From assembly GCA_963971425.1 (NCBI GenBank), contig OZ020515.1, forward strand, positions 19,154,637 to 19,218,636: DNA of 64,000 nt, in the 5' to 3' direction. Source of the DNA: Bryoerythrophyllum caledonicum (Eukaryota > Streptophyta > Bryopsida > Pottiales > Pottiaceae). The notes beneath the pieces were generated by a model, which worked only from the letters and a program-made list of their open reading frames with translations, made no database searches and was not told where the DNA came from. How positions within the stretch are numbered: the stretch's first letter is position 1; each line of letters starts with the position of its first letter. Positions 1-64,000 of the stretch are shown piece by piece. Position numbers and translations under genes: made by a program.

Positions 1-1
1 C

Positions 2-874
2 ACAGAAAATTTCCCCAATATTGATAAATGGACCGGCAACTCAAATATCCACAATGAACTGTCCAATAATTTCTGGAAAAACCCCATAATTACGGACTCA
101 CAAATCACATGCCTAATCAAATTTCGTACCGGACAATACATGGGAAATGCCCGCAAACAACTCTTCTTCGGAATAGAAAGATTTCCCACAATAACATGTT
201 CAATTTGCAAAACCACGGACCCGGACACATGGCTACATGTCTTACTCAAGTGCCAAAACCCCCATATACACTCACTGATTGTCAAAAGATATAACAAAGT
301 AGTATGGGCTATTCGCAAACTACTTATATCATCAACCAAATCCCGGTGCTTCATTCTCATGAATGCCGGAACCTTTAATGACAACCCACAAGAAAACACG
401 GTCCCTCCTTGGCTACTACCATGCACTTGTGACACTCAAAGATGCCACTGCAATGCGAGATTCAAACCGGACCTATTATGCATTAGAGGACTCTCATATA
501 AAGATCCCCCACCAAACCACATAGACCCAAGTCTCGCTATCCAATTTGTTGAATTCACATATTGCAATGATAGATTCTCCCAGGACACTATTACAAACAA
601 AACAAACAAATACCAACCATTACTAGAAGATATTCAAGCACTGGGATGGAAAGTAGACCCCCTCATCATCATCACCGCGGGTGCCAGAGCCACCACCTTT
701 ATTCCCTCAATGACAACCCTTGAAGAAACATTTAAAATCCCCATCACTTCAATCAAAACCACCTTCTCATATATTAATACTATTGCAATACAACATGCTA
801 TGTGGATACTCTTGCATAAACGTAAAATAGAAAACAACCAACCCCTTCCTGATGCATTGAACCCCCCTCCATAG
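2..874 (+). CDS. LINE ORF2 C-terminal end (zinc knuckle plus PD-(D/E)XK nuclease)
   Basis: The frame is open from the window edge to a TAG at 872-874, so this is the 3' end of a longer polyprotein. It reads LIKFRTGQYMGNARK, then a CCHC knuckle (CSIC, H, then C as C-x2-C-x9-H-x4-C), then KRYNKVVWAIRKLL, then FKPDLLCI, QFVEFTYCNDRF and KTNKYQPLL. The order CCHC, PD, E and K is that of the restriction-like endonuclease domain at the C-terminus of R2-type and Dualen-type non-LTR retrotransposons, where it nicks the target DNA. No reverse-transcriptase motifs lie in the window on this strand. The family assignment rests on motif order only; that this is a LINE tail is fairly secure. Confidence 0.72.
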   Translation, partial: TENFPNIDKWTGNSNIHNELSNNFWKNPIITDSQITCLIKFRTGQYMGNARKQLFFGIERFPTITCSICKTTDPDTWLHVLLKCQNPHIHSLIVKRYNKVVWAIRKLLISSTKSRCFILMNAGTFNDNPQENTVPPWLLPCTCDTQRCHCNARFKPDLLCIRGLSYKDPPPNHIDPSLAIQFVEFTYCNDRFSQDTITNKTNKYQPLLEDIQALGWKVDPLIIITAGARATTFIPSMTTLEETFKIPITSIKTTFSYINTIAIQHAMWILLHKRKIENNQPLPDALNPPP

Positions 875-1050
875 ATCTACATTTACACTTCACAGTACAC
901 GCCCTCCCTAGTTTGGTGACCTTGGTCCCTTGCTATTGGTTACTTGTTACTGGATACATAGTGTCTACCCCCGAAAGGGAGAAGTAGTTCCAACTCACTA
1001 ATTCCCTGTCCGGTGGACTTGGTCTTAGTAGTGGAATGAACGGACACTTT
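875..1050 (+). other. 3' untranslated tail of the plus-strand LINE
   Basis: Non-coding sequence follows the LINE stop codon and ends where minus-strand LINE sequence begins. Near its end is a small hairpin, GCCGG...CCGGT around 1059-1078. No poly(A) or simple tail repeat is visible at the junction, so the exact 3' end is not certain. Confidence 0.4.
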
Positions 1051-1849
1051 ATTCACGCCGGCCTCCTTTGGAGACCGGTGTTCTTCTTCTTTTTTGGTAC
1101 TGTGGGTCTATTGATTTTTGTCTGTTGGTTATATATTTCATTTGCAATGTCTTCCGGGCTAGTTAGGATGTTATTATGTTGGTCGGTGATACAATCTAGT
1201 GGTGGGATTTCTAGTTTTTTTAAAACTTTTCTATTTATTTTCTTAGGGCTAGTTTCGTACAATTGTCTATATTTTAAGATGGCTTTTTTAATATTTTCTT
1301 TTGAGTATTTTGTAGTTATTTTCCGGGCTTGAATCTTGGCATTTTTTGCGATTAGTGCAATGTCTTTTATCCATGTATCATGGGGAAGTTCCGGGGGGGG
1401 TGTAGGGATTTGGGTGTGGTGTAAAGCTAGTAATTCATTATATATAGGATGATTTTGCCATTGTGGATTGTTTTTCACTATTCTGATAGTTTTTCGTATT
1501 GTATGGTATGTAGTTAGGTATTGTTTCCATATTTTGGAAAGTTTACGGGGTAAATAACCTCCTTGTTGTGACGTTCGGTTTGTCATTTGTGGTATTGGTT
1601 GGGCTATGCAAGTTTGTTCTATTGTGTTAGAAATATTGTTGATGAGTTCATCTAGGGTGTGGCATGCTTCATGCCATTGTGTTGGAGTGAGTTGGTTATT
1701 ATTTTCGAGTATGTTTATGAGAAAGTCAATTTGTATGGAGTTTTCTTCAAAGAACTTTGTGTTGAATTTTTCTAAGTTATCTTTTGGGATGGGGTTAAGT
1801 ATACGTATAGTAGTATTATTCGTGTTTATAGGGGTACGACTTATTAATA

Positions 1850-2640
1850 TGTTATTTGGGATGTGGAGTTGTATGGGCGAGTGGTCCGAGTTGAGAATAA
1901 TGTCTTTGTTTGTAGTGGAGGTGTATTGTGTATTATCATTTGTGTTATGTAGAAGCCGTCTATTAACCTCCAATCATTGTAGTTATAGCCGCATTGTCTA
2001 GAGTATTGGGTGTTAGTATTTATGTAGGTGAAGTTTAGGTTTTCTGTAAAGTGTCGCCATTGGTAGTCTATGTTTTGAGGGGCGGTGGTATAGTTTCCAT
2101 TTTGTCTACCAATTAGTGCTATGTCTCTGTTGAAGTCACCACAAAGCAGGTAAGTGTGATTTGGATTTAAATTCATTTGTGATGTTATATTGTTTTGTAT
2201 GTCTATGATAAATCTAGTATCTTCGGGGTGGGATGGCATATACATGTGAAAGATTATCCAGGGTTGTAGTGGTTGATTAGCAATTTTTATTATTTGAAGG
2301 TAAGGAGATATGTGCATTGGGGTAGGGATTTTCTTGATGTTGCCTGGGAGGGCATATTTTTTGTGTATTAGTGTAAGGAGGCCACCTCGACCCGGTGTGT
2401 ATGGTCTTCGTTGTAGGCTACATCTCGTTAATGCATGTGTGTTATTAAAGATGAGTTTATAATCTTGGAATGTGTTTTGTATGTATTTTATAGATTTTGT
2501 GGCTGATATTTTTGTTTCTTGAATGGTTATTATAGCCGGTGGTGTTTCTGTATATGTGGTCAGAGCTTTTAAGCTAGGGAGAGCGGTGTTGAGGGATGAT
2601 GCGTTCCATGTATTAATGTTTGTATTGTCGTTGTTTGTGT
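1850..2640 (-). CDS. LINE APE-type endonuclease domain
   Basis: Reading the minus strand, the hallmarks of apurinic-endonuclease-like domains occur in order: ASSLNTALPSLKAL at the start, IQETK (metal-binding Glu), MYMPSHPED, LLCGDFNRD (Asp/Asn catalytic motif), RLIDGFYIT and finally NSDHSPI (the SDH motif). This enzyme nicks target DNA to prime reverse transcription. The domain is split over two frames near RLIDGFYIT. The identification is secure from the four motifs. Confidence 0.8.
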
Positions 2641-3245
2641 TAGTGTTTTGGTTTTGTGGAGGAAGGAAGAGGGGGGGAGGGGGTGGATGGGTGTATTCTG
2701 TTATGGGATCTAAGCATTTTAGCGTTTTGTTGATTAAGTTATTAGGGAGGTATGGGTATTTTTGTTTTATTGTATTGTTTGAGGGTGGTAAGGTTTGGCT
2801 ATGTATGAAGTTGTATAATTCTTTGTGTATTGAGTTTCTATGGTTTATGATATTTTCATTTTCGGCAAGAAATTTTGTATATGAATGTGGGATATGGATA
2901 TGTCTTTCGGGTGGATTTTGTAGATTTGATAACGTTTGTAATAGTGTGTCTGTCCATGCAGTTGTGTTCGGGTTTTGTAGGTTTAGAAGGTGGTTACATT
3001 CATATGTGTTTGGGTGGGTGGTTATTACTAGAGCATATAGTATGTGTGTTGGTGGGTGGGTATTTTGTCGTAGTACGTATTGGGCAATATTTGGGTGTGT
3101 GGTGTTGTGTAAATGATGTAGTGCATGTGTTGTTTTTAGTAGAGGTGCAAATGCTTGGGCGATGTGTTTGTATTCCGGATGCAGTATTATAGTATTTGGT
3201 ATAAAATATATTTTGGCATTTTTCTTATGTGATGAGGGATGGTTT

Positions 3246-3647
3246 TTAATAGGTTAGGCTTGGTCCTGGGTTGGTTTCTATGTCTCCACTTAAAAGTAGT
3301 AGAAGTTTTATGTATTTGGATTTGGCGTTTTGTTTTAGAATTTTTGTTTTATGTGTGGATTTTGGATGTTTTATTATTATTATTATTATTTTGATGTTAT
3401 GTGTGTTTGAGTGTATATGTGGGTCTTTGGTTGGGTGTGTTATTGTCCCATTATTTGTGTTTCTAGCCAATGTAGTGGTAGTAAGTGCACACATGATATT
3501 AGGTATTTTTGTCTTTGTATTAATGTGTAGGACTTTATTTTTTCTTGTGGTTATTGTGTCTATTTCGTTTCTATTGTCTATTTTTTTGTGTGTTGGTTTG
3601 CTGGTGGGGCATTTTGTTGGTGTTGGTGGAGTTGTGTTTTTTGTCAT
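3246..3647 (-). CDS. LINE N-terminal ORF with 2A-like peptide
   Basis: This 133-residue open frame ends in KLLLLLSGDIETNPGP followed by SLTY and a stop. D-(V/I)-E-x-N-P-G-P is the 2A ribosome-skipping signature, in which the ribosome fails to join the last G and P and releases the upstream peptide. The hydrophobic LLLLL run just before it is typical of 2A-like sequences found at the N-termini of non-LTR retrotransposons in trypanosomes and animals. A one-base frame change follows the motif; in the next frame a long open stretch continues with HPSSHKKNAKIYFIPNTIIL. The 2A motif is seen directly; that it was active is inference. Confidence 0.7.
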   Translation of the reverse strand: MTKNTTPPTPTKCPTSKPTHKKIDNRNEIDTITTRKNKVLHINTKTKIPNIMCALTTTTLARNTNNGTITHPTKDPHIHSNTHNIKIIIIIIKHPKSTHKTKILKQNAKSKYIKLLLLLSGDIETNPGPSLTY

Positions 3648-4063
3648 TAGGGTATGTTGTGGTCTGGGTGTTGTTGTGTTTAACGGGGGTGGGGTTTGGT
3701 TGTGGATGTGTATAGTTGGTGTGGTGTGGTGGATTGGTGTAGTATGTTTGGGGTATGGTGTATTGATTTTGGGGGGTACGTGTTTGTGATAGTGTGTGAG
3801 TGGGGGGAGGTGTTTAGTTTTTGGGGTGATGAGTATATGTAGTAGTGTAGTTTGTGGTTGGTGTTTGTTTTTGCATGGTATTTGGATGAGTGTATTAGTG
3901 TTGTTTTGTAATCTGTTGGTAATGAGATGTGAGGGTGTTTATATGTGTTTCTTGTGGTCAGTTGTTTTTGTTGTTGATAGAATTGTGGTGTTTTTTTGTG
4001 TTTGGTATGTGTATGGTAGTGGAGATTTTGGTAATATACCAATGCCATTGGTAATGACAAGAA

Positions 4064-4470
4064 GTGTGTATATTTTTGTAGTGGTATTGATCATGTAACT
4101 TTGTCATAAGAGTTAGAGGAGCCCGTGAGAGAGGTTATAGTCTTCTCATGGGTTTATACTCATACCAATGACATGTGTTTACACGTAAATACATATTGGA
4201 AGCTACAACAATTTCTATGGAAGAAGAGGGTGTAGAAAGAGTGAGGAAGGTGATAAGTGTATGGAGAGAACAATAAGAAGTGATTACAATGAGATATATC
4301 ACTAACAACTCTAGAGAGGGGAGTAATGTGGTAGATATATGAAGTAATGGAAAGAGATGTGACTATCAAGGGAGATGTAGCTAGGTATGTAGGAGTTTGG
4401 TGAGCACCATGTTGTTGAAGAATTTGTTGTTGAAGAATACAATGACTACATACTTATAACACTGGAATTA
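4064..4470. other. No gene seen; LINE 5' end probably nearby
   Basis: The sequence is AT-rich with only short chance frames. The LINE 5' end must lie around 4060-4100 but no target duplication could be identified. Confidence 0.4.
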
Positions 4471-4690
4471 TACAATGACTCTGACATATCTACAAAATGA
4501 TAGAACAAAACAAAAGTATTACTTTAAAATGACTAAATAATTTCTATACAATAACTATATAATTACTCATAAACAACTTTACAATGACTGTGACATGACT
4601 AGAGAATGATAGAACAAAGCAAAAGTACTTTGAAATGACTAAATAATCACTGCGCAATAACCATACACATACTCAAAAACAACTATTAAG
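4471..4690. repeat. 109-bp tandem duplication
   Basis: TACAATGACT starts at 4471 and again at 4580. Both copies continue through matching blocks (TGATAGAACAAA, AAAAGTA, AAATGACTAAATAAT, ACTCA-AAACAACT) with scattered differences. This gives two diverged copies of about 109 bp. Confidence 0.75.
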
Positions 4691-5231
4691 TGACAACTAA
4701 TATAACTTATAGAATTTAATGGAAGTCACTCTCACCGGACCAAAATTTGAGTTGTCCCTAGTATTATTTTTCTTCCAAATGGGGGCCTAAGAAATGCTCA
4801 AAAATAGATCGGATGTGATTAGATTGATTAGATCGAGATTGTATCTTCTGAAATTAGACCCGATCTACTCAATTCACAAGGTCTCCTACAAAAAACCACT
4901 CTCCAAGAAGAAGATCTCATGTCCATACACTCAGCCTTGCCTCCAAACACACATTAGGGTTTTAAAAGAGTGTCACTACTTCACAAAACCTTTACAAAGT
5001 ACTTGACTCTCCTAACCCTATCAACCAGTTTAGCTATTCTAACAATTGTACTATAATACCTTCTAGCTCTCGTCCTCTACACACACATCCCACAAGGTCT
5101 CATGCGGTGAGAGAATGAGGGCGTTTGTCTGCATCCCTTCCAAATCCTAGCCACCACAACCATAACCTATTTTTCATCCGTAGCTCCAATTTCATCCACT
5201 GTCCAATTTAATACAAATAAATTACTAAGGC
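4691..5231. other. No feature recognised
   Basis: Non-coding sequence between two tandem duplications. A 70-residue frame at 4794-5006 shows no family signature. Confidence 0.5.
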
Positions 5232-5590
5232 AAAATCCATGAGTTATTTTTTAGTCATGAATTATATTACTTCCTGAGTTATTTTATGGTTATACAATAC
5301 TTAATCTTGAATGCATTACTACAAAATTACTAAGGCACAATCCACGTCACCAATTACTTGCCGCATCGGCACCACCGGATGTAAATAGGCATCTATCCAC
5401 ATGAGCGATTATATAAAAAGATCCATGAGTTTGTTTTTAGTTATAAATTATACTAGTGCACGAGTTATTTTGCAGTTATTGATTAGTTATTCTCATATGT
5501 ATCACAAATTAATTACTAAAGCACAATCCACGTCACCAACGTATTTGCCACATCAACACTATCAAACAATACTTGGATGAAACCCTAGGA
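5232..5590. repeat. 186-bp tandem duplication
   Basis: Blocks TCCATGAGTT (5236 and 5422) and ATTACTAA-GCACAATCCACG (5326 and 5512) recur with a constant offset of 186 bp, as do GAGTTATTTT-like and CACATC-like blocks. There are two diverged copies. It resembles the 109-bp duplication in composition but has no shared sequence that I can see. Confidence 0.75.
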
Positions 5591-8500
5591 ATGACACTAC
5601 AAATGATACTGGAAGTCATGTGGCTTTCATCCCCTAATGCCCGCAAAATATTCAATAATTGCATAATTACTCGGGGAATTTTGCAGCCGGAAACGGGCAG
5701 CTTAGCTGTTCCAGAGTAATTGTTGAGTAATTGTTTCCTTGTTAGTTATTTGTGCTGTAGTTATTTATCATTGGACTTCTAGTAGTGCGTCGATCTAGGT
5801 CTAATCTCAAACATAGATATCCATTCATGGCAATCGTCAATTTTGGCTCTATTTGAATTGTAGGCTATGGCTATATTGAGAACCATCATGTAGAGTTTAT
5901 CCGGTCTATTGATATTGCTATTGGCGGGCCGTCCATTTGTGCCAAATCATCACCGTTGCTTTAGTGTTCTAGTGATTTAGTTTTCTACATACGCTTTCCC
6001 ATTTACTTGTGTGACTGATGCTTAAGTCGCAAATCATTAACAATACGGTGTCATGTGAGGTATCTTTGCTTTAGGAAACTCTAGGTCTTTTTTGCATTGA
6101 CAAGGTTAAATGCAAAATCTATATTGTGTACCTAGTCTAAAAGTACTGGAATGAGGTCTTCATGCTTGTCTTTCCCTCTTTATTCCATCACTCAATATTT
6201 AAAGGCTAATAAATTCAATCTATATTTTGCCATAAAAAAATCCGACCATATAGGTCCAATGCAACTAAGATTTGCACAAAAGCTTTATAGATCCTATGAG
6301 ATGCTATCTGCAAATTTTTATAGTTGTTGGATTAATGTTCATTCAAAACCACTCTCTCAAAATATATTGCGATTATTCTAGAACCTCATCAATTCATTGC
6401 TTCATTACTATTGCCCTATCATAAATAAGGACCTCAAAATTTTATCAAAGGATACACATATATCAAAGAACACCTCCACAAAAAATGAACCATAAAAAAC
6501 TCTTACAACGTTCTCCATAGCCAAGATTTCCTATCCAAAATTTTGCCTTCAAATGGCTCCCAAAATCCCGGTTGCAAATTCCCTCATAACTTTTAGCTTA
6601 GAGGTCTAAAGCACCCAAGATTTTGACACATCCTTTTCAAAGCAATTGTAGCACTACCCTCAAAATTTCATTACCATATTCATGATAATCGCCGAGAACC
6701 ACCCTTTCAAAGTCTCTGTACTTTGTTGCCACACTTTCTGAACCCCTTTTTCTTCAAAATAGCACCATAGCTACACTACAACTCCAATTAGAGCGTGTAA
6801 TACATCCTTGCAAAGCTAACAATCCAAAACACAATGTTTTAAAATTTGATAATCAAATTCTAAGACCTCGCAATACCACACCTATGAATCCAAACGCTAT
6901 TTGTAGTTTTGGGAGAAAGGTTCAAGCAAGGGAGGAAGGGAAAGAAAGTTAAAGACCTACATCAGCTCACCCCTTCAAGCTTCCTCTTTTGACCATACCT
7001 TGGTCACCTAAGTCAAATACTTCCAAATTCTTGCTCATATCTTCCCACATAAGCCTAGATGTCTTCTTATCTCTTATCTACTACTTCTACCAGTAGTTGC
7101 CTCTATTTTCCTCCCTCTATTCTCATTCCAAATACTAATATTTCTTACTTTTACTAAAAACTAAAACACCATAACACTCTGTTTAGAGTTTTTATCTTTG
7201 AAAAGTTAGATAATGGAATAAATGTCATTAGAGTTTGAATATTGTCATCGATCGCGGTTCAATTCAGCCGGCTAAGTATTCCGTCGCACCTCGCCAGTCT
7301 AGATTTGATTCCTTGACTTGTCAAAGTGGCTCGTGCATACGTAGTCCGGGGACTGCTGAAATCAGCCAGTGGACGTTCCTAAACCCTAAGTTAGTGACAA
7401 GATGCAGTAAAGATCCTCTAAGATAAGGATGCCATTGAGTGAAGTATCACTGCATAATTGAGGATTAAATCGCTAGTCATGTTTCCACCTAGACCCTAAC
7501 TATTCACTTTCCCCTCTTTTCTTTATAAATCTATATTTTTATAATATCTATTGAATGCCTTCACGACAACACTTTTAGGCATTTTACAGAAACTAATGTA
7601 AGGACAACAATTTGCAGTAATAATAATTTCACAATTCCAAATTTAAATATCAATATCATTGTTGAATACATACTAATCAACCACAATAAACACCGTATGG
7701 AGAAGAGTTGTTCGCCTTTACTACAATCATGTATCACCTGCACTATCTCTTCTTACTTATTTCCACTAGGCACTTTAGCAATTCCCGGCTGTGACTTCCT
7801 TGACAAATGGCAGTTTTTACCTTGCTCCCAAAAATCCTCACGTTCTCCGTGATGTCTTTGCATAATATTATCGTCCCCAACACTACAAAACGACTAACTC
7901 GAATTTATCACTACACATCTATAGTACTACCCATAGCTTTGCCATCAAAGGCTCCCTATGTCTCGGATGAACTTTGCAGCTTAGCTACGCCCTGTGCAAT
8001 TACATACATCGTTTCTTGGTAACATGTACCTACCACCATTCAACCTCGGAAATGTCATTAACATTCACAATAATATCCATATCATTATCCACCGTACATA
8101 TTATATATAATGTTTTAGCAACCTTTACATACTCCTAGAAGTAGTTCTACATGTTCTTTATAATATCTTCCAGTTACATCCATTCATTGCAAATTCCAAG
8201 CCGCTCTTTTACCTAAATGGCATGCCTACATATGACATTACAGGAACTGTAAATGTAACAATACTTTGAATGCCGCCAATATCACGGTTGGATCAGTGCA
8301 CATTCGGTCCACTACAAACTATTTATGGTTCTCCTACTTACAGCCTCCATTAAATGGTGAGATACACATAGTGCATAATATCACCTCCACCTTCACTCAT
8401 GTGTCTATATTTGAATTAGATAGTTAGAACCCTACATCACCATCGCCTCATCTGCAAAGTCAACATCCTTTATACTATCGAATGTTTTCAGTGCTTTATT

Positions 8501-10579
8501 GGGTTGCTTCATTGGATGCGTTACCTTTATGCCACAATACTTTCATTAACTCCACAAGTTGCATGCCGAATTCCCACAACAAAACACGCCATGGTGATGA
8601 CTGTAGCTTCCCTTTTGCGATTTTAATACTATATCCTGCTTTTCTAAAGCCACTAGAAAGTTTGGCCGTTCCGGATGAATCACCCATGCATCTCTTGCTA
8701 ATAGACAACAAATATTTGATGTATTACATGCATAAGAAAAAGGAAGTTGGAGAAATAAGGGTTACTCATATTACCAATTTCATGGAAGAAGCAAACCAAA
8801 TGAATTTAGGGTGCATCATGCAATGTAATAGAACATTCTGCCTATTGGCTTCTAAAAGTAAGGCAACGCATTCATTGTTCATCATCTCAAAGTACATTGC
8901 AAGCAACGGTCTCACTCAATCCATTTGAATTTTATACAATCAATTGCAGCCCTAACCGTCTACCTATGTTCTCTTGCTACCTGCAATGTTGTCAAAGTCA
9001 CCTTATATGGTTGTCGCACATTATGATATGATATTCTCTCTATCCTTTTACAAATACAGTGTATAATATCTTCTACAATGGGAAAAAGGAATCACGTGCA
9101 ATGTGCACAATTGCCCCGGTGCACCCTTTCTCATTTAGGTTTCTTGCTTGCAAACTTGTCCCCATTCCTGAATCAAGGTTGTGTACAGTGGAGGCTGTTT
9201 TTGATGACTTTTTGAACTGTTCTGCTATGCATTTTCCACCGCCGTAACGAGGATGCCCACCTTGATAGAATACTAACTATACCTCTAGCTCTTGACTATT
9301 CTGACAACTCTTCCTAAATGATTATAAATTCATGAATCCTTCTATGTGTCTTACATAATGAGGGTAGTCCTTTTGTTAATGCTACCAATACACAATATTG
9401 GCACTACTTTAGACAATATATATTCCGTAATGAAGGACGTGTGATACTAGTCAACTCACTCTCAGTTTCTTTTTTATTTGAGTCACTGCATTTCCGCTTT
9501 GACCTCCTCGTTGTCTTCATTGTCTATGCGGTGGCAAGATTTTCTTCTTTGATCATCATTATTCCATCATCATTTTATTATCCACTTTCATCCCCTATTT
9601 TTTCAAATACGTCATCATCGTATTCCCTCTCTCTTGTAGACTTCCGTGTGTTTGTACTTGACTCTAAATCCTTTTGTCTTATTCCAAGAAGAAGTAATAG
9701 AGATTTTTTTTTTATATCTCCATATACCAAAAAACCAGACATTGGTTGTTGATGACTCCATGTAGTCCTCACCAACAACACTTTAATCCTTAAAGACCCA
9801 AGAGTCCCCTTTAAAGACTGTAAGAGTTTCCTCGGGGGATTCTTGGGCCTTTAGATGTTAAACATGGCCACAGAGTTTACCTTGATTTCTCTTACATTCC
9901 CGTCTAATGCAGAAGCCCGATCTGGTGTTTTTTTGCGTCCCAATCCCTCTAGGTAATCTCCTTGCTCCCAGTAGCATCATCCCATTTTTCCTTCTCTGCT
10001 GAGGCAAGTACAACACTCCCTGATTTTGACGAAGGAAAGGTCTCAAGGGACTGTGCTTGCTTTGTGGGAACAATGGAGGCCTACCCTTATCATATAATAT
10101 ATTCAAGTTATGGCGGTTAAACTTTCCAACAATTTGTATGAAATCATTTCATTCTATATACTCAAAAATTATATGGTGTAAAAATATTTCATGCATTGCA
10201 TATACACAATAAATATGAAAAGACACATTGATCTTCTCCAGTTGCTAATTAAGATCCATATTCTTCATAACTAATATGAAATTCTAAATAAAATGAACTT
10301 TATTTGGTTTTGGGAATAGAGTTGCTTCTACATCAAACAAAGTTTGTATAATTTATTAGTGAAAAGAACAATGTTCATATACAAAAGGTTCCATTTCGAT
10401 TTGTAAAAAGACACCACATAGTACAATACCCTCCAATAAGTACAGTATACGTACTTTTTCTTATGTACATTTTCTTTGTTGCTACCTACTCTGACACCCT
10501 CATTACAGTTGAAAAACTTGTCACCCCAACACCTACCCAAGCTAGGGCCCAAGACCTTCTTTATTCCAATGGCAAGCAT
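5591..10579. other. Gene-free stretch, nothing recognised
   Basis: I found no protein family, RNA gene or clear repeat here. The longest frame, 148 residues at 8482-8928 on the plus strand, has no recognisable motif and AT-rich codon use like its surroundings. Positions 7235-7430 are less AT-rich but show no coding signature. Confidence 0.45.
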
Positions 10580-10805
10580 CACTACACTAAAAAGGTAGAT
10601 TAGTGTTAGATTTTAGTAAGATTTGAAAATGCTATAAGTTTTTACTCTTGACAAAAATATTTACCAAGAGCATTGATTCCAATACTAATGAAAGATCCCC
10701 ATCTTGACCAACATAGAGGGTAAAAATATTGGACAATACTAAAAGCTTGCAATGTGTTTATGTAAATTAGTGTATCTAACACTAATCTACCTATTCAGTG
10801 TAGTG
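10580..10805. repeat. 226-bp MITE-like element with about 33-bp inverted ends
   Basis: The left end CACTACACTAAAAAGGTAGA (continuing TTAGTGTTAGA) and the right end, read as reverse complement, CACTACACTGAATAGGTAGA (also continuing TTAGTGTTAGA) match over about 33 bp with three mismatches in positions 10-13. There is no coding capacity. The CACTA start recalls En/Spm elements, but no clear 3-bp target duplication flanks it, so the superfamily is left open. Confidence 0.75.
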
Positions 10806-11800
10806 AGGTCGGACCCACACAATCCACGGCAGACAACACTTTTTCTGGACCGCACAGTAAGTAGACGACCATATGGAGCTTCATTTCCCAAATACGGTCC
10901 ATAAATGTTCGAGTTGGGCTCCTCATGCCCACACCATTTTCATGGTAAAATCTGATATGGTTCCTAATCAAACCACTTGATTACCCTCTACTGATTTACC
11001 TTTTTCACCATATTATTACCACAACCTTCCCATTGCATTCCCAATGAGTTCCCATGTTCCCCAAGGTTCCCCACAGTGTTCTCAAATGTGCTCCCCTAGC
11101 TTTCCCCCATTCCCAACGGATTTCCACTATAAACCAATTTATACTTTAAAAAAAATTATCCAAATTTACCCCTTTTTAATGGGGTCCACCACAAATTGTA
11201 GGGAGCTTAGTAGCTTAGAAGGTGGTCCCACACAGCGATTTATCAACATTTTTCCACAGGAAGAAAAGTTATTACCATGTGCTTAAATGTGCTTAAACGT
11301 GCTTAGATTATATAATCTAAGAGATGAACCATGTGCTTAAATGTGCTTAGATTATATAAATTTATATAATCTCCACCATTCTTGAACATACAGTAAGAGA
11401 AATATAGAATCACCTAAACATATTCCCTCCTCCACTAAGGGATGATAACTGTAGTTCGGGCACATTAGCATTTACACGCAAAAATCACATTAAAACCTTA
11501 CAATTAACATCTCGACCATCATTGGGACATCTTTCTAGTCTAAACAAATAATATAGAAACAAATAATATAGACGGAAAAAAATCAAGGCATGCTTCAAAT
11601 CATAATTCTGAACATGTCGCACCAGTGTATACCCAGGAAAACAAAGTGTTTCAGTGAATCAAGTGTCAAGCAACCGCATGCCTGGCAACTCTACTGTTTA
11701 TTCTGTCTAACATCCCTGAAATTCTCAGCATTCCTGAATCTAAAGTCTCCCTCTCACTTGCGAAGCAGACAACTCAGGAACTAGGTACTACGAGGACCAG
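10806..11800. other. Non-coding, with a short direct repeat
   Basis: Apart from repeated ATGTGCTTAAATGTGCTTAGATTATATAA-like blocks at about 11275-11372, nothing is recognised. The right part borders the 3' end of the minus-strand Nudix gene. Confidence 0.45.
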
Positions 11801-12125
11801 GCCTAGATTCATGAAAACTTAAGCAAAAGTGTGGCTTGATCAAAAAATGGGTGTAGCAAAATCCACTCCGCACGAACCAAAAATGCCACATAAACATGTG
11901 CCTCAGCAGGCACCCCGCTGCGAATCACTCCGATGGAATCTCTGAAACACCAAACATTCAAGAAATAATCGTAAGTATCGAGTTCAGGTGATGTTTCAGC
12001 AGAGTAACCCAAGAAAGTGGGCAACAAATTCACAATCCTCCCGAAAACAAAGGGGCAGACTCACAAATACAGGAACCGCAGCAAAGTATGGACTGTAACC
12101 CAGTACACCATAAAGTAAATTCTGT
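11800..12125 (-). other. Probable 3' UTR of the Nudix gene
   Basis: This sequence directly follows the Nudix stop codon on the minus strand and shows no other coding feature. Where the transcript ends cannot be told. Confidence 0.4.
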
Positions 12126-13865
12126 TTAGGAGGACGCACTAGCTAGATAAGCAACGCATTGGTCGAGAGCACCTCGCATCCAGTCGTGGCGACATTGTCC
12201 AATCGCGTCTGAAACAGCAAACTGAAAGACACCATTTCAGATCAGAAACCGGGCTTAGAGTATGTATCAAATGTAAGAATTCCTCTCAGCAAACCCCTCG
12301 CAAACTAGAAGTGTGACAATATAATGCCTGACTGGCATCAAAACTTCCAGCTCATTCATTAACAGGAAATAACATATCAAGAGTACATCATGTAGCAAGG
12401 AGCTCACCCATTGTCTTTGACGAGAATGCTGTTCAGGCCAGGTGTCAAGTTGCTCTGTCACAGCCAATGCAAACATATAAGCCCGACAAAGGCCTTCAGG
12501 GCAATAAACACCTTGCTGCCGCTTGCTTTTAAAATCCCAGGTACCAAGCATATCCTGCAATATAATAGGAGCCACCTATTAGAGCTGCAAACAAATTCAA
12601 AACCTCATGGACTCATCTCAAAACGGGAGAGAACTTGAAACTAGCACTTCAAATGAATATCGTTCTCACATAGTTATTTTTACGCACAAATCATTTCACT
12701 TACATATGGCAGTTTATAACAGACAAATGCAAGTTGTAAAGAGGCATCAAGAACATAAGGCTTATGTTACATCCATTCCGCTATTTAGATTGCGTCTTTA
12801 GACAGTATGCGTCTTCTAACAATATTTCTATCCCTATCAATTCTCCAAATCAAGTGAATGAAATCTACAGCTGTATATGTTGTGGGGCATGTCCGGAAAT
12901 TAGTATAGGCACACTAAACACGCTAAGTTTATAGAAGTAATGGCAGGCACATCTAAAAGCTAAAATTCAAAAATGATGAATTTTTTTCTGCAGAATCTGA
13001 ATACCAAAGAAAGCAGGTGCTCTTGAATCAATTCTATAGCAAGTGAACAGGGACAAGAAATGACCTGCAGAAGGCCTCGCACTCCAGCCTCTTCAAGTGC
13101 TTCCCGGCAAGCTGCCTCTTCTACCGTCTCATCATTTTCCCAACCGCCCTGATAAAGAAGAAAGTAAACCCATCCGTGCAAACAATCAAAGTCTAGAAAG
13201 TTACAATTACTTCATCATACCGCACATCATTATAAGTGGGCACGGCAGAAGCCTAAGGTAAACAAAAGCTTTACGTAACACCAGATAATACCAAAAGCTG
13301 AGAGATCTAGGCTCTAAACCACGACCAAGCCTCCCCTAACACAACAACGCTTGGCTCGGAACAACAGGTCCCACTTCTGAACATAGGTAGTAAAATCATC
13401 ATATACCTGGAACCAGATGTTGACCTCTTGAAAACGTCTATTTCAGTCTAATTGGTCATTTTGTTTTTTGAAAAAGAAAATGCTTCTGAAAGCTGAAACT
13501 AGAAAGAGAAAAAACTAGGCAATGGTGAGAAGTTCCCACCTTAGGAAACAACAGGCCCTCACCCCTTTGTGAAGAGATCATAAGAACTTCCATGCACTTG
13601 CCTTCTCCAGTTAGTCTATACCTGTACGGGATACACCTGCGCACCAAAACGGTTGACGTGGTCAACAATTTTAAGATGATCAGATAATCAAAAACTATTC
13701 AAAAAACTTAAACATGTGTAAATATTTTCCTAGAAGACATAGCTAAAGACTCTATAGATTAAAAAGGTATGCGATGACATAGACACCAACATACCCAGCG
13801 ACAAGGCGATAACCATGCTCGTAACGTTGTTGATGACGCCCTGTGCGGGAAACCAGGGCTGTCAT
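12126..13865 (-). CDS. Nudix hydrolase, plant NUDT4/17/18/21 type, 5 coding exons
   Basis: Exons on the minus strand: 13865-13795, 13636-13540, 13148-13065, 12554-12408 and 12221-12126. All introns are GT-AG and phases agree, giving 164 residues. The protein starts MTALVSRTGRHQQRY and reads CIPYRYRLTG, VLMISSQRGEGLLFPK, then a perfect Nudix box at residues 57-79 (GGWENDE, seven residues, REALEEAGV), then GTWDFKS, CRAYMFALAVTEQLDTWPEQ, RQRQW and CRHDWMRGAL. In this plant subfamily the box binds divalent metal and hydrolyses nucleoside-diphosphate-linked substrates such as diphosphoinositol polyphosphates; the substrate of this copy is not known. The ATG lies 5 bp inside an exon whose acceptor is at 13871/13872, so a non-coding leader exon is needed upstream. 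It is shorter than the roughly 180-200 residues of Arabidopsis relatives but complete in its core. Confidence 0.93.
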
Positions 13866-15828
13866 ACTGCCTGCAGTGATGATTCTGACCCCTCGGACTC
13901 GCTTGTGAAAAAAATAAAGGCCACTCTCTAATTACAAACAGAAACCAATATGTAAGGAAGCTGTGCAAGTAAAAGATAACGAATAATCAAACAGCAGAAT
14001 AATAGGAACTGGATGCAACATGAGCACAAAATAGAATAAAAATAGAGATTTAAAAAGGAAATTATAAAAATAGAGATAAGGAGTATGAGTAGTCAACCGC
14101 TCAGTACGCCTATTTCGCAAGGTTGTGAATTATAAGGCTTCAAAGTAGCTTCACAACAGTCATACACTCTACTTCCTGTCCTTTTCATAACTCAAGACCG
14201 ATTCGATTTTATGTTCAACAATTCTAAAATTGAATAAATAATGAATGATAGATTAATACTTAACTAACACTTAACACAGAAAAACAAAAGATTCTAAAAG
14301 TAAATAAATAATATTTCATAAATTAGTAACACTTCAAGACTGCGATAGGGTACATACTTAGCCCAATAACCTGGTCTCTCTTCAGTGAGACGTCGTGAAA
14401 GGCTCCAGAGACCAGTTTCTGAGATGCCAGACAAAAACACAATGTCAAGATCAGAACTGATGAGTAAACTCAATACTTACGCACAGACATGATCATTGTG
14501 AATAACCCATAAGAAACAATTTCATCAGGATTTTCCCAGGAACTTCAGTGGTCCGTATCACAGATGCAAAGACAAAAGTATCTAAAACGATTCTGTAGAT
14601 TGAAAACGACTCGTCAAATGCCTATTTGTGAACAACATACAAAGCTCCAGTAATATAGGTGGTGAAGTTTGAACCATGTAGCGAAATATACACTAAAAAT
14701 TCATCGCATTTTTAGTGCGTCGTCTCGAATCGCCTTGATGTGTCTTAAACTCAATTTCCATCTCATGTTCCACTTATGACAGGCTTGCTACAAGACATTG
14801 CCCCTTGGATCATTCAGAAAAAGACTACAACGTGATGTGACAGCTGACCTAAAATAAGCTCCGTCATGTCCCATACTTCATGTCAAACCCTAAGATGCGA
14901 CGTTCTTGACTTCATTGAAAGAATAATTTATACTGCAAAGCTATTGCATAAAAGGTATTGCTCCTGATCAAGCACTAGTTCTAGGCCAATTTCACTCTCG
15001 AAGCTCGAACAAATCTTATGTGTCTTTGATTGCGGTTCCTTTTAAGAGACATCACAGAACGAAAATAAAAGTACACAATGACCAGCCAATCCTCACGATG
15101 TTAACACTTGTTTAATTTCAAGTTCGACGTCACGAGCTGTATATGGAACAAAAAGGAAGTTCAATTAACCGGATAAAGTTCTCAAGCTACAAACATGCAA
15201 TAGGGAACGCCTGTAACACATCATCGAGTTCACTTCAAGACTAGAATTAACAAAGAGAGAAGGTAACGAACTCAAAGAAACGTCCAGGGTTGACCACTAA
15301 TTGCTGCGTGCACATGATCATGCATATCACCATCCTCACACTCATGAGACGAATAACCGGAGTCATGCAGAAAGAAACGCCTCCAGTCAACACAAACCAA
15401 ACACATCGCCACACCGACCAAGGCAAACAACCAATAAAGCGTCGCGCATCACTATCCGCACGCAAATTAAAGCCAACGAACCACACCCTCCACAAAAATC
15501 TCATCCCTAGGGTTAGCAACCCGAAAATTCAACAACCTTAAAACCTGACACCAAAAAAAACCTCACTTCTTTCACAACAGCAATCGGATCCACGAAAACG
15601 CACACGCACAGGGGATGCCAATTCCAAACCTACAGATCAACCTCACTAACAACGAACAACAACCCTACGTCACATCAAGAAACGAAGAGCAAGCAAAACA
15701 TTACCACCGCAGTCATTATCAGCTCAACAAACACACGACGAGCGTCTCGCCGCGTCCGCGCCGTGGCGTACGACCACGAATCGATGTCAGAGGAACAATG
15801 TCAGAGGGGGAAGCAAAAACCTACGTAC

Positions 15829-15990
15829 CGTGTGTCCACCGCTGCCGTCGCCGCAGTCCGCGGGTGACCTCCTCCACCACAAGCTCTCCGTCGCTGCTGC
15901 TCGTCCTCCTCCCTCCTCGTCGTCGTCCTCCGCAATGGCGATGGCGATGAAACCCTAACCTTAAACCACAATCTGCTCACTTGGCGCGTC
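15829..15990 (-). promoter_or_regulatory. Probable 5' leader exon and promoter of the Nudix gene
   Basis: This GC-rich block is unlike its AT-rich surroundings. On the minus strand it carries GGTTAGGGTTT (a telo-box, AAACCCTAACC on the plus strand) and ends in a good donor, CACACG|GTACGTAGG, at 15829/15828. No ATG precedes the donor in the GC-rich part. Joining it to the acceptor at 13871 would give a roughly 1.96-kb leader intron (13871-15828), in which I see nothing else. The exon is inferred, not shown by transcripts. Confidence 0.5.
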
Positions 15991-16238
15991 GGAGCCGTCG
16001 TGGGAGACTAGATCAGATCTTGCGGATTGGGAGATTGTGGATCCAGGCATGTACGTCATGGGGTGATTTCCGTACCGACATGCCACAAGGATTGGCCTGA
16101 GCGGCACGCGGTTTGAGCTAAGGCTCCACGTTAGTCGTGGGGAACAGTGCTAGTAGAACATGTGCTTGGCCAGGAGGCGGCGATGGTGCCACGTCGGGAA
16201 TGTTGTACCGGTAGGTACATTAGCGTAGTAATTTAATG
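15991..16238. other. No feature recognised
   Basis: Short intergenic stretch between the Nudix leader and the TIR-element cluster. Confidence 0.4.
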
Positions 16239-17033
16239 GGTTTCACACATGGACGGTGGACCGAACTATGTCGAGGACCAAACTATGTTGAGAGGTCGAG
16301 TTTTGGAGTTGGAAAAAAATATTGAAATATGTATTTTGCGGAAGTTAGGTCCTTGTAGTGTGAGAGTCCAAGGGACTGAGTTGAGAGGCCAAGACCCATA
16401 CCATTTGGCATATTCCAAGTCAATTTCTACTTCATAAGGGTCTTACTTTCGTGAAATTTTCCTCTCTCACATTCTCTAGCCATGGAGTCTACAGGGGAAC
16501 ACATTTTTGGTTTACAAAATGAAGTGAATGGTGAAAAAGCTCATTACACAAAAAAATTCTAGCATAAGCACCGCCACAGAAAATTTCAGGTAAAATCATT
16601 TGTGTGAAGGTTGAATCAAAAAAATTGAGGTAAAAAATTCAAGTTAAAATTTTAAGTTAAAAAGTTGAGTAAAAGATCTCAGTAAAGAATCTAGAAAAAA
16701 TAGTTTAGGGTAAAATAAGTTATTGTTTTAATCTAAAGATTGAGATATTGTCAAAATCTTAATATTTTAATGAAAAACATGCCCGGCACCTCAACAAGAG
16801 TTTGGTTTGAACAAGAATAGAAACCCAAACTTCTCTTGAGGAGCCAAACTCTTGGCACCAAAACCTCCAAAAAGTTTTGCCATATAGACATTTTCGACGC
16901 CCTTGGCCTCTCGATCGTTGGTCCGTGTGTGAAAGCCAAGAGGCCGATCAAGACCGATTATGAGGCTCTAGATCAATCCAATTGCAAGTAGCACTTGACC
17001 TCTCGACCCTTGGTCTGTGTGTGAAACCTCCCT
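16239..17033 (+). repeat. TIR element, copy 1 (about 795 bp)
   Basis: The copy begins GGTTTCACACATGGAC and ends GGTCTGTGTGTGAAACC, so its ends are inverted repeats sharing GGTTTCACACA. Internally it has AT-rich sequence and the block AAACTCTTGGCACCAAAACC. There is no transposase. It is a non-autonomous DNA element of uncertain superfamily. Confidence 0.7.
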
Positions 17034-17040
17034 AAGTTAG

Positions 17041-17811
17041 GGGTTTCACACATGGACGATGGTACCAAAGGACCAAACTATGCCAAGGTGTCGAGTTTTC
17101 GAGTATGAAAAAAATATTAAGATATGTAATTTGTCGAGTTTGGGACCGTCCATGTGTGAAATCTCAAGGTACCAAGTTGAGAGGCCGAGACTCATACCAT
17201 TTGGCAAATTCCAAGTCAATGTCTACTTCTTAAGGGTCTTACTTTTATGAAATTTTCCTCTCTCACATTTTCTAGCCATGGAGTTTAGAAAGGAACACAT
17301 TTTTGGTGTTAAAAGAAATCAAGAAAATGGTCAAAATGCTCGTTTCACAAAAATTCAAGCACAAACACTCGCACTAAAAAATTAAGGTAAAAACATTTAG
17401 GTAAAATTCAAATAAAATTTTAAGGTAAGATTTTTAGATAATAAAAATTGACTAAAAAAGATGGAGAAAAAACTTAGGTAAAAAATTTGGATAAAATAAG
17501 TTATAGTTTTAATCTATCGGTTGAGATCTTGTCAAATCTTAAGATTATAATTAAAAAAATGTTCGGCACCTCGGCAAGAATGTGGTCCGAACGAGTATAG
17601 AAACCCAAACTTTTCTCAAGTGACCAAACTCTTGGCGCCAAAACCTTCAAAAAGTGCTATCATTTAGGCATTTTAGACGAACTTGGTTCCTTGGTACCTT
17701 GATCCATGTGAAACCCCAAGGTCCCGACCAAGGCTGATTTTGAGCCTTTACAACAATGAAATTGCAAGTAACACTTGATACCTTGGTACCATGGTCCATG
17801 TACGATACCCT
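17041..17811 (+). repeat. TIR element, copy 2 (about 770 bp), direct to copy 1
   Basis: It begins GGGTTTCACACATGGAC and follows copy 1 block by block in the same orientation, with an estimated divergence of 15-25 percent. It ends TGGTCCATGTACGATACCC. Only a short AAGTTAG-like spacer separates it from copy 1. Confidence 0.7.
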
Positions 17812-17820
17812 CTAACTTCA

Positions 17821-19054
17821 GGGGATTTCACAAGCGGACCAAGGATCGAGAGGCCAAGTGTTACTTGCAATTTGATTGGTCTAGAGCCTTATTATCGGCC
17901 TTGGTCGCCCTCTCGGCTTTCATACATGCACCAAGGGTCAAGAGCGTCAAAAATGCCTACATGGCAAAACTTTTTGGAGGTTTTGGCGCCAAGAGTTTGG
18001 TCACTCGAGAGAAGTTTGGGTTTCTATTCTTGTTTGGACCGAACTCTTGTTGAGGTGCCAAACATGTTTTTCATTAAATTATTAAGATATGACAAGATCT
18101 CAACTGTTAAATTAAAAAATAACTTATTTTACGGTGAATGGTTTTATCCAAAGTTTTCTATCCAACTTTTTTATTCAACCTTTTTAACCTAAAATTCTTA
18201 CGTGAAATTTTTAATTTGAATTTTCACTCAAATGTTTTTACCTAATATTTGTGCCGGTGATTATGCTGGAATTTTTTGTATAATGAACATTTTGCCATTT
18301 ATTTGATTTTTTAACCAAAAAATGTGTTCCCTTCTAGAATCCAAGGTTAGAGAATCTGCGAGAGAAACATTTCATAAAAGTAAGACCCTTGAGAAGTAGA
18401 ACTTGACTTGGAATTTTCCAAATGGTATCGGTTTCACCCTCTCAACTTGGTCCCTCCTGTTGTGTAAAGAAAGATCGAAAACCACGATAGATTGAGAGTC
18501 CTAACCAACATCAAATAAACAAAAAACATACACTAAAACAAGTATCGTAGTACACCCTCAAGGAATAACTAGAAAATCTCTAGGGTAGTCAAGTGTCTCG
18601 CACTCCAAACATGGAGAATCAACGAGTGCAAGTAGTATAAGAGAATGTGGAGCCTTTATTAATGATAAACAATTACTTATAAGCAAAGGTAATCACTAAA
18701 CACTCTCTAACTCACTCACAAAGTTTGACTTGACAAAAACGTCAAGCCAAGGACATGGGCAGCGCTATACGCACATACACACAACCCTAATTGAGTGGAA
18801 ATCATCCACGGATGAATGCGGTGCGCCACCGTACGTCCCAAACCCTGTAGATTAGTATCAAACTAATCTACGCTAACACTAAGATGTGGAGAGGCCCTCG
18901 ACACCACGTCCCGTGACACTCCGGCTTACACACTACAAGGATCCAAACTCCACAAATTATATATTTTATTGTATTTTTCCAACTCCAAAACTCGGCCTCT
19001 CAACATAGTTTGATCCTCGACATAGTTCGGTCCACAGTCTGCGTATGAAACCCT
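17821..19054 (-). repeat. TIR element, copy 3, inverted, interrupted by an insertion
   Basis: This is the reverse complement of copies 1 and 2: it ends with TCGGTCCACAG...GTATGAAACCC, the complement of the copy-1 start. The element sequence is split at about 18458 and resumes at 18931. With copy 2 it forms a long inverted repeat of roughly 770-bp arms with almost no spacer. Confidence 0.7.
18458..18930. mobile_element. 473-bp insertion in TIR copy 3, possibly a solo LTR
   Basis: The insert is absent from the other two copies. It begins TGTTGTGTAAAG and ends CGGCTTACA, the TG...CA ends usual for LTRs, has no coding capacity and is the right size for a plant LTR. A target duplication could not be identified, so the class is only suggested. 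It is younger than the host copy. Confidence 0.4.
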
Positions 19055-22000
19055 CCTTATATAACTTAGCTCCTAAAGATTCATGCCCAATTTTGGAGGG
19101 ATCTCTACTCCATCGATTAAAAACTATCTAGATGATTTTTTTGAGAACACATAGGATCTTCTTCTACACTTATATGAGATGATGTGGTAAACATTTTGTG
19201 AATTTTGACCATACAGATGGAAATATATTAGTATATACTACAAATAGTACGCAATACAATATATATTGTTTGCAAAATGCAGATATACTCAGGAAGAATG
19301 TATATTGTCCACGTGTCTTGTCAGCATGAAATCCAAGAGATCAACACCAAATCCTAGATATTTTGGATTTATCTAACATTCTTGCGACGAAGATTTTGTC
19401 AGATTATCTTCATGGACGGTTGTGGTTGATCAAAGATTTAACAAAGGGTTGTTAAAAAGATATACTAGACATACTACAAATTCTGCCAAATTTGTATGGG
19501 ACGTAGTGTGCTTTTACCCCTATGTGTTGCTACAAGAGTTGAGGCAAGTTGTCTTGGAGAGTAGATTTGGTCTCTACGCAACTATCTCCACTTGCAAACC
19601 GTCCAGATTTGGTCATTTGTTGTTGGAAACATCCAAGTTTACTTATACTCTCTAATGCAGCTCTAACCAAGAAACACCCAACCACATGGCCTAGAGAAAG
19701 GAGACCTACAAACGCTTTACAACTTTCACAATGCCACCAACATTAGGTAAGCGTTTTCCCAACCCACTTTTTTTTTTCCTTGCAGCAAACTTTTTATTCT
19801 CATCTTTTTCTTACTTAGCTTTGCAACACCAAGTAGTCTAAATTGATGTGGTTGCCAAATCAATACCACTACCACTAGATCTACCTGCTCACCTAGTCTA
19901 AAAATTGCATCCATTTGTTTCAACACCAACACAATAGCTTTCAACTACAATAAAAGTAGGGTTAGAAAAGTCTATGCAAAAGCGCTATCAAAATTTGTGC
20001 AGATTCAGATCCAAACAAAGAGATTACTATGATCAAACCAACTCCATCACCCACAAAAAAAAATCAATAAGACAAACAACAATCTTTTAGAGCAGCACAA
20101 GACTAAACAATAGAAAGCCACCTCATATCAAAGTAGATCTACTGCAACACAAGAAATCAAGAAACCAAAACAGAATGTTAGCATGTGCCAAAGCCAAAGT
20201 GCAAGAGCAATGATTGTTGGAGCCACCGCAGTCATAAAAACCGAGACGAGGGTAGTTAGAACTGCCCCAACCAATCCCGCCGAACCCAAGGCGTATGAAG
20301 TTGCCACAACAAGTCTGTTGAAGTTAAAGCCAAAGTAGAAATCAAGGTTGAAGTTGAATTAGAAGCTAAAGTGTTAGTAGAAGCCGAAGTCTGTACCAAC
20401 CACATCACCTATAGGAGATCATCCTACGGAACACTAACTGCATCGCCTCAACTCCAAGATATCGATTGCGCTATAGTGCACAAAAAAGGCGTGCAATGCC
20501 TAAACCAATCGCACTGCCCACATCAACTATATCACCAACATTGACTTTATTTCTTGCGTTGATTGTAATTGCATGCGACGGCAATATTGCCCATGCAATA
20601 TTCACATGTACATATTGTACCACTTGCACCAACATCAACCGCTTTTTAGCATCAACCATGCTAGTGAGAATGACATAGACTGCCCTCGCCAACATGTTCA
20701 CAAAAATTAGCCCAATTCTATTTTAGCCTTTTACAAAGCAACAAGACCGAAAGTGAGTAACCTAAGAATCAAAAGCAAGACCCACAAATCACTCAAGAAG
20801 AGCAACACATGTGCAATAGCCAAGACATACGAGGTAGTCATCCCTTTAGTGATACTCACAACCTTCCAACGGCCCAGGGACCTCAAGTGATTCAAAACTA
20901 GAATGACCCCAAGCCAACGACTCAAAGTGACATCCCACCCTATCCACCAGGTCCACCGGCAAATAAGTTTGAGCCCACACATGAAATATGCACACAACTC
21001 CGTCAATGTAATATAGTGGCAAGCTAGCGCCTCGCCCTCGAGTAATGTCTCTACTCCACCCTGCCCGTATGCACCAAAGCCATGCTAATACCCTGAGCAT
21101 ACGCACTAGCCATTTGCAGGTGCTCGTCCGAGGCGAGCTAGCACCCCAACTTGCGTTCATGTCTACCTAGAGCATGTGCATAAAATATTCATGGCAAGAC
21201 AACGTCCGCCCGCCTACAACGCCTTACCTCAATTGAAAGGAAATCATGCATTTCAACACCCTACCCAACTAAAATTGGCAAGACATAAGGCTAAGACAAT
21301 TGCAACACTCTCCATGTAAGTTCTCTAACCCCTCTTCTTCTTTCATCTTCACAATTCACTAACTACCCGCTATCAACGAACATGACCAATGAAAACAATT
21401 CAAAATTAAAATCCTACCATAATTATAACATGACATTAAGTAGAAGATTAATAATATCCTACAAATTTTAAGCAAAAAAACACAAGACATATCTTGGAAA
21501 TGTGGTAGAGCTTCCCGTTGATACCTGCGGATGTGGATAGAGCTTCCCGTAGGAGACAAGGTCAAGCCTCACATTGGAGATGCGGTAGAAGCTCAAGCAG
21601 AGGATGAGGCCATGCAACCCAATGGAGATACATTATAGGCCCTTGCAATCTCTTCCGATTCAATTGTGCTTATGATTCTTCACAACTTTTTCAAATCTAG
21701 GGACCTCATTTTAAGAACCCCTGGAAAGATAATTGAATTCAACTACAAAAAATCATCGACAAATGCACATCAAATCCTAATTTCTACACCTGCAAAAGAA
21801 AAATGATGCCCCAGTTGGGCGGGGTGGGCGGGGTGAACGAGGTGTGTGACACGCGCTTTGGTCGGCATTGTTGTCTCCAAAGTTGGCTCAAGAGCACGAT
21901 TCTTTCACTGATTATTTTATTTTAATGGTAACCTGGAAAATTATGTTGCCCCGTTGGAAACAATGGATCAATATACTAGTAATTCAATTCACGATGTAGC

Positions 22001-22979
22001 TTCACGGTAAATGTTTAAATTATGTGATTGTGTCATATACTTTACCAATGTTCAAATATTCAATTATTATATGATAGTTCAAATTAAAGTGGAAAGTTCA
22101 GATCCCAAGTTAGAGTCCAAAAGGCAAGTTCAAGATTACATTCTACACAAAGGCCCCCCGAACTGAAGTCTGAAACGGGGTCCCAAATTAAGGCCCAAAA
22201 CGGACCGAAGGTTTCGTCGCAAGTGGGGGCCCAAAAACAAGGACGCCCAAACGAATCTTAAACGGACCTTCCAGATGATTCGCGATCGACGTCCCAAAAT
22301 CTGAATATTCAAAGCCGAAGGACCAAATTTAAGATGCGTGCATAAAGCCAATACCGGCTACAAAACCGTCTGTTTTCTCGTAGAATACAAATAATGTAGA
22401 TGGCGTGATTGTCCGACACTGTAACGGCATTAGGTGTTTCTCTGCGGCAGGCGGCGATGGCAGACAAGGACCGCCCGTCCAAGTGATATTCAAAATCCAT
22501 CACATCTCAAAACTCACACCGCCTTGTAACATCTGCCCCGGTCGTAGATCAAATAGATTCTGCTCCTTAGTGACGTCAGTTCAAAGAACAGTAACGGCTT
22601 TAGAATTAAAGTACTTCACAAAACCATCGCAGAATCATATTCTGTATCCCCGATAACCAAGACCCGTCATAGTCTACAAAAGGTATAGATGTGGCATTGG
22701 TGATGGTTTCTGGTGCAGTAACGGCGATGTGCTCTGTCCTCCGACAGGTCGCGAACTCGACACAGATGCCAACACCGGACTTCTTAGATGTGGCTTTAAA
22801 GGACTGTAAGGAGGATGTAGATAGAGCCTGTTTTAGGTGCTGCAACGGGTTTGAGGTCTGGTCTTCGTCGTCATGACGAGTGAACGTCGGTCATGGGACT
22901 TGTTACAATGAGAGAGCGGTGTGTGTGAGGGAGAGAGACGACGGCATCGACATGCTTTTGAATCCTCTCCCCTAGGTTT
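19055..22979. other. Gene-free stretch, nothing recognised
   Basis: No protein family was recognised on either strand. The open frames at 19422-19746 and 20466-21160 are short, overlap on both strands and show no motif. A local run of Lys/Val/Glu codons near 20310-20390 is probably low-complexity sequence. Confidence 0.4.
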
Positions 22980-23071
22980 TGGTCTCGCGCCGGTTCCGCG
23001 GCACGGCAACGCGCGCTGCTCGCGTCTATGAGGAGCTCTGCACGGTGCCGTCGCTGTTACCAAAGATTGCG
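22980..23071 (+). promoter_or_regulatory. Possible PP5 leader exon
   Basis: A GC-rich block with CGCG-containing sequence ends in a donor, ATTGCG|GTAAATATT, at 23071/23072. It lies upstream of the PP5 start exon, whose own acceptor (GTGTTCAG|C) precedes the ATG by one base, so some leader exon is required. This is the best candidate by composition and splice site, but the 1.4-kb leader intron is inferred. Confidence 0.35.
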
Positions 23072-24501
23072 GTAAATATTCTTTCCTCACAAACTCGCTC
23101 GGCTAGGGTTTTGGTCTGGCTTGGTACGATCTCGGGGCTGCCTCTGGCGGTTATTGTTCGTGGCGCGCTCTTTGATCGGTGTTTCGTGCGGCGGAGGAGC
23201 GTTTGTTGTGGAATGGTGAATGCCGGCGATCAATCGATCTGGAAATGGCGCAATGGAAGCTGTTTTTGTTTAGGTTTGCGTTTTACTTCTTGTTGTTTTG
23301 TGGTTGCGACTCTGGTTGCTGAGTTTGTAAGTACTATGAGCGGGTTTTTTGTCTTAGTTAACACGCGGCGGAGATCTTGCTGGATGTTGGTGGACTGCTG
23401 GAGCTTACGGTGAATGCTTGGATGATGCATTAGGTGTTCGAGCGAGATATTTTGCAGAAATTTCTTCTTGCTTGGCTATTCTCTTTGTTCGGAGGCAATA
23501 TATATTTTTTAATTTGGTTGCTTATTTGGAATTGTGAACTACTTTGCTGGTTTAGTTAGGTTACGGGCGATCATGGAAGCTTATGGTTTATTTTTCCACG
23601 CAGGAGGCTTAGACTGCCTTTTTGTTTCCAAGGTCGTGGATAAGAATACTGTCTGTAAGAGAATGTTTGAGAGATTTAGAAGCAAGACTTTGAATATTGA
23701 GTTGTTTTGTGGTTCATTGACTGCCGAATGTTTATCAGTCTCATGTCTTGTTTAGTATTGACGATAGATTCCTGGCCGTAATAGTTTTACCCCTCTACAT
23801 AGTTTTGTTCCGTCAGGGTTTGGGAAGAGGCTACTTGCAGGACATTATCTGTTTAAAGCAGTTTGATTAGTGTTGTGTTATCTTCAGTAGCTGAATCTTT
23901 AGAACACGCCGTTGAGTCTGTTACGCAGGCGCTCTGGGGGAGCAATACCGTTTTGGAACACTATTTATTTCCTTGTAGGGTTCGGAACGACATGAGGCAC
24001 CACATTAGAGAGAAAAATGAGGAGTTTAGATATTGATCGAGTGTGTAGGCGATTTCAGGCCTAGATTTAGTGGTTAAGGTTGTAATTTGTTTTAAATTGT
24101 TACGAGAGTTGCGAAAGATTGCGCAAATAACTACTGATAACGCAACTAAGGTTTCTGAAGATTTTTCTTGCAACAGCGTGTTCGTGCAGCAAGACAGGGC
24201 ACCGTTTTCCATGTTTTTAGAATAGAAAACCTCAGGAATGTTTTGACGTGATCTGAGATTTTTCCTCCATTGATCGGCTAATGTATTTTGTCTCTTCTTT
24301 TGCCTATCCCCCCCCCCCCCCCAGCCGTTCTTTCTGATTAATTTTTCCTTTTCAGAAATATTCATCCTGTTTTGCAAAGTAACCTGGTGAAAGTAATGAG
24401 CGTGGTCCTCTTTGGTATGCAGTTTTTAGTACTAGTTCAGAAGGTTGGATAAGATACGGGACTTTTCAAGTTTGGTAGGGTACAACTAGTTCGTGTTCAG
24501 C

Positions 24502-27500
24502 ATGGCCGCCCAAGTCGTTGAAGAACCAGCTCCTGCGGTGAAGGCCGAAGAATTGAAGGCAGCTGCTAATGCCGCTTTTCAAGGTGCGTCATCTTGTAGT
24601 TTTGTTTTTGTGGTGGTTTGATACGAGTGTCTGCTACACTGGCGTGCTGCATAGATGAGAAGTTGTTTGGTATGTTACACTTTCAACCACTGAGGGATTG
24701 AAGATCGCGCCACCTGTTAGACCTATTCTCACAGTTACACTTCATAATTGGTTGCGATGCAGCACACAAGTTCGCATCTGCAGTAGAACTCTATAGTGCA
24801 GCCATTGATTTGAATAGTCAGAATGCTGTCTATTGGGCCAATCGCGCGTTTGCCCATACGAAGATGGAGTCGTACGGAAGTGCGATCGAGGATGCTACGA
24901 AGGCAATTGAAGTCGACCCTAAATATGTGAAGGTATTTCACGGATAATTCCTTGTTAGATACTTTCATATAATATGTGATTCATATTGGCGGTTATGTTC
25001 AAAGATCATGGGAACATCTTTTCTGTTGTTTGAGTTAAGGTTCTTTATTACGCAGGGCTACTACAGACGAGGTACTGCTTATCTGGCATTGGGGAAATTC
25101 AAGGATGCTCTTAAAGATTTTCGTCAGGTACTAACTTTATTCCTTATGTTTTTCTTGAATATCTATTATATTTCTGTAAGAAGACCTTACTGATGCCTTC
25201 ATAAATAGGGTTTTTATAATTCTCACTAGTTGCATGACACTGTCTGTGTTTCAAGAATATTGTTCTGCACGGGTTACATTGCAATCATTCTTGGCAGAAA
25301 AAATTGTCTTGGTTATGTGACATATATAGTTTAACAGAAATAATACACTCCACCTTTCAGGTCATACTTCCAGTTTATTGTTTCTATTTCAGTTAGCTGT
25401 TGTCTGTGTTATTGAATCGTATCATTTTCATCTTGAAATATGGTATCTTTGCCATGATTTGGATGAAATACGAGCCTCTCTATGACGTATTCGCTGTCAA
25501 AGGGTAATTTTCCCCTGTTTTTCCCCTGATGTCCAGATATGTTCAAGTATACATTCAAGGATAGTTTATTTTATTAACCCCTAAAGGACCAAACGTCCCC
25601 CCGGGGTCATTTGGATTTTGGGCATGTACCTACAATTCGAAAAAAAACCCTTTTTAATTGATTTTTTTTTTCAAGATAGGATCTGATAAGAGCGTTGTGG
25701 AGATATTTTTAAATTTTTTTTTGGATTTGTGGTTTGAAAGTTAGTACCACTTAAAGCCAAAAGTGGGACTTCGGGCACCTCCAAAAATTTTGACAAAAGT
25801 TTCTATTGACATTGAGATTTTTCACACACATAAAGAATATTTCCTAATTTAGAAATTTTCAAAAAAAAATCTTGTCTTTAGTGTAAAAAGGCATTTTATT
25901 CCAAGTCAAACATTTTCACAGAGTTTTGGGCAACGGGGGAAAAAAACTTCATCTTTTCTACATAAAACCTAGAGATCTTCATATTTTTCACTTTTTTTTT
26001 TCAACAACAATATATGGTGAAAACCTTCTTATTGACCGTTTGGATTATCATTTGAATACATACGTAGTTCACAAAAAAATAAAACGTGAAATGGCAATTT
26101 TTGAACCTTCACTCCTTGCACACTTGTTTTGAATATGCTACACCCCTTTTTTACCTCTAAAAATTGGTGTATTGGGAAATAACATCATGCTTAAGACAAT
26201 GGTAAAGGATTTAGACCTTGTACAATGCAAAAATTTGATACAAAATGAAGTCAAAGTCAGCTGATCTACTCAGCGCAGGGATGGAAATGAACCATTGTTT
26301 TGACTTTAAACACTAAAATCTATCAATCCGTGCGGTGGATTGCAACCAAAATTTGATGGCATGTTTATATGGAAGTCTATTTTAAGATCTTATGGTTGAA
26401 AATCCAAAATTCACTTTAAAATGTGATTTTCATGTCTCTCTTTGACAGTGGCAGTTTTGGACTGGTTTTAGAGCGAATTAGGTCGTGGTCCTTTAGGGGT
26501 TAAAACCAAATGGTACTTGTTTGGTGTTTCCAGGTTCAAAGGATTGTGCCCAAGGATCCAGACGCCACCAAAAAACTTAGGGAATGTGAGAAGGCGATTA
26601 CGAAAATCAAATTCGAAGAGGCCATAGCCACGGAAGATGAAGGGAAACATTCCGTGGCTGAGTCCCTAGACTACCATACCATAGGTACTCCCGGATTGTA
26701 ACTTCTCTGATATCATTTTGTCATGGTTTTTATTCATCGATTCTCTTTTGTCATCTCGTGGACATCCGTTTTTCTCATTTGACACTCGTCTGATTATCGT
26801 GATTTCTTTTGAAGTGTTAGTATTATCGTGTTTTTAAAAGATTTCAAATCATTTATTGCTTGTTACAGCCTAAAATTGACTTTGGAATGGCTTCGTTTGT
26901 GATAGGAAACAATGGCCACTGTTGATAGACTTTATTTTGTAGAGGTTGCATTCAGAGTAATTCCTGAGTACTGTATTGTGATGGCTTTTGCAGAGGTGGA
27001 GCCTTCTTACCAAGGAGCTAGACTAGAGGATGATATTATTACCCTGGAATTTGTGCAAAAGATGATGGATGACTTTAAACAGCAGCGCTCCATCCATAGC
27101 AGGTAGTTTTGAGTTTTTCTATTTTTTTTGCAAAAATCGTTCAATACTCGGATATAAAAACTTTGCAGAAAACCTCGACCCAGAAACTGGGTTTTAGAAC
27201 AAGTACTTCCAAGGCCTCATTCTAAGTTTCTATTGTTCTGATGTTTGTGTTCCCACAGATATGCCTTCCAGATTCTTATGCAAACACGAAAGCTGTTGTT
27301 GGCAACGCCCACTTTGGTTGATATTGCTGTTCCTGACAAAGGACATTTTACTGTTTGTGGTGATATTCATGGACAGGTATGAGCATCTCTCGTTGCAGCA
27401 AGACGATCTAATGTTTAACTACTTCGTGAGCTACTGCTAGTGTCGGATATTTTGGTCTAACTTCAACGTTCCTGGGTTTCATGCAGTACTATGACTTGCT

Positions 27501-29516
27501 CAACATCTTCAAGCTGAATGGTCTTCCCTCAGAAGAGAATCCTTATCTCTTTAATGGTGACTTTGTTGATCGTGGCTCTTTCTCGGTTGAGGTTATTCTC
27601 ACGCTATTCGCGTTCAAGTGTCTCTATCCAACTGGTAAAATTCTATCTGGTTTGGTATTTAATATTTCCTCTTTTTTTTCTGATGAATATGCTTTTTGCT
27701 TATCATTTTAAGTTCCTTCTCACTTATTTCCGACTATTCCTCAAGAGGTATGGTTTATTAGCTTGGATTCATAAATTGTAGCAAAGATTTTTCAATCGGA
27801 CGGCCATCTTTCAGTGGAGTTTTTATCAAACACTGACTTAACACCAACCTCTGTTTGATTTCTACTCTTTGTTGATTGTGACAACAGGACTATACCTTTC
27901 CAGGGGTAATCATGAAAGTAAAAGCATGAACAAGATCTACGGATTTGAAGGAGAAGTCAACTCAAAGTATAACGAGACCATGGTGAAGCTATTTGCGGAG
28001 ATCTTTTGCTACTTGCCGTTGGCGAATGTCCTGAATAAGAAAGTCTTCGTAGTGCATGGAGGGCTCTTCAGCAGTGACAGTGTGAAGTTATCTGACATAG
28101 CTGCAATTGACCGATTTAGGGAGCCTCCAGATGAAGGTACGTGCACATCTGAGGTAGATGTAGTTCATTCATGCACTATGATGTCTGAGTTCCTGTTAGC
28201 TACTGGTTCCCAAGCAGATCATGTTTTGCGGCCCTTTAATATGTTCTTTGCTTGTAGTCAACTTCGTCTTTTCGATTTGAAGAGTTTAGAGATTGTACGT
28301 ATCGCTTTACTTAATCACAAATACACCTTTTCCATCAAGGGTACTGGGACTGGTAATATGGCTGGCGCCAAAGCTTTGATCTGTTTCTCGGCTTTTATAG
28401 CACTTCTTGCGAGTCTTGGGTACCCTGAGTAATATTTTACGCTGATTTTCTTATGCAGGTTTGATGTGTGAGCTGCTGTGGAGCGATCCTCATCCCGGCA
28501 CAGGTCGTGCACCTAGCAAGCGCGGTGTTGGTGTTGCGTTCGGATCTGATGTTACACACCGTTTCTTGGAAGACAACAATCTAGGTCTGCATCTTAATCT
28601 ACTGCCGCTTTTGTTGCAGTGCTCATTCCCACTCTCCACAACTACTATTGCATGACCGCAGTTTACTGACTTTCTTTTAGCAGCTTCATTTCACATTACC
28701 CGTCGTTCTATCTTGCGCAATGTTCTCTTACGCGAGTTTTGAATCAGAATTGGTGGTGCGGTCGCATGAGGTCAAGGATGAGGGCTATGAAGTGGATCAT
28801 AGTGGCAAGCTAATCACAGTCTTCTCGGCACCCAATTACTGTGATCAGGTATACATCCGATCAATCATGTTTCTTCGATCTTGTGCTTCTGATTCGACAC
28901 TCTTCTCATACCACCTTGATCGAAACAGATGGGAAATAAAGGAGCTTTTATTCGGTTTAATGCGCCAGAGATGAAGCCTCAGTTCACCAAATTCGGTTCA
29001 GTGGTGAGTTGTCCCTCTTTCAAACCCCACATGATAATAGAGTTTCCTTTGAAGTCCTAGAAGAGGAAAGAGTAGAGAAAACAAAGAGAGTGAGATTTAA
29101 ATACGGAAAGTAATGGAGCATGAGAGATTTAATTTTCTTGTTTTCTGCACCTAAGACAGAAATGAATAGTAATGGCAATTAATGGGCCCTACTCAATGCA
29201 AGCTAAAGCTTCCCCATATTATTCCAAGTTCCCAAAGAGTTGACTGGTAGTTCCCCCACCTCCCAAACTTGCCACCCTCTCCATGTGGTCTTGTGGTCTA
29301 GTTTAGTAACATAGGATTAGCCTCTCCATGTGGTCTTATATACTAGCATAGGATGAGGATCATAAAGTAACTCTCACTTTCAGGAAAACTCCAATCTCGA
29401 AGTTAATCATGAGTTAATGTCACATCTTATTGATGACGTTTATGTTGATTTTGCAGTGGCATCCAAATGTGAGACCCATGGCATACGCGAACAACTTCTT
29501 TAGTATGCTGGCGTAG
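24502..29516 (+). CDS. PP5: Serine/threonine protein phosphatase 5 (PP5), 12 coding exons
   Basis: Exons: 24502-24583, 24763-24932, 25056-25127, 26534-26684, 26994-27102, 27259-27376, 27487-27634, 27888-28136, 28459-28584, 28748-28848, 28929-29003, 29457-29516. All are GT-AG, phases fit and the sum is 1461 nt, 486 residues, like other plant PP5 (about 484). Residues about 14-120 are TPR repeats ([36 protein letters not shown]) that bind Hsp90 and fold over the active site. The catalytic domain holds the PPP metal motifs GDIHG (229-233), GDFVDRG (258-264), GNHE (290-293), HGGL and SAPNYCD. It dephosphorylates Ser/Thr in cytosol and nucleus, often in Hsp90 complexes. It ends [13 protein letters not shown]. 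All key residues are present and the gene looks functional. Intron 3 (25128-26533) contains a TTAA element. Confidence 0.96.
25578..26499 (+). mobile_element. TTAA-flanked TIR element inside PP5 intron 3 (922 bp)
   Basis: TTAA at 25574-25577 and 26500-26503 flank an element with ends CCCCTAAAGGACCA and, reversed, CCCCTAAAGGACCA (14 bp identical). There is no coding capacity. TTAA target duplication is the habit of piggyBac-like and Kolobok-like transposons; without a transposase I cannot choose. The inner segment near 26270-26350 matches the element at 40151-41306 in opposite orientation. Confidence 0.82.
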
Positions 29517-30233
29517 AGGTATGATTAGTATCAATATTAGACGCTTGTTCCGCAGTGGTATTCTCTGATTCTGCAGAACACCACTTGTTGTAGTTCTGAC
29601 GACTCGATGAATCATCCTCGAAGGAGGTATTGTAATCAATGGTAGCTCCAATGATGTCAATTTACACACTTTTGGCTTGTTACACCTGATTGATTCAAAC
29701 GATTTCTTCCATTCTACGCTCTAGTTTGGGAATGGAAACTCACAAATGTATGGATGGGTCACCAAAGAGGAAATCCGTCTCAATTGATGCATTGTATCTA
29801 AGAAAGATCGGAAGTGCATACTAATTGAAAATCAAAGTTCTAATACAGTAAATCATGTATTCCAGAATTCACTCGCATCATGCATCTCCATTCAGATCGG
29901 GTCATGATCTGCGAGGAGGATCTCTTTATGTGTACACAAGAATTAGTGTATGGCGATACACAAAAATATATTCTGAAGTTGCTGAGCTCCCTGGCCCCGC
30001 AGACCGGGGCGGGTATCGCGTGCGGGCGGGTATGATTGGCATCAGGATGGGGTTAGAGAGGCGGCCCTTCACTTTCGACCCGCAACTTTCTATTTCTATT
30101 CTCTCCTGGTGCCTCTGACAGTCCGTCCTCTGTGACTTCGCGGTGGTCGTGGTGGTCGTCTTCGTGGGGGTGGTCGCGGTGGTCGTGATGGTTCTTGCGC
30201 CCACGAGCAGTTCCTCTGCTTCAGGTGTTTGAA
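29517..30233 (+). other. PP5 3' UTR then unassigned GC-rich sequence
   Basis: The first few hundred bases are AT-rich and probably include the PP5 3' UTR. From about 29990 the sequence becomes GC-rich, with a CGTGGTGGTCGT-type repeat at 30140-30200 that would read as an Arg/Gly-rich stretch. No gene start can be fixed. Confidence 0.4.
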
Positions 30234-30655
30234 TGATGAGAATGGCCCAGGAATCTTCTGTCGTGGTCGTCATGCCCACCGAGGCCCCCTTCTAACGGGT
30301 CCCCGCCTCATCCTGCTTCGCCCACCGAAGATGAGCATCAGGCCAAGCCAAGTACTGCGTTCTTGCATGCATGCAGTGTTCTCTATGCATTCTGCTTTTT
30401 TATTGTGTTGGATTTGGGTTTGCAGAAACTTTGAGGTCCGAGAGGAAGCGGCGCAAAACACACGACAACAAGGATGAGGTCGGCGACTTGTCCAAGACGA
30501 TTATTACCTATGAATGTAGGTTCTACAAGATGCGATTCAATAGGGTGCAGGCACTGGGGGGCATATGAACCGGCACTGCCAGGAGCGTGAGAATGAGCAG
30601 TATCAGAATGCGCACCAGGTGGTGATGGCGCAGCAGCAAATCCCATGTTCCTGGA
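30234..30655 (+). pseudogene. JAGGED-like C2H2 (QALGGH) zinc-finger relic
   Basis: After an acceptor at 30425 (GGGTTTGCAG) the plus strand reads ETLRSERKRRKTHDNKDEVG, then YECRFYKMRFNRVQALGG, and in the next frame HMNRHCQERENEQYQNAHQV. Plant JAGGED-type regulators have ECRFC...F..QALGGHMNRHRQERE at this place, a DNA-binding finger in leaf and organ growth control. Here the second zinc-binding Cys is Tyr, one base is missing inside the GGH codons (about 30555-30562), and Arg after MNRH is Cys. An upstream piece, PTEDEHQAKPS ending at a GT at about 30350, may be the preceding exon. This is probably a dead copy; an assembly error could explain the missing base but not the lost Cys. Confidence 0.65.
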
Positions 30656-31318
30656 CCTCGTAAGTGACAACCTGGAGAAGTCTTGTGCGTGGGTTGCGAG
30701 TTTATTAATTGCATGTCGGAGGCGGATTGAGCTGATGATGGTGATGTTGAATTATGGGTTTTCTAGCAGGATGGCTTCAGAGACTCTTAACAGCGCGATT
30801 GGCACGGCAGCGCACTGGGCACGCCTGAGTACGCTACCACCAAGCCAGCCGGGTGACGTTGGCTTCAGCTCGCGACCGCAGCTCCCCCCGTTGATATCCT
30901 TTACCACGCCGTGCCTGTCCATGCCCAGGACCTCAAGCGCCCCGTCGGCGACAATCCCCAACTCACCGTCTACCAATTTCTACATGTCGTCGAATTCCTC
31001 CATCAGCAACCTCCAGCACCTGCATTGGAACGTCGACGCCTCCCTCAACACGCTCAGTTCCCCATGTCGGCCTCCCTCAACGCGCTCAACTCCCTGACAG
31101 TCGCCATCCGCGACGACTTCCTATCCGGCATGCTGCAGCCGCCGCGGCGGCCGGACTCGTCCGAGTGCCAGGCGGAGTTTAGTCTACACGACTCCTTCGC
31201 ATGCCAGGGCCGCTGCCGCTTGGAGGAAGGTCCCAATACGTCATATCGGATGTCTCGGCGATGTCCACTCAGAGCCGCGAGTGGAGGACACAGAACCACT
31301 CCCCGTTTGCACTAGCAA
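30656..31318 (+). other. GC-rich region downstream of the zinc-finger relic
   Basis: A stretch of Ser/Pro/Leu-rich open reading (about 30770-31097, SSRPQLPPLISFTTP onward) lies here, with overlapping open frames on both strands caused by high GC. It may be the decayed C-terminal part of the zinc-finger gene, but I recognise no domain. Confidence 0.3.
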
Positions 31319-31831
31319 ATCACGCCAGTCTTCCACGAGAATATTTATTGGATTGATGTACATAGTTTCTCTAGATTTGATGTACATCGTGCCTTGGATG
31401 ACTTGTAAATATAGCAGGTTAATCATCAGCTGTAGAAATATGCAGCCAACAGCTGTAGGGATCCCTGGTTCATTTTTTTAGGCCAGGTTATATCTCCCAT
31501 TTTTCTCTAACAACTGTTGCATGCAGAACCAATCCTGTATGCAACAATTATTTCCAATAGCTCTTTTTCCTTTCCTTTGCGGATGGTGGTTTTTAGCAAA
31601 ATAAAAGACCTAATTTTTCTATTGATTTTCCTGTGCTATTATTTCTTTTGAGCTTGTCTCTCTTATTGTTATTTGTGCATGGCACAGACTCTAGCACACA
31701 CTCCAGCCTTATATACTAACCGGGGTTGAATCGTCCAGTCTCATGGTAAGCCTTCTTGCACAATGTGATTTCTAATTTTTGATGTGAAAGTTGACGTGGA
31801 TGTTGTTGGTGTGTGAATTCAAGAGTACAAT
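31319..31831. other. No feature recognised
   Basis: AT-rich non-coding sequence. There are two short ATGTACAT-like repeats near 31355-31390 and nothing else. Confidence 0.4.
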
Positions 31832-32362
31832 TGCCTGCTTGGACTTGGGGCTATTGTTGGCATCATGTTGGACATTAAAGTGCTGGTTTCTATTGTTGGA
31901 GTTTATGCCATTCTGCAGAAACGGAGGGCTCAGATCATGAAACTTATGATCCAACTATTGCGTAATGCTATCGACCTCTATCTTTTTGGTAGCGTATTCC
32001 TTAGTATCCCATTTTGAGATTATACAGTAGTGTATGAGACTATGGTAGATTTAAAAACTTTCATATTCCATCAACTCCAAAGAATGTAACGGGCCCTGAA
32101 TTGTCTTGTTTAGACTTAACTCTGGACATTGTTCTTTGCAAATTTGACATATAATGTGTTATCCATGAGAATAAGTGGATATAGGTAGCAGAAGCCTCTT
32201 AATTGGGTTTTGTTTGCAACCAAGTGGGGAGTGGGGGATGGAGAGAAGGATGTAGCTTCTCCTCAGATCCACTAGGCGTGATAGTTCTCGTTTGTGGAAA
32301 GAAGGAAAGCCACGAACCAATTCCCTGCAAATAACGAGATTGGTGAGGGAGGATACGGCAAG
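31832..32362 (+). pseudogene. Receptor-like kinase fragment (TM segment and start of kinase domain)
   Basis: Two pieces are readable. At 31832-31942 a membrane-spanning segment runs GAIVGIMLDIKVLVSIVGVY followed by AILQKRRAQIMK, the transmembrane and basic juxtamembrane pattern of plant LRR receptor kinases. At 32285-32362 comes FSFVERRKATNQFPANNEIG then EGGYGK, the start of the kinase with its glycine loop (GEGGYGK), ending at a GT donor (32363). Sequence between them contains stops and the rest of the kinase is missing downstream. It is a fragment of a host gene, not a working receptor. Confidence 0.6.
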
Positions 32363-33557
32363 GTAACACTTCTGCAAAACCCATTGCTAACATATTTTCA
32401 TAAGAATCAATACAAAAAATAGTCTAACATGGCGTCAATGTTGCCCATAATCGTTGAGTAGGAAGGACAAGGTTATGTCCCGTAATCAAGGCCAGTTTTG
32501 AAGTCTATAGGGTGCGCATGGAGCGCTTACCACCCTGGGTAGTGTAAGCGTTTTTTTTAGTTTGATTTCAATTTGGTAAAAAGTGGTAAGATTACATTGC
32601 ATGTTTTCAACTACTCGGGGTATTGGCGCCTTGAGGTCATGATTTTAGGTGTTCGTTTAGGCAATTCCGCTGTTGTTTGTGGCCTTCAAGTCTCGACTTC
32701 GACCTCCAGAGGCCATCTATCCCTTTGTTTGTACGGGTTTTCTCAGGCTCGGAATACATGGCACTGGTGGTCGAGGTGATGCACATGTCTATTCTTCATG
32801 CCTTCAAAGATATCCTTCTATACCGGTCGGTGGTGATTAGAGTGTCGCTTGGTCATTTGTTATGGCACAGCTAACCTTTTTGGCATTCCTTGCAAGGATT
32901 CACAATTTAAATTCCCTGCAAAGTCAACCTGAAAATACAAAACACAGGGGAAATACATCTGACAGGAAAATGTGAGACAGGGAAAAAGAAAAACAGTATA
33001 AAGGCCAAATAACACGTAGGGGAAAAATATATTTTCCTCTGTAGGGGAAAACTTCTAGAATTGTGTAGAGGTGATTGATAACAATTTCATGTATACAAAA
33101 ACAAAACAAATCACAGTGGAAAATGTACAATGAATTCCTAAATTTCAATTACAAATTTCCAACAGGGGTTTTATATACACTTCACTATAGGAAAATCGGA
33201 ATGAATTCCGCCAAAGGGGAAATACCTCATATTTCTACATGTGTTTCAAAACAAAACTATGAATAACTTTCAAAACTACAACTTCTAACTACAATCTTTT
33301 CTCACATTTTGTAAGTTCAACTAAAACTAATTCAATTAATTCAACTAATTCAACTAAGTTCAACTAAAATCTTCAACTAAAATCATGATTATTCTCACAG
33401 AAGAATATCAACACCTTCCAACTATCAAATTTCTACTATCTTTTAAAAAAAGAGTTTGTTCGCCATCCAAAATTGGAGAAGCCTCTGATCCAAAAGCCTC
33501 TACTCCAGCCTTCTCCAACCTTCTCTCAATCGACCACTTGAACATTCCTAAAAAATG
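32363..33557. other. No feature recognised
   Basis: No coding or RNA feature. Short repeated TTCAACTAA runs occur at 33308-33370. Confidence 0.4.
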
Positions 33558-34920
33558 TTAAACCAAAACTTCAAAAAAAACTTTCATAGCAATTTTTTTT
33601 GAAAATAGGAAAATAACAATTTTGTTATACCTTAAAGATGTTTTCTCTTGTAGTGCTTGATCTGAATTGCATAATGCAGGATGTCTTCCATTTTCCACCT
33701 CATAAGTTGGTCCCTCTTTCACGAATACCAAAGTTGCCAACTCTCGCTCCCGTGCCTCCACAAAATCAAGTAACTTCTTCATGAACTTTGTATCATGCCG
33801 GATGGAAGGGTGTTCAATGAATTCCCAAACAAAAGGCTCTTCTTGATCTGAGAACCAATGCCTGACGTCTCCATGGTTACTGTTGAGTTTTTCATGTTGC
33901 TAGGGGAAGAATTTCTTCAAATACCCCTTCCCCCACAAATGCTCAGGTGCCAGTCGTCTTGGACGTGGATGAAACACACGCTCATAGGTCAAAATAGAAT
34001 AAGAAACAGAGATATATTCAAGTACCTCATTTACCACTTGCAACCTTTCATTCGCCATTGGTTTAGCACCGTTTCGATGAAATAAAGGATTTTCCGAATC
34101 CTCATCAGAATGAACTAACCTGGCTCCAGAACCAGCCTGCTCAATGCCGCAATAGCAACGGAACAGAGAAACTGCGCATGGTAGACATTTTTTGCAACTC
34201 CAACAAAAATTTGCTTCAGGATCAATACCTGAATTTCCTTGCAAGGATCTCTCTGAGGCTTGCATGTTCTCTGTTTCTGCTTCCAGCAAATCCTCCAACA
34301 TCATTGAATTTTCTGTCTTCTCTTTCTCCAATCCCCTTGCCATCTTCTTCTTATCCTTCTCACTTGGACCATTGAGGTTTGGAATCCCCAGCTTTTGCAA
34401 CATTATCTCATTCTTCTTCATATTTTTTGCTCTCAACTTCTCATATTGTGTGAGAATACCCTCAACTCCTCCTTTCTGTACAATGGTTCTCATTGTTTGG
34501 GACTTCAAACGAGAACTCTCTGGCTGACTGAAAGAATATTGACCTCGGCTTACTATTCTAGATTTGGTAGAAAGTTCAACTGGTTCACTACCAACATCAA
34601 GTGCACTTTTAGACAAATTTACAGGTTTGGTAGATGCTTGCAAATCATGGAGAGTTCTTGATCTTCTACCAGTTTTTGGTAGAAGAGCAATATCATTATC
34701 CTGTGTTAACTTGTTAAGCAGAAGTAAATTTTTATTGAATGTAAAATGTTGTCCACACCATATAAAAATAAATAAATATACTGTTGCAAATAATCTCTCT
34801 AGACAATTTATACACATGAAAATCAAACGTTAAAACAATACAAATGTTTTACCTTCCAAAGTCTGTCCCTTCTTTTGTTATTTTCTTCTTGTCCTTCATC
34901 TTTGCCTACAATATTTTTGG
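33558..34920 (-). pseudogene. Unrecognised spliced coding relic
   Basis: On the minus strand three coding-like pieces occur. At about 34920-34855 is KDEGQEENNKRRDRLWK, then a GT. From 34703 (after TTAACACAG) come DNDIALLPKTGRRSRTL and, further on, ILTQYEKLRAKNMKKNEIML then QKLGIP, a charged region (EKDKKKMARGLEKEKTEN) and a Cys-rich FCWSCKKCLP...FRCYCG. At about 33880-33640 is HGDVRHWFSDQEEPFVWEFI continuing to FMKKLLDFVEARERELATLV and ending near SLR|GTATAAC. The Y-E-x-L-R...N...L..LG pattern recalls proteins of plant transposable elements, but I cannot name the family. A frame change lies between the last two pieces. Confidence 0.4.
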
Positions 34921-36180
34921 AAAACATATCACCATGCAAACAAATTAATCATCAACAAACACTTCAAAAATCGCTTGCAAATCCTATATTCGCATAAACA
35001 AAAATATCCGTGGCAATATCTGACATACATATCCGACATACATGTCTGACATATCCGTGGCTTAGGAGCACTGCCACCAATCCACAGTGGAGAACAAAAT
35101 TTGCAGTGGCTGACGTCACGGCGCAGAACCGGACGAACCTGTGGCTGCCTGGCGCCGGGTTCAACAAGCCGTTCCCGCTCAACTTCTAGCTCTAATGGCT
35201 CAAGTGCTACAAAGTTCGTTTGGAGCTCTACTACTAGCAAACAATGTAAGTAATCGTTGAGTTGGAGAAAAAGAACAATACAGCCGGCCATCACTTCTCT
35301 ATAGAGTCAGAGAAAATGCGGCCTAATCGCCTGCTGTTGCGTTTGGAGACGTGAACCAGTCGTTACCGGCCTACGATACGCTTGACACCTCCATCTACAC
35401 AGTGCAAGCCGGATTCCAGGACTATAGCTTCTTCCTCCTCTACAACAAGAAATTTACAACAAGAACGCTCCTGAGCAGGAAATTGGAGGTCGTCTCAACA
35501 ATCAACGACTTCCTAAAAGTAGTACACTCACGCACAATCCTCTTAAGCAGACACTGTACGAAAACCTAACGAAAACTGGAATTACAATTCAAATTCAAAA
35601 CATCAACTCAAACTACAAATAAAAATTACGGTATAAAACCTAGAAAGATGAAAAATTGCTACGTACTACATGCTCCTCTCTGCTCCTCCACGTATCCACA
35701 AGAAAAAACGCGCTCCAGCAAAAACATTTGCACACTAATGTAATCTTACGCAACGAAAATCTTTGTGCTCTACTTGGAATAGCTTCCACAGCTTAGAAAT
35801 TCCTTAACAGACTCCTTGATCCAATAAACAAACACTCAAGCATACTCAAAAAAAGTGTTCCGACAAATGCTTGCGACACAATGATTCAGAAGAACTAAAT
35901 CAACAGTAACCATATCAAGATTCTAGAAACAAGAAGAAAAAGATTCAATGACAATCTTCGGTGAGATCAAAAAAACAAATCTAAACTTACCGAGTTAGAA
36001 AAAAACCAGAATTCCAGAGTAGAAAATCCTAAAATCCACGAAAAAGGCGCTGAGATTCTAACGTGCAACAACAACGAAAGCAGAAAACTACAACGACAAA
36101 AACAAAGTACAAGAGAAGTGAAGTAAAAAAGAAAGAGAATAGAGAGTAGTTCAAGAGAAAGAGCATGAGAGTGTATAGGG
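34921..36180. other. No feature recognised
   Basis: Several short frames occur on both strands at 34929-35569 without motifs. The region after 35580 is AT-rich and empty. Confidence 0.4.
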
Positions 36181-36291
36181 TGAGGCCCTCCCAGCGGAGC
36201 CTCACGCGATGTGAGGTACCCGACGAGGAGGGCGGTAACCCGACGAAGAGGGCCTCACATCGCACGAGGCTCCACCGGGAGGGACTCGCCC
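36181..36291. repeat. GC-rich imperfect hairpin, about 35-bp arms
   Basis: The left arm GAGGCCCTCCCAGCGGAGCC (continuing TCACGCGATGTGAGG) pairs with the right arm CCTCACATCGCACGAGGCTC (continuing CACCGGGAGGGACTC). The loop holds ACCCGACGA-GAGGG twice. Related CCTCACGCGAGGTGAGG palindromic sequence follows near 36387-36404. It stands out from AT-rich flanks; its function is unknown. Confidence 0.7.
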
Positions 36292-39200
36292 GGCGTAACG
36301 CCCAAGCAAACAAACGAAAACGCGGGCCTCCCGCTGGTGAGGCCCGGGAACGGGGCACTTTTTCCAGGGAACTTCCGGGAACAGTACCTCACGCGAGGTG
36401 AGGTACGCCGCACGTCTATACAGAAAACAACACGTGGGCGTTACGTACAGAAACAAATAAACCATATTACATGTCTGAGACCCAAAGCGCGGGACAAAAA
36501 GACCCAAAAGACCATGAAGGCCCGAGAACGTTCCATCACAAGACACTTTTCATCTAGCGGGACATGTCATAATCTGTGATGACGTGGTGATGACGTAGTG
36601 GTTGCTTCTTGACGTACTAGACCAATTATTGGTTCAATGTGACATATGTTACATGTGTGACATATGTGATACTTTCTTTTTGTTAGAAATTGACCAAAAC
36701 ACAAAACCTTGCAGTGTAGAATTCTACACCCAAATATTCCCATTTTGGCACAAACAAAAGTTCATTCAACACATAATACTGGAGTTTTTAAAGAAAATTG
36801 ACTCCATTGTAAGATGTAATGTCTAAAAACAGAGAGGACATTTTCTTCATCTCCAAAGAGTGAACCTCTAATTTCCTTAAAGTGAACCTTAATCTCTAAA
36901 AAAAATATTATTTAATGGCTAAGCAACAAAATTCCAAAAACATTGCTAACAACATTCATACAATACTTCTTAATTTTTCTATATCAAAACCTCATAACAT
37001 AAGATTATTTTATAAAAAAGGACTTCCACTATTTTTAATAAGAAATTACATAGCAAATTAAAATTGAATTAGTTTAAGTACATTGTATGCTAAATTATTT
37101 TATTATTAATTATAGAAATAAAAATGTTTAAAACGAATTAAAAAAATTTGCACTAGTTTTCTAGTTTTTAACCCCTAAAAGACGATGACTATATTTCTCA
37201 AAAAAGGCTTCAAATCTATAGATTTTAGTGCAAATAGCACACATTCACACATAATGATATTTTTGCACTTCTAATGGAGAGTACAAAGCATCTATCAAGG
37301 CAACACGTTACTCATCGAGGTGTTTAAGAGATTATGTTGGGTTCGACTATATTCCCAGAGCTTTCTCAAAAGGGGTTCCAATTACATGGAAGGAAGTGTA
37401 GCTCTGTAGTAGTTCAGAAGTACAAAAGGATCGGTTTATTTCCCAGTAATTCACTTTTTAGTTTTCTTTATGTACAGTTTGTACCGTTTATAGAGAAAGG
37501 TTTACTAAATTTTGGAATGGTTTTAGAGTAGTTTTTTTAAAAAGCATTTGACACTTTCAATGAGTTTACAAAGAAAGATTAATGAAAGAATCCTCTTTGT
37601 GGAATTCAAGTGTTTCCCAAACAATTGTAATTGAGTTTTTAGAAATAAAGGGGAAAAAAAAAATCCTTGCAAGAAAAACAAGGATTTTCTTCTTAAGTGT
37701 AAAGTTTGTACAATCCCCTCCATGTTTTTGAATGAACACAGGTAAAAACAGGAAATGGCTAAAATGAACAGGAAATTATTAAGGAATTCCCAGGATTGTC
37801 ACATGGAATTCAAAACGCGTCTGCGCTATGGGAGACCGTAATATTACAGGTCAGAGATGCTTTTGCTTTACTTGAAAGCGGTTTAGTTCCGAAGCAAAGG
37901 AAGTGTAAGCGTCGAAGTCGTTGGAGAGTGTAGTGAGGCGGACTTGGCATCTTGTAAACGGTTCAAGAGATAAGGAGTGTTCGGAGTATTATAATCTTGC
38001 ACAGGTGAACTTATGAAATCTTTGCCCTTGTAGCTTTCACTGTTTCTTGAAGGAGATCATTCTTGATCGGAGCTTTGCGTTGCACGAGCTACAATCGGAC
38101 CTTGCACTTTAAGACTGCCACAATAGGGTTTCAAAACATCACATGGTAAGCAAGCTGCAAGTAATGGCACTATAGCTGCTGGTTGGAAGGTCACATGGCC
38201 TCCGCTGCACGTATGAATCATGTACTGCACAACAAAGCTGATCGAACTCTAGAGTTGGACGCTTGTCCTATTGCTCTACTTTCCTTGCTTGCTCGGCGGC
38301 GTCAACCTGGAAGAGCTCCCCAAGGAGGAGAGTAAGTTTTCCAGTGTTGAATAATATGTCGATGGCCAGGTTCTGAGAATCATCATGTTCTGCATCGGAT
38401 ATTTGTGTTTGTTGGTTGGAGATCTGATGCATATGAGTATAATTGAGAATGTTTATCCAGCCTTATCGGCAGTCCTCTACGCCATGCCATGAATGAATTT
38501 GAGGCATTGTCTCTTAGATGCAGTACTCCAAGCCATCAAGATCTGTTTCCTAATATAGAGAGTTGCATTTTTAAATGGTGTCACTCCATCTAGTTACCGA
38601 ATCCTGCAAGACAACAACACAACCAAGAGATATCAGCTGGAACTTTAGAATTTTGAGCCAAATGTGACTCATGAAGTTCACAACAGCCTAAACGAACAGA
38701 AAATAGAAATATGTAATGCACACTTTATACTCCAATCCGTAGATGCAACTGCAATGTCTGCTCCAGTTGCTGAATAACGGCACTTTGTGAACGGGCTCTT
38801 GCTTCTTAAGAAATGTTTCCCGAGGGAAACATGCACGAATACCAATTTATGAGCTTTGCGAACTTGTGTTGGAAAAAAAATAGAATCAATGAGCTCTAAG
38901 CATACCAAACATTGTCAGGCGGTCCACCAGGGCGATCATCAGCATGACGTGTTGAGGCGAACATGCTTTGGAAGAGAGAATACTACGTACTAGTTGAGGC
39001 CGCGGATAAGTCGAGGAGGTTTCGATTGATGGTTAATTAAATCATGTTGGTGTCAGTGGTAGGGTTGTTACAATGGGCGGGTCAGGTTTATTAGACAAGA
39101 CGGTCGAAGGGGCAAACCAAACTGGACAAATGGATGTTCGGGGCGGCTTTTATTTCGTAGGCCTTATCATTTTTCTAAGGTAAGAAAATTTTACTACAAA

Positions 39201-40150
39201 TGACATGTCGGAATGTGGCGTGTCAGTCCATGTTGGAACCAGGGCGGCGAACATGGAGGAAATGGAAGGTTTAGGCGGGGACGTCAAAGTCAAGGCGCGG
39301 ACGTTAATGTCAGGGCACGAACAACATCATCAGGCGCGGACGTCTAAAAAATATGACGTCTAAACTTGCCATTCTAAATTGTATGTGAAGCAATTTAACG
39401 CCCCCTAGTATTCCTCCACAAAGATTGATTGATATAGGTTTTAATAATTTGGGTCTGTTCTAAGCCCAATTCAATCCTAACCTAATCAACCTTGTCTTGA
39501 TTCCGCAACCCTAGTTTAGCTAAACCTTAATCCTAATAGTAGATTCAAGTCCTATGTGAAGTAAATTAAACTTTAATCTAAAAATTTCAAGGGTTATCCC
39601 TACAAGTGACTCAAAATTTTAACTTAGAAGGAATTAAAAATTGACTCAAAATAATGACTAACTTTAATCTAGAAGTGAATTTACATTTAACCTACAATTT
39701 GATTGAAATGACCTAAAGGTATATTAAAACTAACCTAAAAGTAACTTAAGTTTTAGCCTAAAAATAAACTTAAACTTTAATCTAAAATAGCTTAACTTAG
39801 AAATTCAACTTAACCCTAATTCAACCTAATTAATTAATTTGTACTAATTTTATATGATATGTTTATTTATTATTATTATTTTTGTTTATTTTCAATTTGT
39901 TTTAATTTATTTTTATTCATTTCTACTTTTTTTAAAAATTATTTAAAAATCTAAAAATAAATAATAAAGTATACTTTGAGTTTTTATTTTAAAAATTATT
40001 ATTATTTTTTAATTGTGCCGCACCAAATTACAGACTTATCAACAATACCGAACTCAATGAATGATCCAAGAAATGAATGCTTGAACGTTGTTTAACGCTT
40101 ATCCAGATGGAATGATGGAACCGAACCGAGATTCTTCAACACTGGCTTAA
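36292..40150. other. Gene-free; one possible TTAA-element end
   Basis: No gene recognised. TTAACCCCTAAAAG at 37168-37181 resembles one end of the TTAA element family, but no matching right end was found. At 39540-39830 there is a degenerate array of AACTTAAACTTTAATCTAAAA-like words. Confidence 0.4.
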
Positions 40151-41306
40151 CCCCTAAAGTTCCTTGACAATTTCTGTCCAAAACTAGTCCAAAACTGCCA
40201 TAGTCAAACATGGCCGCAATAATCACATTTTTTAGAAGGATTCTCAACTTTTAACCGTAAGATCTAAAACTAGACTCATGTATAATAATCCTGTAAAATT
40301 TTAGTTGCAATCCACCGCACGGATGTGAAGATTATAGTGTTTGAAGTGCAAGAAGTAGTTATTTTTCCCTCTTGCCCGACAAAGTCAGCTCACTTTGACT
40401 AAGCATATCTTCTAGTATTTATAGTACATTGTGTTGGAAACCATTACCAATGTAAAGAATATGATGTTAGCTAAGTGTGTGCAAAATTTGAGGTCATTTC
40501 GAGGGGTACATCATGCTCAAATAAATACTTTAGTGAAAGGGGGTATAAAACAATGCAAATGACTACAAATGAAGTGAGAAATTATTTGCTGAATATGAAT
40601 TTACAAATTTAGAAATCCGTACGATAGAAATGTGGAATTTAATTTTTTACTTATTTGAGATTTTTTTTTCTTCTAGAACGGGTAAAATCTCTAATTTTAA
40701 TGAATTTATTGAATTATTCAAATATTATAGGTGAGGGCAGGGCTTCAAAATGGGGACCCTTCAAGAAATGAAGGGCCACGTCATTCACCCACTCCCCTGT
40801 GTGGGACACGTGCAGCTCCTCGGGGGTGGCCCGCCACTGCAAGGTGGCGTTTTTTTTTTTTTTTTTTTTTTTTTTCCCTTCACATGTGCCATCTCTTTCA
40901 GTACCCACAGCCCTTGCCATGCACCACTTTTTGCTATTTTTTAAAATTTTCTATTTATCCCTTTTCTTGGAATTTGTGGGGTCTTCCCTTCCACTATTCC
41001 TCCCCTTGATTTGGGCTGCCCCACCCTCCCTCCACCCTTTGTGCCCCTACTTACTGCCCCTCTTTCACACTTGTGTTTCATTGGTTCCCAGGGGTGCCCA
41101 GGCTGCCCATCCTTCCCATTTTTGACAATAGGTGGTACTAACTTTCAAACCGTAAATCCAAAAAAAAATTAAAAATACCTCCATGAAGCTCTTATCAGGG
41201 CCGATCTATAATAAAAGTTTTTTTTAAAAAAAGGATTTTTTTTCGAATTTTAGGAACCCGCCCAAAATGTGAAATCCCCCCGAAGGAGACTCTAGTCCTT
41301 TAGGGG
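40151..41306 (-). mobile_element. TTAA-flanked TIR element (1156 bp)
   Basis: TTAA at 40147-40150 and 41307-41310 flank ends CCCCTAAAG and, reversed, CCCCTAAAGGACT. The left part matches the right end of the PP5-intron element in reverse (ACTAGTCCAAAACTGCCA, TGCAATCCACCGCACGGAT), and the right part matches its left end. It includes a run of about 28 T at 40849-40876. It has no transposase and is non-autonomous. Confidence 0.8.
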
Positions 41307-41310
41307 TTAA

Positions 41311-44093
41311 CTTATAATTCTAACAAGATGGAAGAAAAGTGGATCGGTGGAAGGGAAATGAATTGTTCGATAATACACAATAATTTCAATTTAGTTGGTG
41401 GTAACATAAATTGAACACCATTAACGAGGTGATGATTAGTGCCTAAACTAATTTGTACTTCTTTCTAATGCATCAAGCAACCACAACTCTCTACAACAAG
41501 ACCATCTCTAAACTAACTTAGCTTTTCTAACTAGTAACATACCAACGATTACAATCAAGAAAGTGCTCTTCACAACCAAGCGGAGGTAATTAAAATTTAG
41601 AACAAAACAAACAACCGGCCACCAATTTGACTCCTCGTCGCCCAACAACCGCCTTCAACACGGATCTCTTTATTGACCCTGGTCGAGCGTTGCACCAAAT
41701 CTCTGCCTTGGGTGGGTCCATTTTTCTGGCCTGCCCGATTTAGGGTTCTAGAGGCTTTTTTTGGTTTTTTTACAAAATTGGGGCCTGCGGCCCCAAATTA
41801 CCCTTGAGTGGCCCCCCCCTTGGATCAAGTTGGGCCCCCCTTTAACATAAAAATAGGAGCCGGTTTTGTCCCTAACCTCCCCCACCCTTCCAAGCCTGAG
41901 GCTTGCTGCAACCCTCGACCGGGGTATTTAGGCAAATCCCTTCAACACCACTTCACCGACTTCCACAGCATATTCGCCTCTTGCCGTGAGCCTACAACGC
42001 CTTCCCCACCAAGTGTTCTCAACCAACACCCCACACCTTCTCTCAACCAATGCTTAACACACACACAATTAAATGTGAACCAAGCTCTAGCCCGGCTTCC
42101 TTCCACACTTCTACCTCTACCTTCACACCACCAGAATCCCAAGGTAACAAGTGCTAGGTTTGGTGTTTCCTTCTTACTCTCACTCTCACTCATTACTCTT
42201 TAGTAATACCAATTATCAACACGCACACCACCCATAGACTACCACCACACCTACAAACCGCAGCCCTTCCGCTCCGCACACACACACAATCGACAAGCGG
42301 CTCTCCTCTGCACAACCACACGCAAACAAAAAATTAGAGAGAGAGCTCGAAAGATGACCGCAACCACCAAATCCTCGGTGCGGCGCCAATCTTTGTCAAC
42401 GAATCTGGCCTCTTCCTACGCCACCTCCCACGTTCGCGTACGTCTCCCTACGCACATTTGTCCACGGATCCTGACGCTCTCCACAATTCCTTGCCCGCAT
42501 TGGCGCACCAATCTACACCATTGCCGATCTCACCTGCTCTGCAACCTCGGATTTCAAAATGCCATGTGATTCATCAATTCTCTTCTTGAAGCTTGCACCC
42601 GAATCGTACAGAACCTCAACCAGCTCTTGGCTTCACCATCGTGACTCGCTTGCACTTGACTTCATTGTCCAAAGCCTTCACGCCCTTGCTTCAGTTCACG
42701 ACGGCAGAGAGCCTTCAGACTTGCCTACAGGTGCCATGTCCACAGCCAGTTGGTACCCGCCGGGATGGTACCTACTGGTTCATATCCTGGACAAGCTTCA
42801 TGCCCTTCCTTGATTAGAGAAAGAAGTAGTTTTTTTATTTTTGATATTTTGATTAGAGAAAGAAGTAGTTAGAGATAGAAGTAGTTTTTCAATTTTTTTA
42901 TTTTTTTTTTGAATTTTTTTTCTACTGATTTTTCCTCTCCTAATTCTACCAACTTCTTTCCTCTATTTTCCCCTTCTAACTACTTCTTTCTCTATTTTTT
43001 CACATGTTGCCACTAACATTGTGGACTTATAAATTCTAATTCTAACTACTCCAAACTACCGCTAACTAATTATTTCAATATTTTTTTTCCTACTTTTTGC
43101 AACAATAAACATAAACTTCCTTAAGCTTATTGCCATTCTAAAGACTTATTCTAACCTAAATTCTAACCACTAAATAATTGGAATTGACGTCATTCCAATT
43201 TTAAATACTAAACGTTACTTTTAGATCATATCAAACACTAAATGTCATTTTTTATTCATTAAACACCATAATAATATACATAGGATCTAAGTTGTCACAT
43301 ACGTCCAAAATCCAAGCACTCAAACGTCCCGCCCGTCTTGACGTCCAGAGTTGGGTTAACTAGCACTTGCCTAATTTATCCCAAGCCACCGCCCAATTGG
43401 TGCGCGGTCGCCTGCTATCCAGGGCAGGGGCCAGACATCGACCGCGCTGACCGGGTAGCGACCGACCCACAACCGCAACAATCGGCAGTAAAATAGGTAA
43501 ACAAATTTAATTTAATTTCCTCTCTGTTAGAGACGCTCCGCGGAGCTTTTGGACAAACGTCCCGTCCCGTGTGGACGTTTTGCTCGTCGCATCCTTCCGA
43601 ACAATCTAGCACAAGATATTGTCACATATATATAACATAATGGTATTAATACTTCATATAATTTCTAACACTATGGCAAAAAAATAATTCAATCTTTTGA
43701 GTGAAATATTTGATATATCAATAAGAACTATAACTTATCTTAAGCTCATTTGTGCCAAAAGTGACATCCATAGAAAGTTGTCGATAATGTCTAAATTTGA
43801 ACTTTATCTCAAATTGCCACGAAGTTTGAATGACAATATAGAATTTATTTATTTTTTATCTAGAAGAGAAGTTTTATCATCAAATCATAGTTACCAAATT
43901 CTTGATATTGAAGTTTGAATGACAAATTCTCCTTGGACACAAATCATTTTTATTGCATTCCTGAATTTCGCTGCATTTTGATTGTTGTGCCTGAACTGAA
44001 TAGCTTTCCAAGTATGATATAGTAATTAACATTTTAAGGCTTTATTTGGTGGAATCTGTGAGACAAGGCTCTTACTGATTTCTGGTTCTGCAG
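41311..44093. other. Gene-free, nothing firmly recognised
   Basis: Pyrimidine-rich and C-rich sequence at 41790-42810 gives overlapping chance frames without motifs. The remainder is AT-rich. A 73-residue frame at 43697-43918 just upstream of the methyltransferase relic could be an upstream exon but has no signature. Confidence 0.35.
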
Positions 44094-46974
44094 CAAGAGC
44101 TCGGTGATGCGGTTGCTCACGCTAATAGGAAATTCAAGGAGAAGTTCCCTAATGAGTCATTTTGGACTTCTGCAAAGATTCACGAATTCGTTACAGAACG
44201 TGTTGAGAAAGTGAAGGTGCACCTTAGCTCGGAGCTCAAGAAGCAATTGCCGATTGCGGACCCCAAATACACTTCTGAGTTCTTATCACAGGTTCGTATT
44301 CACTATGAAAATCGAGAAGATGATCCTGAGATGTCTCAGGAGAAACTGTATTATCTCGCCACCTCTGCTATGGTCCCAAGTATGAAGGTGAAATGGTTGG
44401 AGCGGTGGAACAAGCCTCCTTTATGTGAGCAAGTTCGATTTCCAAGGTCGAAGTTTCCTAACCATGATTTTCCAGAATGGCTTCACAAGGCGACATGGTG
44501 GTCTCAGGTATGTAGTTACCATTCACTTAATGCAATACTGTTTAGAACTACTCTTCCATATGTTACTCTGGTTTCTCTTTTGGTGCTACAATTCATAGTG
44601 CTCGTATTTATTACTGTTGTTTGCTTCGTGTTCGCAGCTTTCAGGAGAGACCAAAACGCTATTTCATGGGATTTTATCTGACAAGGAAGTTGTTGTTGAC
44701 TACATCCCTGAGAATAGAATGCCCATTCCCATGATATCCGAATATATTGAATAGATGCGCATGCAGTTGTGGGACATTGCTTTTCAGAATGAATTCAAAG
44801 GGAAAGGAGTTCAGAAGAATAACCCGCCGGAGAAGCAAGTGGGACTGAAGCGTGCCATCAACCGCACTCTCTACAGGTACTTCATGTACATCCTTTTCCC
44901 GAGGAAGGCAATCAGTAGGACTCCTCCATCCTTTTCTAATTACTTGGAGAAGACTAGTGATATGTTTATGTTCATTGACGATATGACGAAGACGTAGGGC
45001 CGGGAGCATTGGGAGCGTTGCGGGTGGTATTTGGATTGTCCGGTGAAGAGGCCACTTTCATTTGATATTAAACTCCTAAATAGTATCCAGTCGGATCTTC
45101 TGGGTACAAAATTGTCAGTTCCGTCAGTCTCTACAGAGGTGGGCCCTAAGAAGACTCGTGTATCGAAACAGAAGGCTGCTGCTGATGCCGAGGCCCTTGC
45201 GAAAGCAAAGGCCGAGTCAGAGACCGCGGCTAGGATCAAGGCAGAGTCGGATGCTGCAGCATCGGCAGTTGCGAAAGCACTTGCTTCCGCGAAGGCGGAA
45301 CTAACCGTTCAACAAGCTCAGCTGATCCCTTTGGTATCAGGTGCCGATGTTGATGAGATTGAGATGTTGGATTCGGAGTCCTTGGTGGTGCCGCCTCGGT
45401 TTACTAGGAGATCAAAGCGACCTCTCCCCGAAGCTCCGAGCGCCTCAAGTCCTCTTTCCCAATGCTCTAATATGTTCATCCAGAAGGTTAATGTTGGTAG
45501 AACCTCTCCACCCCTCCCTACGACAGTCTACGTGGACAACTCGTCGATCTCCATGATCATGGAGTCCTTCCCTTCACAGCATGCGACTCTACTTCAAATC
45601 AATTCGTTCGTCCTCCAGGTACTTTAAAATTTTCTCCATTACTTTGATTCGGAAAGTTTGCACTTTATTGCTATTTCTTTTTCATTGTCAATGCTTATAT
45701 AGTATATGATTGAATCACAATTGTCACAATTTCTTATTATTCACATTGTATTTTCTAGGCACAGAAGGAGACATCCAGTTCAGGACGGTCCAATCATTGT
45801 CCTCACAGTGGGTTCGACTTGATCTTGGGTGACATCCCTGATGGAATGTCGGTCCCATCCATATCCAAGCATGCGTTGGACATTCCTCCATGGAATGAAT
45901 ATTCGATTGTGGCCGTGGAAACCTTATTTGAGTTTGAGGATTACTTCCTTCATGATATGGGAGGCATACTGATTTTCTTGCCCGAGGTCCCTTCTATCCG
46001 GTCTGATGTATTGTCGTATGCACGCAGATACGATTTCAAGGTTTTCAGGGAATGGTGGGCAATTAACGACCTCCCATTTACTTCACACATTTTCCCATCG
46101 CTGAAGGTTCAATTTCTTGTCTTTCACCGAACATTCCATTTGGTGCACTTTGTTTGTGAGAACGTGGATGGTGCCAAGTTTACAATCAACAAAAACGAAT
46201 CCCTCTTTGAGATGGGAATGGGCGTGGAGGAATCCGATGTTCTTTTCAATTTCACCACGGCGGAGACTCAATCCATGCGAGGAGTCATTCCATGGAGAGG
46301 GCCACGTGAGAAGGATGCTTCCTTCCTCTTGATGTTGATCGAGGCGTTATCACAGCCTGGCGCCGTTGTTCTGGATACGTTTGCCTCCACTGGTAAGTCT
46401 TATTTATGTCTTTTGCTAGCCTGTCACTTAAAGTTATTCTAATATTGTGAATTTCTTTTGCAGGCAATTCCGTGCTTGCATGCCAGATGTGCGGTCGACA
46501 TATCGTTGCTTAAGAAAGCAACACAGCCATCTTCAACGACAAGTTGAAGGCCCTTTCATTGCCATTATCGGGTTCGACCAACCGAACTGAGTCGCCTGGA
46601 ATAGCAATTCTCCCGGATGAAGACGTCCCTATCGGAAAAATCGTGAAACGTAATAGATTGAGTACGTAAGTTCAACTTTTATTTATTTGCAACTCTTTGC
46701 CAATTATTGTGAAGAACTCCATGATTTCATTACCCTAATTATCCTATGCTTTTGCAGTTTGATTGCCAGGGCGGTTTCTCCACCTAGGGATTTTTTGTTG
46801 CCACCTTAGGCCAGACATGTTGCTGACATATTGGCATCTACTTCGTCCCCTCGCCATCACTCTCGCAGTCAACAATATGATCCCCGTGTGGTTTGTTACC
46901 TTGATGTAGAAGCTGGCGTCGAATTACATGTCTTGCCCTCCCCTTTGCCATCCAGTTCTTTTGCATCTACGTGA
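44094..46974 (+). pseudogene. Spliced gene relic with a DNA amino-methyltransferase-like C-terminus
   Basis: Exons with good GT-AG borders and matching phases: 44094-44507, 44638-45618, 45759-46392, 46464-46665 and 46758 onward; any upstream start exon is not seen. The N-terminal 380 residues are unrecognised and helical (FKEKFPNESFWTSAKIHEFV). An Ala/Lys-rich coiled linker follows (KQKAAADAEALAKAKAESET). Then FDLILGDIPDGM stands where N4/N6 methyltransferases have their DPPY-type motif IV, followed by a stretch ending REKDASFLLMLIEALSQPGA, then VVLDTFASTGNSVLACQMCG and RHIVA, the motif-I (FxGxG, SAM-binding) region. Motif IV before motif I is the beta-class order. The family adds methyl groups to adenine or cytosine amino nitrogens in DNA. 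The copy carries about four breaks and a weakened motif IV, so it is probably dead. The splicing shows it has resided in a eukaryotic genome. Confidence 0.55.
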
Positions 46975-48069
46975 GCCAACGTTTTGTTTTGACTTGTTCT
47001 TCTTCCTTGTCTCAGGCGTTTCAGAGGCACCCCCCTTTGTTAATCATCGTTTATTCTTATACTTCCACATTCTGTTGTCATTATATGAGTATGAAATGTT
47101 TGTTTTCTTTTGCCTAAATCTACAACCAGATTCCATGATTTGCCTCTTGGGAGAAGTGTTTAATGAGATAGCTCAAATATCTTTACACTATTGCATGATT
47201 ATCTTATACCTTCTTTCATTTGGTCATCCCTATATCTTGGATTTGCATCACCTTAAGTTTCTTTACTCACTCTTCTTTGTCAATTAAAAAATCCCTTCAT
47301 TAACCTACATTTGATTTAGTCACTATTTAGTGGCATAACTATCCACGATGTCCATAAAGATTATTTCCGCTATGTAAAGGCAATTTTACTTTGTATACAA
47401 AATGTCATTGCAAAACTGAGTATGTGGCTTATTATTTGACCTATATATCAATCGCATCAAGTCTTTACTATATTCTCTTCCTACATGACCTCTCAATTCC
47501 ACATGTTAGACTATGTATACAAGGATTCTTTAATCATTCTTTTGTGTATCCTAAAGTACTAAGCCTTCTCCTAATCTTCAGCAAAATATAGGTATTTTTT
47601 TAATTACATTTCTCTTATGTCATGCAATATAATTAGGCAAAAAATTTCAGTGGACGTTGGTATAGTAAATGCATGAACACATTACTTGGTTTAATATAAA
47701 ATTGTAGTTGTAAATTTGGGTTTATAATACAATGTCACTAATTGAAGGGTATTCTAGCAATCCACGGCCATAGGATTCCTACATCCCTCCACAAACGTAT
47801 CAAATGTTCCCTTCTCAAAAAGTACCATCATATATGGAATGGAATACCCAATAATTGTTTAAATTTTATAAAACCCACGGCTATAGGCCCTCTACCGTCA
47901 ACTTTGACTCTATTATATTTACTTTTCCACTTGCTTCATTGTCAACCATGTGACTTCGGTTTTCCATAAAAACCCCAACTTCACCGCTCACCGCTCACCG
48001 CTCACCGCTCACGGCACGCAAAATAGCTTTGTCCAGCTCGTTGATTGCAGTAGGCAAAGAAGTGCAAGC
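46975..48069. other. Non-coding, with a 7-bp microsatellite
   Basis: Nothing is recognised except four to five tandem TCACCGC units at 47980-48013. The frames at 46928-47287 and 47391-47591 have no motifs. Confidence 0.45.
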
Positions 48070-48640
48070 ATGCAAATTGGAAGTTTTAGACTCATGTCAT
48101 TTTCTATGATGAGTCGAAATTTAACCTTTTCGGCTTAAATAGGTGTCAATATTATTAGAAAAATATTAAAGAACGTCTTTTAGATCAGCCCGTGCAGTTT
48201 ATAGTCAAACATAGGGGAGGAAGCATAATGATTTGGGGATGTATGAGTTGAGAAGGAATTGGCAAGTTTCATTTGATTGAAGGGAAGATGGAAAAATATG
48301 TATACCACTACATTTTAGAGACGGAAGTTATGGACACTATACAAATGCAAGGTTTATGAGATGATCAAAGACTATTTTCTAACATGACAATGATCCAAAA
48401 CATATTGTACAGTATGTTGTGATTGGTTGCGTGCTCAAAAATTACTCCTTATTGAACATCCACCAAAATCACCTGACTACAATCCAATAAAACATCTTTG
48501 GAATGAAGTAGATTGTCGTTTAAGAAGGTCTCAAAGGAAACCCATTGGTAAAAGTGACTTTCGGGAGAAGATCGAAAAAATTGATACAATATAGAGCTTG
48601 ATATTGTTAGGAAGTTGATATAATGTATGCTTCAAAGAGC
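48070..48640 (+). pseudogene. Decayed Tc1/mariner-type transposase
   Basis: Reading across frames, the plus strand gives PVQFIVKH-GGSIMIWGCMS then GIGKFHLIEGKM, further on DNDPKHI (the DD motif region), then HPPKSPDYNPIKHLWNEVD, which contains the third catalytic acidic position region of Tc1-like transposases. Many stops and frame changes are present, for example after CMS and around 48360. Only the C-terminal two thirds remain and no terminal repeats could be found. This is an old plain DNA transposon copy. Confidence 0.75.
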
Positions 48641-49351
48641 TCTTGATGTCTACCAAGCAAGAGGGGGCTACACATGGTGGTAGTCTTTGTCAGTGCTCAT
48701 GAGTTGAATCAATGAGTTGTAAAGGTAATTTGTAATCTGTGGTCTTGTTTTCTATAGTTGATATGCAATAAAAACCAATTTGAGCATAAAGAATTGTGCA
48801 GGCTTGTTGCACATTTGAATTATTGTGTGTTTTTCTAATTCATATTTTCATTGAAAACTTTGTGCTTCATGCTTGTTGCAACTATACAACACCATATTAA
48901 TTATATTGGAAGATTGGGAGCCTCCCAAAATAATATTGAAGTTTGAGTTGACCTAAACATGCAAATAATTAGTGAATTTGCACAATGCAATTTGTCCAAT
49001 ATCTACAATATGGGTACATATTCAACTTGAGTTGACCACAAAGTGCACAAACAATTACTATTGGGAAAACCATTCATACCTTTCAAAGTCTTGAAAATCG
49101 CTCAATATAATGAATATGGTGTTATACGCTCTTGTCATTGTGTTCTTGCTATTATATGACAGTTCATTTAGATTTGGTAGTTGATTTTAAAAAAAAGCTT
49201 CTGTTGTACAACTATTTATTCTTGCCACTCTAAGTACCAAGGTATGTACAGTTCATATTTAAAACCTTCCAGACTATGTTCATACAATAAGAAGATATTG
49301 TCATTTAGTTTGTTTATATTAAAAGAAATTCTTTTGTTGAGTGGTCCGCAC
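48641..49351. other. No feature recognised
   Basis: AT-rich sequence between the Tc1 relic and the 13-kb element, with no coding signature. Confidence 0.45.
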
Positions 49352-49434
49352 CAGTTTCACAACCTTTGAGTGCCCATTATCTTTGAGCCAATCAAGTAGA
49401 TGAGGGTGAAGAGGCTCCGGAAGAAGGGTCCCTA
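49352..49434 (-). other. Possible exon next to the 13-kb element
   Basis: On the minus strand an acceptor (TGTGTGCAG) is followed by an 83-nt open segment reading GTLLPEPLHPHLLDWLKDNG then HSKVVKL and a donor (CTG|GTGCGG). It looks coding but I do not recognise it. The acceptor AG lies within 10 bp of the element end, so the element would sit in the upstream intron. It could be chance. Confidence 0.3.
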
Positions 49435-49443
49435 CTGCACACA

Positions 49444-49489
49444 AACACGCAATTAAGCAATTATGCACTTGGCCATTTAAAAGTGCACT
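49444..49489 (+). repeat. Left terminal inverted repeat of the 13-kb element
   Basis: It starts AACACGCAATTAAGC and pairs with 62580-62619. It is preceded by ACACA. Confidence 0.75.
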
Positions 49490-50128
49490 TGGGTACAACG
49501 GCGGCCATTGCGAACTAAAGTGGCAAAATTGAAAAAAAAAAAAAAACAGTGAAAAAAAATGTTTTCCAAAGGAAAAAAAATTGAGCTTCTGCAACAATAT
49601 TACATACAATCATGGTTGTTCATATTGGAAGCGATTTTTTGGCATTTTCAACTAATTTGTGGTGGCCCCTCGTTAATACTAGATAAATATATATTTAATA
49701 TAGTTTCACAATATTTCAAAGATAGATTTGAAGGATTGTAGTATATAAACAGGCGTAATGACAAAAAAACATACTTTATGCAAGGGTTGGCAGTTGATTA
49801 AAAGATATTCTACGTAGTACATAATGCATACAATGGTGAAAACTAAATATAGATGCTTCAATAATTGGACTTAGCACCAATAGTAAACACAACTTTACTC
49901 TAAAGGATTAATAACATAACGTCTTACATCACCCTTAGAATATACTACTCTTACACATACACTATATATCAATTACCATACACAACTAGTATACTCTCAT
50001 AAAGGCACACTATCTACTCCATAGAATTTAGGGCTGCTTGCAAACGGTCGTCATCGATAGCTTCGGTTTGCATTGCAATATATTGTAGTATGTGAGCCTT
50101 TGCCGATTGAAGAATGCGAATCCTGCTT

Positions 50129-53100
50129 TCAACCTGCACTCCAAATACATTGCGCTTTCTCCACCCGCTGGCCCCGGACATGGTTCTTTCCGGTGTATCT
50201 AGCCATGAAAAAATGCATGCATCTTTCTCTCTCCAGATGGCTCCCAGAATGAATCCATGCGATTTGCATACCGTTGTGCAGAAGATCCATGTCCGTCAGC
50301 AACCCCCCTTTGGATGATGGGCCAATACCAACAAACCTTAATATTAAGTCTCCATCGGTTTTTCCTTCCTCAATCACTTTCCCCAAGTAGAATGGTACAC
50401 CACCTTCTATCTCTGCTCGATCAACACACAAGGCTACAAATTGTCCACAACAGATATCAGATTGAGGATTAAATGGTGGAAATGGGTCGTGATTACCTTC
50501 ATACATTGCTCCTTCTTCGGTGCGTTCCTCAACATAGTTGCGCTCTATTTGTTGTGCCCTACGCACTGCTTGATTAGAGGGTCTTCCTCTACGAGGACCA
50601 AAGTATCCTCGAGCCTCGGCATTTGGAAGCATGGCCACTACCTGCTCTACGACATTTACCTCGTGATTTTCTTCACTTGCACCATCCATAACATCCAAAG
50701 ATGCGCTCCCTGTAGGTCTGGTGTTGGAGAACTCTGAAGGCCAAAACGGTAAGGTACGATGCTCATTGCTACGATCTTTGTGTGGAAATTCAGCTAAATA
50801 GAGTTTCAATCTTTCAGCCTCTACTTTTGCCTCACGATTCTTATCCTCATGCTGCAATCTTTGAATGCACCTTTGTTTATATGCAATGAAGTCATCCAAC
50901 GCCTTCAACTCCCGTTCGTCCGCTGCAAATACTTCCGCAAACGATGGTCGTTCATCCCTATTTGGCAACGACCTCAAAGTTTTCGTCCCTGCCTCCGGTC
51001 CCCAAGGATCCTTGCAATAATGCTTGTGTTGTACTCGAACCTCACGAGTCTCTTCTCGATTGTCCATATAGAATCGCATGTGGTGCGGAAATGTTATGCC
51101 CACCAATGAATCCTGACCTGTCAGTAAGTGAGGAGTTATGAACAATTTCCAATCCCATACATTCTCTAGCAGCCGGGCGCTAACAAATGCCTCCGTAGGA
51201 GATGTTCCTCGTTCTATAAGACTCATCATTTCCTTCGACGAGTCCACGTCCGACCTCTTCAACGTATTTGATATACAACTGAAGCGTTGATCAATATCTT
51301 CGTGGGTATGGCCCACTATAAGAAAAGATAGTTCCACCTCCTGAAAAAACCCCAATCCCACCAATGTAGCACATAGAGCAAACATATAAATGTTTTTGTT
51401 CTCACGTGTGCAGTTGTCGGCCTGAATTCGCAGTGTTGGTGGCAAAAAGCCCCTCCTTCACAACACATCTCCAATCACGTACAACAATGTACTCACGACT
51501 TGATTGCTATCGTGTTTGTGGTGAGCCCCAAACCACGCGTCACAATATAAACCAATCCCATGTACAAGAGCACCACACAAATGGATCTTCACAAATCGGT
51601 GTTCAATGTTCTTCACAGTCTGACGCATCCTCGGTACCATGGTCGTGTTTTGATCCATGCCATCCACTATGATGCACATGTACAACTCAGGGCTAATATA
51701 ACACGACCTTTTGAATATCCAATAATGCCTACGTTCTTCCATCTGGTTGCGCAGATGCAACATGAACAACTCCTTTATCTTTATCCTTGCATCCGCATTG
51801 GTGGTTCCCTCCATGGCACATTTTATACTCCCAACAATGATAACACTTCGAGAATCTCGAGAACGGAGGTACCTGAACGTGGGGATACTTGATGCGCCAC
51901 ATCCTCCGAAACGAACTCATAGAAATGGTTTCTCCTTTACAAATTCTCTTGACCTCCTCGTTCACGTAATTGAATACATCAAATTTGGCTGTATTCATAG
52001 GAAGGAGAATGAGAGGCACCACTTCGTTGTCACTCTTACGACAAATACAACGATGAAGTTGAGGACAACCAGCTTCATCGACAAACGATTTAAAGCAAGC
52101 CTCTGCTGCAGACATTCTAGTACTCTCTCTTATCGGATCTAAAAGGGTATTGCCGTGAATCGATGTCACTCTTCCATATATTAGACAGTCCTTCTTCAAT
52201 TTCTTAAAGCGCCTCTGTGAATATCCAACCCCAAGAGCGTAGCAAGCATTGCAAACTTCTTTCCCATCTAACTTTGTTACAAACTTGTCTCGACGAGTTC
52301 CTTCCGTCCTTGTGTAAAAGAAACCAGCATCTGTCTCATCCACGTACTTCGAACTGAAAAATCATTACCCCATGCATTATATCGCATGTCCAATAGATAC
52401 CTTGCTAGAACGTCCCTCAAACAATTGCGTTTGCATCCTCCTTGTGCCATTGCAATTTGCACGCTTCTAAGCGATACCTTAGATGGTACAGCTTCTGTCA
52501 ATGATGGCTCTCTTGAATTTCTTCTTCTCCTATTTTCCATAGAATATGGATGACGTGTTGGTCTAACATAAGCAAATCCATCTACATGGGGCAAATCTTG
52601 GATGTTTGAGGGAGTAGGTTGGAAGAACGGCGAATTTTCATCTATGGCGTTTGAAGCATGACTACTACGTCGAGACCTCTCGGTGGATCCTAGTGTGTTG
52701 ATGAACTCAGGAAAATTGAATTCTGGGGCCATTACTTATGTAGGCGCTATCTGTGATCCAATGTTACCATGAGCACTTGTAATATCAGGTTCTATAGCCA
52801 CTATACGTAGTAAAGACCGATGCCAACGAATGATCAAGCCTAGACACAAGACAAGGCGTTCTCCTACAATCTCTCCGGTCCAATGCAATGCATCATCTAT
52901 CCTGGTGATACGCACTGCCACCTCAAATGGAAACAACTTCGACCCATTCAATTCCATGCCACTTTTGAATGCATGCTCTTTGGTTGCTAGGCCCACCACA
53001 TCTCCACTCTCAGAAAGCAATTCTACCGTTCTTTCTAATGCAGATGTCATGATCCCAACAGATCTCTGTTGAATTTGCCTTGCACGTACTGCTCGCACTA

Positions 53101-53188
53101 ATCGAGCCCCCACAGAGCTATTGGAATGCATATTATCCCTTTGAATGTGTGGCCGTATCGAAGGAGTTTGAATTGTGCGGCTCTCCAT
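50129..53188 (-). pseudogene. DUF7869-type protein, probable transposase of the 13-kb element
   Basis: The minus strand holds consecutive coding segments from an ATG at 53188 (MESRTIQTPSIRP) to a stop at 50129, about 1000 residues in all. Recognisable parts: a CKRNC site, VCNACYALGVGYSQRRFKKL, FSKCYHCWEYK (zinc-binding pairs), IIVDGMDQNTTMVPRMRQ, LRIQADNCTRENKNIYMFAL, and FLIVGHTHEDIDQRFS. This order matches DUF7869-containing proteins, a large family in plants, fungi and animals whose spaced Asp/Glu motifs suggest an RNase-H-like DDE nuclease. The last 240 residues (charged, LKALDDFIAYKQRCIQRLQH) are unrecognised. About four breaks (two frame changes, two stops) separate the segments. It is transcribed divergently from the ParB-like gene, as expected of one mobile unit. 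Family membership is fairly sure; the transposase role is inferred. Confidence 0.72.
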
Positions 53189-53410
53189 TATCACTATTGA
53201 AAAAATAGAAACATTATGTCTGCACATTAGTCAAAATACATGTATTAATTGTTAACCTTCAAAGCACGATTCATTTGACAATTGATATGTTTCCAAACAC
53301 ATATTTAATGTTCAAAATATGATGATGATATTGGACCTTTTGATAAATTAGCTTTGAAATAAAAAAATTAAGAATTTGTAGAGCATGAACTCCTTACACG
53401 AAGTCTTTAA

Positions 53411-54352
53411 CCCTAAAGATACAATGACAGTTTTACACCAAAAACACTTCAAAATTGTTGGATTCCAGCGCAATGAACAAAAAAAGAAACGAAAACTTTT
53501 ATTTCTAGTTTTGACCGTAGGATCTCAATTAAGACTTATTAAGTAATATATAAGCAAAATTTCATAAACTGTGACCGTACAGATTGAAAGATTATAGTGT
53601 TTGAAGTCAAGCATATGGTTCATTTTCTTCCCTGCATGTAGTGGATCAACATACTTTGACTTCACTTGATGTCAATATTTGGCACTACACAAGGTCTAAA
53701 TCCATAACCATCTTGTTAAGCATGATGTTAATTCCTTGTACACCAATTCTTAGAGATAGAGAATGGGTGTAGCATATTCAAAACAACTGTGCAAGGAGTG
53801 GAAGTTCGGAATTTGTTAATTCACACTGTAATTGTTTGTGATCTTAATATGTTTTAGATTGGTAATCCAAATGGTCAATAAGAAGGTTTACACCACATAT
53901 TGTTGTGGAAAAAATTAAGAGTGAAAAATCAAAAGAATTCTAGGTTTTAATTGGAAAAGAAGAAGGTTTTTTGGTACCTTGCCCAACAGTGACTGACAAT
54001 GTGTGAAAATGTTTGACCTAGGTTGGTATGCTATGTTTCACTAAAGACAAGAACTTTTTTGACAACATCAAGGGAAATAATATTACTTGCAAGTATTGAA
54101 AATCTCACATTCAACAGAGTGTCGTAGCAAAAGTTTATGGACGTGCCCGACTTGCATGCTCTCCCCATTTGAAATTGAAAACCTTAAATTTTTTTGATCA
54201 AATGTCCAATTTAGGTAAAATTGTTGTCCCACTAAAGTCTTCGTAATGTTTTTCTATGGAAAAAAATTCAAAGAGAAATGGTGGAAATTGACATCATAGG
54301 AACCTGATCGAACATTCTAAAAGCCCATTTTTTACACTTGATCCTTTAGGGG
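53411..54352 (+). mobile_element. TTAA element nested in the 13-kb element (942 bp)
   Basis: It starts after TTAA (53407-53410) with CCCTAAAG and ends GATCCTTTAGGGG followed by TAAA, a decayed TTAA. The interior shares GACCGTAGGATCTCAAT and CCAAATGGTCAATAAGAAGG with the sequences at 56560-57995 and, for the latter block, 63560-63935. It is non-coding, non-autonomous and younger than its 13-kb host. Confidence 0.72.
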
Positions 54353-55499
54353 TAAAATATGCTACACCTCTTCTGCATCCCTAAACATTGGTGTAAATGG
54401 AATTAATATCATTTTTGACATGATGATAATGAATTCAAATCATGTGTCATGCGGGCTTTTGAATCCAAGTGAACTGAAAAGAAGGGAATCCACTGAACCG
54501 ATATCAGAAAAAAAGAACCATGTTGTGTACTTGCTATTACCGACACCATTGGAACTTATTACAATCGCTAATAAAAAATAAGGTTTGTACATCCACAATA
54601 AAGGTTATTCTACAAACAACATAGTATAGAAGATCAATCAACAATCAATCTTAAACTTGTTTAAAAATAAATGTTTACCTGAAGATACGTTGCAGGTTTT
54701 AGCGGTATACGCACTGATGCTTGATGGCGTTCAACATTAAATCACCATTCCGTCGTTGTAGTTGAACATGTTTTTCAACCCTTCCCACTTTACCTGCAAC
54801 ACATGCATAAAACTTATATGGTAAACTATGCGATAAAAACTCCTAAGTATGTTTGTATTACATATAGTCCGAAATTTTAATATAATATGTAAAAAGTTTA
54901 AACATAAGGAGGAACAAAGCAAAAGGTCCAAAGTTTGAAAGTCAAATTTTGACTAGTAAACTTGAGGCACAAGGTTCCAACGTGGATATAAGGTTTCTAT
55001 GCAAAACTAGAGATCATTTCTCTTCCCTGTTTCTAAGGTGAGCTCTCTTGCAATCGAAACCTCGAGGCCATATGCATTTATACTCCATTCACTAATTTTT
55101 GTCAACTTTGTGAACTGTGTAGATTGGAGGAAATTTGCACATCGAGGAGATTTTTGCAAATTCGGTAAGCTACTAACTCAGTTTCAATTCTGCATAGAAG
55201 AAACTCCAGGGTTACATACATGATGATTGAAGTTCAGTCAGATTTACGATAGTGTTAGGTGTGTACCAATATTTGAATACAGAAATGAGGACACCAACTT
55301 GAGTATGTACAAAGGTGCAAATTCAACAAAGTCGAATAAATACACTTGTAGCAGTGAACAACTAGTGAACTCAGCCCTCGTTTAACTAAAATAATTACAC
55401 CAACACCACACAAATTAAAGTCGAGAGAGTAGTTGATAATATGGCACTAAATCCTCAGTACGGCACATCACCGCACTACCTGAAACCCTAGCCGCCACA
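54353..55499. other. No feature recognised
   Basis: AT-rich sequence inside the 13-kb element, with only short frames lacking motifs. Confidence 0.4.
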
Positions 55500-55617
55500 T
55501 CCAGGCACCCAAACCCAAGCTGCCACACCGAAACCCTAGCTGCCACACCGAAACCCTAGCTGCCACACCGAAACCCTAGCTGCCGCAACTAAACCCTAGC
55601 CGCCACACCGAAACCCT
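55500..55617. repeat. 20-bp tandem repeat with telo-box, cut by the gap
   Basis: About five to six units of GCTGCCACACCGAAACCCTA run into the N gap. Every unit carries AAACCCTA, the plant telomere-like promoter box. The array probably continues into the gap. Confidence 0.85.
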
Positions 55618-55817
55618 NNNNNNNNNNNNNNNNNNNNNNNNNNNNNNNNNNNNNNNNNNNNNNNNNNNNNNNNNNNNNNNNNNNNNNNNNNNNNNNNNNN
55701 NNNNNNNNNNNNNNNNNNNNNNNNNNNNNNNNNNNNNNNNNNNNNNNNNNNNNNNNNNNNNNNNNNNNNNNNNNNNNNNNNNNNNNNNNNNNNNNNNNNN
55801 NNNNNNNNNNNNNNNNN
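55618..55817. other. Assembly gap (200 N)
   Basis: A run of exactly 200 N, a usual placeholder for unknown length. It follows a tandem array, so the missing sequence is probably more of that array. Confidence 0.99.
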
Positions 55818-55871
55818 GGGATTGAACTAGGGGCTTGATCTTTGAAGACGGTGGGCGAGGTCAAAATGGAG

Positions 55872-55935
55872 GGGAAGATTTTCGAAGGCGGCAGGGCAGC
55901 TGCGTCCTTCAACCGCCGGCCTTCGAAAATCTTCC
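55872..55935. repeat. 21-bp-arm hairpin beside the gap
   Basis: GGGAAGATTTTCGAAGGCGG at 55872 and CCGGCCTTCGAAAATCTTCC near 55916 are near-perfect inverted arms around a 22-bp loop, in GC-rich sequence. Confidence 0.75.
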
Positions 55936-56314
55936 CTACGTCAGCCGGCCTGCGGGCTCGCAGCTACTCTGCGGCCTGTCGGCGAGGCGGCCAGGCAACC
56001 GGCCAGACGGCCTGCCGAGGGCTGGCGAGGCGGCCTGCCGGCTCCCTCACCTATCTCCCTCACTGATACTACATTCTCCTCCCACCACAACCTCCTCACA
56101 TTTTCCTCCCATTCTCCTCCCATTTTCCTCCCATTCTCCTCCCACCCAAACCCTTGCGCGCTCACATTCTCTTCCCATCCAAACCCTACGCGTGCTAGCT
56201 CCCTCTCACCCTCATATATTCTCACACTCTCCATTCCCCTCTCTCCCCGCCCTCACAAACCCCTCTCTCCCTCCTCCAAACCCTCTCTCTCACACACAGC
56301 CTCCCTCACAACAA
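55936..56314. other. GC-rich then CT-rich low-complexity sequence
   Basis: GGCGGCCTGCCG-type repeats (about 55980-56045) are followed by repeats of TCCTCCCATT (56080-56150) and C/T-rich sequence. The open frames here are compositional. Confidence 0.6.
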
Positions 56315-56348
56315 CTACGAGGGGTGTGCGCGCGCACACCCCTCGTAG
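56315..56348. repeat. Perfect 34-bp palindrome
   Basis: The 17-bp half CTACGAGGGGTGTGCGC is followed directly by its exact reverse complement, with core GTGTGCGCGCGCACAC and no spacer. Confidence 0.9.
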
Positions 56349-56559
56349 GACTACCCAAAGTTTCAATGGATTGATATCCGTCATAGATACCCTCATTCCC
56401 AAAACCCTAATACCAACCCTAATTGATACCCTGGGTTGATACATCAGTTGTTAGCCGGGTATTGGTACCTTCGCAATCATACCCTGGTGGTGATACCCTC
56501 GCTCTTGATACCCAAAGTACCTTGGTCCATAAATGATGTTGAGAATTTCTCAACCAAAA

Positions 56560-57995
56560 ATCGTAAAAAATACTTAATAGAGTGCATTTAGCAAGGAAAA
56601 CAAAATAAGGTTTTTTTTTTTTTTTAACCGTAGGATCTCAATCCTCACTTATTAAATAATATACTCGCGAAATTTCATAAAGTATTACCGTACGGATTGA
56701 AAGATTATAATGTTTGAAGTAGAGAAAAGGCTCATTTTCTTCCCTGCGTTTACTGGATCAGCAGACTTTGACTTCAATTAGTGTCCAATTTTTGCACTAT
56801 AAAGGGTCTCAATTAATTACCATAATGTTAAGCATGATGTTAGTTTGCTATATACCAATTTTGAGAGGTAGACAAGGAGTGTAGCATATTCCAAAAAATT
56901 GTGCAATGAGTGGAGGTTCAAAAATTCTCAATTCACGTTATATTTTTTTGTGAACTTGATATTGTATGAAATGAGAATCCAAATGGTCAATAAGAAGGTT
57001 TACATGACATAATGCCGTAGGAAAAATCAAAAGTGAATCATACGAAGATCTCAAAGTTTTATGTGGAAAGATAGAAGATTTTTCGGTACCTTGGCCGAAA
57101 ATTTGTGACAATGTGTGAAAATAATTGACTTGGATTGATATGCTATTTCACCAAAGAACTAACAACATGCTTCACACAATGGTATTGGATTTAGATCTTG
57201 TGTAGTGCAAAAGTTTGTAGAAGTAGACAAGGGGTGTAGCATACTTTTTTAAAATGTGCAATGAGCGGAGGTTCAATAATTCTCAATTCACGTTATGTTT
57301 TTTTGTGAACTTGATATCGTTTGAAATGAGAATCCAAATGGTCAATACGAAGGTTTACATCACATAATGCCGTAGAAAAAATCAAAAGTCAATCATACGA
57401 AAATCTCAAAGATCTTTTATGTGGAAAAGTAGAAGTTTTTTGGTACTCTCCCCGAAAATGTGTGACAATGTGTGAAAATAATTGACTTGGATTAATATGC
57501 TTTTTCACCAAAGAACTAAGAACATGCTTAACACGATGGTATTGGATTTAGATCTCATGTAGTGCAAAAGTTTTAAGACGTAGACAAGGGGTGTAGCATA
57601 TTTTTTTTAAATGTGCAATGAGTGGAGGTTCAAAAATTCTCAATTCACGTTATTTTGTTTTTGTGAACTTGATATTGTTTTAAATGAGAATCTAAATGGT
57701 CAATAAAAAGTTTTACATCGCATAATGTTGTAGGCAAAATCAAAAGTGAATCGTACGAAGTTCTCAAAGTTTTATGTGGAAAGGTAGAAGTTTTCTGGTA
57801 CTCTTCCCGAAAATGTGTGACAATGTGTGAAAATAATTGACTTGGATTAATATGCTATTTCACCAAAGAACTAACAACATGCTTAACACGATGGTATTGG
57901 ATTTAGATCTTCTGTAGTGCAAAAGTTTTTAGAGGTAGACAAGGGGTGTTGCATGTTCAAAAATATTGTGCAATGAGTGGTGGTTCAAAAATTCT
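56560..57995 (+). repeat. Partial TTAA-family copy with about 356-bp tandem array
   Basis: Sequence related to the 53411-54352 element begins near 56560 (AACCGTAGGATCTCAATCC). Its inner part is then repeated in tandem: GTGCAATGAG occurs at 56901, 57256, 57613 and 57968 (spacing 355, 357, 355), with GGTCAATA-GAAGGTTTACAT and GACAATGTGTGAAAATAATT in each unit. The array ends about 60 bp before the start of the ParB-like gene. Confidence 0.8.
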
Positions 57996-58057
57996 TATTC
58001 CATACTAATAGTGACTATTGTTTTGTAATGATATATAGGTTTTTTGAGTGTTGCGTT

Positions 58058-61000
58058 ATGGCACCACCAAATATTGATAGAATCTGGGAGAGCCACGGCT
58101 GGTGGATTGCAGAAGTGGATGAATCGAGCGCCTTTTTATGGGTGGCGGATTATCCCTTTGAGCTGGGAAAGCGTACATCGGTGTTGGGGAAGAGTTTTGG
58201 CAAAATCCAAGCAATCACTCTTCGACGTGATGATATGGTATAAGTTACTTGCGTAGTGGGTCCAGGTCAATCGGAGGTGAAGACTTCTCTTTCGAAGAAG
58301 TTGCTTTTGGCACCTGTACCTTTGAATCTTCTTCAAAATCCAGGTCAGGTGAAATTCCTCAAATCATTGCAGACGTTTTGGTTAAACATCTCTCTTGCGG
58401 TACGTACTGCTAGACACAACAACGTCTTATCTTGTTTAGCGTTATCACCGGAGATGGTGCTGAAGGCTAAGAAGATTATGGAGGAACATATTAGATATGA
58501 AGCATTTTGGGAGAGGGACCCATCACGTGCGACAACTCAAGCCCCACCAGCGGAACCAGAAGAAACAGAAGTTTATCGAGTTCTTGCTGAGCCGTTGCAA
58601 CTAGATTGGCGACCACTGGAGGAGGGAGAGGAAGTGGAGGCCAACATTCCAGCACAACTTCTGAGGTACAGACATTACCGAATCCTCCATTAACGAGTAG
58701 ACGTCCTACGAAGAGGCCACGGCGTATTGACAGTAATGTAGCTTCTGGTTCAAGGGAAAGCCCATCAAGTTTGGATCCAAGCGGGAGGAGGTTGATTGGG
58801 AGAAGTGCCAGATCAGGTGGCAGGATTCCTAGGTCGGGGCTCAGGACGTCTGATGGTCATCGTAGGGCCCCTACATCTACACCGGGAGATTTAACTGATT
58901 TGTCAGCCATGGCGCCGGAGGAAGAAGATTTTCACAACCTTCCAGACAGTATACTAGAGGATTTTGAAGACAATGCGGAGATACCACAGGATCTTCCAAC
59001 TTCAATGTATTTAAAAGCACCAGTGCCTACAACGGAGGAGATTGCGAAAGGATCAGTGTGGGGGAATTTTGTGTTTAAGGCACACATAGACCGCGTTGTC
59101 TCTGTGGAGAACCCGGAAACGAACCACCGGGTTTTATCACAGAAGAGGGTCATAGAAGTATTTAACCGCTTAAGAGACCCAGAATCTGCGAGTCGGGTGA
59201 GTAGATTGATACTTCGACCGATCAGATACATCGTGCATACTACCACCGATGATGGTGTCATTGAGAAGGAGGAGCTGCCATTTCCATTGGTAGGAACCGC
59301 ACGAGAGTTTGAGCGCATATTCATTGCACACGGGAGTGCTTCTGCACAGGGTGCCATGGGATCCCAGTATTCTTGGCTTCAAGATCATATCATTTGGGAA
59401 CCGGTGGATGGCCAACACATAGTAGCAGCTTGTAAGTTTGCACAGCAGCAGTGGAGAGATGGTACTATGCCTTTAAATGAGTATCTCGATACGTTCGAGC
59501 GACGGGAGGCCTCTTTTGTGGTGTGTGATGATCGTCGCTTTTACATTGAGAAGTCTGCGCGGATGAACGTGGCAGAGTTCCAGAGACAGTCATATTCTAC
59601 CATGGAGGAGGATTTGAGGAAGATCCGTCAGATTTGGGATCTATACGGGAGGCCTGATAGCTCACTACGTGCGAACGATGCACGCAGGGCTGTTGCATTG
59701 GTGAGTGCGGCAAGTGTAGTGCATAAGTTGCCCAAGGGGGATGAAGTTGTCACGGTGAAGAGGTTGGCCAAAAATATGGAGGATTTGACCAATCATGCAT
59801 GGAATCCGAGCAATGACTGCTTCGAAGCTATCATTCAAGTATGCAAGGACTACGAAGACGGCATTCTCTTTTACAGCAAGGAGGAAGATGACAAGTGGAA
59901 TGACATGGCGAGGAAGAAAGAGCTGGATCCAAATGTGGACGTACGACCAACAAGAAAGGAGATGACGCAGAATTGGTTGAGGCCGTTAGGTAGGGTTCCG
60001 AATCCATATTATCTTCGGTTGGCAAAGTCTGCTGCAGCGAAGCGGGTGGGGGAAGATGGAGTAAGACCACGTCAAGCATATTACTTTGACGGTGTAAAAG
60101 ACAAGAATCCACATCCTCGTACAATTGCCGATGTTTGTGACCGATATCAGAGACGAGAAGTTGTGATTAATTCCATCCGTTGGTTGATGGTGGAGAACAA
60201 GGAAAGTACACATGATACCATGGAGGAGTTTTTCCGTATCCGTGTAGGGAAGTATTTTCCGAGGAGTAACGCACAACTTGATACGTTTGGAAAGCTTTTG
60301 AATGCTGCCACGAAAAAAGCTTGGACTGCTCCTGTGCGGGGGAAGGTGTCTAAATTGGAAGACATAGGCTACATCATCCCCCCTTCCATCAGGTTTCATT
60401 ATGGTGACATTGCAGCAGGGGGGCGTGGATACATTGGACTGTCCGTGGATGTGGGAGGACAGACTACTGCTAATTGGGAATGGCAGATGGAAGTCAAGAG
60501 GCCTGGCCAGAGTGACATAGATAATCTTCTTCCGGTTCGGTGTAGAAGAGGGTTATTCCGCACCGACTACATAGAGTTGGGGAAACCATGTTTGTGGGTG
60601 ATTGATTGTCGACGTGGCGTGGGAGGCATGGAGATGGTCATTGGGGAGACGCCCAATTATCCGCAGTTTTTGCACAGTTGGCATTATGGATGGCAAATAT
60701 TGAACGATGGAACGTCATCTTCTTGTTACCAGCGGCCGTGTATGCCAACGAAGACTTTTTCACGAAGGTGAAGCTTCCAGAGGAATGTACTATGCGACGT
60801 GGATGTTGGGCATTTGATCCGAACTCGGCTAATCCCTATGCTCTCGATTTTACAGAGAATGGGCGTCTGGAACAAGTAGTACAACCGATTGGCGATGTTG
60901 TGATTTGTATGCAGCACCCTGTGGGTACATCTCCTGGCCCGAACTATGTTTCTGGAGATGTTCCACTTCCTCTTGTTTTCTTGGATCACTGGAGTGAGGC

Positions 61001-62021
61001 ACGCCAACCCTGTGAAGTTGATTCACTTGAGAGATCTCCATCAGAGCTAGCAAGACTAGTGGGCTCATACTTGCCCCGTGGTTGGGGTTTAGTGGCGTGT
61101 AACATATCTACGGCCATTCCCACAATCTTTGAAGGAGATTTCCAGGGATCTGAGGTTTTCATCATTGACGATTGTACAGACAGAGTTTCATTTCTGTTGA
61201 ATGAGTTGTCCGACAATTTCCAAGGACAACTCTTGGTCAGGGCTGGTGGAACAAGTACTGGTTGCAAGATCATACCTAAGACCGAAGAGGCGGTTGGTGG
61301 AGTGAGGAATGAAGACGACAATGAAGATGGAGGTGGTTTACATGAGAGATTGCCACGTTCAGGTATCACTGAAGATTTCTCATCTCGCAGTGGTTCAGAC
61401 ACCGATGAAGATGGAGTGAACCAGTCTCCTCCAATAGAGAGGATTCCATCAACGTAGCGGGCGGTGGGGGATACTTTAGAGGAGACGTCTGCAACACATA
61501 TAGAGAGAATGCAAGATACCGGTGTAGTGGATGTTGGTTTGGCGGCAGGGGTAGGAGGGGGGCGTACATGTGATGGTCATGGGCTGGAGATGGAGGAAGA
61601 AGAATTGGATTAATTGGAATTTTTTTCGGTGCAGAGGAGGATTCCACAGCCTTCGATGCCTTCTCAATCAGAGCCTATATCGGAGACACAAGAGACGTTC
61701 GGAGGTACTCAGAGTGATACCGGACCAGGTTTGCCTTCCGTTCCAAGATCTAGCGTATCCGAGGACATCATTGCATTTCAGGGGGCCTTCTCGTTAGAGC
61801 GAGAGATGTCCTTCAATTGAGAGGATGGATTTTTCTACAATGATGATAGGGTAAGGCATACGCAGGAGGGTGTTCCCGGCAATTACCGATATGTTGAGTG
61901 TGCGTCCATTGGCATCGAAGGTGTGGGAGATCGTCCAGTGCAAGATCATGAACTGTCCGCTATGGTAGGTAGCGCCATTGGACACGTGGAGGGAGTCGTT
62001 CCGCCAGAAGATGAGCTCTGA
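58058..62021 (+). pseudogene. ParB-like plus degenerate methyltransferase-like gene of the 13-kb element
   Basis: The plus strand reads MAPPNIDRIWESHGWWIAEV at 58058, a basic low-complexity region near 58690 (SRRPTKRPRR), then a 600-residue conserved-looking body from 58900. In it IWEPVDGQHIVAACKFAQQQ resembles the DGQHR-type motif of ParB-like nuclease domains, preceded by LSQKRVIEVFNRLRD as in that fold. Later EMVIGETPNYPQF sits where methyltransferases have motif IV, and RSPSELARLVGSYLPRGWGL then VACNISTAIPTIFEG...FIIDD sits where motif I would be, with catalytic residues replaced. ParB domains fused to DNA methylases are known from phage and bacterial proteins. An acidic tail follows. About five breaks are present. 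The fold calls are by eye and uncertain; that one long gene lies here is not. Confidence 0.5.
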
Positions 62022-62579
62022 GCCCTGGAGCTATATACTATAGTAGAGCATGCACGCAGTATAGGTGACAAGTACGTTAGTATAATGCAGTTTGAGATGT
62101 GTCTATCGTTTGGTGGGTGGTATATATTTATATATTGGGTGGTCCATATTATATGTTTGATTTTAGAATTCCTCGGCAATAGTGTGGAATTGCTTGATTA
62201 TGTATGTTTTTGCATTATAAAATACAGTGAGGTACTTTATACTGTCTTAGGAAATTGCATATATATTTTTATATCTCTTACACATTGTATTTGTAGTGTA
62301 CTACTCTAAAATCCTATAATAACTCATAACAAATTTATAATCTCTTTGGGCACATGATTATAATTTTGTAGCAGGATTTGTAAACTAGATTAGAAATCAT
62401 ATATTTTCTAAAAAAAGGTAGCAAATGTAAAAAATATATTACTGATATGAACATGAAGATGCCAAGGTATGACACGACAAACACCAAAAAAATTTGACAA
62501 AAAACATACTAAATTTTTGCCAAATTTTGATTTTAAAAAAAGTTACGAGCAAATAACTTACGGCTTTCTACCAGCAACC

Positions 62580-62619
62580 AGTGCACTTGGCTAAGTGCAT
62601 AATTGCATAATTGCGTGTT
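62580..62619 (-). repeat. Right terminal inverted repeat of the 13-kb element
   Basis: Read on the minus strand it starts AACACGCAATTATGC and pairs with 49444-49489. It is followed on the plus strand by ACACA. Confidence 0.75.
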
Positions 62620-62624
62620 ACACA

Positions 62625-63559
62625 ATGTATTGCGTGGTGCTAGTGAGCAGCGGAGACGTTGGCACACATGGACTGGAAGCCAAAGCGAAGCAACGCCTTA
62701 AGAGCCGTTTGTTTGCACAAGTGGAGGGCTAGTACGTCCTCTGAAAGAATGGCAAAACCACCTCAATCCTTCTTCCAAGGGAAAGGAAGCAAGATCATAC
62801 TCTAGTGAGGAACATGTAATTTATTATGCACGAGGTGATTTACATGTCTATTTGCATGTGAATCACCCCATGTGGGAACTTGGAGGGTATGTATTTGTTC
62901 TTTAGACATTAAAAATTACACTTTATTAAAGAGAGAGACATATCTGGTATTTTACATGCAATCACCTCATGCTGGGAGGTAGATTTTATTTTGTTCATCC
63001 ATTGGTATGTCCAGATTGGCATTTTGGTAAATGTTGCAAGGATATGTTGATCAAGATGAGACTTTAAGCTTTTATAGATTAAAAAAAACTACCCATTAGT
63101 GTATTATAGTTACCCCTAGTTTAGAAAAAACTTTGTTTTTCCAGTTGTATATAGATTGGCCCCTTCTTAGATGCTCCACCTCTTAGAAGGAAATCTAAAA
63201 AGGATAAAGGTCATGGGAAAGTATCCTTGACCAATATTATGGACTAGGATCTTGGAATGAGAAGAAGCTTGAAGGCTCTGCAAGACAAAATCAAAGAGGA
63301 ACATGGGGTATTAGAAGAAGCAAGATGGTGTGCTTTGACAAAATAGAAAGATCCAATGGCATTGTCCTTTGATTGCTATGGAAAGATCCAATAATTTCAA
63401 CCAAGCAAAGTGAAAAGGATGGAAGTAAAATTTGCTAAGATAAAAACAAAATTAGCTTAAAAGGTTTAATAAAGTTGATGGACTTGGAAAAAGAGAAAGT
63501 CTAGTTATTGTAAATTTAAGATCATTCTTTACATTTAGAGGAGAGTAAGAATAACGGTT
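62625..63559. other. No feature recognised
   Basis: Flank of the 13-kb element. A short coding-like phrase at about 63240-63345 (LGMRRSLKALQDKIKEEHGV) has no recognisable family. Confidence 0.4.
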
Positions 63560-63935
63560 TAATAGTCAACAACTTGTTCTTTTGACAACTCACGTATCAT
63601 TTTTTGGGAACAAATTATGTTTTAGAATGATAATCCGAATAGTCAATAAGGTTATACCATGTTTTGTACTAGAAAGAATAAAAGTGAAAAATATGAAGAT
63701 TTCTAAGTTTAATGTGGAAAAGAGGAAGTTTTTTTGGTTCCTTGCCCATCAATGTGTCGCAATGTGTGAAAATCTTTGACTTGGGATAAAATGCATTTTT
63801 CACTAAAGGCAAGAAATGTTTTTTGACAATATGAAAGGAAATAATCCTACTTGCTAGTATTGAAAATCTCAAATCTACTAGAGTATCCTAGCAAAAGTTT
63901 TTGGAGTAACTCGGCTTGCCCGCACTTTATAGTTA
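63560..63935 (+). repeat. Partial TTAA-family copy near the window end
   Basis: Blocks such as AATAGTCAATAAGGTTATAC, AATGTGGAAAAGAGGAAGTT and GTATTGAAAATCTCA match the 53411-54352 element in the same order. Terminal motifs are not present in the window. Confidence 0.65.
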
Positions 63936-64000
63936 TTTCTATCGGATAGCATAACTTTTTTTTCTGTAAGTCCGATGATAATTAAAAATTATACACCCAC

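Follow-up and report, generated by a model that had tools for sequence, protein, structure and literature searches.

Transposons of the Sola superfamily as a whole produce a 4-bp target duplication, and their transposases are DDD rather than DDE enzymes. According to the excerpted description of Sola1-1_Ec32 from the brown alga Ectocarpus, this Sola-1 element is 21.5 kb long and has, in opposite orientation to the transposase gene, a gene for a protein of 1,104 aa with ParB-like and DNA methyltransferase (N4C/N6A) domains (PMC12477816). Sola2 elements of Dictyostelium fasciculatum and Polysphondylium pallidum, as excerpts of their description have it, generate AT-rich 4-bp target duplications (PMC3627910). 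Like the family described below, they combine such duplications with inverted ends that are short and with a transposase of considerable length (888 aa in DFa-2), and some of them have an accessory gene; they differ from it in that the accessory gene is Fanzor1 and in inverted ends of 12-21 bp (same excerpts).

In this work we analysed a 64-kb window (64,000 nucleotides in all) of the genome of the moss Bryoerythrophyllum caledonicum. An initial annotation of the window had delimited a mobile unit at 49444-62619, with a DUF7869 gene and a second, ParB/methyltransferase-like gene, and had regarded this combination as unfamiliar among described plant transposon superfamilies. The copy in the window is, with little doubt, a decayed member of a large family of cut-and-paste DNA transposons, with the DUF7869 protein as very probable transposase and the product of the second gene (gene 2) as its putative partner. 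It resembles Sola1-1_Ec32, as far as the excerpts describe that element, in being a giant DNA transposon whose transposase gene and long second gene lie on opposite strands (PMC12477816). The two differ in length (21.5 kb in Ectocarpus against 12.6-16.9 kb in the measured copies here) and in the second protein, which in Ectocarpus has 1,104 aa with ParB and methyltransferase domains and here has ~1,345 aa with neither detected and DCRRG in place of DPPY. Because it is reported in the Ectocarpus element, the combination is less unprecedented than had been held; the moss partner is divergent.

Boundaries and layout of the element

A scan with the 31-bp end pattern AACACGCAATTANGCAATTATGCACTTNGCC (up to three mismatches) identified exactly two sites in the window, the left terminal inverted repeat AACACGCAATTAAGCAATTATGCACTTGGCC at 49444-49474 on the plus strand and the right one at 62589-62619 on the minus strand. 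No match was obtained in 100 shuffles at the same threshold, and a chance inverted repeat is thereby ruled out as the origin of these ends. The inverted arms comprise 32 nt and are 94% complementary, and inspection by eye showed a 9/9 inverted match, AAGTGCACT, inside both ends, at 49481-49489 on the plus and at 62580-62588 on the minus strand. The sequence ACACA abuts both outer ends (49439-49443 and 62620-62624); under the 4-bp rule of the family (see below), the left copy would instead be CACA and the right end would have an additional base. Together with the family copies found elsewhere, these data bear out the view that the inverted ends define one mobile unit.

Gene 1, a degenerate DUF7869 gene encoding the putative transposase, extends from 50017 to 53227 on the minus strand, and gene 2, the degenerate partner gene, from 57953 to 62018 on the plus strand. 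Both were delimited by tblastn with proteins of the intact copy E1, and gene 1 also by Pfam. As both genes are interrupted by stops and frame changes, the open reading frames of the window are fragments of longer genes. Of the two divergent long genes in the initial annotation, the opposite orientation thus stands, and the reading frames listed for them are only pieces of broken genes.

The spacer between the divergent genes (53228-57952) contains dispersed repeats and a run of 200 N (55618-55817). A stretch of 200 N is also present in each of six other whole copies of the same subfamily and is absent from all four whole copies of the other subfamily. Dispersed repeats were noted at 53498-54162, 56611-58016, 63599-63926 and ~25700-26336, that is, within the spacer of the element, outside the element and elsewhere, and tandem units of ~355 bp at 56859-57995. 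Two further features lie at a distance from the element: an open reading frame at 1847-3253 (minus strand) with a match to the endonuclease/exonuclease/phosphatase family PF03372 (2.2e-5, slightly above the cut-off), which may be what is left of a LINE retrotransposon, and a stretch at 27842-28429 (plus strand) matching calcineurin-like phosphoesterases (PF00149, 7.3e-10), probably a host gene.

A recently active transposon family

The genome (437 Mb, 894 contigs) was searched with the left 101 bp of the element. At least 41 matches were found, a lower bound given that only the best candidates were scored, and 40 of them were 99-100% identical over 101 bp. At eight inspected loci the flanks differed and the common sequence started exactly at AACACGC. 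The 41 matches comprise the window copy and six whole copies, ten left ends traced toward the right end, two loci covered over 4 kb and 22 short loci. One of the two 4-kb loci, C15:5057395 (first 4 kb), diverges from the element after ~2.1 kb; the other is C3:35641819. Right ends were located for nine of the ten additional left ends, at element lengths of ~12.8-16.9 kb, and none was found for C10:23686320. The ends therefore pair in inverted orientation, as the initial annotation had proposed to check.

Ten whole copies were chosen from the scored list of DUF7869 genes, a sample that is biased towards intact copies and holds DUF7869 by selection. Both ends and, between them, the same two divergent genes were present in all ten (12.6-15.9 kb), which agrees with the expected gene content of such pairs of ends for copies picked in this way. 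Six of these copies are 12.6-13.1 kb long with ends AACACGC, and four are 15.4-15.9 kb long with ends AACATGC; both genes are open in six (E1, E2, E3, E4, E6 and E8). The termini AACAYGC (left) and GCRTGTT (right) recur in 19 copies besides that of the window, with one substitution in four of the 19 right ends. About 1.3 kb past the right end of copy E2 (C9, locus L012) there is another AACACGC... end that continues differently and may belong to a second element or a fragment nearby.

At least 43 copies of the DUF7869 gene were scored, 31 of them without a stop among the matches listed; the corresponding figures for gene 2 are 35 and, again among the matches listed, 19. When the 35 listed gene-2 copies were compared with the 43 listed DUF7869 copies, 18 lay at most 8 kb from a DUF7869 copy in divergent orientation. 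One further pair is 19 kb apart and differently oriented, and the other 16 gene-2 copies have no DUF7869 partner among the matches listed.

Contig C14 contains two copies, 65 kb apart, one with TACA and the other with GTTT as target duplication, whose 12,498 aligned bases agree to 99.97%. Identity between the window copy and the six other members of its subfamily is 90.6-91.3%. Transposition in the family has been recent, and the window copy is older.

Target duplications and unoccupied sites

An exact 4-bp duplication, the length typical of Sola, flanks 17 of 20 insertions (19 copies and the window). The duplicated bases are mostly A or T, with a G+C content of 15% vs 39% in the flanks. The three exceptions (E10, C4:2864020 and the window) have a 4-bp repeat displaced by a single base on the right side; for the window, a perfect 5-bp duplication ACACA is an equally good reading. 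The 5-bp duplication that had been annotated is thus real at this locus yet is not the rule of the family, given 4 bp in 17 of 20 insertions. The superfamilies piggyBac and Kolobok target TTAA; such TTAA-type superfamilies were rejected, as TTAA is absent from the 17 exact duplications.

The empty site predicted by the initial annotation for the window insertion was TGCACACAATG. Among the fetched loci, related unoccupied sites were found for five of the 20 insertions (E2, E7, E10, C12:18821472 and C12:3898671): once their flanks are joined with a single duplication, uninterrupted sequence elsewhere aligns across the joint. In eight alignments examined, the unoccupied site contains a single target copy, identical in six cases and with one substitution in two. 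These sites belong to dispersed repeats; identity is 77-93% in these alignments and falls to 72% among all matches listed. Many of them are located in spacers of the same transposon family and others outside, e.g. at locus L007 and at 25700-25878 of the window. Transposon copies were also seen inserted into members of such dispersed repeats. The joined flanks of C8:14027650 and C11:21575253 aligned with nothing beyond the flanks of one another, and these two cases were left out of the count. What marks cut-and-paste (TIR) transposons was accordingly found in this family: (i) inverted ends that pair and keep the same termini at unrelated sites; (ii) short target duplications; (iii) related unoccupied sites.

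DUF7869 as candidate transposase

The Pfam family DUF7869 (PF25273) matches the open reading frame at 50129-51445 (minus strand) with 2e-39; the preceding frame also matches it, at 0.0007, which is below the curated cut-off. In nine of the ten whole copies the protein is either 1,061 or 1,076 aa long, and it is under purifying selection. In a structure model combined with an alignment, its core is RNase H/integrase-like with conserved D, D and D, i.e. the fold and the three conserved acidic residues of DDE/D transposases. E630 is replaced by S in two of 35 sequences, and D631 and D633 are kept in all 35; the third acidic residue appears to be D. The RNase H-like core and the position of acidic residues in matching secondary-structure elements are shared with retroviral integrases, IstA and mariner transposases. 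Differences from these enzymes are the apparent D as third acidic residue and the outcome of a search of PDB sequences with the DUF7869 profile, which retrieved no integrase or transposase and only one chance-level match to an unrelated protein. Judged from sequence and model, and from its position between the ends in all ten whole copies (chosen for this gene), DUF7869 is very probably the transposase of the large element, as the initial annotation had predicted.

In the C-terminal part of the model, Foldseek matched the BAH-PHD chromatin reader 5znr (probability 0.98, E 0.068), and this BAH-like part might guide target choice. Conserved cysteines precede the core. We propose that the DUF7869 protein would act as a DDD transposase that cleaves at the AACAYGCAATTA ends and inserts them into AT-rich targets at a stagger of 4 nt, seemingly 5 at times. 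The upstream cysteines and the weakly BAH-type-like C-terminal part may aid binding of DNA or of the target.

The family is probably Sola-1-like, an assignment by analogy that compares features and descriptions of the elements. Since the same holds for any separation from Sola, a superfamily of its own, defined by DUF7869 and by a preference for 4-bp AT-rich targets, has to be weighed; searches of the literature for DUF7869 or GHTHEDID gave no paper mentioning either. We consider such a separate superfamily doubtful, as Sola is indicated by the 4-bp AT-rich target duplication, by the apparent D-D-D residues and by the divergent orientation of the partner gene, and as DUF7869 proteins are present in molluscs, where Sola1 and Sola2 are annotated according to the excerpted listing (PMC10294476).

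Gene 2 encodes a conserved, putative partner protein

The product of gene 2 (~1,345 aa) is under purifying selection both within and between the two subfamilies. Because of this selection, and because gene 2 adjoins DUF7869 in 18 of the 35 listed copies, we regard it as a conserved partner with a putative role and not as chance cargo. Large plant transposons often carry host genes, and the searches of gene 2 returned no known domain, both of which would fit cargo such as a captured host gene that stands outside transposition. That reading, offered as one option by the initial annotation, is quite unlikely in view of the selection and of the frequent divergent pairing. Moreover, the nine homologues present in a large protein set are all named 'hypothetical protein', so that no host gene is recognised among them.

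Known domains were sought in several ways. Negative results were obtained with (i) Pfam, in which no family reached E <0.1 with any of eight homologues; (ii) hmmscan of the window fragments against Pfam and NCBIfam, without a known domain; (iii) PHROGs, which returned nothing named ParB or methyltransferase, one member matching phrog_35330 of unknown function (0.0018); (iv) the gene 2 alignment against PDB sequences; (v) tblastn of gene 2 in phages; (vi) pattern scans of viral contigs (both genes) and of bacterial and archaeal genomes (gene 2), in which the patterns matched and no relative was confirmed.

The ParB/methyltransferase flavour ascribed to gene 2 fared unevenly. A methyltransferase motif seen by eye in 'LERSPTELSRLV...GWGLVACNISTAI' is not supported by profile comparisons with shuffles. 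Where DPPY is expected, all alignment rows of gene 2 have an invariant DCRRG, and the DPPY-type motif IV of N6/N4 methyltransferases is thus missing. The gene 2 profile scored within the range of ten shuffles against eight N6/N4 methyltransferases, and the short motif stretch reached 9.8, below the mean of 10.3 of 100 shuffles, in a comparison for which seven of the eight methyltransferases could be cut, two stretches poorly. The positive control, phiH vs YhdJ, gave 99%. Neither profile HMMs nor profile-profile comparison therefore detected a methyltransferase. ParB was likewise undetected, in an hhalign comparison that is powerless because the ParB-type proteins used failed to find each other (probabilities of 0.1-2.3%).

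Gene 2 might nevertheless encode a fusion of ParB and DNA methyltransferase of prokaryotic plan, as in Ectocarpus Sola1-1, that has lost the canonical methyltransferase motifs; it would bind the DNA of the element and mark it, or have done so in the past. A weak structural resemblance to a methyltransferase is seen in a poor model only, in a part with pLDDT ~22-47, and the structural matches may for this reason mean nothing; the best Foldseek hit of this model had E 0.79. Taken with DCRRG in every row, shuffle-level profile scores and the Pfam and PHROGs results, this makes such a fusion conceivable at somewhat less than even chances.

In the proposed mechanism, the gene 2 product would be an element-borne partner, most likely DNA-binding, that aids transposition or else marks the DNA of the element or protects it, and its gene would occupy the place of the ParB-methyltransferase gene in the Ectocarpus Sola-1 element. 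More tentatively, and rather improbably in our estimate, a protein of ParB-methyltransferase plan may have been kept by selection while losing the methyltransferase motif and gaining DCRRG, forming a two-protein system with the DUF7869 DDD transposase; it would then be a new partner that binds or modifies element DNA for escape from silencing or for joining distant ends.

Implications

DUF7869, a protein family of unknown function, hereby gains a likely function as transposase, and many DUF7869 gene models are therefore probably transposons. The large two-gene layout of the algal Sola-1 element is now found in a family that has been active recently and that includes intact copies as well as a near-identical pair. 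This allows a test of whether a second conserved protein is required for the mobility of 13-17 kb of DNA or for evading silencing.
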